From contig JADHOR010000002.1 of assembly GCA_016778895.1 (NCBI GenBank), positions 62,001 through 126,000 on the forward strand: a DNA stretch of 64,000 bases. Direction: 5' to 3'. Origin of the DNA: Candidatus Puniceispirillum sp. GTDB lineage: Bacteria; Pseudomonadota; Alphaproteobacteria; Puniceispirillales; Puniceispirillaceae. Positions 1 through 64,000 of this stretch are shown piece by piece (within the stretch, counting starts at the first letter, position 1; every line of letters begins with the position of its first letter). Made by a program: the position numbers and the translations under genes. Under the pieces are notes generated by a model that had not been told where the DNA came from, searched no databases, and saw only the letters and a list, made by a program, of their open reading frames with translations.

Positions 1-116
1 ATATTGCCCTAGAAACGAAACGCACCGGTGACATTATGGCGCCGGGATACGAGCAGACCGGTACCGAAGGCATGACCAAAGCCGTGCTTGACGCGATGGA
101 TTTTCTGGCACGTTGA
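1..116 (+). CDS. leuB: 3-isopropylmalate dehydrogenase, C-terminal end (partial)
   Basis: Only the last 37 codons lie in the window, ending at the TGA at 114-116. The peptide carries an ETKRTGDIMAPG stretch followed by a short helix ending MTKAVLDAM, which resembles the C-terminus of the isocitrate/isopropylmalate dehydrogenase family. LeuB catalyses the oxidative decarboxylation of 3-isopropylmalate in leucine synthesis. In many alphaproteobacteria leuB sits directly upstream of asd, as here, and that context decides the call. A related family member such as tartrate dehydrogenase cannot be excluded from so short a piece. Confidence 0.6.
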   Translation, partial: IALETKRTGDIMAPGYEQTGTEGMTKAVLDAMDFLAR

Positions 117-203
117 ATCAAATCACCATATCCGTTATCGGTGGAAGCTTAGCCACCCAATCAAACGGACATGGATCTTGGGCCTCTACTGGAGGGTTTT
201 AGA

Positions 204-1238
204 ATGGGTTATAAAGTCGCCGTCGTTGGCGCAACCGGTGCGGTTGGCCGTGAAATGCTGCAAACTCTGGCCGAGCGGAATTTTCCGGCCGATAAAATAT
301 ATGCGCTGGCCTCGTCAAAATCAGTTGGCAAGGAAGTTTCATATGGCGAAGATCAGATCGTCACGATTGAGGCGCTTGATAAGTTTGATTTTGCCACTGC
401 AGATATTGCCCTGTTTTCAGCAGGCGGCGTTACGGCCAAAGCCTATGCGCCAAAAGCTGGTGCGGCCGGATGTGTGGTCATTGATAATTCATCTGCCTTC
501 CGAATGGATAGCGACGTGCCATTGATCGTTCCCGAGGTTAATCCCGACACGATCGAAGCTTGTTTGATCAAGAATAAGGGTCGCAACATAATTGCCAATC
601 CAAACTGCTCGACAGCCCAGCTTGTGGTGGCGTTAAAGCCATTGCATAACGAGTTTTCGGTCAAACGGGTTGTGGTATCAACCTATCAGGCTGTTTCAGG
701 TGCCGGACGTCCCGCTATGGATGAGCTGTTTAACCAGACTCGTGGCATTTTTGTGAATGATGCGGTGCAGCCAGAAATCTTTACCAAACAGATTGCCTTT
801 AATGCGATCCCGCATATTGATGTGTTCCTTGATGACGGCTTTACCAAGGAAGAATGGAAGATGAGTGCCGAGACCAAGAAAATTCTTGATCCGGCGATAG
901 AGCTTGTTGCGCATTGTGTACGCATCCCGGTTTTTGTTGGTCACAGCGAGGCGGTTTTCATCGAAACCGAAAAACCCATGACAGAAAAGGCGGTGCGGTC
1001 ATTATTAGAAAATGCGCCGGGGGTAATTGTTGTCGACCATCGGGCAAATGAAGGCTATGTCACCCCGCATGAGGCAGCTGGTGAGGACGCAGTTTATATC
1101 AGTCGGATTCGCAAAGACCCGACTGTGCCGAATGGTATGGTGTTCTGGTGCGTTTCAGACAATCTAAGAAAAGGAGCTGCCCTAAATTCAGTGCAGATTG
1201 CCGAATTATTTGCGGCGCGTAACCTCAGCGGACGCTAG
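204..1238 (+). CDS. asd: aspartate-semialdehyde dehydrogenase
   Basis: Reduces L-aspartyl-4-phosphate with NADPH to aspartate-4-semialdehyde, the branch point to lysine/diaminopimelate, threonine and methionine. The 344-residue protein opens with the nucleotide-binding loop VGATGAVG (residues 8-15). It has the catalytic cysteine in NPNCST (Cys135) and the RIPVFVGHSE motif, whose Arg240 and His247 match the substrate-binding Arg and catalytic His of the family. An in-frame codon 33 bases upstream is open, but the ATG at 204 follows a GGAGG at about 191-195 and starts the conserved fold at once, so it is preferred. The gene converges with the pyridoxal kinase gene, leaving only four bases between the stops. 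Confidence 0.96.
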   Translation: MGYKVAVVGATGAVGREMLQTLAERNFPADKIYALASSKSVGKEVSYGEDQIVTIEALDKFDFATADIALFSAGGVTAKAYAPKAGAAGCVVIDNSSAFRMDSDVPLIVPEVNPDTIEACLIKNKGRNIIANPNCSTAQLVVALKPLHNEFSVKRVVVSTYQAVSGAGRPAMDELFNQTRGIFVNDAVQPEIFTKQIAFNAIPHIDVFLDDGFTKEEWKMSAETKKILDPAIELVAHCVRIPVFVGHSEAVFIETEKPMTEKAVRSLLENAPGVIVVDHRANEGYVTPHEAAGEDAVYISRIRKDPTVPNGMVFWCVSDNLRKGAALNSVQIAELFAARNLSGR

Positions 1239-1242
1239 GTAT

Positions 1243-2088
1243 TTACGCTAGATCATCCGGTTGAGAGGGTCGCTTCCCGATTGCTGTCAGGTGATGTAGA
1301 TTTTTCAGAAGCGCGATTTCCAGATGGTTCACGCTTTCGTCGATAATGGCATGAGCTTGGGTGCTGGCTGCAGAAAAGCTGGCCTCAAACGACTGCCCCG
1401 CGGCAAGCCAGCTGGTAAAAATAACAGTCAGCAAATCACCGCCACCGGCAATTCCGGTAGGGCGTTTCTCATAGGCAACATCAATCGCTTTGTCGCGGCT
1501 GACAAAACAATCATGTACCCGGCCATCAGGCCCGTTGATACCGGTGGCAACAACCCCTCGTAACGCTGGATTTTGAGTCATTAATTGCCGCGCTGCCGCG
1601 GTTGCGCTGGCGACATCAGTGACAGCCTGCTTGGCGAGAAGTTCCAGCTCAAACTGGTTGGGCGTCGCAAAGCTGGCAAGCGGTAAAAGTTGGTCGCGCA
1701 TTTCGGTAACAAGCTGGTTGTCAACATAGATCCGGCCGTTATCGCCAAGCACTGGATCCAGTACATAATACCCGTTTTGCCGAGCTGCCTGCCATTGCAT
1801 AATCAAAGCCGTAATGGCTTCAATTTGCGATGGGGCGCCAAGATAGCCGGTAATCACCGCGCCAATATCGGCCAGCGCATCGAGGGCCGTCAGTGCGGCT
1901 AAAATTGCCGTAAATGTCGGCTCGGGCGTTGGTCCGCCAGCGATCACCCCATGGCCCGGATGTGCCGCCAGCATGACACTATTGACCAATAATGGCTGAT
2001 GCCCTAGATGCGTTATCACCGGCGCGGCAACATTATTGCCGACAAAGCCAAGTGTTACCGCCGATTGAATTGACAATATCTGTTCCAT
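1243..2088 (-). CDS. pdxY: pyridoxal kinase (PdxY-like)
   Basis: Phosphorylates pyridoxal to pyridoxal 5'-phosphate in cofactor salvage; ribokinase/PfkB-like fold. The 281-residue protein begins MEQILSIQSAVTLGFVGN, matching the PdxY/PdxK N-terminus. It contains TPNQFELELL in the middle and GIAGGGDLLTVIF near residue 220, where the Asp is the expected catalytic base. An upstream in-frame extension of 14 codons exists but does not match the family, so the ATG at 2088 is chosen. It stands alone, divergent from sdhC and convergent with asd. Specificity between PdxY and PdxK types is not certain. Confidence 0.85.
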   Translation of the reverse strand: MEQILSIQSAVTLGFVGNNVAAPVITHLGHQPLLVNSVMLAAHPGHGVIAGGPTPEPTFTAILAALTALDALADIGAVITGYLGAPSQIEAITALIMQWQAARQNGYYVLDPVLGDNGRIYVDNQLVTEMRDQLLPLASFATPNQFELELLAKQAVTDVASATAAARQLMTQNPALRGVVATGINGPDGRVHDCFVSRDKAIDVAYEKRPTGIAGGGDLLTVIFTSWLAAGQSFEASFSAASTQAHAIIDESVNHLEIALLKNLHHLTAIGKRPSQPDDLA

Positions 2089-2284
2089 AAAATCATGTTT
2101 GCAGTGCTTTGGGGGAAAAGGCAAATGCAATCAAACCTGTGACTAATTGAAAGGCAGCTGCAAGACCTGCCACAGATGCTGCCCCTTAAAGCGCGCTTTA
2201 AGCAGTGATGTGAGGATAATCCCTGGCTGTTATTTCAGGGCCCGCCAGCGCGACATATGTTGACAGAGTTTCCGCCCTTATACA

Positions 2285-2315
2285 TTGACTATTGGCAATC
2301 AATACCACATATAAA
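2285..2315 (+). promoter_or_regulatory. candidate sdhC promoter
   Basis: TTGACT at 2285-2290 and TATAAA at 2310-2315 are separated by 19 bases, about 70 bases ahead of sdhC. The spacing is long for a sigma-70 promoter, so this is only a candidate. The rest of the 2089-2386 gap shows no gene. Confidence 0.3.
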
Positions 2316-2386
2316 CCATAGTCTAAATCGCAATATGGGCGTGTTTTGCGCTCAGTCTTTTGTCTTGATGACCACGTGAGGACCAA

Positions 2387-2761
2387 ATGGCAAAGCCGCG
2401 CCCATTATCACCGCATTTACAGGTCTATCGCCCGCAATTGACATCGGTAATGTCCATCATGCACCGGGCCAGTGGTGCTGTCTTGGCAACGGGTAGTCTG
2501 TTGCTGACAATTTGGCTGGCGGCATTGGCGGCAGGCGCTGATATCTTCGGGTCGGTTGCAGCCTTATTGCAGCACCCGCTGGGGCAATTTGTCCTGTTTG
2601 GTTATTCGCTGGCGCTGGTCTATCATGGCTTTAATGGCATTCGACATCTGGCGTGGGATCTTCGCCTCGGGCTAGAGGTCAAACAGGTTTATCAAAGTGG
2701 CTATCTGGTGCTTGTTTTGACCGCTCTGGTGACCGGTGCCCTATGGCTGGCAGTTTTGTAA
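2387..2761 (+). CDS. sdhC: succinate dehydrogenase cytochrome b556 subunit
   Basis: Membrane anchor of complex II, binding heme b and the quinone site together with SdhD. The 124-residue protein begins with the family motif RPLSPHLQVYRPQLTSVMSI and SIMHRASGAVL. It has three hydrophobic helices (about residues 28-52, 61-82 and 102-124) and the heme-ligand region YHGFNGIRHLAWD in the second. The ATG follows GAGGACCA. It leads the sdhC-D-A-B operon, with sdhD starting 15 bases after its stop. Confidence 0.95.
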   Translation: MAKPRPLSPHLQVYRPQLTSVMSIMHRASGAVLATGSLLLTIWLAALAAGADIFGSVAALLQHPLGQFVLFGYSLALVYHGFNGIRHLAWDLRLGLEVKQVYQSGYLVLVLTALVTGALWLAVL

Positions 2762-2776
2762 AAAAGGGTTTTTAGT

Positions 2777-3139
2777 ATGGCACAATCATCCGCAAAAAAT
2801 CCCCGTGAACCTGGCTTTGGCCATTGGCGCTGGCAGCGGATCAGCGCTGTTGTCACGCTGGCATTGATGGTTTATTTCACTTATCTTGTCGCGGCAATCG
2901 GTGCGCTTGACTATGCTGCGGCAAAAAGCTTTGTCGGGGTGCCGCACCATGCGCTGGCACTGGCGATTTTGATTGGCGCTGGCCTGTTTCATGCTGCGCT
3001 TGGGGTACAGATGATTATCGAGGATTATGTTCCGCTTGCCAGTGGCCGTGTGGCGCTGGTGACAATTGCGCGTGGTGTTTTCGCCATTGCCGCGGCAGCC
3101 GGCTTTGTATCGGTTGGTATGATTGCGGGACTGATATAG
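2777..3139 (+). CDS. sdhD: succinate dehydrogenase hydrophobic anchor subunit
   Basis: Second membrane anchor of complex II. The 120-residue protein has a short hydrophilic N-terminus with a GFGHWRWQRISAVV segment, where the quinone-site residues of the family lie. Three membrane helices follow, at roughly residues 23-42, 55-76 and 92-118, and the HAALGVQMIIEDYV stretch places the heme-proximal His and the Asp-Tyr pair. Position between sdhC and sdhA in one operon supports the call. SdhD diverges quickly in sequence, so recognition rests partly on context. Confidence 0.92.
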   Translation: MAQSSAKNPREPGFGHWRWQRISAVVTLALMVYFTYLVAAIGALDYAAAKSFVGVPHHALALAILIGAGLFHAALGVQMIIEDYVPLASGRVALVTIARGVFAIAAAAGFVSVGMIAGLI

Positions 3140-3204
3140 GGGGCAGTCAAGGGTTCGGCATCGAATAGGCTTGCGAAATGGTCGCATAGAAAAGGATTTA
3201 AGTA

Positions 3205-4995
3205 ATGAGCGCTTATGAAATCACTGACCATCAATATGACGTTGTCGTTGTCGGCGCGGGCGGTGCCGGCTTGCGTGCCACGCTTGGCATGGCTGCTGGT
3301 GGGTTGAAAACCGCCTGTATCACAAAGGTTTTCCCGACACGTTCGCATACTGTTGCTGCACAAGGCGGCATTGGCGCCGCTCTTAACAATATGGGCGAAG
3401 GTGATAATTGGCGCTTTCATATGTATGACACGGTCAAAGGGTCAGACTGGCTTGGTGATCAGGATGCCATCGAATATATGTGCCGAAACGCGATTCCGTC
3501 GGTGATTGAACTGGAAAATTACGGCGTGCCATTTTCCCGCACTGAAGAAGGCAAAATCTATCAGCGCCCGTTTGGTGGTCACACATTAGACCATGGTAAA
3601 TCAATGGCCCGTCGGGCCTGTGCGGCGGCTGACCGAACCGGCCATGCAATCCTGCATACTTTGTACCAGCAATGTCTGAAATATCAGGCGCATTTCCATA
3701 TCGAATATTTTGTTCTTGATCTGCTGATGACCGATGAAGGCGAATGTGCTGGGGTCATCGCGCTTTTTATGGAAGATGGCAGCTTGCACCGGTTCTGGGG
3801 ACAGCAGACCGTGCTGGCAACTGGCGGTTATGGGCGGGTGTATTTCTCCTGTACCTCGGCGCATACCTGTACTGGCGACGGTAATGCGATGGCGCTTCGG
3901 GCTGGATTACCGCTGCAGGATATGGAATTTGTGCAGTTTCACCCAACCGGTGTCTATGGCGCTGGTGTTCTGATCACCGAAGGTGCGCGTGGTGAAGGCG
4001 GCTATCTGACAAATTCCGAGGGTGAGCGTTTTATGGAGCGTTTTGCCCCGACCGCAAAAGATCTGGCAAGCCGCGATGTCGTGAGCCGCGCGATGACGAT
4101 CGAGATTAATGAAGGCCGAGGTGTCGGCCCGAATAAGGATCACATCATGCTGCATCTTGAGCATATTGATCCTGACACTCTGCGTACCCGCCTTCCCGGC
4201 ATCACTGAAACGGCAAAAATTTTCTGCGGTGTTGACGTAACGCGAGAGCCGATTCCGGTCCTACCGACCGTGCATTATAATATGGGCGGTATTCCGACCA
4301 ATTATCACGGCGAAGTGCTGGCCCCATCCAAGGATGACCAGAACGCTGTCGTGCCCGGTCTGATGGCGATCGGTGAGGCGGCTTGTGTGTCGGTTCATGG
4401 CGCGAATCGCCTTGGGACAAACTCATTGCTTGATATTGTCGTCTTTGGCCGCGCCGCGGCGCACCGTGCCAACGAGACAGTCACTCCAGGCAATAAATCA
4501 AAACGTGCCCCACAAGCCGCCACCGATAAGGCGCTGGCACGATTTGACCGGATGCGTCATTCCAATGGCGCATTGAGCGCAGCGTCAATCCGGCTGGAAA
4601 TGCAGCATGCCATGCAGCGCCATGCAGCAGTATTCCGGTCAAGTGAATCGCTTGCGGATGGTGTTGTGACCATGGACAAAATTGCCGGCAAGATGGGGCA
4701 GATTGGCGTTGCTGACAAATCACTGATCTGGAACACTGATCTGATTGAGGCGCTAGAACTGGAAAATCTGATGGGGCAAGCTCTGGTCAGCATCCGTTCA
4801 GCCGAACAGCGGCAGGAATCACGCGGCGCCCATGCACATGAAGATTGGCCTGAGCGTGACGATGAAAACTGGATGAAACATACGGTCATGTGGCTTGATG
4901 AGCAAAACAAGTCAAAGCTTGATTACCGCAATGTCGTGATGAACACTCTGAGCAATGATATTGCTCCGATCCCGCCAGCTCCGCGCGTTTACTAG
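3205..4995 (+). CDS. sdhA: succinate dehydrogenase flavoprotein subunit
   Basis: Catalytic subunit of complex II: oxidises succinate to fumarate and passes electrons to the iron-sulfur subunit. The 596-residue protein has the FAD-binding [11 protein letters not shown] near residue 16. [16 protein letters not shown] carries the His (residue 48) that is covalently flavinylated in the family. It also has the substrate-site motifs [15 protein letters not shown] and RGEGG, and a C-terminal helical domain ending in the usual PPAPRVY. Length is normal. The ATG at 3205 follows AAAGGATTTAAGTA. sdhB follows after 20 bases. Confidence 0.98.
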
Positions 4996-5015
4996 TTAAG
5001 GACGAGGAAAGAAAA

Positions 5016-5792
5016 ATGGCCGAGTTTCGATTGCCGAAAAATTCCCAGGTTACGGACGGGGTCAGCCATAAGGCGGCAGCTGGTGCGCGCGATGTAAAAA
5101 CTTTCAAAATCTATCGCTGGTCACCAGATGATGACGCCCAGCCGCGCATTGATAGTTTTGAAATAGATCTTGATGATTGCGGGCCGATGGTGCTCGATGC
5201 GCTGATCAAGATCAAAAATGAAACCGACAGTAGCCTGACCTTTCGCCGGTCCTGCCGGGAGGGAATCTGTGGATCATGCTCGATGAATATTGACGGCACC
5301 AACACCCTTGCCTGTCTCAAAAGCATCCGCGATGTAAAGGGCGATGTGAAGATTTATCCGCTGCCGCATATGCCGGTAGTAAAAGATCTGGTGCCCGATC
5401 TTAGCAATGCTTATCGGCAATTGACCTCAATTGAACCATGGTTAAAGGCAGATACCGCTGCCCCTGATGGTGAGGAACGCCGCCAGTCACCAGCCGAGCG
5501 CGAACAGCTGGATGGTTTGTGGGAATGTGTCTTGTGCTTTAGCTGTTCAACAGCCTGCCCAAGCTATTGGTGGAATAGTGACGAATATCTTGGCCCGGCA
5601 GTTCTGCTTCAGGCCTATCGCTGGATTTCTGATAGTCGCGATGAGCAAAAGCGTGAACGGCTTGATGCGCTTGATGACAGCTTTGGGCTCTATCGCTGTC
5701 ATACAATCATGAATTGCGCGAAAACCTGTCCGAAAGGGTTGAATCCGGGCAAGGCCATTGCCGGTATTAAAAGCGAGATGGCCCAGCGCTAA
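5016..5792 (+). CDS. sdhB: succinate dehydrogenase iron-sulfur subunit
   Basis: Carries electrons from SdhA to quinone through three iron-sulfur clusters. In 258 residues it shows the ferredoxin-type 2Fe-2S motif [12 protein letters not shown] with a further Cys in TLAC. The 4Fe-4S motif [16 protein letters not shown] and the 3Fe-4S region [17 protein letters not shown] follow. The start is preceded by GACGAGGAAAG. It is the last gene of the sdh operon; the next gene, zapE, begins 107 bases on and may be read separately. Confidence 0.98.
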
Positions 5793-5899
5793 ACTTGTCG
5801 CAAAGCATCGGTTAAGAAAAGTCATTGGCCATTTATGCGCATAAGTCACTTTTGAGTATAAGGTGATGTTGAGCATAATTTGGGGGGCGGTATATCATT

Positions 5900-7054
5900 A
5901 TGACAAGCGGCCAGCCGGATTATAACGCCTATCCGAGCCAGCAATTGGCGGCATTGATTGCCGCTAAGACGTTAAATGATGACTCGGCCCAGGCGGCAAT
6001 GGCGGCGCGTTTGGACCAGCTGATTGACCGTTTGCATGAGGCGGCACAATCGAGGTCGCGTTTTCCGGTTTTGCTGCGCCGGATTACTGGCCGCCTTATC
6101 CCGCGCCGACCAGACCCAGTTCAGGGGCTTTATATTTATGGCGGGGTTGGCCGCGGCAAAACCATGCTGATGGATATGTTTCATGATGCGGTGCTTGCCC
6201 AAGGGCTTGGCGAACCGGATCGTGCCTCTATCTGGCGACTGCATTTTCATGATTTTATGGTGCTGGCACAAGATGTGATCCATGATGCCCGCACCAATGG
6301 CGCGGATGACCCGATTGAGGCGGCAGCGTGTGAGCTAGCGCGGCGTGGCGCGGTGATCTGTTTTGATGAAATGGAGGTCCGAGACATTGCCGATGCAATG
6401 ATTTTAGCGCGGCTTTTTTCTGGAATGCTGGAACGCGGTGTGGTCGTTGTTGCAACGTCCAATCGTCATGCTGACGAGCTTTATAAGGACGGGCTTCATC
6501 GTGACCGGTTCCTGCCCTTTATTGCCCTTTTGAAGGATCGGTGCGAGATGTGCCAGCTTGATGATGGCACTGATTGGCGGGGCGCGGTTCTTGCCAATTT
6601 GCCAGCATGGCACGTACCGGCCAAGGCCGCCGGACCGCAACTTGACGCTGCCTTTCGTCAACTTGCCGGTGGGGGTAGCATTTCTGCCGAGATCATTCGC
6701 GTCGCTGGGCGTGAAATCACCATTGAAAATGTGTCTGGTGACGTTGGTTTTGCCAGTTTTGCCAGCTTGTGTGATGTGGCGCTTGGTGCGCGTGATTATC
6801 TGGCGATTGCAGGCCGGTTCGCCGGGCTTGTACTTAGCGAAGTGCCACAATTTAATGATGCGAATGAACATGTTGCCCGCCGCTTTATGTGGCTGATAGA
6901 TGCGCTATATGATCGGGGCCGGTTCTTGATTGCGTCGGCGGAAACGGATATTGCCAGCCTTTATCAGGGTCACCAGTGGCAATTTGAGTTTGCCCGCACC
7001 GCATCGCGGCTAAGAGAAATGGCGCAGCGCGGCAAAGCACAGAACAAGGACTGA
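5900..7054 (+). CDS. zapE: AFG1-type ATPase (ZapE family)
   Basis: Member of the AFG1/LACE1 AAA-like ATPases; in bacteria ZapE is linked to Z-ring behaviour and in mitochondria AFG1 to respiratory complex turnover. The 384-residue protein has Walker A GGVGRGKTMLMD (Lys87), Walker B VICFDEMEV and a sensor-like ATSNRHADELYKDGLHR segment, all typical of the family. The position just after sdhCDAB and before mdh is a common alphaproteobacterial arrangement. The start ATG lacks a clear ribosome site; an upstream G-rich run (5882-5889) may serve. Confidence 0.9.
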   Translation: MTSGQPDYNAYPSQQLAALIAAKTLNDDSAQAAMAARLDQLIDRLHEAAQSRSRFPVLLRRITGRLIPRRPDPVQGLYIYGGVGRGKTMLMDMFHDAVLAQGLGEPDRASIWRLHFHDFMVLAQDVIHDARTNGADDPIEAAACELARRGAVICFDEMEVRDIADAMILARLFSGMLERGVVVVATSNRHADELYKDGLHRDRFLPFIALLKDRCEMCQLDDGTDWRGAVLANLPAWHVPAKAAGPQLDAAFRQLAGGGSISAEIIRVAGREITIENVSGDVGFASFASLCDVALGARDYLAIAGRFAGLVLSEVPQFNDANEHVARRFMWLIDALYDRGRFLIASAETDIASLYQGHQWQFEFARTASRLREMAQRGKAQNKD

Positions 7055-7168
7055 TACCGTCATATTTGTAGACGTGCTCACCGGTAAAACAAGTTTGAAG
7101 TCTGGCTGTTTCCGGTTTGCGCTTGTATGTTATTCGATAGTTAGGTAAACCAAAATTGCGTTCGGCGC

Positions 7169-7179
7169 GGGGGGGGGGG
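7169..7179 (+). repeat. 11-G homopolymer upstream of mdh
   Basis: Eleven consecutive G residues lie about 60 bases before the mdh start codon, in the gap between zapE and mdh. Runs this long are rare in bacterial genomes and tend to change length during replication. It could also be a place where the reported base count is wrong. Confidence 0.9.
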
Positions 7180-7213
7180 TGAACAGCTCACAAAATCGCG
7201 CGTTACAGTTTGA

Positions 7214-8188
<975 letters not shown>

Positions 8189-8227
8189 GTAAACCGGTGC
8201 TGTTGCCAGCCAATTTCAAATCACCCA

Positions 8228-8260
8228 AGAAGGCCGGTTAAAGCCGGCCTTCTGTTTGTT
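8228..8260 (+). terminator. rho-independent terminator after mdh
   Basis: A perfect 10-bp stem (8228-8237 with 8244-8253) closes a six-base loop and is followed by GTTTGTT. This should end mdh transcription before sucA. Confidence 0.85.
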
Positions 8261-8320
8261 GGGGTTGATATTTAGGTGGTTGACGGCATCTAGTTTTTGC
8301 CTAAAACAAAGTTGAATGCA

Positions 8321-8348
8321 TTGCCATTTGGCAGGAAATCTCTATACG
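8321..8348 (+). promoter_or_regulatory. candidate sucA promoter
   Basis: TTGCCA at 8321-8326 and TATACG at 8343-8348 are 16 bases apart, downstream of the mdh terminator and about 75 bases before sucA. This fits a separate promoter for sucAB-lpd. Confidence 0.35.
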
Positions 8349-8424
8349 ACTTGAAATACCGAAATTAACGAATAGACTGAAAGACTATTCGGGTCTCGAC
8401 ACGCTAGGGAATGTGAATTTTTTT

Positions 8425-11403
8425 ATGGATGATACTGCTTCGAACATTGGTGATGTAGTGATGGGCGCTGCAATCGATTTTAGCCTTCTATCTGGAGCGA
8501 ATGCGACTTTTATAGCCGAAATGAACAAGGCGTGGCGTGAAAGTCCATCATTGGTTGACCCGCAGTGGGCAGCCTATTTCGAACAGCTTGGCAAAGCTGG
8601 TGATTTTGGTGCTGACGTTGAGGTAGGGCCAAGCTGGGGCCGGCCGCAAAGCCGCGTTGTTGGCGCGGTTGATGCGGAAGCCTCGATCAAGGCCGTGGCA
8701 CAGGCACATGGTACCGGACGCAAAGTCAATGCCGAAGATATGCGCGCCGCTACATTGGACTCGCTGCGTGCGGTGATGCTGATCCGCGCGTACCGTATTC
8801 GTGGCCATCTTTTGGCAAATCTTGATCCGCTGGCGCTTGAGGAAAAGCCGCTCCATCCCGAACTTGATCCGGCAAGCTATGGCTTTGGTGACGATGACTG
8901 GGACCGCCCAATCTTTATTGACTATGTTCTTGGGCTTGAAACTGCAACATTAACTGAAATCCTTGACCGGCTCCGCAGAACCTATTGCGGCACGATTGGC
9001 GTCGAGTTCATGCATATTCAAGATCCGGCGCAAAAAGCGTGGATACAAGAGCGCATCGAGGCCATCGGCAATCAGACCGATTTTACTGTCAAGGGCAAGC
9101 AGGCGATCTATGAGCGCCTTGTTGATGCCGAAGAGTTTGAGCGCTACCTCCATAAAAAATATACCGGCACCAAGCGGTTTGGTATGGATGGTGGCGAGTC
9201 GATTATACCGGCATTGGAGCAGATCCTTAAACGTGGCAGCCAGCTAGGCCTGCGTGAGGCGGTGATTGGTATGGCCCATCGTGGCCGTTTAAATGTGCTG
9301 CATAATGTGTTGCAAAAGCCGTTTCGTGCCATCGTTTCCGAATTTCTTGGTAACCCGGCCAATCCCGAAGATGTCGGCGGATCAGGTGATGTGAAATATC
9401 ACATGGGTGCATCCGCCGATCGTGAATTTGACGAAGTGGAAGTGCATCTGTCGATGGCGCCAAACCCGTCGCATCTGGAAATTGTTGACCCGGTTGTGGT
9501 GGGACGCGTTCGCGCTAAGCAGCAGCAGCGCGGTGATACTGACCGCACCGAAGTCATGGGTATTTTGCTACATGGTGACGCGGCATTTGCCGGACAGGGT
9601 GTTGTTGGTGAAACATTCGCCTTCTCGGCGCTTCGTGGTTATCGCACCGGTGGCACGATCCATATTGTGGTGAATAACCAGATCGGCTTTACCACCAGTC
9701 CGCATTATTCGCGGTCATCGCCTTATCCAACCGATGTTGCCAAAATGGTTATGGCGCCGATTTTCCACGTGAATGGCGATGATCCTGAAGCTGTGGTTCA
9801 CGTTGCGCGGATTGCCACTGAATTCCGTCAGGCTTTTGGTACAGATGTGGTCATTGATATATTCTGCTATCGCCGCTTTGGTCATAATGAAGGTGATGAA
9901 CCGGCCTTTACCCAGCCGCTTATGTACAAGGCGATTGCCGAGCATCCGTCGATACGGCAGGTCTATGCATCGCGTCTGATTGCCGAGGGTGTGTATGACG
10001 AGGCTGGCGCAAATAAGGTAATCGAAGACCGGATTGCGCATCTTGATGATGAGTTTGCAGCGGGAACCAATTACCTGCCGAACAAGGCGGACTGGCTTGA
10101 AGGTAGCTGGTCAGGCATGGTTGCCGCACATGGTGACGAGCGGCGCGGGGATACCGCTGTGGATCTTGACCGGCTGCGGAAAATTGGCGCGATGATGACT
10201 GCCGCACCGGATCACATGACGCTGAATCCAAAGTTATTGCGTATCTTGAAGGCGCGTGCTGACAGTATTTCATTAGGCAAGGGCATTGATTGGGCAACGG
10301 CCGAGCATCTGGCCTTTGGCGCAACCGTACTTGATGGTAATCCGGTGCGCTTATCCGGGCAGGATTCCTGCCGCGGCACATTTAGCCAGCGCCATGCTGT
10401 GTTTGTCGACCAGAAAACCGAAGAGCGCTATACACCGCTGACCCATCTTGATGAGAGTCAGGCAACTTTTGAAGTGATCGACTCGCCCCTTTCCGAGGCA
10501 TCAGTCATGGGATTTGAATATGGGTTCTCGCAGGCCGAGCCTAAGGCGCTGGTCATGTGGGAAGCCCAGTTTGGTGATTTTGCCAACGGTGCGCAGGTTG
10601 TTGTCGACCAGTTTATCTCGTCCGGCGAGGCAAAATGGCTACGCATGAACGGGCTGGTTCTGCTGCTGCCGCATGGCTATGAGGGTCAGGGACCAGAACA
10701 TTCATCAGCGCGCCTTGAGAGGTATCTGCAGCTATGTGCCGAGGATAATATGCAGGTGGTAAACTGCACTACGCCGGCCAATTATTTCCACGTTTTGCGT
10801 CGTCAGGTGCGCCGTAATTTCCGCAAGCCACTTGTTGTGATGACGCCGAAATCATTGTTGCGGCACAAGGCAGCGGTGTCTGACCTTGCCGAAATGGGCC
10901 CGGGCACCAGCTTTCACCGTCTGCTTGATGAAAAAGGGACCAAGGTTAATCATGGCAAGGCACGGCGTATCGTCATTTGCACGGGCAAGGTCTATTATGA
11001 TCTGGCAGCCGCGCGTGACGAAGCGGAAGCATGGGATATTGAAATTCTGCGGCTTGAACAGCTTTACCCCTTCCCGCACAAATCGGTGATGAAGCGTCTG
11101 GCAAAGACCCCGAATGCTGAAGTTATCTGGTGTCAGGAAGAACCAAAAAATATGGGCAGCTGGACATTCATCCGTGACTTTATCGAAGAGGTCATGGAAG
11201 AAATCAATATGGCTCAGCGTCGGCTTTTATATGCGGGTCGTCCGGCGGCCGCGTCGCCTGCGGCGGGTACGCTGGCGCGTCATAACTGTGAGCAAAAAGC
11301 TCTGGTAGATGAAGCGCTTGGCCTGTTGCCAGTCAAGCCGGCAGGCAAAATATCCACCAAAGCGGCAACCAAAACAATAAAGACGGCTTCGGCAACGAAA
11401 TAG
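8425..11403 (+). CDS. sucA: 2-oxoglutarate dehydrogenase E1 component
   Basis: Thiamine-diphosphate-dependent decarboxylase of the 2-oxoglutarate dehydrogenase complex. About 992 residues. The N-terminus has the E2-binding type segment ending VDPQWAAYFEQLG. The thiamine domain shows GMAHRGRLNVL, SMAPNPSHLE, GDAAFAGQG and NNQIGFTT, and the C-terminal transketolase-like half has LPHGYEGQGPEHSSARLER. A Lys/Thr/Ala-rich tail of about 25 residues ends the protein. The start is uncertain: a GTG at 8413 and ATGs at 8425 and 8461 are in frame, and the AGGGA at 8406-8410 is not ideally spaced to any of them. Followed by sucB and lpd. Confidence 0.96.
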   Translation: MDDTASNIGDVVMGAAIDFSLLSGANATFIAEMNKAWRESPSLVDPQWAAYFEQLGKAGDFGADVEVGPSWGRPQSRVVGAVDAEASIKAVAQAHGTGRKVNAEDMRAATLDSLRAVMLIRAYRIRGHLLANLDPLALEEKPLHPELDPASYGFGDDDWDRPIFIDYVLGLETATLTEILDRLRRTYCGTIGVEFMHIQDPAQKAWIQERIEAIGNQTDFTVKGKQAIYERLVDAEEFERYLHKKYTGTKRFGMDGGESIIPALEQILKRGSQLGLREAVIGMAHRGRLNVLHNVLQKPFRAIVSEFLGNPANPEDVGGSGDVKYHMGASADREFDEVEVHLSMAPNPSHLEIVDPVVVGRVRAKQQQRGDTDRTEVMGILLHGDAAFAGQGVVGETFAFSALRGYRTGGTIHIVVNNQIGFTTSPHYSRSSPYPTDVAKMVMAPIFHVNGDDPEAVVHVARIATEFRQAFGTDVVIDIFCYRRFGHNEGDEPAFTQPLMYKAIAEHPSIRQVYASRLIAEGVYDEAGANKVIEDRIAHLDDEFAAGTNYLPNKADWLEGSWSGMVAAHGDERRGDTAVDLDRLRKIGAMMTAAPDHMTLNPKLLRILKARADSISLGKGIDWATAEHLAFGATVLDGNPVRLSGQDSCRGTFSQRHAVFVDQKTEERYTPLTHLDESQATFEVIDSPLSEASVMGFEYGFSQAEPKALVMWEAQFGDFANGAQVVVDQFISSGEAKWLRMNGLVLLLPHGYEGQGPEHSSARLERYLQLCAEDNMQVVNCTTPANYFHVLRRQVRRNFRKPLVVMTPKSLLRHKAAVSDLAEMGPGTSFHRLLDEKGTKVNHGKARRIVICTGKVYYDLAAARDEAEAWDIEILRLEQLYPFPHKSVMKRLAKTPNAEVIWCQEEPKNMGSWTFIRDFIEEVMEEINMAQRRLLYAGRPAAASPAAGTLARHNCEQKALVDEALGLLPVKPAGKISTKAATKTIKTASATK

Positions 11404-11460
11404 ATAACGCCTGATTATTAGGCGCGGTTCAAGACAAGGTACCGTAGGAGGGTGCTTATA

Positions 11461-12714
11461 ATGTCAGTTGATATTCATGTTCCAACACTTGGCGAGTCTG
11501 TGAGCGATGCAACGGTCGCGCGCTGGATTAAAAAGGCTGGCGATGCTGTCGCCGCGGATGAACCGATCGTTGAGCTTGAAACCGACAAGGTGACGTTGGA
11601 AGTGCCGTCACCAGTTGTGGGTAAACTTGCTGAGATTGTTGCGCCGGAAGGTGAAGCGGTTGAGGTTGGGGCGCTTTTGGGGCGGGTTGAAGAAGGCGCC
11701 GCCGGCGCAAAACCAGCGCCCAATGCAGCAAAAGAAACTGCCACTGTAAAAGTAGCTGCGCCTGTTGCACCGGCCGCACCTGTCGCACCGGCAGTCGCGC
11801 GTGACACATCCGATCTGTCACCAGCGGTTCGCCGTCTGGTTGAGGAACATAATCTAAATCCGACAACTATCCCGGCAACGGGTGTTGGTGGCCGTTTAAC
11901 CAAGGCCGATGTTCTGGCCGCAATTAGCCGGCCGCAAACAGCGCCAAGCGCGATGCCCAACGCAACCGCCGTTGCGCCAGTCGCACCGCGTGTTCCACCG
12001 CGCGCCGTTGATGCAGCGCGCGAAGAACGTGTGCGCATGTCAAAATTACGCCAGGTGATTGCGTCACGGCTAAAGTCGGCGCAAAATACTGCGGCGATGC
12101 TGACCACCTTTAATGAGGTGGATATGTCGGCGCTGATGAAATTGCGCGCTGATTATAAAGATGCTTTTGAAGTGACGCATGAGGTCCGGCTTGGGTTCAT
12201 GGGTGTATTTGTTCAGGCGGTTATTCAGGCGCTTCGTGAATTTCCGGCGGTAAATGCCGAAATTGACGGCACGGATATCGTCTATAAGAACTATTATAAT
12301 ATCGGCGTTGCGGTCGGCACGCCGCAGGGGCTTGTTGTTCCGGTAATCAAGGATGCTGGCGCGATGAGTTTGGTCGAGACTGAACGCGCCATTTCAGATT
12401 TTGGCCTGCGCGCCCGTGATGGCAAGATTGCGCCCGATGAAATGGCTGGCGGTACCTTTACCATCTCCAATGGCGGGGTTTATGGCTCGATGATGTCGAC
12501 GCCAATTCTGAACCCTCCGCAAAGTGGCATTTTAGGCATGCATAAAATCGAAAAACGCGCCGTTGTCATTGATGATCAGATTGTGATTCGTCCGATGATG
12601 TATTTGGCGTTATCATACGATCACAGGATTATTGATGGCCGTGAGGCGGTATCGTTTCTTGCAAGGGTTAAGGCAATGGTCGAGGATCCCCGCCGCTTGC
12701 TGGTTGGCGTCTAA
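11461..12714 (+). CDS. sucB: 2-oxoglutarate dehydrogenase E2 (dihydrolipoyl succinyltransferase)
   Basis: Core of the 2-oxoglutarate dehydrogenase complex, moving succinyl groups from lipoyl-lysine to CoA. In 417 residues: a single lipoyl domain with the acceptor Lys43 in ETDKVTLEV, an Ala/Pro-rich linker (about 80-115), and a peripheral subunit-binding domain ([29 protein letters not shown]). A second Ala/Pro linker leads to the catalytic domain ending with [11 protein letters not shown], which holds the active His and Asp. The ATG at 11461 sits eight bases after a GGAGGG. An in-frame GTG three codons earlier lies inside that ribosome site and is rejected. Confidence 0.97.
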
Positions 12715-12808
12715 TTAGGGCCAGTCTAACTAGGGGTTTTTAATTTGGCGGCGTCAAACCGCCGAGAGACCCCATTCGGGGAATATCGCAAATAAGAAGG
12801 AACCAAAG

Positions 12809-14218
12809 ATGCAGGAAAACCGCTTTGATCTCATCGTCATTGGTGCTGGCCCGGGCGGCTATGTTGGCGCGATTCGTGCGGCGCAGCTTGGGATGAAAGT
12901 TGCGTGTATTGAAAAGCGGCCGACGCTTGGCGGTACTTGTCTTAATGTTGGCTGTATCCCGTCAAAGGCGTTGTTAAACGCGTCCGAGCATTTTGCCAGT
13001 GCGGGCTCTGGCTCGCTTGGCAAGATCGGTGTAACGCTCGGCTCTGTGTCGCTTGATCTGCAACAGATGATGAAGTCGAAAAGTGATATTGTTGAAACAT
13101 TGACTGGCGGCATTGATTTTCTGTTTAAGAAAAATAAGATCACCAGGCTTGAGGGCAGTGCGACCATTACCGGTGCGGGCAGTGTTACGATCAGCGAGGG
13201 TAAGGATAAGGGCGATTACAAGGCGGCCAAAATCCTGATTGCCACCGGCAGCCATCCTTCCAGTCTTCCGGGCGTTACCATTGACGAGAAACGCATCGTC
13301 AGTTCAACCGGCGCTCTTGGACTTGAAGCAGTGCCAGACAAACTGGTGGTGATCGGTGCTGGTTATATCGGGCTTGAGCTTGGCACGGTCTGGGCGCGAC
13401 TGGGCGCCGAGGTCGAGGTGGTTGAATATCTACCGCGTATCCTGCCCGGCATGGATAGTGAAATTGCCACGAAATTTATCTCAATTGCGAAAAAGCAGGG
13501 GTTGAAATTCCGCCTTAGCACAGCGGTGAAATCAATTTCGGCTGATAAAAATGGCGTCAGCCTGACCGTGACGCCGGCTGATGGTGGTGACGAAACGACG
13601 ATCGACGCAGACATTGCGCTGGTTTCGGTTGGCCGTCATCCGGCGACTGACGGTCTTGGGCTTGAAAAAATCGGTGTCACGATTACGCCGCGTGGTCGCA
13701 TTGCTGTTGATGCGCGTTTTGAGACCAGTATCGAGGATATCTATGCGATCGGCGATGTGATTGACGGGCCGATGCTAGCGCATAAGGCCGAGGAAGATGC
13801 GGTGGCTGCAGTTGAGATGATGGCTGGCAAGTCCGGTCATGTCGATTATGATCTGGTGCCGGGGATTGTCTATACAGCGCCAGAAATCGCCACGCTTGGC
13901 AAATCTGAAGAGGCGTTAAGCGACGTTGGTATCGACTATGCCAAGGGCGTATTTCCATTTTCGGCCAATAGTCGGGCGCGCGCACAAGGCCATACTGATG
14001 GGTTTGTCAAAATTCTCGCCTGCGCCAAAACCGATAAGGTTCTAGGTGTCCATATCATCGGCCATGAAGCGGGAACTCTCATTCATGAATGCGCCACGGC
14101 AATGGCCTTTGGGGCATCATCTGAAGATATTGCCCGCACCTGTCACGGCCATCCGACCCTGAATGAGGCGGTAAAAGAGGCCGCGCTTGCAGTTGATGGG
14201 CGCGCTATCCATATCTAG
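12809..14218 (+). CDS. lpdA: dihydrolipoyl dehydrogenase (E3)
   Basis: FAD enzyme that reoxidises dihydrolipoamide with NAD+. The 469-residue protein has the FAD loop VIGAGPGGYVGAIRAAQLG, the redox-active disulfide in GGTCLNVGCIPSKALLN (Cys44 and Cys49), and the NAD-binding GAGYIGLELGTVWARLG. A C-terminal HGHPTLNEAVKEAAL contains the catalytic His-Glu pair. AAGAAGGAA precedes the ATG. Third gene after sucA and sucB, so it most likely serves that complex. A small hairpin (12748-12764) lies in the 94-base gap after sucB but has no T-run. Confidence 0.97.
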   Translation: MQENRFDLIVIGAGPGGYVGAIRAAQLGMKVACIEKRPTLGGTCLNVGCIPSKALLNASEHFASAGSGSLGKIGVTLGSVSLDLQQMMKSKSDIVETLTGGIDFLFKKNKITRLEGSATITGAGSVTISEGKDKGDYKAAKILIATGSHPSSLPGVTIDEKRIVSSTGALGLEAVPDKLVVIGAGYIGLELGTVWARLGAEVEVVEYLPRILPGMDSEIATKFISIAKKQGLKFRLSTAVKSISADKNGVSLTVTPADGGDETTIDADIALVSVGRHPATDGLGLEKIGVTITPRGRIAVDARFETSIEDIYAIGDVIDGPMLAHKAEEDAVAAVEMMAGKSGHVDYDLVPGIVYTAPEIATLGKSEEALSDVGIDYAKGVFPFSANSRARAQGHTDGFVKILACAKTDKVLGVHIIGHEAGTLIHECATAMAFGASSEDIARTCHGHPTLNEAVKEAALAVDGRAIHI

Positions 14219-14268
14219 TCATCCGGCAAAATTGAAATTCTAATAAATGATGACGATTGCGTTGCTGG

Positions 14269-15165
14269 CTAACGGCGCGCGCGTGGATGGGTATCGCGGT
14301 GAATCTGTATTAGGTGCGTCTCGTCAACATGAGTGTAGCGCTGGGTTGTCGAAAGGCTGGCATGGCCGAGCAATTCTTGAATTGCCCTAAGATCACCGCC
14401 ATTGCCGAGAAGGTGTGTGGCAAAGGCATGGCGCAAACTATGCGGGGTGACGTGACTGGGAAGGTCAAGCTTGACACGCAGCTCCTCAAGCAAACGCTGC
14501 ACAGCACGTGGGCCAAGTGGCTTGTTGCGGCTGCTAACAAATAATGGTGCTGTCGGCCCACCATCAAACGGACACTCTGCCAGATATTCATCAACTGCTT
14601 CGGCTGCCGCCTTTAAAACTGGTACATCGCGTATCTTGTCGCCTTTGCCAGTAATGTTAAGCCAGTCGCCAAGTGGGGCATCCTTGCGGCACAGGCCAAG
14701 CGCTTCGGAAATACGCAATCCAGCGCCATACAGCAGCATCAAGACGGCAAAGTCGCGTTTTTTGACCCAATCATCGCCGCGCCGCGAAAAAATTGCGTTC
14801 AGCAACGCCTGGGCGTCATCTGGCGACATTGATTTTGGCAAGGCGCGCGGTGGTTGCGGGGCGCGAAGCCAGCTAAGATCGGGAACATCAAGCAACTGGT
14901 TGCGTCCGCAAAACCGGTAAAAACTGCGCACTGATGATACGCGCCTGGCGATCGTGGTGCGGGCCAGCTGACGCGATGCCATGGCCGCAAGCCAGCCGCG
15001 AAATAGCTGACGTGATAGTGGCGTATCGGCTGCCTTCACCGTTGCCGAGAGATAGATGGAAAAATCGTCAAGATCACGTTCATAGGCATCAAGCGTGTTT
15101 GCGCCATAGCGTTTTTCACTGGCAAGCCAGCGCAACCAGGCCGCCCGATGTGCCCCTGCGATCAT
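14269..15165 (-). CDS. xerC: tyrosine recombinase XerC
   Basis: Site-specific recombinase that, with XerD, resolves chromosome dimers at dif during division. The 298-residue protein has an N-terminal SAM-like DNA-binding domain (residues 5-90). The catalytic domain carries the set GAGLRISEALGL (Arg), GKGDKIRDVPV (Lys), HSLRHAFATHLL (His and Arg), GHASLSTTQ (His) and RYTHV (nucleophile Tyr). It follows the DUF484 gene with one base between stop and start (TGACATG), so translation is probably coupled. It is not an integrase of a mobile element: no attachment sites or phage genes are near. Confidence 0.93.
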   Translation of the reverse strand: MIAGAHRAAWLRWLASEKRYGANTLDAYERDLDDFSIYLSATVKAADTPLSRQLFRGWLAAMASRQLARTTIARRVSSVRSFYRFCGRNQLLDVPDLSWLRAPQPPRALPKSMSPDDAQALLNAIFSRRGDDWVKKRDFAVLMLLYGAGLRISEALGLCRKDAPLGDWLNITGKGDKIRDVPVLKAAAEAVDEYLAECPFDGGPTAPLFVSSRNKPLGPRAVQRLLEELRVKLDLPSHVTPHSLRHAFATHLLGNGGDLRAIQELLGHASLSTTQRYTHVDETHLIQIHRDTHPRARR

Positions 15166-15166
15166 G

Positions 15167-15892
15167 TCAATTCTCTACCTGCATTTCCAGTCGCGCAGCC
15201 AAGGTTACACCGACCATTTCGGCCAACAAAACTAAAAGGTCACTGCCAAGGTCGGGGTGAAAACTATTGGCAGTTTTGCCGCCAAGCAATAACAGGCATT
15301 GCGATACTGGATCTGGCAGCCGGTCGGGCAATCTTATAATCGCCAGACTTTGTGCTGGCTTTATCAGGAGGGCTTGTGCAGCCTCATTTGGCAAACCCAA
15401 AAACAGGCCGCAGCCTTGGGTAGCGGCATTTATCCGGTCCGCTGAATGCACCGCCAATCCCGTATTTAGACCAGCTGAAATCGCAGCTTCAGTCTCGCTG
15501 ATCAGCTGGCATTGGCTAAGGTCAAAAATCACCGGAAATTCGGTTAAGATCACCTGACACATTCCGGCCAGATCCGTGCTGGCAAGAAGCCCTAATGTGG
15601 CATGATGCAATCGTGTCCAATTCAGCATATTTTCGGCGGCAACATGCATTAGTGACTGATGTGTCTGGCTAATTTTGCGGGCATCTTGGCGCGCCTTTGC
15701 GGCCAGCGCCGGTATCAGGTCAACCACCTTATTATCCATGTGATCGCCGGCATTTTTGCCAGCCGCAGTCAGGCAGGCGGCGAGAAACTCCGGTTCGGTT
15801 GCCAGCAGGTTTGACAAAGTATCGGGGTTGGCCGCCAGAAAAATGGCAACATCTTTGGCGGTGATGGGTTTATCCGGTTTATCTGCTGCCAT
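15167..15892 (-). CDS. DUF484 family protein
   Basis: A 241-residue protein of the DUF484 family, related in fold to GAF domains and regularly found just upstream of xerC. The N-terminus has the family motif DVAIFLAANPDTLSNL. A helical stretch rich in charged residues follows (about 55-90), then a GAF-like region ending VLLAEMVGVTLAARLEMQVE. No enzymatic residues are evident. Its function is unknown; tight coupling to xerC suggests a role connected with recombination or division. Confidence 0.85.
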   Translation of the reverse strand: MAADKPDKPITAKDVAIFLAANPDTLSNLLATEPEFLAACLTAAGKNAGDHMDNKVVDLIPALAAKARQDARKISQTHQSLMHVAAENMLNWTRLHHATLGLLASTDLAGMCQVILTEFPVIFDLSQCQLISETEAAISAGLNTGLAVHSADRINAATQGCGLFLGLPNEAAQALLIKPAQSLAIIRLPDRLPDPVSQCLLLLGGKTANSFHPDLGSDLLVLLAEMVGVTLAARLEMQVEN

Positions 15893-15919
15893 AACGCTGC
15901 CTTTGTCTGTCAGAATAAC

Positions 15920-16573
15920 CTAGAGAATTGACTGACCGGTATCTTTCCAGTCTTTCAAAAAAGCATCCAAACCGCTGTTGGTCAGTGGGTGTTTGTAAAG
16001 TGCGGTTAAAATCTTTGGCGGCAAGGTTACGACGTCAGCCCCCATCAGGGCGGCATCGACAACATGCTGGGTACTGCGCACCGATGCTACCAGTACTTTA
16101 GTTTGATAGTCATAATTTGCGTAAATGCTGCAAATCTCTTCGATCAGCCCCATACCGTCACGGCCAATATCGTCAAGCCGGCCAACAAAGGGCGAAATGA
16201 ATTTTGCGCCAGCCTTGGCCGCTAACAAGGCCTGACCCGCGGTAAAGCATAAGGTGACATTCACATCAGTGCCAGCATCACTTAGCGCGCGGCAGGTCAT
16301 CAACCCATCACGGTTAAGCGGCACTTTGACCGTTACATTTGGCGCAATTGCAGCTAGCTTGCGCCCTTCGGCAAGCATTGTTTGAAAATCGGTTGCGGCC
16401 ACTTCGGCACTAACCGGCCCATCAACAAGGCGGCAAATCTCGGCAATTGTATCAAGGATGTTGCGTCCGGACTTAGCGATCAATGACGGGTTTGTTGTGA
16501 CGCCGTCAACAAACCCAGTATCGTAAAGCGCGGTTATCTCGCCAATGTCGGCACTATCAAGAAAAATTTTCAT
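15920..16573 (-). CDS. fsa: fructose-6-phosphate aldolase / TalC-type transaldolase
   Basis: Small class I aldolase of the transaldolase family. The 217-residue protein starts [10 protein letters not shown] and contains [13 protein letters not shown]. The Schiff-base lysine is Lys83 in NVTVKVPLN, and [17 protein letters not shown] and [10 protein letters not shown] follow. The length and motifs match the short TalC/FSA group, whose members act either as transaldolase or as fructose-6-phosphate aldolase; the sequence alone does not separate these. AGGATCAATAAC precedes the ATG. Divergent from priA. Confidence 0.9.
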
Positions 16574-16740
16574 GTTATTGATCCTGTTTTAACTGGATTG
16601 ATGCTTGCGCTTTTCTGGCCTGCCCCGCAAGTTTACTTGAAGCAACTTCGCAAATCCACAATCTTAAAAATGATGTGTGATCCGCCTGGTTGTGATGGCG
16701 GATAAATTCCATAGGATCCTATGCTTTTTAAAGATTTATC

Positions 16741-19053
16741 ATGAATGACCCTGATCCCATGACACAACAAGCTGCACTGGCTGTTGCGGTTGCTACGCCG
16801 GTTGCCGGGATTTATGATTATCTTGCAGGGCCAGCGCTTGACGCATCTCGAGGCAGCCTTGTGACGGTACCTTTTGGCAGGCGGCATCTGCCCGGCATTG
16901 TGATGGGGCCAGCGCTTGGCGACGTGCCGATGACTAAGCTGCGGGCGGTTGAAACACTGGTTAAACTGCCGCCATTGTCTGATGCGCTGGTGCTTTTCAT
17001 CGAACGTGTTGCGGCCTGGACAATGGCGCCGATCGGCGCAGTGGTTAAAATGGTCCTGAGCCAGCCCGCCGCCTTTGGCCGCCCACCACAACAAAAACGC
17101 TATTATTATAAAATACCAGAAGCTGGCGCACGGCTGACCGTATCGCGTCAGAAAATTATTGATTATCTTGCCGCCCAGACTCTGTCGCAAACACCGGATG
17201 ACCATAAAACACTGGATGAGATTTCCCCTGATACTCCCGGCAAAACTCCGAGTCACACTCCGAGTCACGTTCGGTCTGCGACTGGCGTTATCGCCGCTGC
17301 GGTCACTGCGGCTTGTGGGGTCAGTCAGGCCGTATTGAACGGCATGGAAGACGCAGGGCTTGTGCGCGTCGAGCTGGTTTCGGCGGATCAGCCGCCACCG
17401 GCGCTACGGCATGATCTAGGTCATGGTGTGCCGCGCGTCACCTTGACAGCGGATCAGCAAAAGGCCGCATTTCATTTGCGGCAGGCGGTTGGCAAGGGGT
17501 TTCGAGCTTGCCTGCTTGACGGGGTAACCGGTTCGGGCAAGACCGAGGTCTATTTCGAGGCCGTTGAAGCGGCCGTTGCGGCCGGGCAACAGGTGCTGAT
17601 TTTGCTGCCTGAAATTGCCCTGTCTGCTGCGTGGCGCGCACGGTTTACTGCGCGCTTTGGTGTGCCACCGGTCGAATGGCATTCCGATATATCACCTGCC
17701 CAAAAGCGCAAATCATGGCGGTTTGTGCTGCAGGGCCGTGCCGAGGTCGTGGTTGGGGCTCGCTCGGCATTGTTTTTGCCATTTTCGCGTCTTGGATTGA
17801 TCATCGTTGATGAAGAGCATGAACACGCCTTTAAACAGGAAGATCAGGTGATTTATCAGGCACGCGACATGGCGGTTTTGCGCGGGCGACTCGAGCAGGT
17901 GCCGGTGGTTCTGGCAAGCGCGACGCCGTCACTGGAAAGCTGGGTCAATGCTGGTAAAACCGGCCTTCCGGCGCGTTATGATTATTTGCAGTTGCCAAAG
18001 CGGGTTCATAATGCCCGGCTGCCCGATATTACCGCGATTGACCTGCGCCAAACTCCACCCGAACGCGGCAGGTGGCTGGCGCCGCCCCTCGTCGAGGCTA
18101 TCGAGGCACGACTACAAGCCGGTGAACAGAGCCTTTTATTCCTGAACCGGCGCGGTTATGCGCCATTGACGCTTTGTGGCGCCTGCGGCACCAAAGTGAC
18201 CTGTCCTAATTGCGATTCATGGATGGTCGCGCATCGTTTGGCTGGTCGCCTGCGCTGTCATCATTGCGGCCATGAATCGTCTCCCAGCAATGATTGCAAG
18301 GCTTGCGGTGCAAACGACCAGATGCAGGCTTGTGGCCCCGGGGTGGAGCGGCTTGCCGAAGAGGTGCTTTTCCGGTTTCCTGAATCCCGGTTTGCCCTGC
18401 TGTCCAGCGATACGGTTGGTACACCAAAGGCGGCCGAAGCCTTTATCCGGTCGGTCAGCGATGGTGAGGTTGACATTATCATTGGTACGCAAATGGCGGC
18501 CAAAGGGCATCATTTTCCGCATTTGACGCTGGTGGGGGTGGTTGATGCTGATCTGGGACTTGCGGGTGGTGATTTACGCGCCGCTGAACGCACATTTCAG
18601 ATGCTTAGTCAGGTGGCCGGCCGGGCCGGCCGCGAATCACGCCCGGGCGCTGCGATGTTGCAAACATTGGAAACTGAAAATCCGGTTCTAGTTAGCCTGA
18701 TTGCTGGTGATCGTGACGCCTTTCTGGCACAGGAAGCGGCGGCTCGAAATGCTGCCGGAATGCCGCCTTTTGGCCGATTGGCGGCGGTTATCATCGCCTC
18801 GCCGCATGAAGACCGGCTGCATGAGGCACTTCGCCAGATTGACGTGACCCGCCCACAGTTTGATGCGGTGCAGATTTACGGGCCGGCTATTGCCCCAATT
18901 GGCTTTTTGAAAGGGAAACATCGCGCCAGATTGCTTGTCAGGGCTGATAAGGGTGTGAATATTCAGCATATTTTGAACGACTGGCTTGGGGTAATCAAGC
19001 TGCCGTCATCGGTGCGGATGCAGATTGACATCGACCCTTATAGTTTCCTCTAG
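16741..19053 (+). CDS. priA: primosomal replication protein N' (PriA helicase)
   Basis: 3'-5' helicase that reloads the replisome at stalled forks. The 770-residue protein has the N-terminal DNA-binding domain, then a Thr/Ser/Pro-rich insert (about 145-180) containing a duplicated TPSH. The helicase core shows GVTGSGKTEVY (Lys267), VVGARSALFLPF, IIVDEEHEHAFK and LASATPSLES. A zinc-binding module of paired cysteines lies at about residues 479-523 (CGACGTKVTCPNC, CHHCGHES, CKACG), followed by IIGTQMAAKGHHFP and QVAGRAGR. Two in-frame ATGs (16741 and 16759) are possible starts; neither has a clear ribosome site. Confidence 0.96.
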   Translation: MNDPDPMTQQAALAVAVATPVAGIYDYLAGPALDASRGSLVTVPFGRRHLPGIVMGPALGDVPMTKLRAVETLVKLPPLSDALVLFIERVAAWTMAPIGAVVKMVLSQPAAFGRPPQQKRYYYKIPEAGARLTVSRQKIIDYLAAQTLSQTPDDHKTLDEISPDTPGKTPSHTPSHVRSATGVIAAAVTAACGVSQAVLNGMEDAGLVRVELVSADQPPPALRHDLGHGVPRVTLTADQQKAAFHLRQAVGKGFRACLLDGVTGSGKTEVYFEAVEAAVAAGQQVLILLPEIALSAAWRARFTARFGVPPVEWHSDISPAQKRKSWRFVLQGRAEVVVGARSALFLPFSRLGLIIVDEEHEHAFKQEDQVIYQARDMAVLRGRLEQVPVVLASATPSLESWVNAGKTGLPARYDYLQLPKRVHNARLPDITAIDLRQTPPERGRWLAPPLVEAIEARLQAGEQSLLFLNRRGYAPLTLCGACGTKVTCPNCDSWMVAHRLAGRLRCHHCGHESSPSNDCKACGANDQMQACGPGVERLAEEVLFRFPESRFALLSSDTVGTPKAAEAFIRSVSDGEVDIIIGTQMAAKGHHFPHLTLVGVVDADLGLAGGDLRAAERTFQMLSQVAGRAGRESRPGAAMLQTLETENPVLVSLIAGDRDAFLAQEAAARNAAGMPPFGRLAAVIIASPHEDRLHEALRQIDVTRPQFDAVQIYGPAIAPIGFLKGKHRARLLVRADKGVNIQHILNDWLGVIKLPSSVRMQIDIDPYSFL
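17245..17268 (+). repeat. 12-bp tandem duplication inside priA
   Basis: ACTCCGAGTCAC occurs twice back to back with no mismatch. It is in frame and adds a second Thr-Pro-Ser-His (residues 169-176) in the flexible linker before the helicase core. Confidence 0.95.
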
Positions 19054-19234
19054 AGTTTGCCGCCCTGCCCGCCGGTGGGGCGCATCGAAAATTCGTCAAT
19101 TTTTCATGGCGTGACTGCTTGCCTTTCGGGCATGGCTATGATAGCAACCACCCGTCACAACTGGTCGGGCGGCGTCAGCGCGCGACGAGCGGTGCACCCA
19201 AAAATCGAATTTCTTTAGGATGAGGGTTTAGTCG

Positions 19235-19789
19235 GTGAGTTCAGGCGCTACAGGTCTTGCAGGGCGGTATGCCGGCGCGCTTTATGCGCTGGCCGTCGAT
19301 AGCAACAAAGTTGATTCCATCCATGATGAATTGGGCAGCATTGCGGCCATGCTCGTTGAAAGCCAAGATTTAAGAAAGCTTGTCGAATCGCCAATCCTGT
19401 CGCGTGATCAACAGCAGAAAGCTATCACCGCAATTTTGCAAAAAGCCGGTGCCGATGCTCTGACCATTAAATTCTTGGGTACTCTGGCGGCAAATGGCCG
19501 GCTGAGTGCGCTTTCCCGCGTCATTCAGGCATTTCAGCAAGAACATGCCAGTCGTCGCGGTCAAATCTCTGCCGAAGTCATCTCAGCTGTCCAACTTGAT
19601 GATAGCCGCAAGGCAGTTGTAGAGAAAACCGTCGCCCGGCTTGCCGGCAGCGACAAATTGTCACTTTCGATGCGTGTAGATCCGTCACTGATCGGCGGTC
19701 TTGTGGTGCGCATCGGCTCTCGTATGATTGATACGTCGATCAAAACCAAACTTAGCCGGCTGGAATCAGCCATGAAGGGTGTTGCGTGA
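19235..19789 (+). CDS. atpH: F1F0 ATP synthase subunit delta
   Basis: Links the F1 head to the peripheral stalk. 184 residues with the typical [14 protein letters not shown]-terminus and a C-terminal [21 protein letters not shown] motif. The start is a GTG at 19235, eight bases after a GAGGG. First gene of atpHAGDC, the F1-only operon usual in alphaproteobacteria; F0 genes are not in the window. Its TGA overlaps the atpA ATG by one base (TGATG). Confidence 0.95.
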
Positions 19790-21324
19790 TGGATATTCGT
19801 GCGGCTGAAATTTCAGCGATACTCAAGGAACAAATTGCCAATTTCGGTACTGAGGCAGAAATTGCCGAGGTGGGCCGTGTGCTCTCAGTCGGTGACGGTA
19901 TTGCCCGTGCCCACGGTCTGGACGAGGTTCAGGCCGGTGAGATGGTCGAATTTGAAAGTGGCGTGAAGGGTATGGCGCTTAACCTTGAATCAGACAACGT
20001 GGGTATCGTTATCTTCGGCGATGACCGGTCGATCCGTGAGGGCGATGTTGTGCGCCGGACCGCATCGATTGTGGACGCGCCGATTGGCATGGGCCTGCTC
20101 GGTCGCGTTGTTGATGCGCTTGGCAATCCGATTGATGGTAAAGGCCCGCTAAAAGAGACCAAGCGCAGCCGCGTTGAAGTTAAAGCGCCTGGCATTATGC
20201 CGCGTCAGTCAGTGCATGAGCCAATGCAGACCGGCCTGAAGGCTATCGACAGCCTGATCCCGATTGGCCGTGGTCAGCGTGAATTGATCATTGGTGACCG
20301 CCAAACTGGTAAAACTGCGATTGCAATTGATGCCTTCATTAACCAGAAGGCAGTAAATGACGCAGCCGGTAAGGATGATAGCAAAAAGCTGTTCTGCATT
20401 TATGTTGCGGTTGGGCAGAAGCGTTCAACCGTTGCCCAGATCGTTCGCTCGCTAGAAGAGCAAGGCGCGATGGAATATTCAATTGTTGTTGCCGCAACTG
20501 CGTCTGATCCGGCACCAATGCAGTTCCTTGCCCCCTACACAGCGGCGGCTATGGGCGAATATTTCCGCGATAACGGCATGCATGCGCTTGTTGTGTTTGA
20601 CGATTTATCAAAGCAGGCTGTTGCTTACCGCCAGATGAGCCTGTTGCTGCGCCGTCCACCAGGACGTGAAGCGTATCCGGGCGACGTTTTCTACCTTCAC
20701 TCACGGCTTCTTGAGCGCGCGGCGAAGATGAACGCTGAAAATGGTTCAGGGTCATTGACCGCGCTGCCGGTGATCGAGACCCAGGGCGGTGACGTGTCAG
20801 CCTTTATTCCAACGAACGTTATTTCGATCACAGACGGCCAGATTTTCCTTGAGACCGAACTGTTCTACAAAGGTATTCGTCCTGCGGTTAACGTTGGCCT
20901 GTCAGTGAGCCGCGTTGGTTCAGCTGCCCAGATCAAGGCGATGAAGCAGGTTGCTGGAACAATCAAGCTGGAATTGGCCCAGTATCGCGAGATGGCGGCA
21001 TTCGCCCAGTTTGCATCAGACATGGACGCATCAACTCGTGCATTGCTTGAGCGCGGCGCGCGTCTGACTGAATTGCTGAAGCAGGCTCAATATAGCCCGA
21101 TGCTGGTTGAAGAGCAGGTGTCGGTTATCTTTGCCGGTGTGAAAGGCTATCTGGATAAGATCGCGGTCGCTGATATTGGTCGCTTTGAGGCAGGGCTGCT
21201 GGATCATCTTCGCAGCAACAATCAGGACGTTCTCGATACAATCCGTGACGAGAAAGCATTATCAGATGCAACATCTGACAAATTGGCAAAGGCCATCGAG
21301 GCATTTGGTAAAAGCTTTTCGTAA
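19789..21324 (+). CDS. atpA: F1F0 ATP synthase subunit alpha
   Basis: Non-catalytic nucleotide-binding subunit of F1. 511 residues beginning [16 protein letters not shown], with Walker [14 protein letters not shown] (Lys175) and the catalytic arginine-finger region in the [10 protein letters not shown] stretch. The in-frame GTG one codon upstream is rejected because the ATG at 19789 is coupled to the atpH stop. Confidence 0.98.
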
Positions 21325-21374
21325 ATGGTGAAGGCATTTGCGGGGTTTTGGCGCCGCAAAATGGAGTTTGGTAA

Positions 21375-22247
21375 ATGGCATCATTGAAGGATCTCAAGAC
21401 GCGGATTAACAGCGTCAAGTCCACGCAGAAAATCACTGCTGCCATGAAAATGGTGGCCGCGGCGAAATTGCGTCGGGCGCAAGAGGCAGCGGAATCTGGC
21501 CGGCCATATGCCGACCGGATGCGTGGTCTTATTGCAAATCTTGCGGCCAAGGCTGATCCAAGTTCAGCCCCCGCACTGCTCGTCGGAAATGGAAAATCAG
21601 CATCACATCTGCTGGTTGTTATCTCAGCTGATCGCGGCCTTTGCGGCGGTTTCAACGGGTCAATCACACGTCAGACGCGGGCCGAAGTGACGCGGCTGAC
21701 CAGTGAAGGTAAAACCGTGAAACTTTTAATGGTTGGCCGTAAGTCGGCTGACTCGCTGCGTCGCGAATTCGGCGATAGGTATATTGCCAGCCTAGAGGGT
21801 ATCCAGGGCACTTCGGTTGCGTTTTCCGACGCTGCCGACCTTGGCGAGACAATCCGCAGTGGTTTTGAAAATGGCGATTTCGACATTTGCACCATGATCT
21901 ATAATAAATTTGTCAACGCGATCACCCAAGAGGTTAAGCTAACCCAGCTGATCCCAGCCGAGGTTGCTGATGCCGGCGACGGTGAAGCAGGCGGTAATTA
22001 CGATTATGAGCCTGAAGAAGACGAATTACTGGCGAGCCTCTTGCCACGCATCATTTCGACACAGATTTACAGCGCGTTGCTGGAATCGTCAGCAGCCGAG
22101 CTGGCAGCGCGGATGACGGCAATGGATAATGCCACAAGAAATGCTGGTGAAATGATTGACCGTCTGACATTGGTGTTCAACCGGACCCGTCAGGCGGCAA
22201 TTACGAACGAACTTATCGAAATTATTTCAGGTGCTGAAGCGCTCTAG
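21375..22247 (+). CDS. atpG: F1F0 ATP synthase subunit gamma
   Basis: Central rotor shaft. 290 residues, with the N-terminal helix MASLKDLKTRINSVKSTQKITAAMKMVAAAKLRRAQ-type coiled coil, the SADRGLCGGFN motif, and the C-terminal helix with AMDNATRNAGEMIDRL and FNRTRQAAITNELIEI. TGGAGTTTGGTAA lies before the ATG. It sits between atpA and atpD as expected. Confidence 0.97.
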   Translation: MASLKDLKTRINSVKSTQKITAAMKMVAAAKLRRAQEAAESGRPYADRMRGLIANLAAKADPSSAPALLVGNGKSASHLLVVISADRGLCGGFNGSITRQTRAEVTRLTSEGKTVKLLMVGRKSADSLRREFGDRYIASLEGIQGTSVAFSDAADLGETIRSGFENGDFDICTMIYNKFVNAITQEVKLTQLIPAEVADAGDGEAGGNYDYEPEEDELLASLLPRIISTQIYSALLESSAAELAARMTAMDNATRNAGEMIDRLTLVFNRTRQAAITNELIEIISGAEAL

Positions 22248-22264
22248 ATTTAGCAGCTGAATAA

Positions 22265-23752
<1,488 letters not shown>

Positions 23753-23792
23753 AGCATCGTCTTTGTTCGATCCGGCATAAGGATGCGTTAGC

Positions 23793-24146
23793 ATGGCTGA
23801 AACGACACAATTGGAACTGGTAACACCAGCCCGCGTCATGGCCCAGAAATCGGTGCAGATGGTTGTTGCCCCTGGGGTTGAAGGTTTGTTTGGCGTGCTG
23901 CCGCGGCATGCGCCATTACTGGCTGATCTGGCGCGTGGGATCGTCGAAGTGCATGAAGATGGCAAGGTCACTGACCGTTTTATGATCGACGGTGGCCTTG
24001 CCGATGTTTCTAGCGAATCTGTGACCATTCTGGCTGAACGCGCAATTGACCTCGGCACCGCCGATGCGGCGACGCTGAAAGTGCAGGCCGCTGCTGCAAA
24101 CGAGGCTGAAGCTGCATTTCTGAAGGCAGTGATCGAAGCGCTCTAG
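23793..24146 (+). CDS. atpC: F1F0 ATP synthase subunit epsilon
   Basis: Small rotor subunit that can inhibit ATP hydrolysis. 117 residues with the beta-sandwich motifs VVAPGVEGLFGVLPRHAPLL and FMIDGGLADV. The C-terminal helical part is short compared with the roughly 135-residue enterobacterial form, as is common in alphaproteobacteria. AAGGATGCGTTAGC precedes the ATG. Last gene of the operon; converges with rppH. Confidence 0.95.
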   Translation: MAETTQLELVTPARVMAQKSVQMVVAPGVEGLFGVLPRHAPLLADLARGIVEVHEDGKVTDRFMIDGGLADVSSESVTILAERAIDLGTADAATLKVQAAAANEAEAAFLKAVIEAL

Positions 24147-24161
24147 ACGTTAATCAGCATC

Positions 24162-24207
24162 ACAAAAAAGGACTGCCACCAAAGAGTGGCGCCCCTTTGT
24201 TTGGGGC
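24162..24207 (-). terminator. paired hairpins between atpC and rppH
   Basis: Two small hairpins lie in tandem: GCCAC/GTGGC (24175-24190) and GCCCC/GGGGC (24191-24207). Read on the minus strand, the first is followed by a six-T run (AAAAAA at about 24163-24168), so it should end rppH transcription. In the plus direction there is no T-run, so ending atpC there would depend on hairpin strength alone. Confidence 0.6.
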
Positions 24208-24237
24208 GTGTGATCGGGACCCTATCTAGCGGTCGTG

Positions 24238-24714
24238 CTAGACAAAATCACGAAACGCCGCCAGCACATCATCATAGACGTCACGCTTGAACGGAACCGC
24301 CAGTTCGACCAGATTACGCGGCTCCAACCAGCGCCATTCGCAAAATTCTGGCTCGGCCGTGTTGATATTAATTTCGGCGTCGTCACCGGTAAAGCGAAGC
24401 GCCATCCATTTCTGTTTTTGCCCTTTATACTGTCCGTGCCATAGGCGGTCAGCAAGTGGCAGCGGAATATCATAATAGAGCCAGTCATCATGCTCACACA
24501 GCAACTCCGCCGATGATGTGCCAATCTCCTCACCCATCTCACGCATACAAGCATCAATCGCCGTCTCGCCAGGATCAATACCGCCTTGCGGCATTTGCCA
24601 TGCCTCGGCGCGGCTGTCAAAACGACGACCGCCAAAGACCTGTTTTTTATCATTGATCAGAAAGATGCCGACACAAGGCCGGTATGGCCGTTCATCATAG
24701 GGGATATTCTGCAT
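24238..24714 (-). CDS. rppH: RNA pyrophosphohydrolase (Nudix)
   Basis: Removes pyrophosphate from 5' ends of transcripts, starting mRNA decay. 158 residues with PYRPCVGIFLIN at the start and a complete Nudix box, GGIDPGETAIDAC followed by MREMGEEIG. The family hallmark WQMPQGGID and a later KWMALRF are present. The ATG at 24714 lies two bases after the ctpA stop, so the two are probably coupled. A TTG two codons earlier is less likely. Confidence 0.94.
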   Translation of the reverse strand: MQNIPYDERPYRPCVGIFLINDKKQVFGGRRFDSRAEAWQMPQGGIDPGETAIDACMREMGEEIGTSSAELLCEHDDWLYYDIPLPLADRLWHGQYKGQKQKWMALRFTGDDAEININTAEPEFCEWRWLEPRNLVELAVPFKRDVYDDVLAAFRDFV

Positions 24715-24716
24715 AA

Positions 24717-26081
24717 TCAAGCCCCTGGCTTTACAACATTGAAAATCGAAACGCCCCGGATCAAATCCAGCGCACGGGCCAATTGATAATCAATTTTTGA
24801 CTGGTCATCCGGAGTAGCATCAGCGGCTGTTTCAGCGTTATCCCGCTTGCTATCGCCAGCCCTGTGGCTGTCTTTGGCAGCCTGCCCGGCTTTGCTTTTA
24901 TCAAGCGCGCCTTGCAAATCCTCTTCGCGTGTATTGCCACCTTCAAGTGTTTCAATTCGGGCAAGGGCGACCTCGATATCAGGGGTGATACCCTTAGCCT
25001 GAATTGAAATGCCAGATGGTGTATAATAGCGCGCCGTGGTCAGTCGCATGGCGCTATTGCCTGAAACTGGAATAACCGACTGCACCGATCCCTTGCCAAA
25101 AGAACGTGTGCCAAGAAGCACGGCACGGCGATGATCTTTTAGCGCGCCGGCAACAATTTCTGAAGCTGAAGCCGATCCAGAATTAATCAGCACAACAAGC
25201 GGCAAACCCTTAGCAAGATCACCGGGGCGGGCATAGGCACGGCTCGCATTTTCGTCGTGTCGACCGCGTGTTGAAACAATCTCACCCTGCTCCAAAAATG
25301 CGTCACTGACTGAAATTGCCTCATTCAGCAAGCCGCCAGGATTGTTGCGAAGATCAAGCACAAAGCCTTTGAGGCCTTCGCCATGATCACGGAACATTTT
25401 GTCAATTTCCTTGGTTAGGCCGGGTGTAGTCTGCTCGGAAAAAGTGGTGATTCGCAAATAGCCAATACCGTCAAACATCTTGGCACGTACTGATCGAATT
25501 TTGATCGTGTCGCGCTTGAGGGTAACCTCGAATGGTTCCTTACTGCTGCGTTTTACCGTGATAGTTACCATTGAGCCAACCTCACCGCGTAGTCGGTCAA
25601 CAGCATCGCTAAGGCTCATGCCGCGAATTGCCTCTTCATTTACTGCGATGATTAGGTCTTCGGGTTGCAGTCCGGCCTTGGCGGCAGGCGTGTCATCAAT
25701 CGGCGAGACGATTTTGATCACCCCGTCTTCCATGGTGATTTCAATACCTAGCCCGCCAAATTTGCCTTTGGTCTGGACCTGCATATCGTTGAAATTATCA
25801 TTGTTAAGGAAAGATGAATGCGGGTCGAGCGAGGTCAGCATTCCATTAATGGCGGCTTCGATAAGGTCTTTTTCGTCAACCTCATCAACATAGCTTTCGC
25901 GGACGCGCTGAAAAATATCACCAAACAGGCCAAGCTGGCGGTACACCGCATCATTCTTGTTCGATTGCGCGGTTGTAAGTGTCGGGATTGCCAACCCGGC
26001 AATGACCGCACCAGCGATGAATGGCAAGGCGGCATAACGTATCCGGCGCCTTTGCGAAGAGAGAAAGCTGAAAATTTGCAT
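24717..26081 (-). CDS. ctpA: carboxy-terminal processing protease (S41)
   Basis: Periplasmic serine protease of the CtpA/Prc type. 454 residues with an N-terminal signal/anchor (hydrophobic 16-38 after RRR). A PDZ domain is seen around 100-180 (GGLGIEI, SPIDDTPAAKAGLQPEDLI). The S41 domain has LDLRNNPGGLL and the catalytic pair Ser305 in GSASASE and Lys330 in FGKGSVQ. A charged Asp/Lys/Ala-rich segment (about 375-435) precedes the C-terminal ARALDLIRG. GGAG lies nine bases before the ATG. In many alphaproteobacteria an EnvC-like murein hydrolase activator gene stands between gpmI and ctpA; here only 211 bases separate them. Confidence 0.95.
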   Translation of the reverse strand: MQIFSFLSSQRRRIRYAALPFIAGAVIAGLAIPTLTTAQSNKNDAVYRQLGLFGDIFQRVRESYVDEVDEKDLIEAAINGMLTSLDPHSSFLNNDNFNDMQVQTKGKFGGLGIEITMEDGVIKIVSPIDDTPAAKAGLQPEDLIIAVNEEAIRGMSLSDAVDRLRGEVGSMVTITVKRSSKEPFEVTLKRDTIKIRSVRAKMFDGIGYLRITTFSEQTTPGLTKEIDKMFRDHGEGLKGFVLDLRNNPGGLLNEAISVSDAFLEQGEIVSTRGRHDENASRAYARPGDLAKGLPLVVLINSGSASASEIVAGALKDHRRAVLLGTRSFGKGSVQSVIPVSGNSAMRLTTARYYTPSGISIQAKGITPDIEVALARIETLEGGNTREEDLQGALDKSKAGQAAKDSHRAGDSKRDNAETAADATPDDQSKIDYQLARALDLIRGVSIFNVVKPGA

Positions 26082-26292
26082 TTACAATTGCTCCTAATAT
26101 CCCGCCGAATAACTTGGCCAAAACAGATCGGCTCATAGTGACGTCAACCTTATATCACTCGTTACTTATCGTGCCAGTCAATAAGCCTGCATACAACCCC
26201 AACCCGATCTTGCACGGTAAATCATCACATCATCTAATGGCAAGATCATGGTAATTATTTGGGCGGCCATCAGCCCTGGCCTTTTTGTGTTG

Positions 26293-27834
26293 TCAGGTTT
26301 TTGGCAATAACAGACTAGTGCCGGTCATTGATACCGGTTTAGGGATTCCTATCATCGCCAGTAAACTTGGCGCAATATCAGCCAGCCGACCATTGCCAAG
26401 TTTGGTATTTGCGTGACCGTTTACCAGAATTAACGGCACCAGATTGGTAGTGTGGGCGGTATGCGGTGATGCGGCATCGTCATCCCACATAATTTCACAA
26501 TTGCCATGATCTGCGGTCAGTAGCATCTGTCCATCGGCAGTGATAAGCGCCTCGACCAGCTGGCCAACGCAGTGATCGACCGTCTCAACCGCATGAATGG
26601 CGGCATCCAGATTACCGGTATGACCAACCATGTCGGGATTGGCAAAATTGATAATCAACAGATCATGCGATTTGGTGTTAAGGCTGTTCAGAGCGGTTTG
26701 CAGCACGTCATGCGCACTCATTTCAGGCTTTAAATCATAGGTTGCAACTCGGGGCGAGGCGATCATTTCTCTCTCTTCGCCGGGCTGTAGCGCCTCTTCG
26801 CCGCCATTGAAAAAAAAAGTCACATGTGGATATTTTTCGGTTTCGGCAAGTCGTAACTGACGTTTACCAGCCCGCGCTACAACCTCGCCTAGCGTGTCCT
26901 TTAAATCCAATGGTGGGTAGAGGGTGACCATATGCCTATCCAGTGACTTTGAATAGCTGGTCATGCCTGCCATGGCGGCAAGCCGAAGCGGCTGGGTAGC
27001 ACAGCCGGTCGTATCAGGCTGGCAAAAGCAATTTAGAATCTGGCGCGCCCGATCAGCGCGGAAATTCATCATCACCACGCCATCACCATCCCTCATGCCC
27101 TGATAATTACCAATTACTGTCGGTGTGATGAATTCATCGCCCTCGTCACGCGCATAGGCGGCGTCTAGCGCCGCTAGGGCGTCGACGGCATAGATAGGGG
27201 CTCTGGCACCCGCAATAGCGTCATAGGCGGCTTGTGTGCGCTCCCAGCGGTTATCCCGATCCATGGCGAAATAGCGGCCAATGATGTTTGCCATCATGGC
27301 GCCTGACGGCAATGCGGCCAGAAAGCGCGGTAAATCTTGCTTGGCCGCTTGTGGCAGCGTGTCGCGGCCATCGGTAAAGCCATGAACGGCCACCGCTACA
27401 CCAGCATTAACCAGCCCTCTGACCACTGCCAGAAAATGGTCTTGATGCGCATGCACTCCGCCCGGCGACAATAACCCCATTACATGGACAGTGCCGCCGG
27501 ATGCCGTGATCTGTGCTGCCAGTGCGCCAAGCGCGGGATGGCCGGCAAGCGATCCGTCGTTAACGGCGGCGTTGATGCGTGGCAAATCCTGCATTACCAC
27601 CCGACCGGCACCGATATTCATATGGCCAACCTCGGAATTACCAACCTGTCCATCGGGCAGGCCAACATCGGCGCCCGAAGCCGCAAGCAGACTGTGCGGC
27701 TGAGCGGTAACTAGCGCATCAAATACCGGTGTCTCGGCAAGCGCGACAGCATTATGTTCAACCGCGGTACGGTGACCCCAGCCATCCATAATACAAAGGA
27801 CAACGGGGCCGTTTGAAGGGTGATAATTTGCCAT
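26293..27834 (-). CDS. gpmI: 2,3-bisphosphoglycerate-independent phosphoglycerate mutase
   Basis: Interconverts 3- and 2-phosphoglycerate in glycolysis/gluconeogenesis using two Mn ions. 513 residues of the alkaline-phosphatase superfamily, with the metal-site CIMDGWG, the phosphoserine nucleophile Ser66 in QVGNSEVGHMNIGAGR, HGFTDGRDTLP, and C-terminal LLTADHGNCE and PHTAHTTNLVPL metal ligands. Length is normal. The ribosome site is weak. Confidence 0.96.
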   Translation of the reverse strand: MANYHPSNGPVVLCIMDGWGHRTAVEHNAVALAETPVFDALVTAQPHSLLAASGADVGLPDGQVGNSEVGHMNIGAGRVVMQDLPRINAAVNDGSLAGHPALGALAAQITASGGTVHVMGLLSPGGVHAHQDHFLAVVRGLVNAGVAVAVHGFTDGRDTLPQAAKQDLPRFLAALPSGAMMANIIGRYFAMDRDNRWERTQAAYDAIAGARAPIYAVDALAALDAAYARDEGDEFITPTVIGNYQGMRDGDGVVMMNFRADRARQILNCFCQPDTTGCATQPLRLAAMAGMTSYSKSLDRHMVTLYPPLDLKDTLGEVVARAGKRQLRLAETEKYPHVTFFFNGGEEALQPGEEREMIASPRVATYDLKPEMSAHDVLQTALNSLNTKSHDLLIINFANPDMVGHTGNLDAAIHAVETVDHCVGQLVEALITADGQMLLTADHGNCEIMWDDDAASPHTAHTTNLVPLILVNGHANTKLGNGRLADIAPSLLAMIGIPKPVSMTGTSLLLPKT

Positions 27835-27915
27835 GACGATCTTATAAGCGGGGCATAGAGTGATGTACAGATAAACTACGCTCCTAATTGAGGCGCTGCA
27901 AATTATCGTGTGAGG

Positions 27916-28374
27916 TTAATCGGCACGGTGATAGGGATGATTTACTAATATAGAGCTGGCCCGATATAGCTGTTCGGCAAGCATGGCGCGAAACAGCATA
28001 TGCGGCCATGTTGCACGGCCAAAGGCAATGGTGCGGTTGGCTCTTTGCCGCAATTTATCGGCGTGGCCATCAGCACCGCCAATGGCAAAACAGGCCGCGG
28101 AGAACCCGCCATTGCGCCAGTGATCAATCAGCGCCGCCAGCTCTTCAGATGAGATATCCTTGCCGCGCGGATCAAGCACGGCCAACGCCGCGCCATCCGG
28201 TATTGCGCGTAATAGCCGACCCCCCTCATCATCGGTACGTTTTTGACCCGGATAGAGCTTTGACTCAACTTCGATCAGGCTACCGCCCTGTGGCAAACGC
28301 GATAGCCAGCCTTGTGTCAGGCTGTTCTCAGGGGACGCTCGGCCTTTGCCAACGGCGAGGATAAGTAATTGCAT
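27916..28374 (-). CDS. rlmH: 23S rRNA (pseudouridine1915-N3)-methyltransferase
   Basis: SPOUT methyltransferase acting on helix 69 of 23S rRNA. 152 residues with LILAVGKG at the start, LDPRGKDISSEELA, FAIGGADGH (the SAM-binding knot) and the C-terminal HMLFRAMLAEQLYRASSILVNHPYHR. The ATG at 28374 is preferred over the TTG one codon upstream. It follows rsfS, a conserved pairing. Confidence 0.95.
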   Translation of the reverse strand: MQLLILAVGKGRASPENSLTQGWLSRLPQGGSLIEVESKLYPGQKRTDDEGGRLLRAIPDGAALAVLDPRGKDISSEELAALIDHWRNGGFSAACFAIGGADGHADKLRQRANRTIAFGRATWPHMLFRAMLAEQLYRASSILVNHPYHRAD

Positions 28375-28417
28375 CAACTAAACCCCACTCCCCTTATGAT
28401 TTGTACTTGAAATTACC

Positions 28418-28798
28418 CTAGGCGTCGCCGCCAACTTTGACAATTTCAGCTGGCGTATCATCAACCCACATCCGCTCCAGCCCATAGAATTCACGCACTT
28501 CTGGGCGGAAGATATGAACGATCACATCATTTGCATCCAGCAACACCCAATCGGCTTGCCGCAACCCCTCAAGGCCAAGAATATCGACCTTCTGTTGTTT
28601 TAGCTTAAATTCAAGATGTTCTGCCATGGCTGCAACTTGTCGGGATGAAGCACCTGACGCAACGACCATGTAATCGGCCATTGCGGACTTGCCTTGTAAT
28701 GGGATTGTCAGGATGTTTTCGGCTTTGTCGTCGTCAAGAGAGCTAGTGATCAAGCTTAGAATTTGGTCTGCATTTAAGGCAGTTTGCGCTTTAGAAAT
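28418..28798 (-). CDS. rsfS: ribosomal silencing factor RsfS, probable AUU start
   Basis: Binds ribosomal protein uL14 and blocks subunit joining when nutrients are short. The conserved core (SLDDDKAENILTIPLQGKS, ADYMVVASGASSRQVAAMAEHL, DWVLLDANDVIVHIFRPEVREFYGLERMW) is complete. No ATG, GTG or TTG gives a full-length N-terminus. A TTG at 28753 would remove the first family helix and has no ribosome site. Upstream the frame stays open through SKAQTALNADQILSLI to an ATT at 28796-28798, six bases after a perfect AGGAG. I therefore take AUU as the start, giving 126 residues, the normal family length. The alternative is a translation start at TTG with a shortened protein. Confidence 0.8.
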   Translation of the reverse strand: MSKAQTALNADQILSLITSSLDDDKAENILTIPLQGKSAMADYMVVASGASSRQVAAMAEHLEFKLKQQKVDILGLEGLRQADWVLLDANDVIVHIFRPEVREFYGLERMWVDDTPAEIVKVGGDA

Positions 28799-28852
28799 GG
28801 GTATCTCCTGTCAAAATGTTCAAGCCTCTTCTCTTACAGGCTTCGGGCGGAT

Positions 28853-29512
28853 TTAGGCATTTGCGCGCTGCGCTTGCTGCCGGATTTCCGTGGCCGAAGC
28901 CGCATGACGTTTTCCAGCTATAAAACACCAGCCCGGTAGCTTTAAATGTCTTGTCGTAATCGCGCGGCGCATTTCCCCAACCTGATACCGCCGCCCTAGC
29001 AACCACCGACCGGACGCTATAGCCCGTAGAGAATAGCTTGGACGGTCGATTACGGCAATGGGTAGCAGACGAATCAAGCCCTTATGCCGGTACCAGCGCG
29101 AAAACTGATCCAGATTATCCGCCCCCATGATCCAGACCAGGCGTGCAAGTGGCATAGTTTTTTTTATATAAATCAATGTATTATATGTGTAATTCTTTGG
29201 TAGGGCTGATTCGGGTGCCAGCACCCGCAAAAACGGATAGCCGCTAGCGATATCGCGGGCATAGGCCAGTCTTGTGGCAAGTGAGGCCATTCCGGCTGAA
29301 CTTTTTAGCGGATTCTGCGGGGTGACCAGCCACCATATCTGATCAAGCCCCAATGCCCGCCGCGCCTTTAGAGCGACATGAATATGACCCTCATGCGCCG
29401 GGTTGAACGAGCCCCCTACAAGACCAATTTTCAGGCGTGACCGGCTGTGAAACAGCGCTGGCACCTGGTGCGTATAACTAGCTGCGTGTTTGGCCATCGC
29501 CCCGAACAACAT
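28853..29512 (-). CDS. nadD: nicotinate-nucleotide adenylyltransferase
   Basis: Joins nicotinate mononucleotide and ATP to give deamido-NAD. 219 residues with the nucleotidyltransferase motif GLVGGSFNPAHEGHIHVAL, WIMGADNLDQFSRW, and a C-terminal SATEIRQQ in place of the usual SSTxIR. The start overlaps the end of proA by about 35 bases; a second ATG at 29497 would shorten the overlap. The first 27 residues precede the fold and look dispensable. Confidence 0.92.
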   Translation of the reverse strand: MLFGAMAKHAASYTHQVPALFHSRSRLKIGLVGGSFNPAHEGHIHVALKARRALGLDQIWWLVTPQNPLKSSAGMASLATRLAYARDIASGYPFLRVLAPESALPKNYTYNTLIYIKKTMPLARLVWIMGADNLDQFSRWYRHKGLIRLLPIAVIDRPSYSLRAIASGRWLLGRRYQVGEMRRAITTRHLKLPGWCFIAGKRHAASATEIRQQAQRANA

Positions 29513-30758
29513 ATTTGAAACTTGTCAATTGCGCCGCCCCAACCGGTCCGCGTGCGTGCAGCCGCCCGGTGGCAATGCCGATTTCAGCACCCATGCCAAA
29601 TTCGCCGCCATCGGCAAATTGGGTTGAGGCATTCTGCATGACAATGGCGCTGTCGACCTCGGCAAAGAATTGTTCCGCTGCTGCTGCTGACTGGGTAATA
29701 ATCGCATCGGTATGCGCTGATCCATATTTGCTGATATGGGCAATCGCGCCGTCAATATCGTCAACCACGGCAACCGATAGGATTGCATCCAGATATTCAG
29801 TGTAGAAATCGGTTTCGGTGGCTGGTGTCATTGATGGAACCAGCGCACAGGCCGCTGTATCGCCGCGAAGCGCGCATCCGGCCGCTGACAAATCAGCAGC
29901 AATATCAGCCAAAAGCTCGGCGGCAACCGCCTTGTCGATCAGCAGGGTTTCCGCCGCCCCGCAAATACCTGTTCGCCGCATTTTTGCATTCAGCATGATG
30001 TGCCGTGCCTTTTCCGGATCGGCATCGCTATGTACATAGACATGGCAAACACCTTCCAAATGGGCAAATACCGGCACGCGTGCCTCGGTCTGCACGCGCT
30101 CAACAAGCGAGCGGCCGCCACGCGGGATCACCACATCAATGCCGCCAACCGCACCAAGCATAGCGCCAACTGCCTGTCGGTCGGTTGTTGGCACCATCTG
30201 GACGGCATCACGCGGCAGGCCGGCCTGGTCGAGACCCTCAGCCATGATGCTGGCAAGCAGGCTTGCGGTAAGCTGGCTGTCGCTACCACCGCGCAGAATC
30301 GCCGCATTACCGGCGATAATACATAATCCGGCCGCATCAACCGTGACGTTCGGCCGCGATTCGTAAATAATGCCGATCACCCCGAGCGGGGTTGATATTC
30401 GTGTAATGTCCAACCCGCTTGGCTGTTGCCAGTGTGCCAGCTCACGGCCAATCGGATCAAGCAGCCGCGTCATCGCCTCAAGACCGGTTGCCATTGCCTC
30501 AACACGGCTATCATCAAGCGTTAAACGATCAACAAAGGCGCCGCTGATGCCGCTGGCCTTGGCGGCCGCCACATCTTTGCCATTGACCTCAATGATGGAT
30601 GTTTTTTGGGCGTGGATCAGCGTGGCGGCGGCCTGCAATGCCGCGCATCTAGTGGTAAAATCACTTTTGCCAATCACCGATTGGGCGGCGCGCGCACGGG
30701 TGACCATTATGTTGATCAGGGTGGTTGCGTCACCGGTTTTTCCTACTTTCTGTGCCAT
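29478..30758 (-). CDS. proA: gamma-glutamyl phosphate reductase
   Basis: Second step of proline synthesis: reduces glutamyl-5-phosphate to the semialdehyde with NADPH. 426 residues of the aldehyde dehydrogenase superfamily with PLGVIGIIYESRPNVT, LRGGSDS, the catalytic Cys in MRRTGICGAAETLL, and EFGMGAEIGIATGRLHARGP. AGGAAG precedes the ATG. proB lies just upstream, 67 bases away. Confidence 0.97.
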   Translation of the reverse strand: MAQKVGKTGDATTLINIMVTRARAAQSVIGKSDFTTRCAALQAAATLIHAQKTSIIEVNGKDVAAAKASGISGAFVDRLTLDDSRVEAMATGLEAMTRLLDPIGRELAHWQQPSGLDITRISTPLGVIGIIYESRPNVTVDAAGLCIIAGNAAILRGGSDSQLTASLLASIMAEGLDQAGLPRDAVQMVPTTDRQAVGAMLGAVGGIDVVIPRGGRSLVERVQTEARVPVFAHLEGVCHVYVHSDADPEKARHIMLNAKMRRTGICGAAETLLIDKAVAAELLADIAADLSAAGCALRGDTAACALVPSMTPATETDFYTEYLDAILSVAVVDDIDGAIAHISKYGSAHTDAIITQSAAAAEQFFAEVDSAIVMQNASTQFADGGEFGMGAEIGIATGRLHARGPVGAAQLTSFKYVVRGDGQTRS

Positions 30759-30825
30759 TTATCTTCCTGCTTTGAGCTTACTGGCTTTGGGTCTTGCTGC
30801 ATAAAGTATTCTGATCAATCAGGGT

Positions 30826-31983
30826 CTAACTATCACTGATAACAAGATTATCCGCATGAATCATCTCATCACGACCGCGATAGCCTAGCACGGTTTCGAT
30901 TTCATTGCTCTTATGACCCCTGATCGTCGCTGCATCGTCGCTGCCATAGCTGGAAAGGCCATGTCCTATTACTGTACCGGCGTTATTTTCAATCTCGATC
31001 AGATCACCGCGTTCAAACTGCCCGCGAACCGCGACGACACCGGCTGGAAGAAGTGATCGGCCGCCGCGCACAGCCTTGGCTGCGCCATCGTCAATGCGGA
31101 TCGTTCCCTTTGGTGTCAGGGCGCCGGCAATCCATTGTTTCCGAGCTGTATGTGGGGTCAGTGTGGCAGCGAAAATAGTGCAGTTGGCGCCAGCTTCAAG
31201 GCGTGATAATGGTGCCGGACTTTGCCCATTACAAATAATCATCTGACACCCGGCCGCGGTGGCGATTCGCGCCGCTTCCAGCTTGGTAATCATGCCGCCA
31301 GATGCGTATGATGCGTTGGCAGGGCCGGCCATTGCCATAATCTCGGGTGTGATCTGGGCAATCTGGGCAAGGTGGGTGGCTGTGTCATCGCTATTCGGGT
31401 TGGCCGTATAGAGCCCGTCAACATCGGATAAAAGCACTAGCAAATCTGCGCCAACCATCGCGGCAACCCGGGCAGCAAGCCGGTCATTGTCACCAAAGCG
31501 AATTTCGGCGGTCGCCACCGTATCATTTTCATTCACCACTGGCACCGCATTCAGCCCCAGCAACGCCATCATCGTCGAGCGGGCATTAAGATGCCTGCGC
31601 CGGGTTTCGGTATCATCGGGTGATAATAGTATCTGCGCCGTCTGTACCTGATGCGTGCCGAGTGCGTCCATCCATGCGTGCGCTAACAGCACTTGACCAG
31701 TTGCCGCCGCTGCTTGTTTTTCCTGTAGTTTCAATTTGCCGCCGGTGATTTTTAGCAGGCGCCGCCCAAGCGCAATCGCGCCACTTGAGACCACCACAAC
31801 ATCTTTTCCGGCCGCTTTCAGTCGTGCAATATCGCTGGCAATACCGGCAAGCCATGCTGTGTTGATGGCATTTTTTTCCTCATCGACAAGTAGTGAAGAC
31901 CCAACCTTGATGACGATGATCTTTGCCGTATCAAACACATTATTACTGGCAGCATTGTTAGCGGGTGGTGTTACGGTGACCAT
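30826..31983 (-). CDS. proB: glutamate 5-kinase
   Basis: First, feedback-regulated step of proline synthesis. 385 residues: an amino-acid kinase domain ([56 protein letters not shown]) and a C-terminal PUA domain from about residue 290. The first 20 residues are an extra low-complexity lead, and the ATG lies inside the end of obgE (13-base overlap), so it is translationally linked. Confidence 0.96.
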
Positions 31984-33005
31984 GGCACAGCCTCTTCGGG
32001 CTCCGTTTCCTTTGCCCGGCTTATTTCAATCACTTTGATTAACTGGCGCAACATTGTCGTCACGCCGTTTCCTGTCACCGATGACAGCGCCAGCACCTGC
32101 CCGGCGCCGGCATCTTGCAGCGCCTTGGCAAGGTCGGCTGCGTAATCTTCAGGCGTTGCATCCAATTTGGTTAGCCCGACAATTTCCGGCTTTTCATAAA
32201 GATCTCCGCCATAGGCCTTTAGCTCACGCCGCAACATCTTCCATGCGGCAACCGGATCTTCGCCTGTGGCGTCGATCAGATGCAACAGAATTCGGCAACG
32301 TTCAACATGGCCTAAAAACCGGTGACCAAGGCCAGCACCTTCATGCGCGCCTTCGATCAGCCCCGGAATATCGGCCATCACAAATTCCTTGCCATCAATA
32401 CCGACCACGCCGAGATTCGGATGAAGTGTGGTGAAGGGGTAATCGGCAATTTTTGGTCGCGCTGCCGAAACTGCGCTAAGGAACGTCGATTTGCCAGCAT
32501 TGGGCATCCCAAGAAGGCCTGCATCGGCAATCAATTTCAGCCGCAGCCAGACCCACATTTCCTGACCATCCTCGCCGGGCTGCGATTTGCGTGGTGCGCG
32601 ATTGGTCGATGATTTGAAGAAGGCATTGCCCTTGCCACCAGCCCCGCCTTTGGCAAGAATGATCGTCTGACCTTCATAAGTAAGATCGGCAAGGATCGTT
32701 TGCTGGTCATCTGACAGGATCTGTGTGCCAATTGGCAGCCGCATAACAACATCCTTGCCCGACGCCCCACTACGGTCGCGGCCAGCACCGGGTCGGCCTG
32801 ATTCGGCTTTGAAGTGCTGTTGATAGCGATAATCAATAAGCGTATTCAATCCATTGACCGCCATCGCCACAATATTACCACCGCGCCCGCCATCGCCGCC
32901 ATCTGGTCCGCCCAATGGCACATGCGCTTCACGCCGAAAGCTGATTGCTCCTGGCCCGCCATGCCCTGAACGGGTATAGATTTTTGCCTGATCGAGAAAT
33001 TTCAT
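31971..33005 (-). CDS. obgE: GTPase ObgE/CgtA
   Basis: Essential GTPase of late 50S ribosome assembly and stress control. 344 residues from [14 protein letters not shown]: a glycine-rich Obg fold (residues 1-158, with [13 protein letters not shown]) and a G domain with [11 protein letters not shown] (G1), [29 protein letters not shown] and GLTKLD. The variable C-terminal tail is short. An upstream in-frame extension of seven codons is rejected. Lies between rpmA and proB as usual. Confidence 0.97.
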
Positions 33006-33194
33006 TATGACGGTTCCGGTATTCAAAAACAGAGTTATTGCTGTGGCTGCACGGATGGTAACAGATGCAATGACAAAACTGTAGCTAGAGCTTGACTGTG
33101 TGATTTGTGAATTATTAAATTTGCGCTTTAGTGAATTTGGCGGCTCACATCGCTGATGGCGAATTCCTGCAAAGACAAGTGCAACAGATTAGAC

Positions 33195-33226
33195 ACATAA
33201 AAGGGGAACAACAATTGTTATCCCCC
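33195..33226 (-). terminator. terminator after rpmA
   Basis: Read on the minus strand, GGGG...CCCC arms (33226-33203) enclose a palindromic AACAATTGTT centre and are followed by TTTTATG. It lies about 70 bases beyond the rpmA stop and separates rplU-rpmA from obgE. Confidence 0.6.
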
Positions 33227-33293
33227 TTCAACTTTTGCGCGGTTGCCGGTAATGACCTGCCCCTCGCGCATCATTTATGCGACGCAAAAGACG

Positions 33294-33563
33294 CTATTCA
33301 GCAGCCTCGGCCATCGGTTCTACAACGACAAACATTTTGCCGCCTGATTTCTGCCGGAACGCTACCTTGCCTTCAATCAGTGCAAACAAGGTGTGGTCTT
33401 TGCCCATGCCAACATTCTGGCCAGCGTTAACCTTAGTTCCGCGCTGGCGAACAATGATGTTGCCGGCATGAACGCTTTCGCCGCCAAATTTCTTTACACC
33501 AAGTCTGCGGCCAGCCGAATCACGACCGTTTCTGGAACTACCGCCCGCTTTTTTATGTGCCAT
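33294..33563 (-). CDS. rpmA: 50S ribosomal protein L27
   Basis: 89 residues beginning [16 protein letters not shown], the conserved N-terminal tail that reaches the peptidyl-transferase centre, followed by [12 protein letters not shown] and [10 protein letters not shown]. There is no N-terminal cleavage extension of the Firmicutes type. The C-terminus ends in a short acidic tail. Second gene of rplU-rpmA. Confidence 0.98.
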
Positions 33564-33614
33564 TTTCTACCAACCTTCTATCTGTTCACAGCCACTATTG
33601 CGGCATTAATCTTG

Positions 33615-34085
33615 TTAGTCTTTTTTCGCTGCTTTTTTTGCCGCTGGCTTTTTTGCGGCCGCGGCTTTCGGTGCAGCTTTCTTTGGCGCAGCCTTTTTTG
33701 CAGGCGCTTCGCCGGCCTCAACTTTCTTTGGCGCAGCTTTTGCAGCGGGCTTTGCTGTTTTCAGGCTTTTTGCATCTTCAGCGATGTCATTGATCTTCAA
33801 AAGGGTCAGATCCTGACGGTGGCCTTGTGTCCGGCGATGGTTTTTCCGGCGCTTGCGGCGAAAGATGATGATTTTCGGGCCCCGTGTCTGGCGCACAACA
33901 GTGGCGCTAACGCCAGCACCATCAACCAGCGGTGTGCCGATTGTCACCTTGTCGCCATCGCCAAGCATGACGATGTCGTTCAAAATGATCTGCTCGCCTT
34001 CCTCGGCGGACAGACGTTCCACCAGAATGGTGTCATCCTTTGAAACGCGATATTGTTTGCCACCGGTCTTCACCAAAGCGTACAT
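33615..34085 (-). CDS. rplU: 50S ribosomal protein L21 with long basic tail
   Basis: Binds 23S rRNA near L20. Residues 1-102 are a normal L21: MYALVKTGGKQYRVSKDD, the VKIGTPLVDGA-type loop, KIIIFRRKRRKNHRRTQGHRQ. From about residue 103 a further 54 residues follow, made almost only of Lys, Ala and Pro (repeated KKAAPK-type units). L21 is usually 101-104 residues, so the tail is an addition; Ala/Lys tails are known on L21 of some alphaproteobacteria. GGAAG lies before the ATG. Confidence 0.96.
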   Translation of the reverse strand: MYALVKTGGKQYRVSKDDTILVERLSAEEGEQIILNDIVMLGDGDKVTIGTPLVDGAGVSATVVRQTRGPKIIIFRRKRRKNHRRTQGHRQDLTLLKINDIAEDAKSLKTAKPAAKAAPKKVEAGEAPAKKAAPKKAAPKAAAAKKPAAKKAAKKD

Positions 34086-34201
34086 GGCGATCTTCCTTAC
34101 CTAAACAGTTTGATGTCATAAGCCTGCCTTTGCTTTGGCAGCCCGCTCATGTCATCGCAATCATCTCATCAGCTGTGGACGGAGTTTCCGGCCAGTCACT
34201 T

Positions 34202-34219
34202 TTCCCCAACTATGGGGAA
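34202..34219 (-). promoter_or_regulatory. hairpin in the rplU leader
   Basis: TTCCCC (34202-34207) and GGGGAA (34214-34219) form a six-bp stem in the 5' leader between the proposed promoter and rplU. Leaders of ribosomal protein genes often carry autoregulatory structures; a role here is inference. Confidence 0.3.
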
Positions 34220-34261
34220 GACGCGCCTCGACACCCATGTCGAAGCGCGACAGCGGGCTGG

Positions 34262-34289
34262 AATATACGCCTTGCCGCCTCGCTGTCAA
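34262..34289 (-). promoter_or_regulatory. sigma-70-type promoter for rplU-rpmA
   Basis: On the minus strand TTGACA (34289-34284) and TATATT (34267-34262) are 16 bases apart, a near-consensus promoter pointing at rplU. The leader would be about 170 bases. The remaining parts of the 34086-34441 gap show no gene. Confidence 0.65.
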
Positions 34290-34441
34290 GTATTCAGATG
34301 CTTTTATTCCCCTTTTACACCATAGTCTTGCGCCGCATCCTTGTAATGGGTTTTGGCGATCGGTTTTGGCCAGTCGTCACGGGTTTGCCATTGGCCTGCG
34401 ATGACTGGCGGTCCAGGTGGTTGCTGTCACCCTCTCTTGGG

Positions 34442-35662
34442 TCAGCCACCAGCAAACTGCCCGTTACGGCCCCGATCGTAGGGATTCTGCCCCATTTCGA
34501 GATGTAATCTGTTGCCATCCCACGGGTTTTGCGCCACCACCTCCATATCCAGCTCGATTCCAAGTCCCGGTGCGGTTGGCGGAATTATATAACCATCTTC
34601 CCAGTAAAGCGGGGTTTTTAGCAAATCGGCATGAAATCCGTCCATCTTCTTAATTGATTCGAGAATCAGGAAATTTGGGATCGAGGTGGCAAGCTGAATA
34701 TTCGCCGCCGCCACCACCGGCCCGCAATAAAGGTGGGGGGCGATCTGCGCATAATAGGGTTCAGCAATGGCGGCAATTTTTTTGCCTTCGAGAATGCCGC
34801 CAGCCCGTCCCAGATTGGGCTGCAGGATCGCTGCAGCGCCGCACTCAAGAACACGCGAAAACTCATATTTGCTGCACAACCGCTCGCCGGTTGCAATCGG
34901 AATCGAGGTGGCCTTTGCTACTTTTGCCATGGATTCGGGCATGTCTGGCGGGGTTGGCTCTTCAAACCACAGCGGATCAAACGCCTCAAGGCGCTTTGCC
35001 AGCCGGATTGCACCTGCCGGCGTGAACTGGCCATGTGTGCCAAACAAAAGATCGGCGCGATCGCCAACTGCGTCGCGAATATTGCGGCAAAAATCCTCGC
35101 ATTGACCGAGTGTTTGCAGATCGGGCTGGCGGCCATCAAACACCGTATATGGACCTGCTGGATCAAATTTTACCGCGGTAAAACCCTCATTTACATAGGC
35201 GGCGGCGGCTTCGGCGCTAGCGCTGGCATCATTATAAAAGCTGGCTGCATCCTGATCGGCGCGGGGGTAAAGATAGGTATAGGTGCGCAGCCGGTCATTT
35301 ACCTTGCCGCCAAGCAGATCATAAACTGGTCGGTCAAGTGCCTTGCCGATAATATCCCAGCAGGCCATTTCCAGACCGCTTGTAACACCTTGAACCGTCG
35401 GGTCGGGACGATGTGAGAATCCCGAACCGTGGGCGCGGCGCCAGAGTCGTTCAATCTCAAACGGGTTTTGATCTTCAAGATACCGGCCAAACATATCGGC
35501 AGCCATGATTGCCACGGTTTCGGGCGCAAAGCTGGCGGCATAAATTTCGCCATATCCACGAATCCCGCAACTGGTTTGCAAAATCACAAAAATAAAATAA
35601 CGGCCACCAAAGCTGGGTGGTGGCGTTTTGACGATATGGGTTTCGACTGTTTGAAGTTTCAT
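34442..35662 (-). CDS. mandelate racemase/muconate lactonizing enzyme family dehydratase
   Basis: Enolase-superfamily enzyme, probably a sugar-acid dehydratase. 406 residues from MKLQTVETHIVK; a 46-codon upstream extension is non-homologous. The N-terminal capping domain is followed by a barrel with AVKFDPAG (Lys165), FGTHGQ (207-212), WFEEP (Glu234/235), ATGERL (Glu260), LQPNLGRAGGI and HLYCGP (His310, the likely base). The KFDP pattern and His base recall the gluconate/galactonate dehydratase group. The first metal-ligand position falls in THGQ instead of a clear Asp. Substrate is unknown. The gene stands alone, with no transporter or sugar-acid genes near. Confidence 0.8.
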   Translation of the reverse strand: MKLQTVETHIVKTPPPSFGGRYFIFVILQTSCGIRGYGEIYAASFAPETVAIMAADMFGRYLEDQNPFEIERLWRRAHGSGFSHRPDPTVQGVTSGLEMACWDIIGKALDRPVYDLLGGKVNDRLRTYTYLYPRADQDAASFYNDASASAEAAAAYVNEGFTAVKFDPAGPYTVFDGRQPDLQTLGQCEDFCRNIRDAVGDRADLLFGTHGQFTPAGAIRLAKRLEAFDPLWFEEPTPPDMPESMAKVAKATSIPIATGERLCSKYEFSRVLECGAAAILQPNLGRAGGILEGKKIAAIAEPYYAQIAPHLYCGPVVAAANIQLATSIPNFLILESIKKMDGFHADLLKTPLYWEDGYIIPPTAPGLGIELDMEVVAQNPWDGNRLHLEMGQNPYDRGRNGQFAGG

Positions 35663-35943
35663 AAATCCAATCCGGCTTGTAAGGCCGGCAAGAGACCGGC
35701 TTGGTAAAAGCATCATATGGTGATTAATTGCTGGCAAGAAAAAACCTTCATCGCGGTTTGGATTAAGACCCTTTTTAAGCCACCGCGGAAAGCTTGACAA
35801 AAAATACCAGTGGCTCGCTTGATAGTTAATAATTACCTTTCGCCAGTATCCTTTTACCAGTAACAGTTTTTGGCGTTATCCGCAGCGATGGTTAGAGAGC
35901 GCTCATGCCGAATGGACATTCAACCTTAACAAAGGAGGCGAAT
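35663..35943. other. intergenic, no gene seen
   Basis: No coding signal on either strand. TTGACA at about 35793-35798 could be a -35 box on the plus strand, but no well-spaced -10 box follows. Three GCCGG copies lie just ahead of the dehydratase start (about 35673-35701). Confidence 0.5.
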
Positions 35944-35988
35944 ATGCGATCCAAACATTCTGATCTGAGGATCGCTTTTTATAATTAG
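35944..35988 (+). other. 14-codon ORF with strong ribosome site overlapping a terminator-like hairpin
   Basis: A perfect AAAGGAGG (35931-35938) is placed six bases ahead of an ATG that opens only 14 codons (MRSKHSDLRIAFYN) before TAG. The same bases form a seven-bp stem GCGATCC/GGATCGC (35946-35952 with 35969-35975) followed by TTTTT. This could be a leader peptide with attenuator, or the 5' stump of a lost gene ahead of the DM13 remnant. Confidence 0.4.
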
Positions 35989-35993
35989 CTAGC

Positions 35994-36233
35994 TTGGTGC
36001 AAAGCCATGGCACGGCATTCGTTGCCATCAAATCAGCGAAACGACAGATAGGACCTGTGAAAACCTTTGAAAATTTCGCGCTGGATTTGCCAGTAGGCAT
36101 TGATCTTGATGAATATCAGGCGGTAGTTATTTGGTGCGAGGCGTTTCAACAGTTTATCACCGCAGCACAGCTGGAAAATTGGCCAGTTTGCTTTTATGCT
36201 TTGAAGATAGGCCCAGTAATTTTCGAGTATTGA
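35994..36233 (+). pseudogene. remnant of a DM13-domain protein
   Basis: The reading frame encodes FALDLPVGIDLDEYQAVVIWCEAFQQFITAAQL, which fits the second half of DM13 domains (a ...D..Y..VVIWC..F...F..A.L pattern with a conserved Cys, found in electron-transfer-related and adhesion proteins). The first half of the domain, any signal peptide and an ATG are missing, and a stop lies just upstream at 35982. The last 20 codons no longer match. I read it as a truncated relic. Confidence 0.55.
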
Positions 36234-36311
36234 TGTGTTTGGGTAATAGTATATTAGATGTTCATAGAACCTCACCAGATCTCGAAGAATTAATGTAAAA
36301 AGGATCATTCA

Positions 36312-37289
36312 GTGCTGGCGCAGTTAAAGCAGGTAAAGATTCCAGCCGCAGATGCGCTTGGTCTTAATGATGTTATGGCAATTTATCAGGCGTTGCAGCC
36401 GCTCATGCCGGTGCCGCAAACCGGCGGTTGCCGGCTAGCGACACGGCTGCTCGATATTTTAGCTGAATTCGATGGACTGGTTCTGGATGGCTATGGGGTG
36501 ATCAATATCGGTGACGGCCCGATTGACGGCATTGCTGAATTGTTCGATGCGGCGGCCAGCATGGCAAAGCCGGTGCTTGTTCTGACCAATGGCGCCAGCT
36601 TTTCATCGGCGCGTGCCTTTGCCAAATATCAGCAATGGCAACTTCCCATCGCAAGAGATGATGTTTTGTCCAGCCGTGATGCGCTTATGGCCGCGTTTGC
36701 TGACCCTTCTCAAACGCCATTGTCGCAGGAACGGGTGGTTGGTGTTTTTGGGCACAATCTTGAGCCGCTTGTTGGTGATCAGGTGATTTTCTATGGCTGC
36801 GATGTTGATTTCTGGCAGCGGGCTGAAGCCCTTGTCTTTTTAGGTGCAATTGATTGGGATGAAGCGGACCAGGCAGCGTTTGAGACGGCCATGCTGACCC
36901 ATCCGCGGCCGTTATATGTGGCTAATCCCGATGTGATCGCACCACAGCCAAATGATCGGTTTTCAGCCGAGCCCGGTTATTGGACAGCGCGAATGATGCA
37001 ACAGGCGGCAAAACAAGGGATATCGGTTGAAGTCAACTGGTACGGCAAGCCGTATCGACCTGCCTTTGATATGGTAATGGCAGTTATGAAAGTGCGGCTT
37101 GGCGGTAATTTCGATCCCAAACGCATTGCCATGGTCGGCGATAGTTTGCATACTGACATTCTTGGCGGCAGTAGCGCTGGTATGACAACCGTCCTGATCA
37201 CCGATCACGGATTATTCAGAAGCGCTAGCGCGCTGGCCTATTGTGATGCTTGTGGCATTCGCCCTGACTGGCTGGTGAACTCGATCTAA
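36312..37289 (+). CDS. HAD superfamily subfamily IIA hydrolase-like protein
   Basis: 325 residues of the NagD/IIA type of haloacid dehalogenase fold. Motif I reads FDGLVLDGYGVINIGDGPI, so the nucleophile Asp is kept but the second Asp of the usual DxD is Tyr. Motif II is LTNGAS, the lysine motif is in YGKPYRPAF, and motif III is AMVGDSLHTDILGGSSAGM. The variant motif I is shared in kind by the alphaproteobacterial TIGR01459-like group (which has Trp). Start GTG at 36312 after AAAAAGGA. Substrate unknown; the residue change could reduce turnover. Confidence 0.82.
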   Translation: MLAQLKQVKIPAADALGLNDVMAIYQALQPLMPVPQTGGCRLATRLLDILAEFDGLVLDGYGVINIGDGPIDGIAELFDAAASMAKPVLVLTNGASFSSARAFAKYQQWQLPIARDDVLSSRDALMAAFADPSQTPLSQERVVGVFGHNLEPLVGDQVIFYGCDVDFWQRAEALVFLGAIDWDEADQAAFETAMLTHPRPLYVANPDVIAPQPNDRFSAEPGYWTARMMQQAAKQGISVEVNWYGKPYRPAFDMVMAVMKVRLGGNFDPKRIAMVGDSLHTDILGGSSAGMTTVLITDHGLFRSASALAYCDACGIRPDWLVNSI

Positions 37290-37389
37290 CGGCGCATCAT
37301 CGTGCGGCTGGTTTCGAGATCCAGGGTGCGTGAACTTTAACGCAGGCAGACTTAAAAAATTAAGGGAGTTACGGCTCCAAGGATAGGTT

Positions 37390-37740
37390 ATGCAACGACG
37401 GTTTATTCTACAAGGTCTGGAATGCCAAGCGTCAATTGGTATCTATGACGCCGAGCGCGCTGCCCCGCAACGGATCAAAATTGACGCCGAACTGCGGCTG
37501 AATGCGGCCAGCGAGCCTCTAGATGATCACGTTGAAAGCACACTGAATTATGACAATATCCGGCAGACAATCCTCACGATTGTTGCCGCCCGGCATTACG
37601 ATTTGCAGGAAACATTAGCTCGTGCGTTATTCGACGCGCTATCCAGTCTTAAAGATGTGCAGTCAGTATGTGTGCGCACCGCTAAGCCTGATGCCTATTA
37701 TGATTGCGAAACTATCGCCTATGAGCTGAATAATTTTTAG
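37390..37740 (+). CDS. folB: dihydroneopterin aldolase
   Basis: Cleaves dihydroneopterin to 6-hydroxymethyl-dihydropterin in folate synthesis. 116 residues of the tunnelling T-fold: FILQGLECQASIGIYDAER, PQRIKIDAEL, LNYDNIRQTI, HYDLQETLARALFDAL with the substrate-binding Glu, and VRTAKPDAYYDCETIAYEL. Slightly shorter than the E. coli enzyme. AGGATAGG lies before the ATG. folE and folD lie elsewhere in the window. Confidence 0.85.
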   Translation: MQRRFILQGLECQASIGIYDAERAAPQRIKIDAELRLNAASEPLDDHVESTLNYDNIRQTILTIVAARHYDLQETLARALFDALSSLKDVQSVCVRTAKPDAYYDCETIAYELNNF

Positions 37741-37745
37741 CGGCG

Positions 37746-38213
37746 CTAGGCTAGCCGGTCGAGCTTGGCCTTTAATTGATCAAACTCATCGCGAATCATA
37801 CGCAAGGAATCAGTGCCCGGGCTAGCCGTTCCGCCGCTGCGGATATTGTCGAGGCTGGCGCCAAGCGCATCTTCGGCATGACCCTGATGATCGAGAAACG
37901 CATTCATCGACCGCTCAAGATAACGCGACAAAATCGGCTCCATACGATCGCCGTAAAAGCGGATTAGCTGTTGCAGGACAGCAATTGGCAGCAGTCGATG
38001 CCCCTCTGATTCAATTTCCAAAATGATCTGCACAAGGGTAAAGCGGGTCAAATCTTGATCGTTGGTGGCGTCAATTACCCGGAAATCAATGTTATTTTTG
38101 ACCATCAGTTTCAAATCATCAATCGTGACATATTTTGATGAACTGGTGTCATATAGGCGGCGATTCGCATATTTGCGGATGACCACTTGATTTGCGGCTT
38201 GATTTGACTTCAT
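37746..38213 (-). CDS. phaR: polyhydroxyalkanoate synthesis repressor PhaR
   Basis: DNA-binding regulator of storage-polymer granules. About 155 residues with the PHB accumulation regulator domain IRKYANRRLYDTSSSKYVTIDDLKLMV at the N-terminus and a second helical domain with LPIAVLQQLIRFYGDRMEPILSRYLE. The C-terminal 30 residues are charged and coiled. Start is uncertain: ATGs at 38213 and 38219 and a TTG at 38243 are in frame. No phaC, phaA or phasin gene is in the window. Confidence 0.88.
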   Translation of the reverse strand: MKSNQAANQVVIRKYANRRLYDTSSSKYVTIDDLKLMVKNNIDFRVIDATNDQDLTRFTLVQIILEIESEGHRLLPIAVLQQLIRFYGDRMEPILSRYLERSMNAFLDHQGHAEDALGASLDNIRSGGTASPGTDSLRMIRDEFDQLKAKLDRLA

Positions 38214-38358
38214 AAACATCTCGGAGACTACGTTGAGCGACAATTGCTAGCAAATGTCGGCCCAATGCGCAATGTTGCAGTGCAAAATAAATTTCTACAA
38301 TATAGATATGAATTATCGCCAAATAGAATGCAGTGCAGCAAATGAGGGTGTTGATTGA

Positions 38359-39096
38359 ATGTTTGATGATATCACCGAATTTTCACGGTTCTATCAAACT
38401 GGTACTGGGCAGCGTGTCGCCGGGTTGATCCGCCAGCAATTAGAGTCTTTTTGGCCCAGCGGCTCATCCTCGTCAATGGCATTTTTAGGATATGCTCAGC
38501 CGTTTATCGACAAAGACTCGGCAGCGCTTGGGATGATGCCAGCGCGGCGCGGGGTGGCGTCTTGGCCAAAACCATCATCGGTTCGAAACTGTCTCGTTAA
38601 TCCGGCAAATCTGCCGCTTCCTGATGTGCATCTTGACCGGCTTTTACTAGCGCATATGCTGGAATTTGAGCATGATCCGGGTCAGCTTCTTGACGAATGC
38701 TGGCGGGTGCTTGACGGCGCTGGGCGGCTGCTGGTTATGGTGCCCAACCGCAGCGGCTTATGGGCAAGGGCTGAACGGACGCCGTTCGGTCATGGGCGTC
38801 CGTATTCCGGGCGCCAGTTGCGCCGGTTAATGGAAATGCATGGCTTTACGCCACGGCAAACCCGCCGTTTGGCCTTTATGCCGCCGCTAGCAGGGGTGCT
38901 TTTCCAGCGTTTTGCCTCAGCTATCGAGCGTGTCGGTGCCAGATGGTGGCCTGCTATGGGCGGCGTTCTGCTTGTCGAGGCTGATAAAATGCTCTATGCA
39001 CCTTCGGGAAAGGCACGTAAACTGCACCGTCAAAAAACCGCTGGTACGCCTGTATTGGTGGGACAATCGCGCGGGGCATTGTCGCCAAAAATTTGA
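38359..39096 (+). CDS. SAM-dependent methyltransferase (class I-like)
   Basis: 245 residues. The N-terminus FDDITEFSRFYQTGTGQRVAGLI, a weak SAM loop MAFLGYAQPF, the LPLPDVHLDRLLLAHMLE motif and VLDGAGRLLVMVPNRSGLWAR resemble an alphaproteobacterial methyltransferase group of unknown substrate, often annotated type 11. The glycine-rich SAM loop is less regular than usual. The ATG lacks a clear ribosome site. Divergent from phaR. Confidence 0.75.
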   Translation: MFDDITEFSRFYQTGTGQRVAGLIRQQLESFWPSGSSSSMAFLGYAQPFIDKDSAALGMMPARRGVASWPKPSSVRNCLVNPANLPLPDVHLDRLLLAHMLEFEHDPGQLLDECWRVLDGAGRLLVMVPNRSGLWARAERTPFGHGRPYSGRQLRRLMEMHGFTPRQTRRLAFMPPLAGVLFQRFASAIERVGARWWPAMGGVLLVEADKMLYAPSGKARKLHRQKTAGTPVLVGQSRGALSPKI

Positions 39097-39183
39097 TTGT
39101 GAAACTGGCGATTGCGCGGGGGCAACCGCAAAAATATGGCCTTGGGCAAAGATCATTGGTTTAGAAGGCTGGGAACATTGGGC

Positions 39184-39867
39184 ATGAGTGAAGATCTGAG
39201 CCAATTAAGAGACGCGATTGACCGGCTGGATGGCGAGATTTTACAAGCTCTGGCGAAACGGATGCAATTATCCGATCAGGTGATTGCTGCGAAAAAGGGG
39301 GCTTTTGCCTTCCGTCCGGGGCGTGAGGCCGCCTTGGTGCGCCAGCTTGTCGCCAACAGCAAAGCAAATGGCCAAGATTTGTCGCCTGCGGTAATTCTGG
39401 GTATCTGGCGGCAGATTATGACTGCTAGCCTCAGTCGGCAGAATGGCGATCTGGCCGTTGCCGTGCATCCGTCGGTGATGCCTGCAGCCGCCTGGCATAT
39501 GGGCAGTGCGCTGGTGGCAACCGCGCATGATCAGCTTGATCTGCTATTGGATGTGGTTGCGTCAGGGCAATGCCGTTATGCGCTGGTGCCTGCCGATGGT
39601 GACCAAAAAGTGCTGCTGGAAAGCCTTGATAAACATCGCCAGCTATTCATCATCGCGCGCACGCCGCTTTACGATATGCCGGCGGTGCGTCCGGCCTTTA
39701 TCATTGGTGATTACTTGCCAGATCCGTCTGGTGATGACATAAGCCTCTATGCTGTTGCATCAGCAGACGGGGTTACCCTTGGCAGTTTTGACGGCCATCA
39801 CGGTGACGCCGTCGCCGATGCAGCATTGCCAGATGCGGCACGGCTAGTCGGGGTTTACGCACGCTAA
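39184..39867 (+). CDS. chorismate mutase (AroQ type) with C-terminal extension
   Basis: Converts chorismate to prephenate. The first 85 residues are an AroQ helical domain (LSQLRDAIDRLDGEILQALAKRM, AAKKG, GREAALVRQL, ILGIWRQIMTASL). The remaining 140 residues form an alpha/beta region often attached to alphaproteobacterial chorismate mutases, with no recognised catalytic site. The ATG at 39184 fits the domain start; a 24-codon upstream extension is basic and non-homologous. It precedes the prephenate dehydrogenase gene by 66 bases. In many relatives hisC lies between them; here it does not. Confidence 0.87.
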   Translation: MSEDLSQLRDAIDRLDGEILQALAKRMQLSDQVIAAKKGAFAFRPGREAALVRQLVANSKANGQDLSPAVILGIWRQIMTASLSRQNGDLAVAVHPSVMPAAAWHMGSALVATAHDQLDLLLDVVASGQCRYALVPADGDQKVLLESLDKHRQLFIIARTPLYDMPAVRPAFIIGDYLPDPSGDDISLYAVASADGVTLGSFDGHHGDAVADAALPDAARLVGVYAR

Positions 39868-39933
39868 TCCAGTGTCGGACAATCAGATTTGCCGGGTAAA
39901 TAAACAGCAAAGACACAAAGTGAAAGCACTAGA

Positions 39934-40812
39934 ATGACACTAATTTACGACAAGGTGGCGGTGATTGGCATGGGGCTGATCGGTGCGTCCATTTCGCTTG
40001 CAACGCGCCGCGGCGGACTTGCTGGTAGCGTGATCGGTAGTGACCGTTCGCCCGATGTCGCAGCGACCGTGGCGCGGCTCCAGCTCGTCGATCATTTTGA
40101 GGCGGATGCAGCGCTGGCGGTACACGATGCCGATCTGGTGATCATGGCGGTGCCGGTTGGTGCTGTTGGTGCGGTTGCCGGACAGGTTTTGCCGCATATG
40201 AAGCCGGGCGCAGTGCTGACCGATACTGGATCAACCAAAACATCGGTTGTGCGCGATGTTGCACCGCATTTGCGTGATGATATTTTCTGGGTGCCATCGC
40301 ATCCGCTTGCTGGTACGGAACATTCGGGTCCGGGGGCTGGCTTTGAGGCGCTGTTTGACGGCCGCTACTGGATTATTTTGCCGTTGGCGAGCGATGAGGC
40401 TGTGGTGACACGGTTTGAGACCTATATCACTGGTCTTGGGTCAGTCTGTGAGCGCATGAGCCCCGAATACCATGATAAGGTATTGGCCTTAACGTCGCAT
40501 TTGCCGCATCTGATTGCCTACACGATCGTCGGGACGGCGGTCGACCTAGAAACCCAGTTGAAAAATGACGTGATCCGCTTTTCGGCGTCAGGATTTCGTG
40601 ATTTCACCCGTATTGCCGCGTCTGATCCGGTGATGTGGCGTGATGTCTTTTTGAATAATGACGGTGCGGTGCTGGAAATGTTGCAGCGATTTTCTGAAGA
40701 TCTCAGTTATCTGCAGCGGGCGATTCGCTGGCAGGAGGGTGATAAGCTCGAAGCCCTGTTCACCCGTACGCGTGAGATTCGACGCTCAATCATCGACGCG
40801 GGGCAGAATTAA
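39934..40812 (+). CDS. tyrA: prephenate/arogenate dehydrogenase
   Basis: Oxidative decarboxylation of prephenate or arogenate on the tyrosine branch. 292 residues with the NAD(P) loop VAVIGMGLIGASISLA, LTDTGSTKTSVV, the active-site HPLAGTEHSGPGAGFEALFDG and ALTSHLPHLIAYTI. The short length and lack of a fused mutase domain suit the cyclohexadienyl dehydrogenase (TyrC) type. It ends inside the 3' end of the convergent DUF218 gene (27-base overlap). Confidence 0.93.
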   Translation: MTLIYDKVAVIGMGLIGASISLATRRGGLAGSVIGSDRSPDVAATVARLQLVDHFEADAALAVHDADLVIMAVPVGAVGAVAGQVLPHMKPGAVLTDTGSTKTSVVRDVAPHLRDDIFWVPSHPLAGTEHSGPGAGFEALFDGRYWIILPLASDEAVVTRFETYITGLGSVCERMSPEYHDKVLALTSHLPHLIAYTIVGTAVDLETQLKNDVIRFSASGFRDFTRIAASDPVMWRDVFLNNDGAVLEMLQRFSEDLSYLQRAIRWQEGDKLEALFTRTREIRRSIIDAGQN

Positions 40813-41436
40813 ATCGGCCAGTGGCTCGGTAAGATATTTCGCATATTCGCGCACCAGAAGGCGTATAATCGGCGGTGTCTTCCACCAGGTCTCAAGGTCG
40901 AGGTCAGTCGGGCTAACCGCTGAATAATGCAGGGTAAAATCTGGCATCCTCTGCGCAAACACTGATTTGGCGCGCGGCATGTGATAATTTGCAGTAACCA
41001 GTTGTAAAGAACGAAACTGATTGGCGGTGGCCCATTGCCGCGCCGCCAACGCATTTCCTCTGGTGTCGCTGGCCTCGAATTCCAGCGTCACGCAACAATC
41101 AAGCAGTACGATTGCCGCCTTATCGAGCTTCAGATTATCTGCCAAAATGGCCTTACTTACACCTGGCCCGACGCCTGACACTAAAAGTGCCTTGCCAGCA
41201 CCATTTTGCAACAGATCCAGCCCTTTCGCCAAACGTTGCTGTCCGCCGGTAATCACCACAATGCCGTCGGTGGGTATGCTGGCAGCCTGATCTGCCTTGG
41301 GAAGGGATAGGACAAAATGCTGTAATCCGGCCAGAAAATAGGCACAAACAAGAAGCAGGATGGTCAGCACCAATTTTGCTGTCCTTCCGGTTCGCCCCGC
41401 AAAAATTGTTTTCAACCTAGCCATATAGCTTTTCAT
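40786..41436 (-). CDS. YdcF/DUF218 membrane-anchored protein
   Basis: 216 residues: one N-terminal membrane helix (about residues 20-40, LVLTILLLVCAYFLAGL) and a DUF218 domain with IVVITGGQQRLAKGLDLL, LLVSGVGPG, SDTRGNALAARQW and LVTANYHMPRAKSVF. Family members such as SanA, YdcF and ElyC affect the envelope; the reaction is not known. Start ambiguous (ATG at 41436 or 41424). In relatives it neighbours plsC and ftsEX, not seen here. Confidence 0.85.
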   Translation of the reverse strand: MKSYMARLKTIFAGRTGRTAKLVLTILLLVCAYFLAGLQHFVLSLPKADQAASIPTDGIVVITGGQQRLAKGLDLLQNGAGKALLVSGVGPGVSKAILADNLKLDKAAIVLLDCCVTLEFEASDTRGNALAARQWATANQFRSLQLVTANYHMPRAKSVFAQRMPDFTLHYSAVSPTDLDLETWWKTPPIIRLLVREYAKYLTEPLADLILPRVDD

Positions 41437-41898
41437 AATAGGAAAAATGTCGCTATTGCCAACCAAAACCGTTGGCAAAGACTAACGTCTGCGTATACGC
41501 CCCACCGGCCAACCGGCCCATTGCAGGATTTGTGATCATATCTGGACGTTGCGATTAGGCACAAATAATGCTCCGCATAACACGCTGGATCAGTTGCTGT
41601 TGGTTGATCTCGATGGGTATAATGCCAGGGATATGCTTCGGCTTCGGGGCGCGCTTCGCAAGAACGGCTTATGGCGCTGTCATGCTGCACCGTTGCTGGT
41701 AAAGCTAGCCAGCTCGCCCGGGGTGGTTTTGCGGGAAAACCTAATCTGAGCTGATGACCGGATTATCGGCGCCAAATAGCAAAGCCGGTTTTTTGTAAAG
41801 CTTTATGTGGATGTTGGCTCAAAGGCCAATGTCAGTGTTGTGCCCGTATCGCAACCCGTGCTTGAGTGATTATCCCAAGTTTTTGCCAGCGCCACGGT
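41437..41898. other. 462-base gap with one doubtful plus-strand ORF
   Basis: A TTG-initiated frame of 66 codons (41549-41749) ends just before a weak CGGC/GCCG hairpin followed by TTTTTT (about 41768-41796). The protein has no recognisable motif and its start has no ribosome site, so I do not call it a gene. The gap may hold the YdcF promoter on the minus strand. Confidence 0.4.
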
Positions 41899-43173
41899 CT
41901 AGCCTGATAAATTGGCGAAATCGGGGATTGTTTCATCATTGATTATGTCGGCAATTGGCCGCGCCCCGCGTAGCAGGTGTGCGCTGCCATCAAGCACCAA
42001 AATTTCTGCGGCAGGTGAGCGGCTGTTATAGCCGGACGACATAACGGCACCGTAAGCACCAGCTGACATGATGGCAAGCCCGTCGCCGGCACTAAGATCA
42101 GGCATATCCCGGTTTAGTCCCAGATAATCGCCAGTTTCGCAAACTGGTCCAACAATATCGGCCTTGCCGGTTGAGGGCTTTGGCGCGGCAAGTGTCCAGA
42201 TCGGGTGATGCGACTCATAAAGCGTCGGCCTTAAAAGATCATTCATCGCCGCATCAACAATCACAAAGCGCTTATTATCGCCCTGCTTAACATAGATCAC
42301 TCGGGTGATCAGCGCGCCATTGTTGGCAATGATCGACCGACCCGGCTCAAATCCGAGGGTAAAGCCCTTATCCTTGAAAAGCCTTTCGACCATCGCTCCG
42401 TATGCGGTAAAATCAGTCGGTCCAGCCAACTCATAATCAACTCCAACACCGCCGCCAAGGTCAAGGTTAGGCAATGGCATTCCAGCATCGCGAAGCTCTA
42501 TAGCCAGCGCCAGAAGCGCCGAATAGGCTGCCTCGTACGGCGCCAGATTGCGGATCTGCGAGCCGATATGCACGGCCAGACCGGCCGGCCGGATGTGCGC
42601 ATCTTCGGTCAGTCTCCGGTAAAGATCAGCAGCTTCGCGCTGGTCTGTTGAAATACCAAATTTCGTGTCACGCTGACCCGTTGAAATTTTTGCATGGGTG
42701 CCCGGATTCACATCAACATTGACACGCAACGCCACTGGGGCAACCACTCCCATCTCAGCGGCAATCGCACTGATGGCGGCCACTTCAGGGGCGGATTCTG
42801 CATTGATCTGGCCAATGCCATCGGCAAGCGCCTGCCGGATGTCATCAGCGGTTTTGCCAACGCCGGAAAACACTACATCGGCCGGATTGATACCGGCTGC
42901 CTTGGCCCGTGCCAATTCGCCTGCCGACACGATATCCATACCACCGCCAAGTCGTCCGATAAGAGCCAGAACACCGAGCGCCGAATTGGCCTTCATCGCA
43001 AAATGTACCTTGCCGGCGACTGGTGCAACAGCTGCCTGAAACTGGATAAAAGCCTCGGTTATGCCGGCTCCCGAATAAACATAGACTGGCGAACCATGGG
43101 TCGCGGCAATATAGGTAAGCGGAAGCCCGTCAACGCATAGTTGCTGGTTGTTATCACGGTGAAAAGCGCACAT
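41899..43173 (-). CDS. lysA: diaminopimelate decarboxylase
   Basis: Last step of lysine synthesis, PLP-dependent. 424 residues with the Schiff-base Lys61 in HFAMKANS, GGGMDIVSAGEL, VHIGSQI, LDLGGGVGVDY, EPGRSI and the C-terminal CETGDYLG with the active-site Cys, plus YNSRSPAAEILV. It follows the small lipoprotein and argH on the same strand, a common alphaproteobacterial trio. Confidence 0.97.
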   Translation of the reverse strand: MCAFHRDNNQQLCVDGLPLTYIAATHGSPVYVYSGAGITEAFIQFQAAVAPVAGKVHFAMKANSALGVLALIGRLGGGMDIVSAGELARAKAAGINPADVVFSGVGKTADDIRQALADGIGQINAESAPEVAAISAIAAEMGVVAPVALRVNVDVNPGTHAKISTGQRDTKFGISTDQREAADLYRRLTEDAHIRPAGLAVHIGSQIRNLAPYEAAYSALLALAIELRDAGMPLPNLDLGGGVGVDYELAGPTDFTAYGAMVERLFKDKGFTLGFEPGRSIIANNGALITRVIYVKQGDNKRFVIVDAAMNDLLRPTLYESHHPIWTLAAPKPSTGKADIVGPVCETGDYLGLNRDMPDLSAGDGLAIMSAGAYGAVMSSGYNSRSPAAEILVLDGSAHLLRGARPIADIINDETIPDFANLSG

Positions 43174-43205
43174 GATTACGATGGCTCCTAAAGCTGTGGC
43201 AAAGC

Positions 43206-43343
43206 CTAGTTGGCGGGGGTTTCTGTCTGGGTTGCGGCAGGGATTTGGGATGGCCGATAAGGATCGCCGCGCTTGCCGCAGGCACTAAGGCCAAGCGTCA
43301 GCAGCAGGCTGATCAGACTGCCAAGAATGAATGTGCGTCGCAT
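43206..43343 (-). CDS. lptM: small LptM-like lipoprotein
   Basis: Only 45 residues: a signal helix ending LGLSAC with the lipid-modified Cys22, followed by GKRGDPYRPSQ, close to the CGxKGPLYxP pattern of LptM (formerly YifL). LptM assists maturation of the LPS translocon LptD in enterobacteria. A longer frame runs upstream but overlaps argH; the ATG at 43343 follows AAAGGAGCCGCT. Position between argH and lysA is typical for the family. Confidence 0.85.
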   Translation of the reverse strand: MRRTFILGSLISLLLTLGLSACGKRGDPYRPSQIPAATQTETPAN

Positions 43344-43374
43344 AGCGGCTCCTTTAACCGAGTGTGGTTCTGCG

Positions 43375-44793
43375 TTAGGTGATGGCAAAGCGTTTGCGTG
43401 CATCGATGATGCGTGCGCGCACTTCATCAGGGGCCGTGCCGCCAAAACTGGCTCGCGCAGCGGCGGCATTTTCTACCGATAAAAGCCCGATAATATCTGG
43501 CTTGATCCGCGGTTCTATGGCTTGCATCGCGGCAAGGCTCATCTCTTCAAGATTAAATCCCTTTGCCGCAGCTTCGGCAACAATCTCGCCGCTAGCATGA
43601 TGTGCCTCACGGAACGGCATCCCCAATTCGCGAACCATGTAATCAGCCAGATCGGTGGCAGTCGGGAAACCCGTCTTCAACGCTGCTAACATCGCGTCTG
43701 GCTTTGGTGTCATATCGCGGATCATACCGGTCGTTGCCGCCAGCGCTATGCCAAGCGCATCAGCAGCGTCAAATACACCTTCCTTATCTTCTTGCATATC
43801 CTTGCCATAGGCAAGCGGCAGACCTTTCAACACGATCAATAATCCGGTCAGTGCGCCAATGATTCGTCCCGGCTTTGCCCGCACGAGTTCGGCCGCATCC
43901 GGATTTCGCTTTTGCGGCATGATGGATGATCCGGTGGTAAACGCATCTGACAATGCGATAAAGCCAAACTGGTCAGATGACCAGATCACCAACTCTTCGG
44001 CAAAGCGTGATAGATGAACCGAACAAATGGCGGCGGCGGCGAGGAAATCAAGCGCGAAATCGCGGTCAGAAACCGCATCCATAGCGTTTGCTGCGGGCCG
44101 GTCAAAGCCAAGCGCGCCAGCAGTCATATGCCTGTTGGTTGGAAAGGATGTTCCGGCCAATGCGGCGGCGCCAAGTGGCGATTCATTCAACCGCTTTCTG
44201 GCATCGGCAAAGCGCCCGCGGTCACGCCCCAGCATTTCAACATATGCCATCAGATGAAAGCCAAAAGTGACCGGCTGGGCGGTTTGAAGGTGGGTAAATC
44301 CGGGCATCAAAACATCGGCATGCGCCTCAGCTTTATCCAATAGTGCGGCCTGCATATCCGCCAGCGCATGATCAACCGAGTCCAGCAGATCACGAACCCA
44401 TAATTTAAAATCGGTGGCGACCTGATCATTGCGTGACCGAGCGGTGTGAAGGCGGTGCGCTGGCTCGCCAATTAATTCGGCAAGCCGTGACTCTATGTTC
44501 ATATGAATATCTTCAAGCGCTTCGGAAAAGGCAAAGCTGCCAGCCTCGATCTCGCCGGCAATCTGATCAAGCCCGCCATGGATCGCTTGGCAATCATCAT
44601 CGGAAATGATCTTGCAGGCGGCAAGCATCGTCGCATGTGCCTTTGATCCGGCAATATCCTGTCGGTAAAGTCGCTGGTCGTAGGCAATTGACGCATTGAT
44701 ATCCTGCATCAATTGTGACGGGCCGCTTGAGAAGCGTCCGCCCCAGATGCTAGACTTTGCGTCTGTGTCTAATATTTTATCATTCTTTGCCAT
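43375..44793 (-). CDS. argH: argininosuccinate lyase
   Basis: Final step of arginine synthesis, giving arginine and fumarate. 472 residues of the fumarase/aspartase superfamily: MWGGRF-like [43 protein letters not shown] and the signature [12 protein letters not shown] with the catalytic Ser. A 41-codon upstream in-frame extension would run into the divergent tlpA-like gene and is rejected in favour of MAKNDK at 44793. Confidence 0.96.
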
Positions 44794-44810
44794 GTCAATA
44801 AACCAGTGAA

Positions 44811-45404
44811 GTGGGAAATCAATTGTCTTATACGCGGCTTTCGTCAAATTTTCAGCCAAAAACCGCGTTGATTGCGCGGCGACAGGTTTTCTCTGGTTTT
44901 CTGGGGCTGTCGGCATTCATACTATGGCCGGATCTGGCTGTAGCTGGCGCACCGCCGATCGCAGCGCCCACGCCGCCAATATCAACATCTATTCTGGATA
45001 AAGACGGCGAGGCTCTCCGCCTCGACAGGTTTCGCGGCACACCGCTATTGATCAATTTCTGGGCAACATGGTGCCCCCCTTGCGTTGCCGAATTACCAGC
45101 ACTCGACACTGCCGCCAAACAGCTGGGTGATGATGTGACGGTGCTGCTTATTTCGGTTGATCGGGGCGGCAGTAAAAAGGCACTGCCGTTCTTGCAAGAT
45201 CGCGGTATTTCCCGTCCGGAAATGGCCTTTGATGCCAAGGCGGCATTGTCGCGTGAAATGGGCGTAAGAGGGCTGCCAACCACGTTCTTGCTTAGCGCGG
45301 ATCAACAGCAAAGCTGGGCCTATGTGGGGCCGCGGGCATGGGATTCGGCGGCAATGATTGCGGAAATTCGCGCTCTATTGCAAACCCAGCCCGCCGCCGC
45401 ATAA
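44811..45404 (+). CDS. TlpA-family periplasmic thioredoxin
   Basis: Thiol-disulfide reductase, probably keeping cytochrome c or copper-site cysteines reduced. 197 residues with a signal segment ([24 protein letters not shown], residues 22-45; the paired arginines could mean Tat export). A proline-rich stretch leads to the thioredoxin fold with WATWCPPC (Cys88, Cys91) and the cis-Pro loop [11 protein letters not shown]. Start is a GTG at 44811 or the TTG at 44823. Divergent from argH, a frequent arrangement. Confidence 0.88.
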
Positions 45405-45464
45405 ACGGATCAGTCTAGCGACACGCCCTTTGTACAAAAAAGAGTGGCACAAAACGTTCGGCAC

Positions 45465-45494
45465 AAAAAAGGCGGCACTTGCGAGAGTGCCGCC
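45465..45494 (-). terminator. rho-independent terminator of etfBA
   Basis: GGCGGCAC (45471-45478) pairs with GTGCCGCC (45487-45494); on the minus strand the stem is followed by six T (45470-45465). It sits 32 bases past the etfA stop. Confidence 0.85.
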
Positions 45495-45525
45495 TGATCA
45501 GGCTGACTTAAGAAATCAGAAACCT

Positions 45526-46458
45526 TTAGCCTAATTCCTGCTCAAGCGCAGGCACCGCATCAAACAGATCGGCGACCAGACCATAATCGGCAACTTGGAA
45601 AATTGGCGCTTCATCATCTTTATTGATGGCGACAATCACCTTGCTGTCTTTCATGCCTGCTAGGTGCTGAATGGCCCCCGAAATACCGACGGCAATATAT
45701 AGATCAGGCGCAACAACCTTGCCGGTCTGGCCGACCTGATAATCATTTGGCACAAACCCGGCATCGACCGCTGCACGTGACGCGCCAACGGCGGCACCAA
45801 GCTTGTCAGCAACCTTTTCCAGCATGGCAAAATTTGCCCCATCCTGCATACCGCGGCCGCCCGATACCACAATGGGAGCCGAGGTCAGTTCAGGGCGCTC
45901 CGAGCTAGAAAGCTCAGATTTGACATAGGCTGAAAGGCCAGCCTCACCCCCGCCGGTTACGGCTTCGATTGCGGCGCTGCCACCCTCGCTCGCAACAGCC
46001 TCAAAGGCGGTGCCACGAACGGTAATGACCTTGATTGCCTCGCTAGACGATACGGTTGACAGCGCATTTCCGGCATAAATTGGACGCTGGAAACTATTGG
46101 CGTCGACAACTTTGATGATGTCAGAGATTTGCATTACATCAAGCATGGCCGCCAGACGTGGCATAACATTTTTGCCGGTCGTTGTTGCCGCTGCCATAAT
46201 GTGCGAATACCCAGCTGATAGGCTTTGCAGCAACGGTGCCAGATTTTCGGCAAGGCCATTTTCGAACGCCTTGTCATCGGCCACCAATACCTTGGCAACA
46301 CCAGCAATTGACGCTGCTGCCTTGGCAACATTGCCGCTGGCATCACCGGCAACAAGCAGATGCATGTCCCCACCGATCTGGCTCGCGGCGCTAACCGCGT
46401 TTAGGGTAACCGGGCTTAGCTGTCCATTTTCATGGTCACATAGGATAAGAATGCTCAT
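45526..46458 (-). CDS. etfA: electron transfer flavoprotein subunit alpha
   Basis: Binds FAD and passes electrons from acyl-CoA and other dehydrogenases to ETF-quinone oxidoreductase. 310 residues with [53 protein letters not shown] (the FAD signature spread over residues 205-250) and [22 protein letters not shown]. Starts three bases after the etfB stop. Confidence 0.97.
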
Positions 46459-46461
46459 GGC

Positions 46462-47211
46462 TTAGATCACCTTTGCTTCATTTTTCAATTTATTGACCAG
46501 CTCCTGTACATCGGCGACCTTCACACCGGCGGCACGGGCGGCTGGCTCTTCAACCTTGACGATGGTTAGGCGCGGCGCAATATCAACCCCAAGATCAGCT
46601 GCATTCAGGCTATCAAGCGGCTTTTTCTTGGCCTTCATGATGTTTGGCAATGACGCATAGCGTGGCTCGTTCAGACGCAAATCAACCGTTACAATGGCTG
46701 GCATTTTGATTTCGATATGTTCCAGCCCACCGTCAACTTCGCGGGTGACTTTGGCTTTGTCACCAGCAATTTCAAGCGCTGAAACAAACGTGCCTTGCGC
46801 CCATCCAAGCAGGGCGGCAAGCATCTGTCCGGTTTGGTTGCAATCATCGTCAATCGCCTGCTTGCCAACAAGAACAAGTCCCGGATTTTCATTTGCCACA
46901 ACTGCTTTTAACAATTTTGCAACCGCCAGTGGCTCGATGTCATGCGGGGCTTCAATATGGATACCGCGATCCGCGCCCATGGCCAACGCTGTGCGGATGG
47001 TCTCCTGATTCTGCGCTGGGCCGATTGACACCGCAACCACTTCTTCAGCTGTGCCAGCCTCGCGCAATCTCAATGCCTGCTCGACAGCGATTTCATCAAA
47101 CGGGTTCATCGCCATTTTTACATTGGCAAGCTCAACCCCTGTTTGGTCGGCCTTTACGCGCACCTTGACGTTATAGTCAATGACCCGTTTTACCGGAACA
47201 AGAACCTTCAT
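46462..47211 (-). CDS. etfB: electron transfer flavoprotein subunit beta
   Basis: AMP-binding partner of EtfA. 249 residues from [14 protein letters not shown], with [39 protein letters not shown] and the recognition loop [21 protein letters not shown]. An ATG two codons earlier is only three bases from GGAGG, so the ATG at 47211 with eight-base spacing is taken. Confidence 0.97.
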
Positions 47212-47271
47212 TTCCATATCCTCCGCATCAATACCCTGCCACCCTACGGGCGACCATTATCAAAAACCTGT

Positions 47272-47841
47272 CTATTTCTGCCCTGAATTTTGTCCGGGAC
47301 GCCATAATACATCAGTCTTGCCATTTTCATTCAACCGGCGGGCCAGCACAAACAGATGATCTGATAGCCTGTTTACATAGCGCATCGCATCATCATTGAC
47401 CACCTCTTCGGCGGCAAGCTCGGTCATGTGACGTTCGGCGCGGCGGGTTACGGTTCGCGCCAGATGCAGCCATGCCGATGCCGGACTACCGCCGGGAAGA
47501 ATAAATGAGCCAAGCGGATCAAGCTCGGCATTCATATAGTCAATTTCACTCTCCAGCCGGACGACCTGCGCGGCGGTAATTCGTAAGGCAGGCTTGTCAG
47601 TTTCCGGTGTCGCAATATCGGCACCTAGGTCAAACAAATCATTTTGAATCCGTGCCAGCATGGCATCAGCATCAGCGATATCGCCCGTGTGAAGGCGCGC
47701 CAGACCAATCACCGAATTTGCCTCGTCAACCTCACCAAATGCGGATGGACGCCTCGCATGCTTTGATACGCGCATCCCATTGACCAAACTGGTTTCGCCA
47801 GCATCGCCAGTCCGTGTATAAATCTTGTTCAGCTTTACCAT
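47272..47841 (-). CDS. cob(I)alamin adenosyltransferase, PduO type
   Basis: Forms adenosylcobalamin from cob(I)alamin and ATP. 189 residues with the ATP-binding KIYTRTGDAGETSL, the DEANSVIGLAR and AERHMTEL segments and a C-terminal YVNRLSDHLFVLARRLNE that contacts the corrin. A cobalamin-dependent enzyme is implied, but none is in the window. Just upstream of etfB, a common alphaproteobacterial order. Confidence 0.93.
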   Translation of the reverse strand: MVKLNKIYTRTGDAGETSLVNGMRVSKHARRPSAFGEVDEANSVIGLARLHTGDIADADAMLARIQNDLFDLGADIATPETDKPALRITAAQVVRLESEIDYMNAELDPLGSFILPGGSPASAWLHLARTVTRRAERHMTELAAEEVVNDDAMRYVNRLSDHLFVLARRLNENGKTDVLWRPGQNSGQK

Positions 47842-47939
47842 GTTCGCTTGCCTGTCCTAGCTTTTTGACCTGTTCTGTTTCGTGTAAAAAATGCGGGCAT
47901 ACATTGCGCGCAAAATAGTCCCCCAGAGTCTCCGTCTGC

Positions 47940-48140
47940 CTAGCCGGCTTGGCGTCGATACCACATCAGGCCAAGAATCAATAATAATGCGATTGCCTGA
48001 AACACAATCCGGTATCGCATGATGCGGTTTGAGTTTTTGACATTATACGCGCCGCCGCGTGCCATCGTAATGACGCCCCAGAAAAGAATGCCGGCAACAC
48101 TGCACAGCGCCACGACTAGAATAATTTGGTCAAACTGCAT
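47940..48140 (-). CDS. HIG1-like twin transmembrane protein
   Basis: 66 residues with two membrane helices (about 6-27 and 45-62) joined by a basic loop containing RGGAYNVKNSNRIMRYRI, the pattern of HIG1-domain proteins, which associate with respiratory complexes in mitochondria. Regularly found next to the PduO-type gene in alphaproteobacteria. Function in bacteria is not established. Confidence 0.8.
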   Translation of the reverse strand: MQFDQIILVVALCSVAGILFWGVITMARGGAYNVKNSNRIMRYRIVFQAIALLLILGLMWYRRQAG

Positions 48141-48221
48141 GATGGTGTGTCTCTTTTCAAAAAAGCGTTGTTTTGTTAGCTGTTAAAATCTGACGTCTTG
48201 GCTGTCGATTGTGAAGTATTA

Positions 48222-49118
48222 TCAGATTTTTGCGATGGTGACGCTGTGACGCCGTGCCGCAGCAACAAGGGTATTTCTTAACAGGCAGGCAATCGTCATT
48301 GGCCCAACACCGCCAGGCACAGGAGTGATGGCGCCGGCCTGTTTGGCAGCGGCGTCAAAATCAACATCACCGGTTAGACGAAATTTTCCGTCGCCACGTT
48401 CGGGAGCCGGTACCCGGTTAATGCCAACATCAATCACTGTTGCACCGGGCTTGATATGTGCATCGGTGATCATTTCAGGTCGTCCAACCGCAGCGACTAG
48501 AATATCTGCTTGCTTGCAAATTGCGGCAAGATCCTTTGTGCGTGAATGTGCGATGGTGACGGTACAGCTCTCGCCAAGCAGCAATTGCGCCATGGGCTTG
48601 CCAACAATATTTGAGCGGCCCACAACAACCGCATGCTGTCCGGATAAATCGCCAAGATGATCCCGAAGCAATAAAAGACAGCCATAGGGCGTGCATGGTA
48701 CCAGCGAGTCCTGACCGGTTGCCAGCAATCCCGCATTAACGACATGAAAGCCGTCAACATCCTTATCTGGACGTATGGCATTAATCACCGCATCAGCGTC
48801 AATCTGATCGGGAAGTGGCAATTGCACCAGAATGCCATCAACTGTGTCATCCTCATTCAGGCTATCAATCAGCGCCAGCAGGCTGGCTTGATCTGTGTCA
48901 CGGTCTCGGCGGTGCTCGATTGAGCGCATCCCAGCGGCAGCGGTTCGCTCACTTTTATTGCGAACATAAACCTTGCTGGCTGGATCTTCGCCAACAAGCA
49001 CTACGGCAAGCCCCGGCACTGTTCCGGTGGCCTTTTCAAACAGCTTAACCTCGTCAGCTACCTGCTTTACCAGCTTTTCAGAAAATGCTTTGCCATCAAT
49101 CACTGTTGCATCTGTCAT
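48222..49118 (-). CDS. folD: methylenetetrahydrofolate dehydrogenase/cyclohydrolase
   Basis: Bifunctional one-carbon enzyme. 298 residues with [13 protein letters not shown] (catalytic Lys), [54 protein letters not shown] for NADP binding, and [16 protein letters not shown]. Two ATGs lie two codons apart; GAGGGG is nine bases from the second (49118), which is preferred. Confidence 0.96.
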
Positions 49119-49186
49119 AGCCATTTGCCCCTCTTTTATTAAGTCCGACCCTGATGATAGGGGTCACTCATCTCAGTTGGCAAAGC

Positions 49187-49468
49187 CTAGCCCATAATGC
49201 TGCTTTGCAGAAGGTTACGCAGAAACTGGGCCAGAAGGAACAGCACAATTGGGCTTACATCAAGCGCCCCAAAATCTGGCAATATCCGGCGTACTGGCCG
49301 CAATAGTGGTTCGTGAATCCGTGACAGGATATCAATGATAATCCGCACCACCGGCTGCCATGGATTAATGATCTTGAAGGCGATCAACCAGCCTGCTGCA
49401 AGATAGGCGAGCAACGTCCAAATATAGAGATTGATAATCTGATCTATCAGGATTGCGACTGCGTGCAT
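49187..49468 (-). CDS. YggT family membrane protein
   Basis: 93 residues with two hydrophobic helices (about 8-30 and 70-88) around a conserved segment IHEPLLRPVRRILPDFGALDVSPIVLFLLAQFLR. The family is linked to osmotic tolerance and septum region in some bacteria; biochemical role unknown. Upstream of folD by 68 bases. Confidence 0.88.
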   Translation of the reverse strand: MHAVAILIDQIINLYIWTLLAYLAAGWLIAFKIINPWQPVVRIIIDILSRIHEPLLRPVRRILPDFGALDVSPIVLFLLAQFLRNLLQSSIMG

Positions 49469-49651
49469 GGCTATTGGCTCATTTGGGTTTCTCTTGGTGT
49501 GTCGGACAGCGGGCTGTCCACCGGCCCCGCACTATAATCAAAACCGATTGGCAAAGACAATCATTCATTCATTGTGCCTTTCATTCAGTGAGTTCTCCAC
49601 TGATTGGCTCATCTAAATGGCTCACTTAATGGGCGTAAAAAACGAGGTCCC

Positions 49652-49685
49652 AACGCCCGCATTTACCTCAACGCCCATATTTACC
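49652..49685. repeat. two 16-base direct repeats upstream of the SCO1 gene
   Basis: AACGCCCGCATTTACC (49652-49667) recurs as AACGCCCATATTTACC (49670-49685), period 18. An inverted copy of the core, ATGGGCGT, is at 49629-49636. The arrangement looks like a regulator binding array ahead of the SCO1 gene. The rest of 49469-49752 has no gene. Confidence 0.6.
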
Positions 49686-49752
49686 CGTATTTAACTGCCT
49701 GCCGGAAATGTGATCACACGGCACCAGAAGCGACCTTGAAAGCTGTGTTTGA

Positions 49753-50451
49753 ATGGCCTACATCTGGGGCATGAAACAGGCGCGTTCAAAATCACCCAAA
49801 GTTCGGGAACCCGCAAATCAGGTGCCGGCCGCCGACCATGAGGCGCGCCGGTCGTTTGGGAAATTCTGGCAAATAATCATCGCGGTGCTGCTGTTTGCTG
49901 GCGTGGCGGCAGGTGTCTTTTTTACATCCGATCATTTTGCCAAAAAGACGACAATGGGCATTCCGAATTTTCAGGATAACCAGCTTGAATTGCGTGATCA
50001 AAACGGTGCGGCACGCTCTGCTGGTGATTTTGCCGGCCGGCCTGTGGCGCTGTTTTTCGGCTTTACCTATTGCCCGGATGTCTGCCCGACCACCTTAACC
50101 ACTCTAGCGGTGGCGCGCGATAACCTTGGCGCCGCCGGTATCGACAGCAGCCGGTTGCAAATCCTGTTTGTCACGGTTGACCCGGAACGCGATACGCCAG
50201 ATCAGTTGAAACAATATCTTAGCTTGTTCGAGACAGATGTTACCGGCCTGACCGGATCACCGGAAAAGGTACGCTCGGCGCTGAAACAATTTGGCGTCTT
50301 TGCGCAGAAAACCGATCAGGGCGATGGTGATTATCTCTATGATCATAGTGCTGCGGTATTTCTATATCGCGATGATGGCAGTTTCAAAGGCACGATTGTG
50401 CATAATGAGCCGATCGCGTTTATCACCGAAAAGCTGAAATCAATTCTCTAA
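49753..50451 (+). CDS. SCO1/SenC family copper chaperone
   Basis: Delivers copper to the CuA site of cytochrome c oxidase. 232 residues: N-terminal membrane anchor (about 39-57), then a thioredoxin-like domain with FGFTYCPDVCPTT (copper ligands Cys107 and Cys111) and the third ligand His198 in YDHSAAVFLY, plus VTVDPERDTP. Starts at 49753 or at the ATG at 49771. Cytochrome oxidase genes are not nearby. Confidence 0.93.
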   Translation: MAYIWGMKQARSKSPKVREPANQVPAADHEARRSFGKFWQIIIAVLLFAGVAAGVFFTSDHFAKKTTMGIPNFQDNQLELRDQNGAARSAGDFAGRPVALFFGFTYCPDVCPTTLTTLAVARDNLGAAGIDSSRLQILFVTVDPERDTPDQLKQYLSLFETDVTGLTGSPEKVRSALKQFGVFAQKTDQGDGDYLYDHSAAVFLYRDDGSFKGTIVHNEPIAFITEKLKSIL

Positions 50452-50501
50452 TTATGTTTTCAATAGGACGTTATGTTCCTAAGCGGGTTGGCACGTCTGT
50501 T

Positions 50502-50515
50502 GGGGGGGTGCCCCC
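50502..50515 (+). other. G-C hairpin after the SCO1 gene
   Basis: GGGGG/CCCCC arms around GGTG, 50 bases past the stop; no T-run follows, so it is a weak terminator candidate. Confidence 0.35.
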
Positions 50516-50624
50516 GTTAGTTGATCTTTCGCGTTAACCGAACATAGCATTTGATGCCGTTCGGAAGTCATCTATTTACCTCTTTTGTTGGCATCTATCG
50601 CAGAAACTTGCATTTGGACATTGT

Positions 50625-51029
50625 CTTGGGGTACTGGGCTGACAAAGCCAACAGAATTAATCTGGTGAAATCATCGCGAATGGTGAAACTTTTGTTCCAG
50701 TTGATATTCTGGCGGATGAGGATGTATTGGCCGGGAACCGCTATCTGACTGGCCGCGAGCATGATGTTCTCTCGGGGCTCCTCGCCGGAAGCTCGAATAA
50801 GGAAATCGCGCGCTGGCTCAACTTAAGTGAGGTCACGATTAAGCATCACTTAAAAAGTCTACGGTCAAAATTAGGCGCAAAGAACCGCACCCATGCGGTT
50901 TGCCTCGCTATCGAGCTTGGCATTAGCCAGTGCTGGCTAGGTTACGCAAAACTGCATTCTGCCAGTTTTCAGTCAAGCTTGTATGATTGCAAACCAGTAA
51001 AATGGCTGGCATCGCCGGGTCGATGCTGA
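50625..51029 (+). pseudogene. truncated LuxR/NarL-type response regulator
   Basis: The C-terminal half is a full LuxR-type helix-turn-helix: LTGREHDVLSGLLAGSSNKE, IARWLNLSEVTIKHHLKSLR, SKLGAKNRTHAV. In frame upstream comes SGEIIANGETFVPVDIL, the usual link from the receiver domain, ending at an in-frame TAA near 50657. Just before it, in another frame, LTKPTELI resembles the last receiver helix. The receiver domain and its phosphorylated Asp are otherwise gone. A TTG at 50727 could start a 100-residue DNA-binding protein, but with no ribosome site. Confidence 0.65.
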
Positions 51030-51034
51030 CGCCA

Positions 51035-51069
51035 GTCTAGCATTATCTCACGGGTCTAGCATTATCTCA
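51035..51069. repeat. perfect 16-base direct repeat
   Basis: GTCTAGCATTATCTCA occurs at 51035-51050 and 51054-51069, period 19, between the LuxR remnant and the acs stop. Confidence 0.9.
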
Positions 51070-51096
51070 TTGGCGTTGTGAGGCGCCGTGGTTTTG

Positions 51097-53046
51097 CTAT
51101 CCCTTGTCACGATTCTGCCGGTTTTCAACAAGATCATCGACCACTGCTGGATCAGTCAAGGTAGATGTGTCGCCAAGCTGGTCATATTCATTTGCGGCAA
51201 TCTTGCGCAGAATCCGCCGCATGATTTTGCCTGATCTGGTCTTTGGCAATTGTGGTGCCCATTGCAGTAAATCAGGTGTCGCTATGGGGCCGATTTCTTT
51301 GCGTGTCCATTGTCGCAGTTCGGCCGCCAACGCGTCGTCCGCAATTGCACCTGCGACAAGCGTGACATAGGCGTAAATGCCCTGCCCTTTAATATCATGC
51401 GGATAGCCAACAACAGCGGCTTCGGCAACTTTTGGATGAGCCACTAATGCGGATTCAACCTCGGCTGTGCCCATCCGGTGTCCTGATACATTCAACACAT
51501 CATCAACGCGGCCGGTAATCCAGAAATAACCATCCGCATCACGGCGCGCCCCATCACCGGTGAAATAACGACCAGGGAAGGTGGTGAAATAGGTTTCGAT
51601 GAAACGTTGATGATCGCCATAAACCGTCCGCATCTGCCCGGGCCATGAATGTGCAATGCATAAATTGCCGTCACTCGCGCCATCCAAAATTTTATTATCA
51701 CCATCAACCAGCACCGGTTGAATGCCGAAAAACGGCTTGGTCGCCGATCCGGGTTTCGTGGCCGTCGCGCCGGGTAATGGGGTAATCAGAATCCCGCCAG
51801 TTTCGGTTTGCCACCATGTATCAACAATCGGGCAGCGCTTGTCGCCAACAACATCATGATACCACATCCATGCTTCTGGATTGATCGGCTCGCCAACCGA
51901 CCCAAGGAGGCGCAGCGATGAGCGGTCACAGGCCGTAACAGGATCATTACCCTCGCGCATCAAGGCACGGATGGCGGTAGGTGCCGTGTAAAAAATATTC
52001 ACCTTATGTTTTTCGACAACGCGCCAGAAACGCGAACTGTCAGGATAGGTTGGTACACCCTCAAACATCAGCGTTATCGCACCATTTGCCAGCGGCCCAT
52101 AGACGATATAGCTGTGACCGGTGACCCAGCCCACATCGGCCGTGCACCAATAAATATCGCCATCATGGTAATCAAATACATATTGATGCGTCATCGACGC
52201 ATAAACCATATAGCCGCCAGTTGTATGAAGCACCCCCTTCGGTTTGCCGGTTGATCCCGAGGTGTAGAGAATGAACATTGGATCTTCGGCGTTCATTTCG
52301 GTTGGCGGGCAGTCGGCCGAGGCCGTTTCCATGGCCTCGTGATACCAGACATCGCGCCCCTCAACCCAATCGATCGCGCCGCCTGTGCGTTTGACCACGA
52401 TTGTTGTTGTGCAATCGGGGCAGTTGGCGAGCGCCGCATCGGTATTCGCCTTTAGCGGAATTGGCCGGCCACCACGCACGCCTTCATCGGCAGTGATGAC
52501 CATGGTCGAATCGCAATCTTGAATCCGTCCGGCCAGCGCATCCGGTGAAAAACCGCCGAACACGACCGAATGAACCGCCCCTATTCGCACACATGCCAGC
52601 ATCGCCACTGTGGCTTCGGGGATCATCGGCATATAGATGGTAATCCGGTCGCCTTTTTTGGCGCCATTCGCCTTTAGCACATTGGCGAATTTACACACGT
52701 CTTCATGCAATTCACGATAGCTGATATGGCGATGCTGGTCAGGTTCATCACCTTCCCAGATAATCGCGGTTTGCTCACCGCGTGTTGCAAGATGCCGGTC
52801 AAGACAGTTGGCCGCAGCATTCAATGTGCCATCTGCATACCATTTGATGTGTAAATCTTTGGCGTCATAGGACACGCCGCTGATCTGACTATAGGGCTTG
52901 ATCCAGTTGATACGTTTGCCCTGTTCGGCCCAGAACTTATCAGGGTTGGCAATCGATTCTGCATAAAGGGCGGCATAGCCGTTGGCATCTATATGAGCTG
53001 ATTTAGCCAGATCTGCGCTTGGCTCAAAGATCGTGTCATGGTCCAT
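51097..53046 (-). CDS. acs: acetyl-CoA synthetase
   Basis: Activates acetate to acetyl-CoA through an acetyl-adenylate. 649 residues with [20 protein letters not shown], the core [48 protein letters not shown], and the C-terminal [17 protein letters not shown], whose Lys is the usual acetylation-control site. GGAG lies nine bases ahead of the ATG at 53046; an upstream extension of 22 codons is rejected. Monocistronic. Confidence 0.97.
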
Positions 53047-53243
53047 GAAAAGATACTCCTTCAACGGGTTTTTGCCTGCCACTTTTGGTGGCCTTTTTTG
53101 GTTGCGGGTCATATCTGCTGGCGTTAATCATCGGCAATTCGCCTGTCAGTTAATTCCCTTTCCTGCAAAATTATTATCGCAGCTTGTGGTAATCGGCAAG
53201 GCTTGGCCTGTTTCATCCGGTCTGACGACAATGATCATTTCGC

Positions 53244-53828
53244 CTAAAGCGTGGGGTCTTCGCCATGTTCCAATTGATCGATAAAGGCCGCGGCACTGTC
53301 TGGATCTGCCAGCAAAATTACCTTGCGGCTGATTGCCATGGAAAATCCGGCACGTGCCATGGCGCCAAGCTGACGCTGTTGCCGCTGCATGATGGCGTTG
53401 CTGTCATCCTCGTCAGGGCGCCGCCGATCAAACGGGCCAAGACGTCGACGCTGGGCAAATCGGTAGGCCGCCAAAAGCTCGCCATTTGCGCTCGCCTGAT
53501 CGGCAACATCCAGCGCTGTATCAATGACCGCATCATCCAGCCGGTGCTGGCGTAGTCGTTGACGAATGGCAAGTTGTGAGCGGCCTTGGCGGCGTTGGCT
53601 GCGGGCTTGTGACTGGGCAAAGGCATCATCATCAACATAGCCAAGCGCCTGACAGCGGGTGACCGTTGCCGCAATGGCTGCGGCAATTTCATCAGGGTCA
53701 TGCTGGTCTAATTTACGCGTGGCAAAGCGGCCAAGTACCTCGCTTAGACGTTGCTGCGAGCTGGCATAGCGGCCAAGATAATCAACCGCCTTATTCATCA
53801 ATCTTGTCTCGATAGGTGCTTTTGCCAT
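53244..53828 (-). CDS. recX: RecX family regulatory protein
   Basis: Modulator of RecA filaments. 194 residues of helical repeats: AVDYLGRYASSQQRLSEVLGRF, CQALGYVDDDAFAQSQARSQRR, QLAIRQRLRQHRLDDAVIDTAL. The alphaproteobacterial form is divergent from the E. coli protein and often stands at this place, divergent from the ABC permease. recA is not in the window. ATG at 53828 preferred over an in-frame start ten codons earlier. Confidence 0.82.
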   Translation of the reverse strand: MAKAPIETRLMNKAVDYLGRYASSQQRLSEVLGRFATRKLDQHDPDEIAAAIAATVTRCQALGYVDDDAFAQSQARSQRRQGRSQLAIRQRLRQHRLDDAVIDTALDVADQASANGELLAAYRFAQRRRLGPFDRRRPDEDDSNAIMQRQQRQLGAMARAGFSMAISRKVILLADPDSAAAFIDQLEHGEDPTL

Positions 53829-54006
53829 GATGTTGAAACGATGCTTTTTGATGGTCACGTTAGGGCCATAAACTGGACATAAGATTGGTCAGAACAGCAA
53901 TGTGCCCGGTTCGCGCGAGATCTTAGACTAAGTGGTTTTCACAAGAAAGGCAAAAGCTGTCCTTTGCCCCATTGCGCCTGACCAGATTGCAGCCTATTTT
54001 GACCGC

Positions 54007-54915
54007 ATGAAGGATCTCAACGCGACACCTAAATCACCAGCTACGCAAACTACCGCAGCAATCGACGATCAGGCGCTGACCGAGCCAAATTCGGCCACAC
54101 CAGATATGGTCGCTGCGCATAGATTGCGTCGTCCGGTCTATATTGGCCCGATCAACTGGGTCGGTCTCACAATGCTTTATCAGCGTGAGGTGCAGCGGTT
54201 TTTTAAAATCGCCACGCAGACATTGGCCGCGCCAGTAATCACCTCGGTGTTGTTTCTGATGGTTTTTTCGGTGGCACTTGGCGAGCGCTCAAATTTTGTT
54301 GGCGATGTTGATTTTGTCACGTTCCTCGTGCCCGGATTGGTGATGATGAATGTGTTGCAAAACGCCTTTGCCAACACGTCGTCCTCGCTTGTTGTCTCAA
54401 AGGTACAGGGCAATATTGTTGATTTGCTGATGCCGCCCCTTGGCCCGGGCGAATTGCTGTTTGGGCTGGCGGCGGCGGGTATGACACGCGGTCTTTGCGT
54501 TGGTGTTGTGACCGCGATTGCGCTGGTCTTGCTAGGCGGTGGGACATGGCCGCCGCATCCGATGATCGCGCTGGGCTTTTTGACGCTGGGGGCATTTGCC
54601 CTGTCATTTGCCGGCATCCTTGCCGGCATCTGGGCCAATAAATTTGATGAGCTGGCTGCGATCACCAATTTTGTAGTGCAGCCGCTGACCTTCTTGTCAG
54701 GCACTTTTTATTCGGTTGATCGGCTGCCTGCACCGTTTGATCTGATTGCCAGCTTGAACCCGGTATTTTACACTATTGACGGATTTCGCTATGGCATGAT
54801 CGGGGTTGCTGATCGACCGCTTATGACCGGCTTTTACTGTCTTGTTGCGGTGAATGTCGTTTTGGCAATTTTATGTTACAACGCGCTCCTTTCGGGTTAT
54901 CGTTTGAAAAGCTAG
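54007..54915 (+). CDS. ABC-2 type transporter permease
   Basis: 302 residues: a hydrophilic N-terminus of about 50 residues, then six membrane helices, with the family motifs FLVPGLVMMNVLQNAF, SSSLVVSKVQGNIVDLLMPP and QPLTFLSGTFYSVDRLP. Resembles YadH-like permeases of lipid or polysaccharide export. No ATP-binding subunit is adjacent. A GTG at 53932 would add 25 residues. First of a plus-strand group with dcd. Confidence 0.87.
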   Translation: MKDLNATPKSPATQTTAAIDDQALTEPNSATPDMVAAHRLRRPVYIGPINWVGLTMLYQREVQRFFKIATQTLAAPVITSVLFLMVFSVALGERSNFVGDVDFVTFLVPGLVMMNVLQNAFANTSSSLVVSKVQGNIVDLLMPPLGPGELLFGLAAAGMTRGLCVGVVTAIALVLLGGGTWPPHPMIALGFLTLGAFALSFAGILAGIWANKFDELAAITNFVVQPLTFLSGTFYSVDRLPAPFDLIASLNPVFYTIDGFRYGMIGVADRPLMTGFYCLVAVNVVLAILCYNALLSGYRLKS

Positions 54916-54956
54916 CGCCCAACCAGTGACATTATGAGCAGAATTTTAGGATAGGA

Positions 54957-56072
54957 ATGACTATGCCAGCCGAGGACCTTGAAAACGGTATTTTGCCCGT
55001 CCAGCATCTTGAACAGGCAATCGATGACGGCGTTATCATGGCTGATCAGCCGATCGAACCGGGTCAGTTGCAGCCGGCCAGCCTTGATTTACGGCTGCAC
55101 CGCGAGGCCTGGCGGGTGCAGGCCAGTTTTTTACCGGGTCAAAATCTGACCGTTGCTGACAAGCTGGCCAAATTTGGTATGCATAAAATCGACCTTAGTG
55201 ATGGCGCGGTGCTCGAGCGCGGCTGTGTCTATATTGTGAAATTAATGGAAAATCTGCGGCTTCCGGCAGGCCTTTCGGCGATGGCAAATCCAAAAAGCTC
55301 GACCGGTCGACTGGATATTTTCACCCGCCTTATCACTGATGGGGCGGTTGAATTTGAGTCCGTTGCTGATGGCTATACTGGCGCGCTTTATGCCGAGATT
55401 TCGCCGCGTACTTTTTCGGTTCTGGTTCGGGCTGGATCGCGGTTATCGCAATTACGGCTAAGGCGCGGCACCAGTGCCCCATCCGACCTTTTGATGCAAT
55501 CGCTGCAATCAACTGTTGGGCTGGTGCATGGGGCTGAACGAACTGATATCCGCGATGGGGTTGCGCTTAGTGTAAATCTGCAACCTGATGAAAAAAGCGG
55601 CATGATTGGCTGGCGTGCTCGCAAACATGCGGGCCTGATTGATATTGACGCGGCTTCAAGCCAGCCTGTTGATGCTTTTTGGGAACGGGTGACGCCGTCG
55701 GATCTGACATTAGGCGGGCTGGTGCTGAACCCGGATGAGTTTTACATTCTGGCAAGCCGTGAGTTTGTAACCGTGCCCAAGGATCATGCCGCCGAGATGC
55801 GCGCCTATGATACCAGAGTTGGCGAGTTTCGTGCGCATTATGCAGGGTTCTTTGATCCGGGCTTTGGCATTGCCGAACTGGGCGCAGAAGGAACACGCGC
55901 TGTTTTGGAAGTGCGCTCGCATGATGTACCGTTCCTGATCGAACAGGGCCAGACGGTGTGCCGGCTGGTTTATGAGCCGATGATTGCGGTGCCGAAAACG
56001 CTCTATGGTGCCGGCGGATCAAATTATCAGTCACAGGGCCTACGTCTCGCCAAGCATTTCATTCAGGATTAG
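54957..56072 (+). CDS. dcd: 2'-deoxycytidine 5'-triphosphate deaminase, long form
   Basis: Deaminates dCTP to dUTP for thymidylate supply. 371 residues, nearly twice the enterobacterial Dcd. The N-terminal half carries QPASLDLRLHREAWRV, ANPKSSTGRLDIFTRLITDG with the active-site region, and YTGALYAEISPRTFSVLVRAGSRLSQLRLRR; the C-terminal half is a second trimer-fold unit with GGLVLNPDEFYILASREFV and GQTVCRLVYEPM. This tandem form is typical of alphaproteobacteria. AGGATAGGA precedes the two candidate ATGs (54957 and 54963). Confidence 0.9.
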   Translation: MTMPAEDLENGILPVQHLEQAIDDGVIMADQPIEPGQLQPASLDLRLHREAWRVQASFLPGQNLTVADKLAKFGMHKIDLSDGAVLERGCVYIVKLMENLRLPAGLSAMANPKSSTGRLDIFTRLITDGAVEFESVADGYTGALYAEISPRTFSVLVRAGSRLSQLRLRRGTSAPSDLLMQSLQSTVGLVHGAERTDIRDGVALSVNLQPDEKSGMIGWRARKHAGLIDIDAASSQPVDAFWERVTPSDLTLGGLVLNPDEFYILASREFVTVPKDHAAEMRAYDTRVGEFRAHYAGFFDPGFGIAELGAEGTRAVLEVRSHDVPFLIEQGQTVCRLVYEPMIAVPKTLYGAGGSNYQSQGLRLAKHFIQD

Positions 56073-56172
56073 CCGGTTGACGAATTTCTCTTTGCAGGCT
56101 GATATCTTGACAATCGGTTGGAAAATAGCGAAAGTTCAGGCTTGATACGGGCGCTGTCACGCGCCATTGGGG

Positions 56173-56210
56173 CCACCAACGATCAAAAGCGCGTTGGTGG
56201 TTTGATTTTT
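56173..56210 (+). terminator. rho-independent terminator after dcd
   Basis: CCACCAAC (56173-56180) pairs with GTTGGTGG (56193-56200), followed by TTTGATTTTT. It separates dcd from argD, so argD must have a promoter in the last 70 bases of the gap. Confidence 0.85.
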
Positions 56211-56281
56211 GGAACTAAATTTGGGCACGTTTGCGGCGGTGAAACTCCCAGAATGACGCCTACGAGCCAGGTGGTTTTGAT

Positions 56282-57496
56282 ATGAACCAAAAAGCCGCGG
56301 ATTATGCAGCTGATACGGCTGTGATGCAGACTTATGGCCGTGCCGAAATTGGATTTGTGCGCGGTGATGGCTGTTGGCTTGAGTCTGATTCTGGCGAAAA
56401 ATATCTCGACTGCGCGAGTGGCATTGCGGTTAACACGCTTGGCCACAGTCATCCGCGGCTGGTTGCTGCTTTGACCGAACAAGCTGGTAAACTATGGCAC
56501 ACATCGAACCTTTACCGGATTCCCGGTCAGGAGATTGTTGCCAAGATGCTGGCAAGATTATCCGGGCTGGATCAGGTGTTTTTCTGTAATTCGGGTGCCG
56601 AGGCGACCGAGGCTGCGGTGAAGATTGCACGCCGGGCCGCCTATGAGAAGGGCGAGCCCGAGCGTGTTACGATCCTTTGTGCCAAAGGTGCGTTTCACGG
56701 CCGGACACTAGGTATGCTTGCGGCAACGGACAGGCCGGTATTTCGTACCGGGTTTGGCCCGATGCCTGCCGGTTTTGATCATGTTGCTTTTGGCAATCTT
56801 AACGAGCTTCGCGACTCGTTGGGGTCGCATGTTGCGGCGGTGATGGTTGAGTCCGTTCAAGGTGAAGGCGGGGCAAGACAGGTTCCAGATGGCTATCTCG
56901 CCGGAGTGCGGAAAGCGGCTGATGAATTTGGCGCGCTGGTGATTGCTGACGAGGTACAGGCCGGTATTGGCCGGACCGGCCGGCTATTTTCCTATGAGGA
57001 TACAGCAATTAAGCCTGATATTGTGGCACTGGCAAAAGGCTTGGCTGGCGGGTTTCCGATTGGCGCCGTCATTGCCAGCAAGGCTGTTGGCAGTGCAATG
57101 ACACCGGGAACGCATGGATCGACCTTTGGCGGCAATCCGCTGGCGATGGCAGCGGCACAGACGGTTCTTGAGGTTCTGAGCGAGGATGGATTTCTGGCTG
57201 GTGTGCGCGAGCGTGCCGCCTATCTCGATGCAGAAATAATCAGGCTACAGGCGCAATTTCCGGACCTCATTAGCGAGCTTCGCGGTCGCGGCTTTCTGCG
57301 GGGTATCCGGCTGGCTGAAACGGTAGATCTGCTGGCGCTTGTAGGGGCGTTGCGTGATGATCGTTTGCTAACGGTGCCGGCTGCTGACAACACCCTGCGC
57401 CTATTGCCGCCATTGACGATTGAACGGGATGAAATTGATCTCGCCGTTGCCAAGCTTGGCGGCGCACTTGCCGCGATCACCCCGGCCAAGGCCTGA
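56282..57496 (+). CDS. argD: acetylornithine aminotransferase
   Basis: PLP enzyme of arginine synthesis (also able to serve succinyl-diaminopimelate). 404 residues with FFCNSGAEATEAAVKIAR, GAFHGRTLG, ESVQGEGG, IADEVQAGIGRTG and the PLP lysine Lys252 in ALAKGLAGGFPIG. It is followed at once by argF, a classical alphaproteobacterial pair; start codon ATG at 56282 has a weak ribosome site. Confidence 0.95.
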   Translation: MNQKAADYAADTAVMQTYGRAEIGFVRGDGCWLESDSGEKYLDCASGIAVNTLGHSHPRLVAALTEQAGKLWHTSNLYRIPGQEIVAKMLARLSGLDQVFFCNSGAEATEAAVKIARRAAYEKGEPERVTILCAKGAFHGRTLGMLAATDRPVFRTGFGPMPAGFDHVAFGNLNELRDSLGSHVAAVMVESVQGEGGARQVPDGYLAGVRKAADEFGALVIADEVQAGIGRTGRLFSYEDTAIKPDIVALAKGLAGGFPIGAVIASKAVGSAMTPGTHGSTFGGNPLAMAAAQTVLEVLSEDGFLAGVRERAAYLDAEIIRLQAQFPDLISELRGRGFLRGIRLAETVDLLALVGALRDDRLLTVPAADNTLRLLPPLTIERDEIDLAVAKLGGALAAITPAKA

Positions 57497-57548
57497 CAGA
57501 CCACAGCAATTCTTTGCCGAACATATGCAAGAGGACGGGATAAAGCCG

Positions 57549-58457
57549 ATGCGGCATTTTCTAGATTTAAAGGATTTCTCGGCGGATAGTCTGCAGACTA
57601 TGCTTGATGACGCATTGCGGATGAAGTCAGCGCAGAAATCAGGCACAGTCCATGAAATGCCGCTGGCTGGCAAAACCGTCGCGATGATTTTTGAAAAGCC
57701 ATCAACCCGCACCCGCGTGTCATTTGAGGTTGGTATTGCCCAGCTTGGCGGCACGCCGCTGGTCCTTTCGACAAATGATCTGCAGCTTGGCCGCGGTGAA
57801 ACTGTCGAAGATACCGCGCGTGTTCTCTCGCGCTATGTTGATGCGATTATGATTCGCTGTTTCAAGCATGAGACCCTTTTTACCCTTGCCGAATATGCCA
57901 GCGTGCCGGTGATCAACGCGCTTACCGAGCGCTCGCATCCATGCCAGCTTATGGCCGATCTAATGACGATGATTGAATATCATGGCCCGCTTGCCGGGCA
58001 AACGGTTGCATGGCTGGGCGATGGCAATAATGTTGCGGTTAGCTGGATCGAGGCGGCGGTACTGTTTGGCTTTCAGCTGCGGATCGCCGGACCGCAGAAA
58101 TATGCACCACCAGCTGATTTGCTAGCGTGGGCGTGGGCAAATGGCGGCGATATTATCTTAACTGACGAAGTTGGCCTTGCGATCGATCAGGTACAAAATG
58201 TGGTTACCGATGTCTGGATTTCGATGGGCAATGATGAAGGCAGCCGCCGCACTGACTTTGCGCCATTTCAGGTCAATGCCGATTTGATGAAGGCCGCTGC
58301 GGGCGATGTAATTTTTATGCATTGCCTGCCGGCATGGCGCGGTATGGAAGTCACCGCCGAGGTGATCGATGGGCCGCAATCTGTGGTCTTTGACGAGGCG
58401 GAAAACCGGCTTCATGTGCAAAAGGCCATTCTAGCCTGGTGTGTTGGCAGCAATTAG
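57549..58457 (+). CDS. argF: ornithine carbamoyltransferase
   Basis: Makes citrulline from ornithine and carbamoyl phosphate. 302 residues with EKPSTRTRVSFEVG (carbamoyl-phosphate site, STRTR 52-56), SHPCQLMADLMT, and FMHCLPAWRGMEV with the ornithine-site Cys. The frame is open far upstream into argD, but family length and MRHFLDLKDFS fix the start at 57549. Confidence 0.96.
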   Translation: MRHFLDLKDFSADSLQTMLDDALRMKSAQKSGTVHEMPLAGKTVAMIFEKPSTRTRVSFEVGIAQLGGTPLVLSTNDLQLGRGETVEDTARVLSRYVDAIMIRCFKHETLFTLAEYASVPVINALTERSHPCQLMADLMTMIEYHGPLAGQTVAWLGDGNNVAVSWIEAAVLFGFQLRIAGPQKYAPPADLLAWAWANGGDIILTDEVGLAIDQVQNVVTDVWISMGNDEGSRRTDFAPFQVNADLMKAAAGDVIFMHCLPAWRGMEVTAEVIDGPQSVVFDEAENRLHVQKAILAWCVGSN

Positions 58458-58520
58458 GCCGTTTGAGGGCTTTGCCTAAACGACCGGCGCCCCGTTACGG
58501 GCGGCCTTAAGGATATGATA

Positions 58521-59489
58521 ATGTTGAATGATAATTTACCCACCGACGCGCAGATTTTACCATTTTATCTGGCTAATGGATCAGATGATGTGGCCCTTAT
58601 CAGAGGCCGTATAGCCTCGGTTGGTGGGCCTGCAAGTACCATACTGGAACGTCATAATTACCCGTCTCTGGTGGCAAATCTTCAGGCCGAAGCGCTGGCG
58701 TTAACCGCCTGCCTGACTAGCACGTTGAAATTTGACGGGGTTTTCACCCTACAGGCGAAAGGTGATGGTCTGGTGCGTACGCTGTTTGCCGATATTACCG
58801 AGGCGGGCCATCTTCGCGGCTATTGTGCGATGGAAGATAATCCATCTGGCCTGCAGGGGGCAACTTTGGCGCATGACCCATCCGGTGCGGTTCGTTTAGG
58901 CCCGCTGTTGGGTGGCGGCTACATTGCCTTTACCGTCGATGAAGGCAGTACCAACGGGCGCTATCAGGGTATTGTCGAACTGGATGAGCGGTATTTAAGC
59001 GATGCGGCGATGCGCTGGTATGAAAATTCTGAGCAGCTTGACACGGTTGTTATCTGCGCCGCCGGACAGGGCAGAAATGGCTGGCAGGCAGTGGCGCTGA
59101 TGCTCCAGCGTATCGCGGCTGAAGGCGGCAGTGATGCTGGCCGCGTGTTGCCAAAATCCGGTGCCGATGCCCGTGCCGCCAGTGATGATACCTGGCATAC
59201 GGCAAAGACCTTGCTAGGCTCGATTACCCGTGATGAACTGCTTGATCCTGCCCTGACACCCGAGAACATTATTTTCCGGCTGTTTAACAGTATGGCACCG
59301 CATAGCGCGCCAGCCCGTCCAGTTGTCGATCACTGCCGGTGCAATGTTGATAAGGTGGAGGCTATGTTGGCCCAGCTGGAACCTGACCAGATTGATGACC
59401 TGGCCGATGATAATGGCAATTTGACGGTCACCTGTGAATTTTGTAAAACTGACCGTGTCTATCATAGAGACGCAATTCTACAGCCATAA
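58521..59489 (+). CDS. hslO: Hsp33 redox-regulated chaperone
   Basis: Holdase activated by disulfide formation. 322 residues with LQAEALALTACLTSTLKFDG, GGYIAFTVDEG, and the C-terminal zinc switch: CRCNVDKVEAML (CxC) and TCEFCKTDRVY (CxxC). AAGGA is seven bases from the ATG at 58521, better than the ATG at 58515. Follows argF as in many relatives. Confidence 0.93.
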   Translation: MLNDNLPTDAQILPFYLANGSDDVALIRGRIASVGGPASTILERHNYPSLVANLQAEALALTACLTSTLKFDGVFTLQAKGDGLVRTLFADITEAGHLRGYCAMEDNPSGLQGATLAHDPSGAVRLGPLLGGGYIAFTVDEGSTNGRYQGIVELDERYLSDAAMRWYENSEQLDTVVICAAGQGRNGWQAVALMLQRIAAEGGSDAGRVLPKSGADARAASDDTWHTAKTLLGSITRDELLDPALTPENIIFRLFNSMAPHSAPARPVVDHCRCNVDKVEAMLAQLEPDQIDDLADDNGNLTVTCEFCKTDRVYHRDAILQP

Positions 59490-59653
59490 TCCGGCTGGTC
59501 GATAGACTGTCAGGGTGATATTTTGGTTAGGCCGCCCAGAATGCAAAAGGATTATAGCGCCTCAGTCAAAATTGCGGCATAGTCAGGGTGGAGAGATTAG
59601 CCGGCGGCTAATGGGACAAGATTCTGTTGGGCAAAACTCAGGCGTGAAACGAG

Positions 59654-60265
59654 ATGAAAAGGGCTTTGGCGATGTTTCGGTCAAGAGTGATATCAGGGTT
59701 GGTTTTGATTTTTGTTGGTGGATTATTTGCCGCCTGCAAGACCGCGCCGGACACGCCACCAGTTAAGGTCTTTCAAAGCGACGCTTATCAGCCGCTGGCA
59801 ATCAGTGCGCGCCGTCTTGAAATTATTGATAACTGGCAAATGCCGGTTGCCGCACCCTATGTTGGGCACCGGATTGATCCCTTGCCAAGCAATATTCTGG
59901 CCGACTGGGCATCGCATGTGCTGCGCCCTGCTGGCGGCAGTGGCGAGATTGTTTTTGATATGCGACGGGTCGCGGTCACGATGACCGATTTGCCGCAAAA
60001 GGTCGGCATTGATGGGTTATTTACCGATCAGCAAAGCCGGAAAGTCACCGCCGAGATTAACGCCAAGATTATGTGGCTACAACCGGTTGGGGGAACACAG
60101 GCATTGGCTGATCTGAGCGCATCACACTCGATCACGGTTCGCGAGTCGGCGACAGCAAGCGAGGTTAGTAAAACGATCAATGAAAGCCTACAAGGGGCAC
60201 TTGTCCGTCTTGATAGCCAGATGCGCCGCGAGCTGGCACGGGTCGACCGGATTATCCTGCGTTAA
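59654..60265 (+). CDS. putative lipoprotein of unknown function
   Basis: 203 residues with a signal helix ending GGLFAAC (lipidated Cys28) and a globular domain containing PYVGHRIDPLPSNILADWASHVLRP and a final amphipathic helix SLQGALVRLDSQMRRELARV. Resembles a conserved alphaproteobacterial lipoprotein often located after hslO. No known enzymatic motif. Its TAA overlaps the trkH stop on the other strand in the palindrome GTTAAC. Confidence 0.75.
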   Translation: MKRALAMFRSRVISGLVLIFVGGLFAACKTAPDTPPVKVFQSDAYQPLAISARRLEIIDNWQMPVAAPYVGHRIDPLPSNILADWASHVLRPAGGSGEIVFDMRRVAVTMTDLPQKVGIDGLFTDQQSRKVTAEINAKIMWLQPVGGTQALADLSASHSITVRESATASEVSKTINESLQGALVRLDSQMRRELARVDRIILR

Positions 60266-61707
60266 CGTTGCCAGAATGCCGGGCTAAGCATCACCAATAC
60301 GGTGAAGATTTCCAGCCGCCCCAGCAGCATCGCAAAGGACATGATCCATTTCGCGCTATCGGGAAGTGATGAGAAATTACCGTCAGCGCCAATGACCTCA
60401 CCAAGTCCCGGGCCAACATTGCTGATCGATGTTGCCGCTCCTGATAATGCCGTAACAAAATCAAGGCCGGTCATGCCAAGCATAATGGCAACCAAGACAA
60501 AGCCGAGAATAAAGAGATAGAAAAATCCCATCACTGAATCCATGACTTCAACCGATACTGGCCGTTTGTTGTAATAGGCCAGAACGACGGCGTGCGGGCG
60601 GAGCAAACGGCTGACCTGAACCCTGGCGGTACTGGCAAGAACCTGCAAACGGAAAACCTTAATCCCGCAGGTGGTGGACCCGCCGCAACCGCCAATGAAC
60701 ATGACAATCAGCAAGATGGTTGTGGCAAAGCCGCCCCATGCGGAAAAATTAGCGCTGACATAACCAGTTCCGGTCATAATTGAGACGCCATTAAAGCTGG
60801 CTTGGCGGACGGCCTCGCCAAAGTCAAGGCCGGTTTGCATCAAATGCCAGATTAATAGCAGAACAAGCCCGACCGCGAGGATCAGGAACCAGCGCACTTG
60901 GGGGTCATTCAACAGGCTGCGCCAGCCGCCGCGTACCAGCGCAAGATAATGCGCGAATGGCAGGCTGCCAACAATCATGCCGGTTATGATAATCCACTCA
61001 ACCGCAACTGAATCGAACGCGCCGATTGATTCGGTGCGGGTTGAATAGCCGCCGGTGGCAAGGGTTGTCATTGAATGCGCTACAGCGTCAAATATATCCA
61101 TCCCGGCGATTGCCAGCATCATTGCCCAAAGTCCCGTAAGACCCGCATAGACAAGACCAATACCGCCTGCAAGCTGGGTTGCGCGTGGCACAACATTTTC
61201 AGGCCGCTCATAGGACTCGGTGCGGAAAAGCTGCATCCCGCCAACCGACAGCATTGGCAGCACTGCCATCGCCATAACTACAATGCCAACCCCGCCAAGC
61301 CATTGCAGCAAAGCCCGCCAGATTAAAATGCCCGCTGATGCCTGCTCAATCTCGACAAGGATCGTTGACCCTGTTGTGGTAATGCCCGACACGGACTCAA
61401 ATACTGCGTCTGTAACGCTGAGATGAAGCTCGCTGAACATGAAAGGCAAAGCGCCGAAAATGCCGATCATCACCCATGAACCGTTGGTTAGCAGAAATGC
61501 CTGTCGCAGTCCCAAATCAATTGTTTCGCGCTGGTTTGTCGCCAACCAAACTGAAACACCAACAAAGCCAGTCAACAGGGAGGAAAGTGCAAAAACCTGC
61601 CAGTCGCTCGATCCGACATAAAGATCGACGGACATTGGAATCAGCATCGCTGCCGCCAAGATGGTTGCTAAAAGTCCCAGGATATTGAGCACGGGTGATA
61701 GCTGCAT
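60262..61707 (-). CDS. trkH: TrkH family potassium uptake protein
   Basis: Membrane subunit of Trk K+ uptake. 481 residues with about ten membrane segments and four pore loops: SGITTTGSTIL, LATGGYSTRTES, IMTGTGYVSANFS and TSISNVGPGLGEV, each with a selectivity-filter glycine, plus GGCGGSTTCGIKVFR. Trk normally works with cytosolic TrkA, not found in the window. Confidence 0.93.
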   Translation of the reverse strand: MQLSPVLNILGLLATILAAAMLIPMSVDLYVGSSDWQVFALSSLLTGFVGVSVWLATNQRETIDLGLRQAFLLTNGSWVMIGIFGALPFMFSELHLSVTDAVFESVSGITTTGSTILVEIEQASAGILIWRALLQWLGGVGIVVMAMAVLPMLSVGGMQLFRTESYERPENVVPRATQLAGGIGLVYAGLTGLWAMMLAIAGMDIFDAVAHSMTTLATGGYSTRTESIGAFDSVAVEWIIITGMIVGSLPFAHYLALVRGGWRSLLNDPQVRWFLILAVGLVLLLIWHLMQTGLDFGEAVRQASFNGVSIMTGTGYVSANFSAWGGFATTILLIVMFIGGCGGSTTCGIKVFRLQVLASTARVQVSRLLRPHAVVLAYYNKRPVSVEVMDSVMGFFYLFILGFVLVAIMLGMTGLDFVTALSGAATSISNVGPGLGEVIGADGNFSSLPDSAKWIMSFAMLLGRLEIFTVLVMLSPAFWQR

Positions 61708-61778
61708 AATAATCCGGTCTTGGTTACATAGCCGTCATAGGCGGCTCTGGTTACTGCTAGCCGCGTTGACACTTGATG

Positions 61779-62426
61779 TTAGCCTAGCTTTGTTTGATCT
61801 AAAAAACGGCGACTTAGCAACTCATTTTTTTTAAAAATGCCGGTAAATCGCGTGGTGATCATCGAGACATCAGGTTTACGAACGCCCCGGGTTGTCATGC
61901 ATTGATGCTGCGCATCGATTAATATGGCAACGCCTTTGGGCTGCAATATATTCTGGATACAGTCGGCAACCTGCGCGGTCAGGGTTTCTTGGGTTTGCAA
62001 ACGGTGCGCAAAACCATCAAGCACACGCGCCAGCTTGGAAATACCGACAACGCGCCGATCGGGCATATAAGCGATATGCGCAACACCCAGGATTGGGACC
62101 AGATGATGTTCGCAATGGCTTTCCAGCCGGATATTGCGCAGCATCACCATATCATCATAACCCTCCATTTCTTCAAAGGTGCGGGCCAGCATCTGTGCAG
62201 GGTCCTCGTCATAGCCGCTGCAAAACTCTCGCCAGGCGCGAACAACGCGGCCCGGTGTGCCGGCCAATCCCTCACGGGTAGGGTCTTCGCCAATCCAGCG
62301 CAACAAAACATCAACCGCGGCTTCGGCGTCTTCTTGGCTTGGCTTGGTAATTGCCGGTCTGTCTAAAGCAATATCCGCCAGATCGGATGTTTCTCTTGTC
62401 TCGCCCGTATCGTATGGAGTCATCAT
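61779..62426 (-). CDS. folE: GTP cyclohydrolase I
   Basis: First step of tetrahydrofolate synthesis. 215 residues with EDPTREGLAGTPGRVVRAW, the zinc-binding ESHCEHHLVPILGVAHIAYMP, VVGISKLARVLDGFAHRLQTQE and the Cys in HQCMTTRGVRKP. Two adjacent ATGs (62426 and 62423) follow AAGGCAC. Confidence 0.96.
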   Translation of the reverse strand: MMTPYDTGETRETSDLADIALDRPAITKPSQEDAEAAVDVLLRWIGEDPTREGLAGTPGRVVRAWREFCSGYDEDPAQMLARTFEEMEGYDDMVMLRNIRLESHCEHHLVPILGVAHIAYMPDRRVVGISKLARVLDGFAHRLQTQETLTAQVADCIQNILQPKGVAILIDAQHQCMTTRGVRKPDVSMITTRFTGIFKKNELLSRRFLDQTKLG

Positions 62427-62777
62427 GTGCCTTGCCAAACAGTTATAAAAGTGCCGCCATTACTTGCCGGGCGTTACTGCCGGTGACTGCTGCCTGAGTA
62501 TATGACGAAAACAGCCCAGAAAAGCAACTTTAATTGGCAGAAATCAGTATCTATCAGCCAATCAGGCGAGATCACATGACAATTACTTGCCCAGTATTTT
62601 GCCAGTTATTTTGCCAGTCAAAAACCCTTGCATATAACCCCGCTATGCCCCGATGCCTGGTACTCGGGTCATCGTTGTTTATCAATGCCCTTTCTATCTG
62701 CAAAACAGGGCAAATCTGCAAAACGCGGCAAGAAAATCTTGCAGAATGGGAAAAACCTATATAGCAATCGCCATGTT
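62427..62777. other. 351-base gap before the tRNA gene, no protein gene
   Basis: The only structure I see is the pair of 18-base repeats at 62696-62731 and a TATATA (about 62757) close to the tRNA start that may be its -10 box. ORFs spanning this region have no recognisable product. Confidence 0.5.
62696..62731. repeat. tandem 18-base repeat upstream of tRNA-Gly
   Basis: ATCTGCAAAACAGGGCAA (62696-62713) is followed directly by ATCTGCAAAACGCGGCAA (62714-62731), two mismatches. It lies 46 bases before the tRNA, in the promoter region. Confidence 0.85.
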
Positions 62778-62853
62778 GCGGGTGTAGCTCAGTTGGTAGA
62801 GCACGAGCTTCCCAAGCTCGGGGTCGCGGGTTCGAACCCCGTTGCCCGCTCCA
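62778..62853 (+). tRNA. tRNA-Gly (anticodon CCC)
   Basis: A full cloverleaf of 76 bases: acceptor GCGGGTG pairing with TGCCCGC, D-arm GCTCAGTTGGTAGAGC, anticodon arm CGAGC-TTCCCAA-GCTCG with CCC at 62811-62813, T-arm with GGTTCGAACC, and an encoded CCA end. Confidence 0.96.
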
Positions 62854-62957
62854 TTAATCCGCTGTTATTTGCTTTGCTTGACATCTGCCAAAGGTGACGG
62901 GCGGCGAATGAAAATCGTTTCTCTCCCTCGCTTTTTTTAAGAAAAGGATTTCCCCCT

Positions 62958-63200
62958 ATGTCTGATCCGGTTATTTTTCAAAAGGCGCCGATGCCTGTTG
63001 ATGTTGAAGAAGGTAAAACCTATTTCTGGTGTGCTTGTGGTAAGAGTGCGAAACAGCCCTTTTGTGATGGCAGCCACAAGGATACCGGTATCGCGCCAGT
63101 TAAAATGACAGCAGAAGCATCAAAAAAAATGTTTTTCTGTGGGTGTAAATATTCGGCAAAGGCGCCACTTTGCGATGGCAGCCACAATAAGCTCGATTAA
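62958..63200 (+). CDS. tandem CDGSH iron-sulfur protein
   Basis: 80 residues with two CDGSH modules: CACGKSAKQPFCDGSH (Cys25, Cys27, Cys36, His40) and CGCKYSAKAPLCDGSH (Cys61, Cys63, Cys72, His76), each expected to bind a 2Fe-2S cluster by three Cys and one His. Unlike mitoNEET there is no membrane anchor. The family is tied to redox or iron handling, but its exact role is unknown. ATG at 62958 lies after AAGAAAAGGATTTCCCCCT. Confidence 0.93.
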   Translation: MSDPVIFQKAPMPVDVEEGKTYFWCACGKSAKQPFCDGSHKDTGIAPVKMTAEASKKMFFCGCKYSAKAPLCDGSHNKLD

Positions 63201-63207
63201 CCAGCAC

Positions 63208-63238
63208 CTGCGCGGCGGGGTATTCTACCGCCGCGCAG
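63208..63238 (+). terminator. strong hairpin after the CDGSH gene
   Basis: An 11-bp perfect stem (63208-63218 with 63228-63238) closes a nine-base loop, eight bases after the stop. There is no T-run, so it may work as a terminator or as a 3' stabiliser. Confidence 0.55.
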
Positions 63239-63280
63239 CAAACCTCTTGAACGAGCAACTGCATAGATTAAACTCAGCTA

Positions 63281-63314
63281 AAACCGGGCAGTTTCCTTTT
63301 AAAGATGCTGCCCG
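63281..63314 (-). terminator. terminator of the dienelactone hydrolase gene
   Basis: CGGGCAG (63285-63291) pairs with CTGCCCG (63308-63314); on the minus strand it is followed by GTTTTAG. It is 37 bases past the hydrolase stop. On the plus strand the stem is followed by TTTCG, so it may act in both directions. Confidence 0.6.
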
Positions 63315-63350
63315 TTTCGTGATCGTTGGTTGCTGGCCATCGGCGAAAAC

Positions 63351-64000
63351 CTACAATAGCCACCGAAGATTTGCGGCAAGGAAAGTATGCGTTCTTGCCC
63401 ATGGCAGCGAAGCATCATTTTCGTCATAGCGCCCGTTTGTCGGGTTGGCAAAAGCATGACCGGCAGTATACCAGTGCGTTGTCATCAGATCACTTTTTCC
63501 GGCCTCGGCAAGTGACTTCTGAAACGCGCCAACCATTTCCGGATTGATTGATTTATCCAATGTGCTGAAATGCCCTAAGATTGGTATGGTGAGTTTCTTC
63601 AGGCTGCTGGCCTTAGACGTCACCCGCCCGAAATAGATTACTGCCGCATCAATCGGCGTGTTTAACGCTGCTGACAGGCTCCAACAGCCGCCAAAACACC
63701 AGCCAAGCGTGGCAACCTTGCCATTACCATTGCCTTTGGCCCATTCCACCCAGGCGGCAAGGGTTGCATTAGCTTCAGTGGCTTTTAATGCACTGGTCTG
63801 GGCTTTGGCTTCATTGCGATTAGTGGTTACCGAGCCATTGAACAGATCAATCGCAACGGCGTGGAACCCCTGACGCGAATGTCTTCAGCCAGGGTCTTGA
63901 TGTTATTTTGCAACCCCCACCATTCATGGATCAAAATCACCATGGGTGCATCTTTCTTTATCCTAGACCTTTCTGTGACCACTGCAAATCCACAAATAGC
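63351..64000 (-). pseudogene. dienelactone hydrolase family protein, frameshifted and cut by the window end
   Basis: Alpha/beta-hydrolase of the DLH family. The distal part reads GFHAVAIDLFNG, then the nucleophile motif LGWCFGGCWSL, the acidic residue in TLDKSINPEMV, and the His in YTAGHAFAN. The proximal part, VILIHEWWGLQNNIKTLAED, with the oxyanion-type HEWWG, is in another frame. The two join at a run of four G (63867-63870 on the plus strand as CCCC); one more base there would restore IRVRGFHAVAID. All catalytic residues are otherwise present, so the break is either very recent or a base-count error. The start lies outside the window. Confidence 0.8.

Follow-up and report, generated by a model that had tools for sequence, protein, structure and literature searches.

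A conserved AUU-type start codon of rsfS in Alphaproteobacteria suggests a possible link between IF3 supply and RsfS synthesis

RsfS proteins bind uL14 on the 50S subunit and block subunit joining. In the window, by which we mean the whole stretch of 64,000 nucleotides analysed here, the gene for such a protein raises the question of which codon starts its translation, and of what a start outside ATG, GTG and TTG might mean for its control. The frame (Table 1) scored 110.2 bits against PF02410 (E 6.2e-32, cut-off 21.6) and 116 bits against TIGR00090 (E 6.9e-34, cut-off 56.9), and the neighbourhood nadD-rsfS-rlmH on the minus strand is the one found in the RsfS (iojap/YbeB) family. By its sequence the product is RsfS, a predicted 50S anti-association factor.

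On the minus strand the 5' end of the gene reads CAG GAG ATA CCC ATT TCT AAA GCG. The initial annotation had proposed the ATT, six bases past an AGGAG, as the start codon, and a reading of the sequence found both the coordinates and the spacing to be right. It had further held that the N-terminal helix of RsfS is encoded upstream of any ATG, GTG or TTG; this we could confirm, the first canonical codon, and the sole one close by, being a TTG inside the first RsfS helix. The codon at Shine-Dalgarno (SD) spacing thus lies outside the canonical set, and no canonical alternative backed by an SD is present in frame.

Table 1. Features of the rsfS locus, in positions of the window
Feature	Position	Strand	Remark
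rsfS CDS from the AUU start	28418..28798	-	126 residues + stop
ATT (AUU) start codon of rsfS	28796..28798	-	conserved as AUN in relatives
AGGAG Shine-Dalgarno (SD) of rsfS	28805..28809	-	6 nt before ATT
In-frame TGA closing the rsfS frame upstream	28811..28813	-	
TTG, first in-frame canonical codon of rsfS	28751..28753	-	no SD, not conserved
nadD, upstream neighbour of rsfS	28853..29512	-	stop ends 54 nt before ATT
rlmH, downstream neighbour of rsfS	27916..28374	-	ATG from sequence; ORF list has TTG one codon earlier

Translation from the downstream TTG would give a shorter RsfS, and the codon has in its favour that it is the first canonical one in frame. It has no SD, however, and of the 29 family loci just 17 have TTG in this column, the others having TTA, CTC, CTG, CTA, GTG or ATA. 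The RsfS chain 3ups, whose structure is solved, aligns with the query from residue 7, which is encoded well ahead of this codon. The second-best solved relative is the PDB chain 28ye_G (152 residues, 'Ribosome silencing factor S'), whose N-terminus may reveal the native RsfS start of another species.

The pattern of substitutions also speaks against the TTG. Between the ATT and the TTG (codons 2-15), seven distinct loci of the genus show 73/56/100 differences at codon positions 1/2/3, a coding bias (p 0.0016), unlike the 27 nt upstream of the ATT (61/71/36; p 6e-6 for the contrast); these p-values serve as guides only, since the locus pairs are not independent. Taking all 14 loci of the genus, with 76 pairs within the distance limit, the differences amount to 301/173/993 downstream of the ATT; for the 27 bases upstream they amount to 163/219/112, and a 2-base indel is also found there. 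We therefore regard a start at the TTG as extremely unlikely. The second residue from the ATT is S in 17 of 29 loci, T in 8, and A, V, P and R in one each, so that S, T, A, P or V is found in 28 of the 29.

To see how far the codon is kept we searched 61 genomes of the order, our own and 60 relatives. Named relatives at 94% identity belong to Candidatus Puniceispirillum, which places the window within or close to that SAR116 genus. A match to rsfS was found in 58, and all 58 5' ends were read, by eye and by script. The start column holds ATT in 41, ATC in 4, ATA in 4 and ATG in 9. An SD match of 4 bases or more accompanies each of the 49 AUN sites and is missing from all nine sites with ATG. 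In six loci (L016, L018, L019, L024, L027 and L029) the ATT or ATA comes immediately after an ATC, which leaves the exact AUN codon ambiguous there. A sequencing error, T for G, was considered for the ATT and ruled out, because AUN is common to 49 genomes. ATG at the ATT column, which would have told against the initial annotation, occurs in none of the genomes that keep the SD; the nine ATG genomes are exactly one family, f4, and the loci read in families f1, f2 and f3 all have AUN. Two f4 genomes (L075 and L076), with rsfS at ATG and without an SD, nevertheless have infC at ATA, and we take the f4 state to be an apparent reversal.

The ATT, ATC and ATA codons are synonymous, and in some relatives a long open frame extends upstream, so one could take the codon for an isoleucine inside a protein that begins further upstream. 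Against this, in 24 of 48 rsfS frames of the order no ATG, GTG or TTG lies between the upstream in-frame stop and the point 8 codons before the conserved core. The upstream stretch also carries the 2-nt indel and shows no coding bias, and in other families the SD-spaced position is taken by CTG. We give an internal isoleucine hardly any credence. Restart of ribosomes coupled from nadD, with the codon itself mattering little, is suggested by nadD lying directly upstream on the same strand; the distance from the nadD stop to the rsfS start, however, varies from -5 to 124 nt in 27 of 28 family loci (the 28th value, -381 for L027, appears to reflect a faulty alignment of nadD), and with coupling the codon class would not be expected to be conserved. 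Such coupling seems quite improbable to us. The conservation of AUN with its SD, the switch in coding pattern and the frames lacking a canonical start all support the AUU that was initially annotated, and from these sequence comparisons the position of the rsfS start at AUU appears well supported.

We next consider the class as a whole. Among 241 genomes searched 227 had an rsfS match, and the sample was drawn from 150 of these, one locus per family for 89 families; as it consists of the matches listed, low-scoring rsfS genes are under-sampled. The test was blind to the codon: an SD of at least 5 bases was sought upstream of the core, and the codons at SD spacing were counted in and out of frame. 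Such an SD was present in 51 of the 89 listed loci and absent in 38. In frame, ATT, ATC, ATA or CTG (hereafter near-cognate) made up 36 of 102 SD-spaced codons and canonical codons 5, as against 5 near-cognates of 204 out of frame among the same listed matches (Fisher 9e-15, a value that leaves the kinship among families in place). Independently of any SD, 19 of the 89 listed frames have no ATG, GTG or TTG before the core, as have 24 of 71 named rsfS frames, a set that overlaps the order-level one.

Called locus by locus, the 88 listed class loci gave 33 near-cognate, 6 canonical and 10 other starts, with 39 lacking a strong SD. The 71 named loci of the overlapping set gave 44, 2 and 2, with 23 lacking a strong SD. 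When the SD rule was relaxed to at least 4 bases, 53 of the 89 listed loci were near-cognate (ATA 22, CTG 14, ATT 10 and ATC 7), though the relaxed rule takes in chance codons, and the 19 frames without a canonical codon are therefore the safer floor. The rest of the 89 comprised 6 with a canonical codon behind an SD, 24 with a canonical codon and no SD, and 6 with neither; the first two groups, like the ATG of f4, indicate that the near-cognate trait is dispensable.

Among named genera, Nisaea, Inquilinus and BAL199 have ATA, and Pontivivens and Pseudolabrys have CTG. Rubricella has CTG behind an SD plus an SD-backed ATG closer to the core, and in the Sneathiella loci TTG and ATC are adjacent behind one SD. 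In several lineages (L087, L096, L101, L224, L247 and L248) CTG replaces AUN at the SD-spaced position, and the N-termini there run about 28-32 codons before the core compared with 15. A record titled Mycobacterium sp. KBS0706 (L243) is nearly identical in its rsfS start region to Inquilinus limosus (L242), and its name looks wrong.

On a rough RsfS tree of 81 loci the start-codon label had to change 33 times. The protein is short and the resolution low, and the changes forced by well-supported branches are minima: 6 for ATT, 7 for ATA, 3 for CTG and 4 for ATC. It seems that the rsfS start swaps repeatedly among ATT, ATA, ATC and CTG, as if free within this class of codons.

The same test showed no in-frame enrichment of near-cognates for nadD (4/66 against 10/132 out of frame) or rlmH (2/58 against 2/116), although both are weak positive controls because few of these genes have a strong SD; rplT and infC, described below, served alongside them. 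In rsfS from outside the Alphaproteobacteria (40 loci, 18 with a strong SD) no enrichment was found either, with 2/36 in frame and 4/72 out of frame.

AUN codons might also be read as ordinary starts in these bacteria, through a changed initiator tRNA or a lax IF3. The window offers 55 gene frames chosen by codon usage. By a coarse tally, 30 of these have a canonical start with an SD, 22 a canonical start without one, and 3 have no SD-supported canonical start; after inspection rsfS is the sole remaining frame of the three. Eight of the 55, rsfS included, have AUN or CUG behind an SD of at least 5 bases. In three of the other seven (11422, 36294 and 41899) the near-cognate lies directly beside a canonical codon, and in three (33615, 48222 and 57417) it lies downstream of one. 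At 11422-12714 (+) and 41899-43284 (-) ATA or ATC is followed by ATG at SD spacing, and the ATG is probably the start. In gpmI (26293-27915) a CTG lies behind an SD upstream of the first ATG. This candidate was rejected: among 30 family loci the two nearest relatives lack the SD, and six others have a stop between CTG and ATG, so the gpmI CTG looks like chance. In the class, rplT has ATG in all five SD-supported loci (8 of 30 loci could be placed). In view of the window tally and rplT, we consider it most improbable that AUN is an ordinary start here. As regards pairing of the SD with the anti-SD of 16S rRNA, the 16S end was found in one of six genomes (G037), which is not the genome of the window; the family search for 16S rRNA gave no match in five genomes, three of which, besides G037, are single-contig relatives of 99-100% completeness, and rRNA therefore seems to be missing or left out there.

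The standard case of a conserved non-canonical start is infC, and few such bacterial genes are known. In the genome of the window infC (C49:47122-47616 and upstream) starts with an ATA that follows a GGAG and is immediately preceded by an in-frame TAA. The gene is present in 55 of the 61 order genomes, and ATA was found in all 31 loci read, our own among them. Read by eye in 30 class genomes, infC has AUN in 28 (ATA 20, ATC 8), and the remaining two gave no clear start; by script AUN was found in 22 of 25 class genomes with a strong SD. As infC has AUN across order and class, IF3 and RsfS share a start-codon class. The match may still be coincidence, because infC also has AUN in three genomes where rsfS is canonical (G203, G111 and G209).

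What this sharing might mean can be approached from the literature, which we cite here from excerpts of the papers. Non-canonical starts are repressed by IF3, whose own gene infC is autoregulated (PMC5472188). When IF3 was raised in a reconstituted assay, less full-length product was made for AUU read by a CAU anticodon (PMC10158994). Loss of RimM in E. coli (delta-rimM) raises the levels of IF3 and of RsfS, which both keep the subunits apart; according to the same excerpt, deletion of rsfS in that strain left the delay no shorter (PMC13246957). Given the assay and the delta-rimM findings, IF3 most likely also reads the rsfS start, and RsfS output would then respond to the IF3 level.

We propose that the strong SD would hold the start of rsfS translation on AUU, and that IF3 would destabilise initiation complexes there, as it does on the AUN of infC. 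With plentiful IF3, RsfS would be made slowly; with free IF3 short relative to 30S, its synthesis would be faster. The same codon check would then govern both anti-association factors, that of the 30S (IF3) and that of the 50S (RsfS). The circumstances, namely the ATA of the genome's own infC and the swapping of rsfS codons among AUU, AUC, AUA and CUG, appear to favour such initiation-factor-sensitive control. We lean towards the view that RsfS, like IF3, is made from an IF3-discriminated start, here AUU, and that its output therefore follows IF3 supply.

The main rival is that the AUU is real but merely keeps RsfS at an unchanging low level, as published for the AUU of E. coli pcnB, with no signal from IF3. 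An AUN start can be plain down-tuning, as S. aureus reporters with AUU or AUA suggest: in the available part of that study they gave about 10% of the AUG output in poor medium, and in rich medium this share rose to as much as 30% with ccpN and modestly with citZ, while cvfC1 showed no rise (PMC13009471). Cells with too much of an anti-association factor would plausibly grow less well. Constant low expression fits the sequence data about equally well, apart from the combination of a strong SD with a codon of this class. For a constant low level, however, UUG, GUG or a weak SD would do, and what is kept is a strong SD together with an IF3-discriminated codon that swaps within its own set; this is only suggestive, and we hold constant low expression to be possible but rather unlikely. 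Returning to control by IF3, we speculate further, and only tentatively, that in much of the Alphaproteobacteria IF3 and RsfS are both made from IF3-discriminated starts, the IF3:30S ratio setting RsfS and parking 50S subunits when IF3 is short; for this wider claim we would put the chances somewhat below even.

If control by IF3 is true, ribosome silencing would be linked to the supply of an initiation factor, through a class-wide translational circuit missed by gene finders limited to ATG, GTG and TTG. The N-termini of RsfS would probably prove misannotated in many Alphaproteobacteria. The rsfS gene would be a second translation-factor gene of the infC type, present in dozens of families and a ready test of IF3 regulating in trans. 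Our literature search found no report of a non-canonical rsfS start; ribosome profiling of Caulobacter gave 0.7% CTG and 0.25% other near-cognate starts, according to the excerpt available, and the gene list in its supplement may include rsfS (PMC4117421).

Conserved non-canonical starts as such are already known from infC, pcnB, sigR, ccpN and cvfC1 (PMC5472188, PMC1780047 and PMC13009471, as far as the excerpts go); new here are the gene, rsfS, and the unusual breadth. In E. coli K-12 the same gene (ybeB), likewise beside rlmH, is annotated with TTG and so also has a weak start, UUG being termed a minor start codon in the excerpt of PMC10917681, where rsfS translation is described as unaffected by polyamines. 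The E. coli UUG is nevertheless canonical, and cobC lies between rsfS and nadD there. The AUU of E. coli pcnB is described as a translational limitation of one gene (PMC1780047, in part); the rsfS AUU would resemble it in limiting a single gene, but the rsfS trait spans much of a class and its codon varies among AUU, AUA, AUC and CUG. In Streptomyces, sigR starts with GTC in 32 of 34 species and with GTT in two, and is, like rsfS, a regulatory gene with a conserved non-canonical start and a strong RBS; the codons differ, and repression by IF3 is reported as demonstrated for sigR (PMC5472188, in part), whereas for rsfS it is inferred. The S. aureus genes ccpN (AUA) and cvfC1 (AUU) share with rsfS a conserved AUN and an extended SD; they were found by start mapping, they are other genes in another phylum, and the four sites described in the accessible text do not include rsfS (PMC13009471). 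The closest likeness is to infC, with which rsfS has in common a strong SD, an AUN start, a function as translation-factor gene and a conserved codon class. Whereas infC is under feedback from the protein that it encodes, rsfS would be an additional target, regulated in trans.
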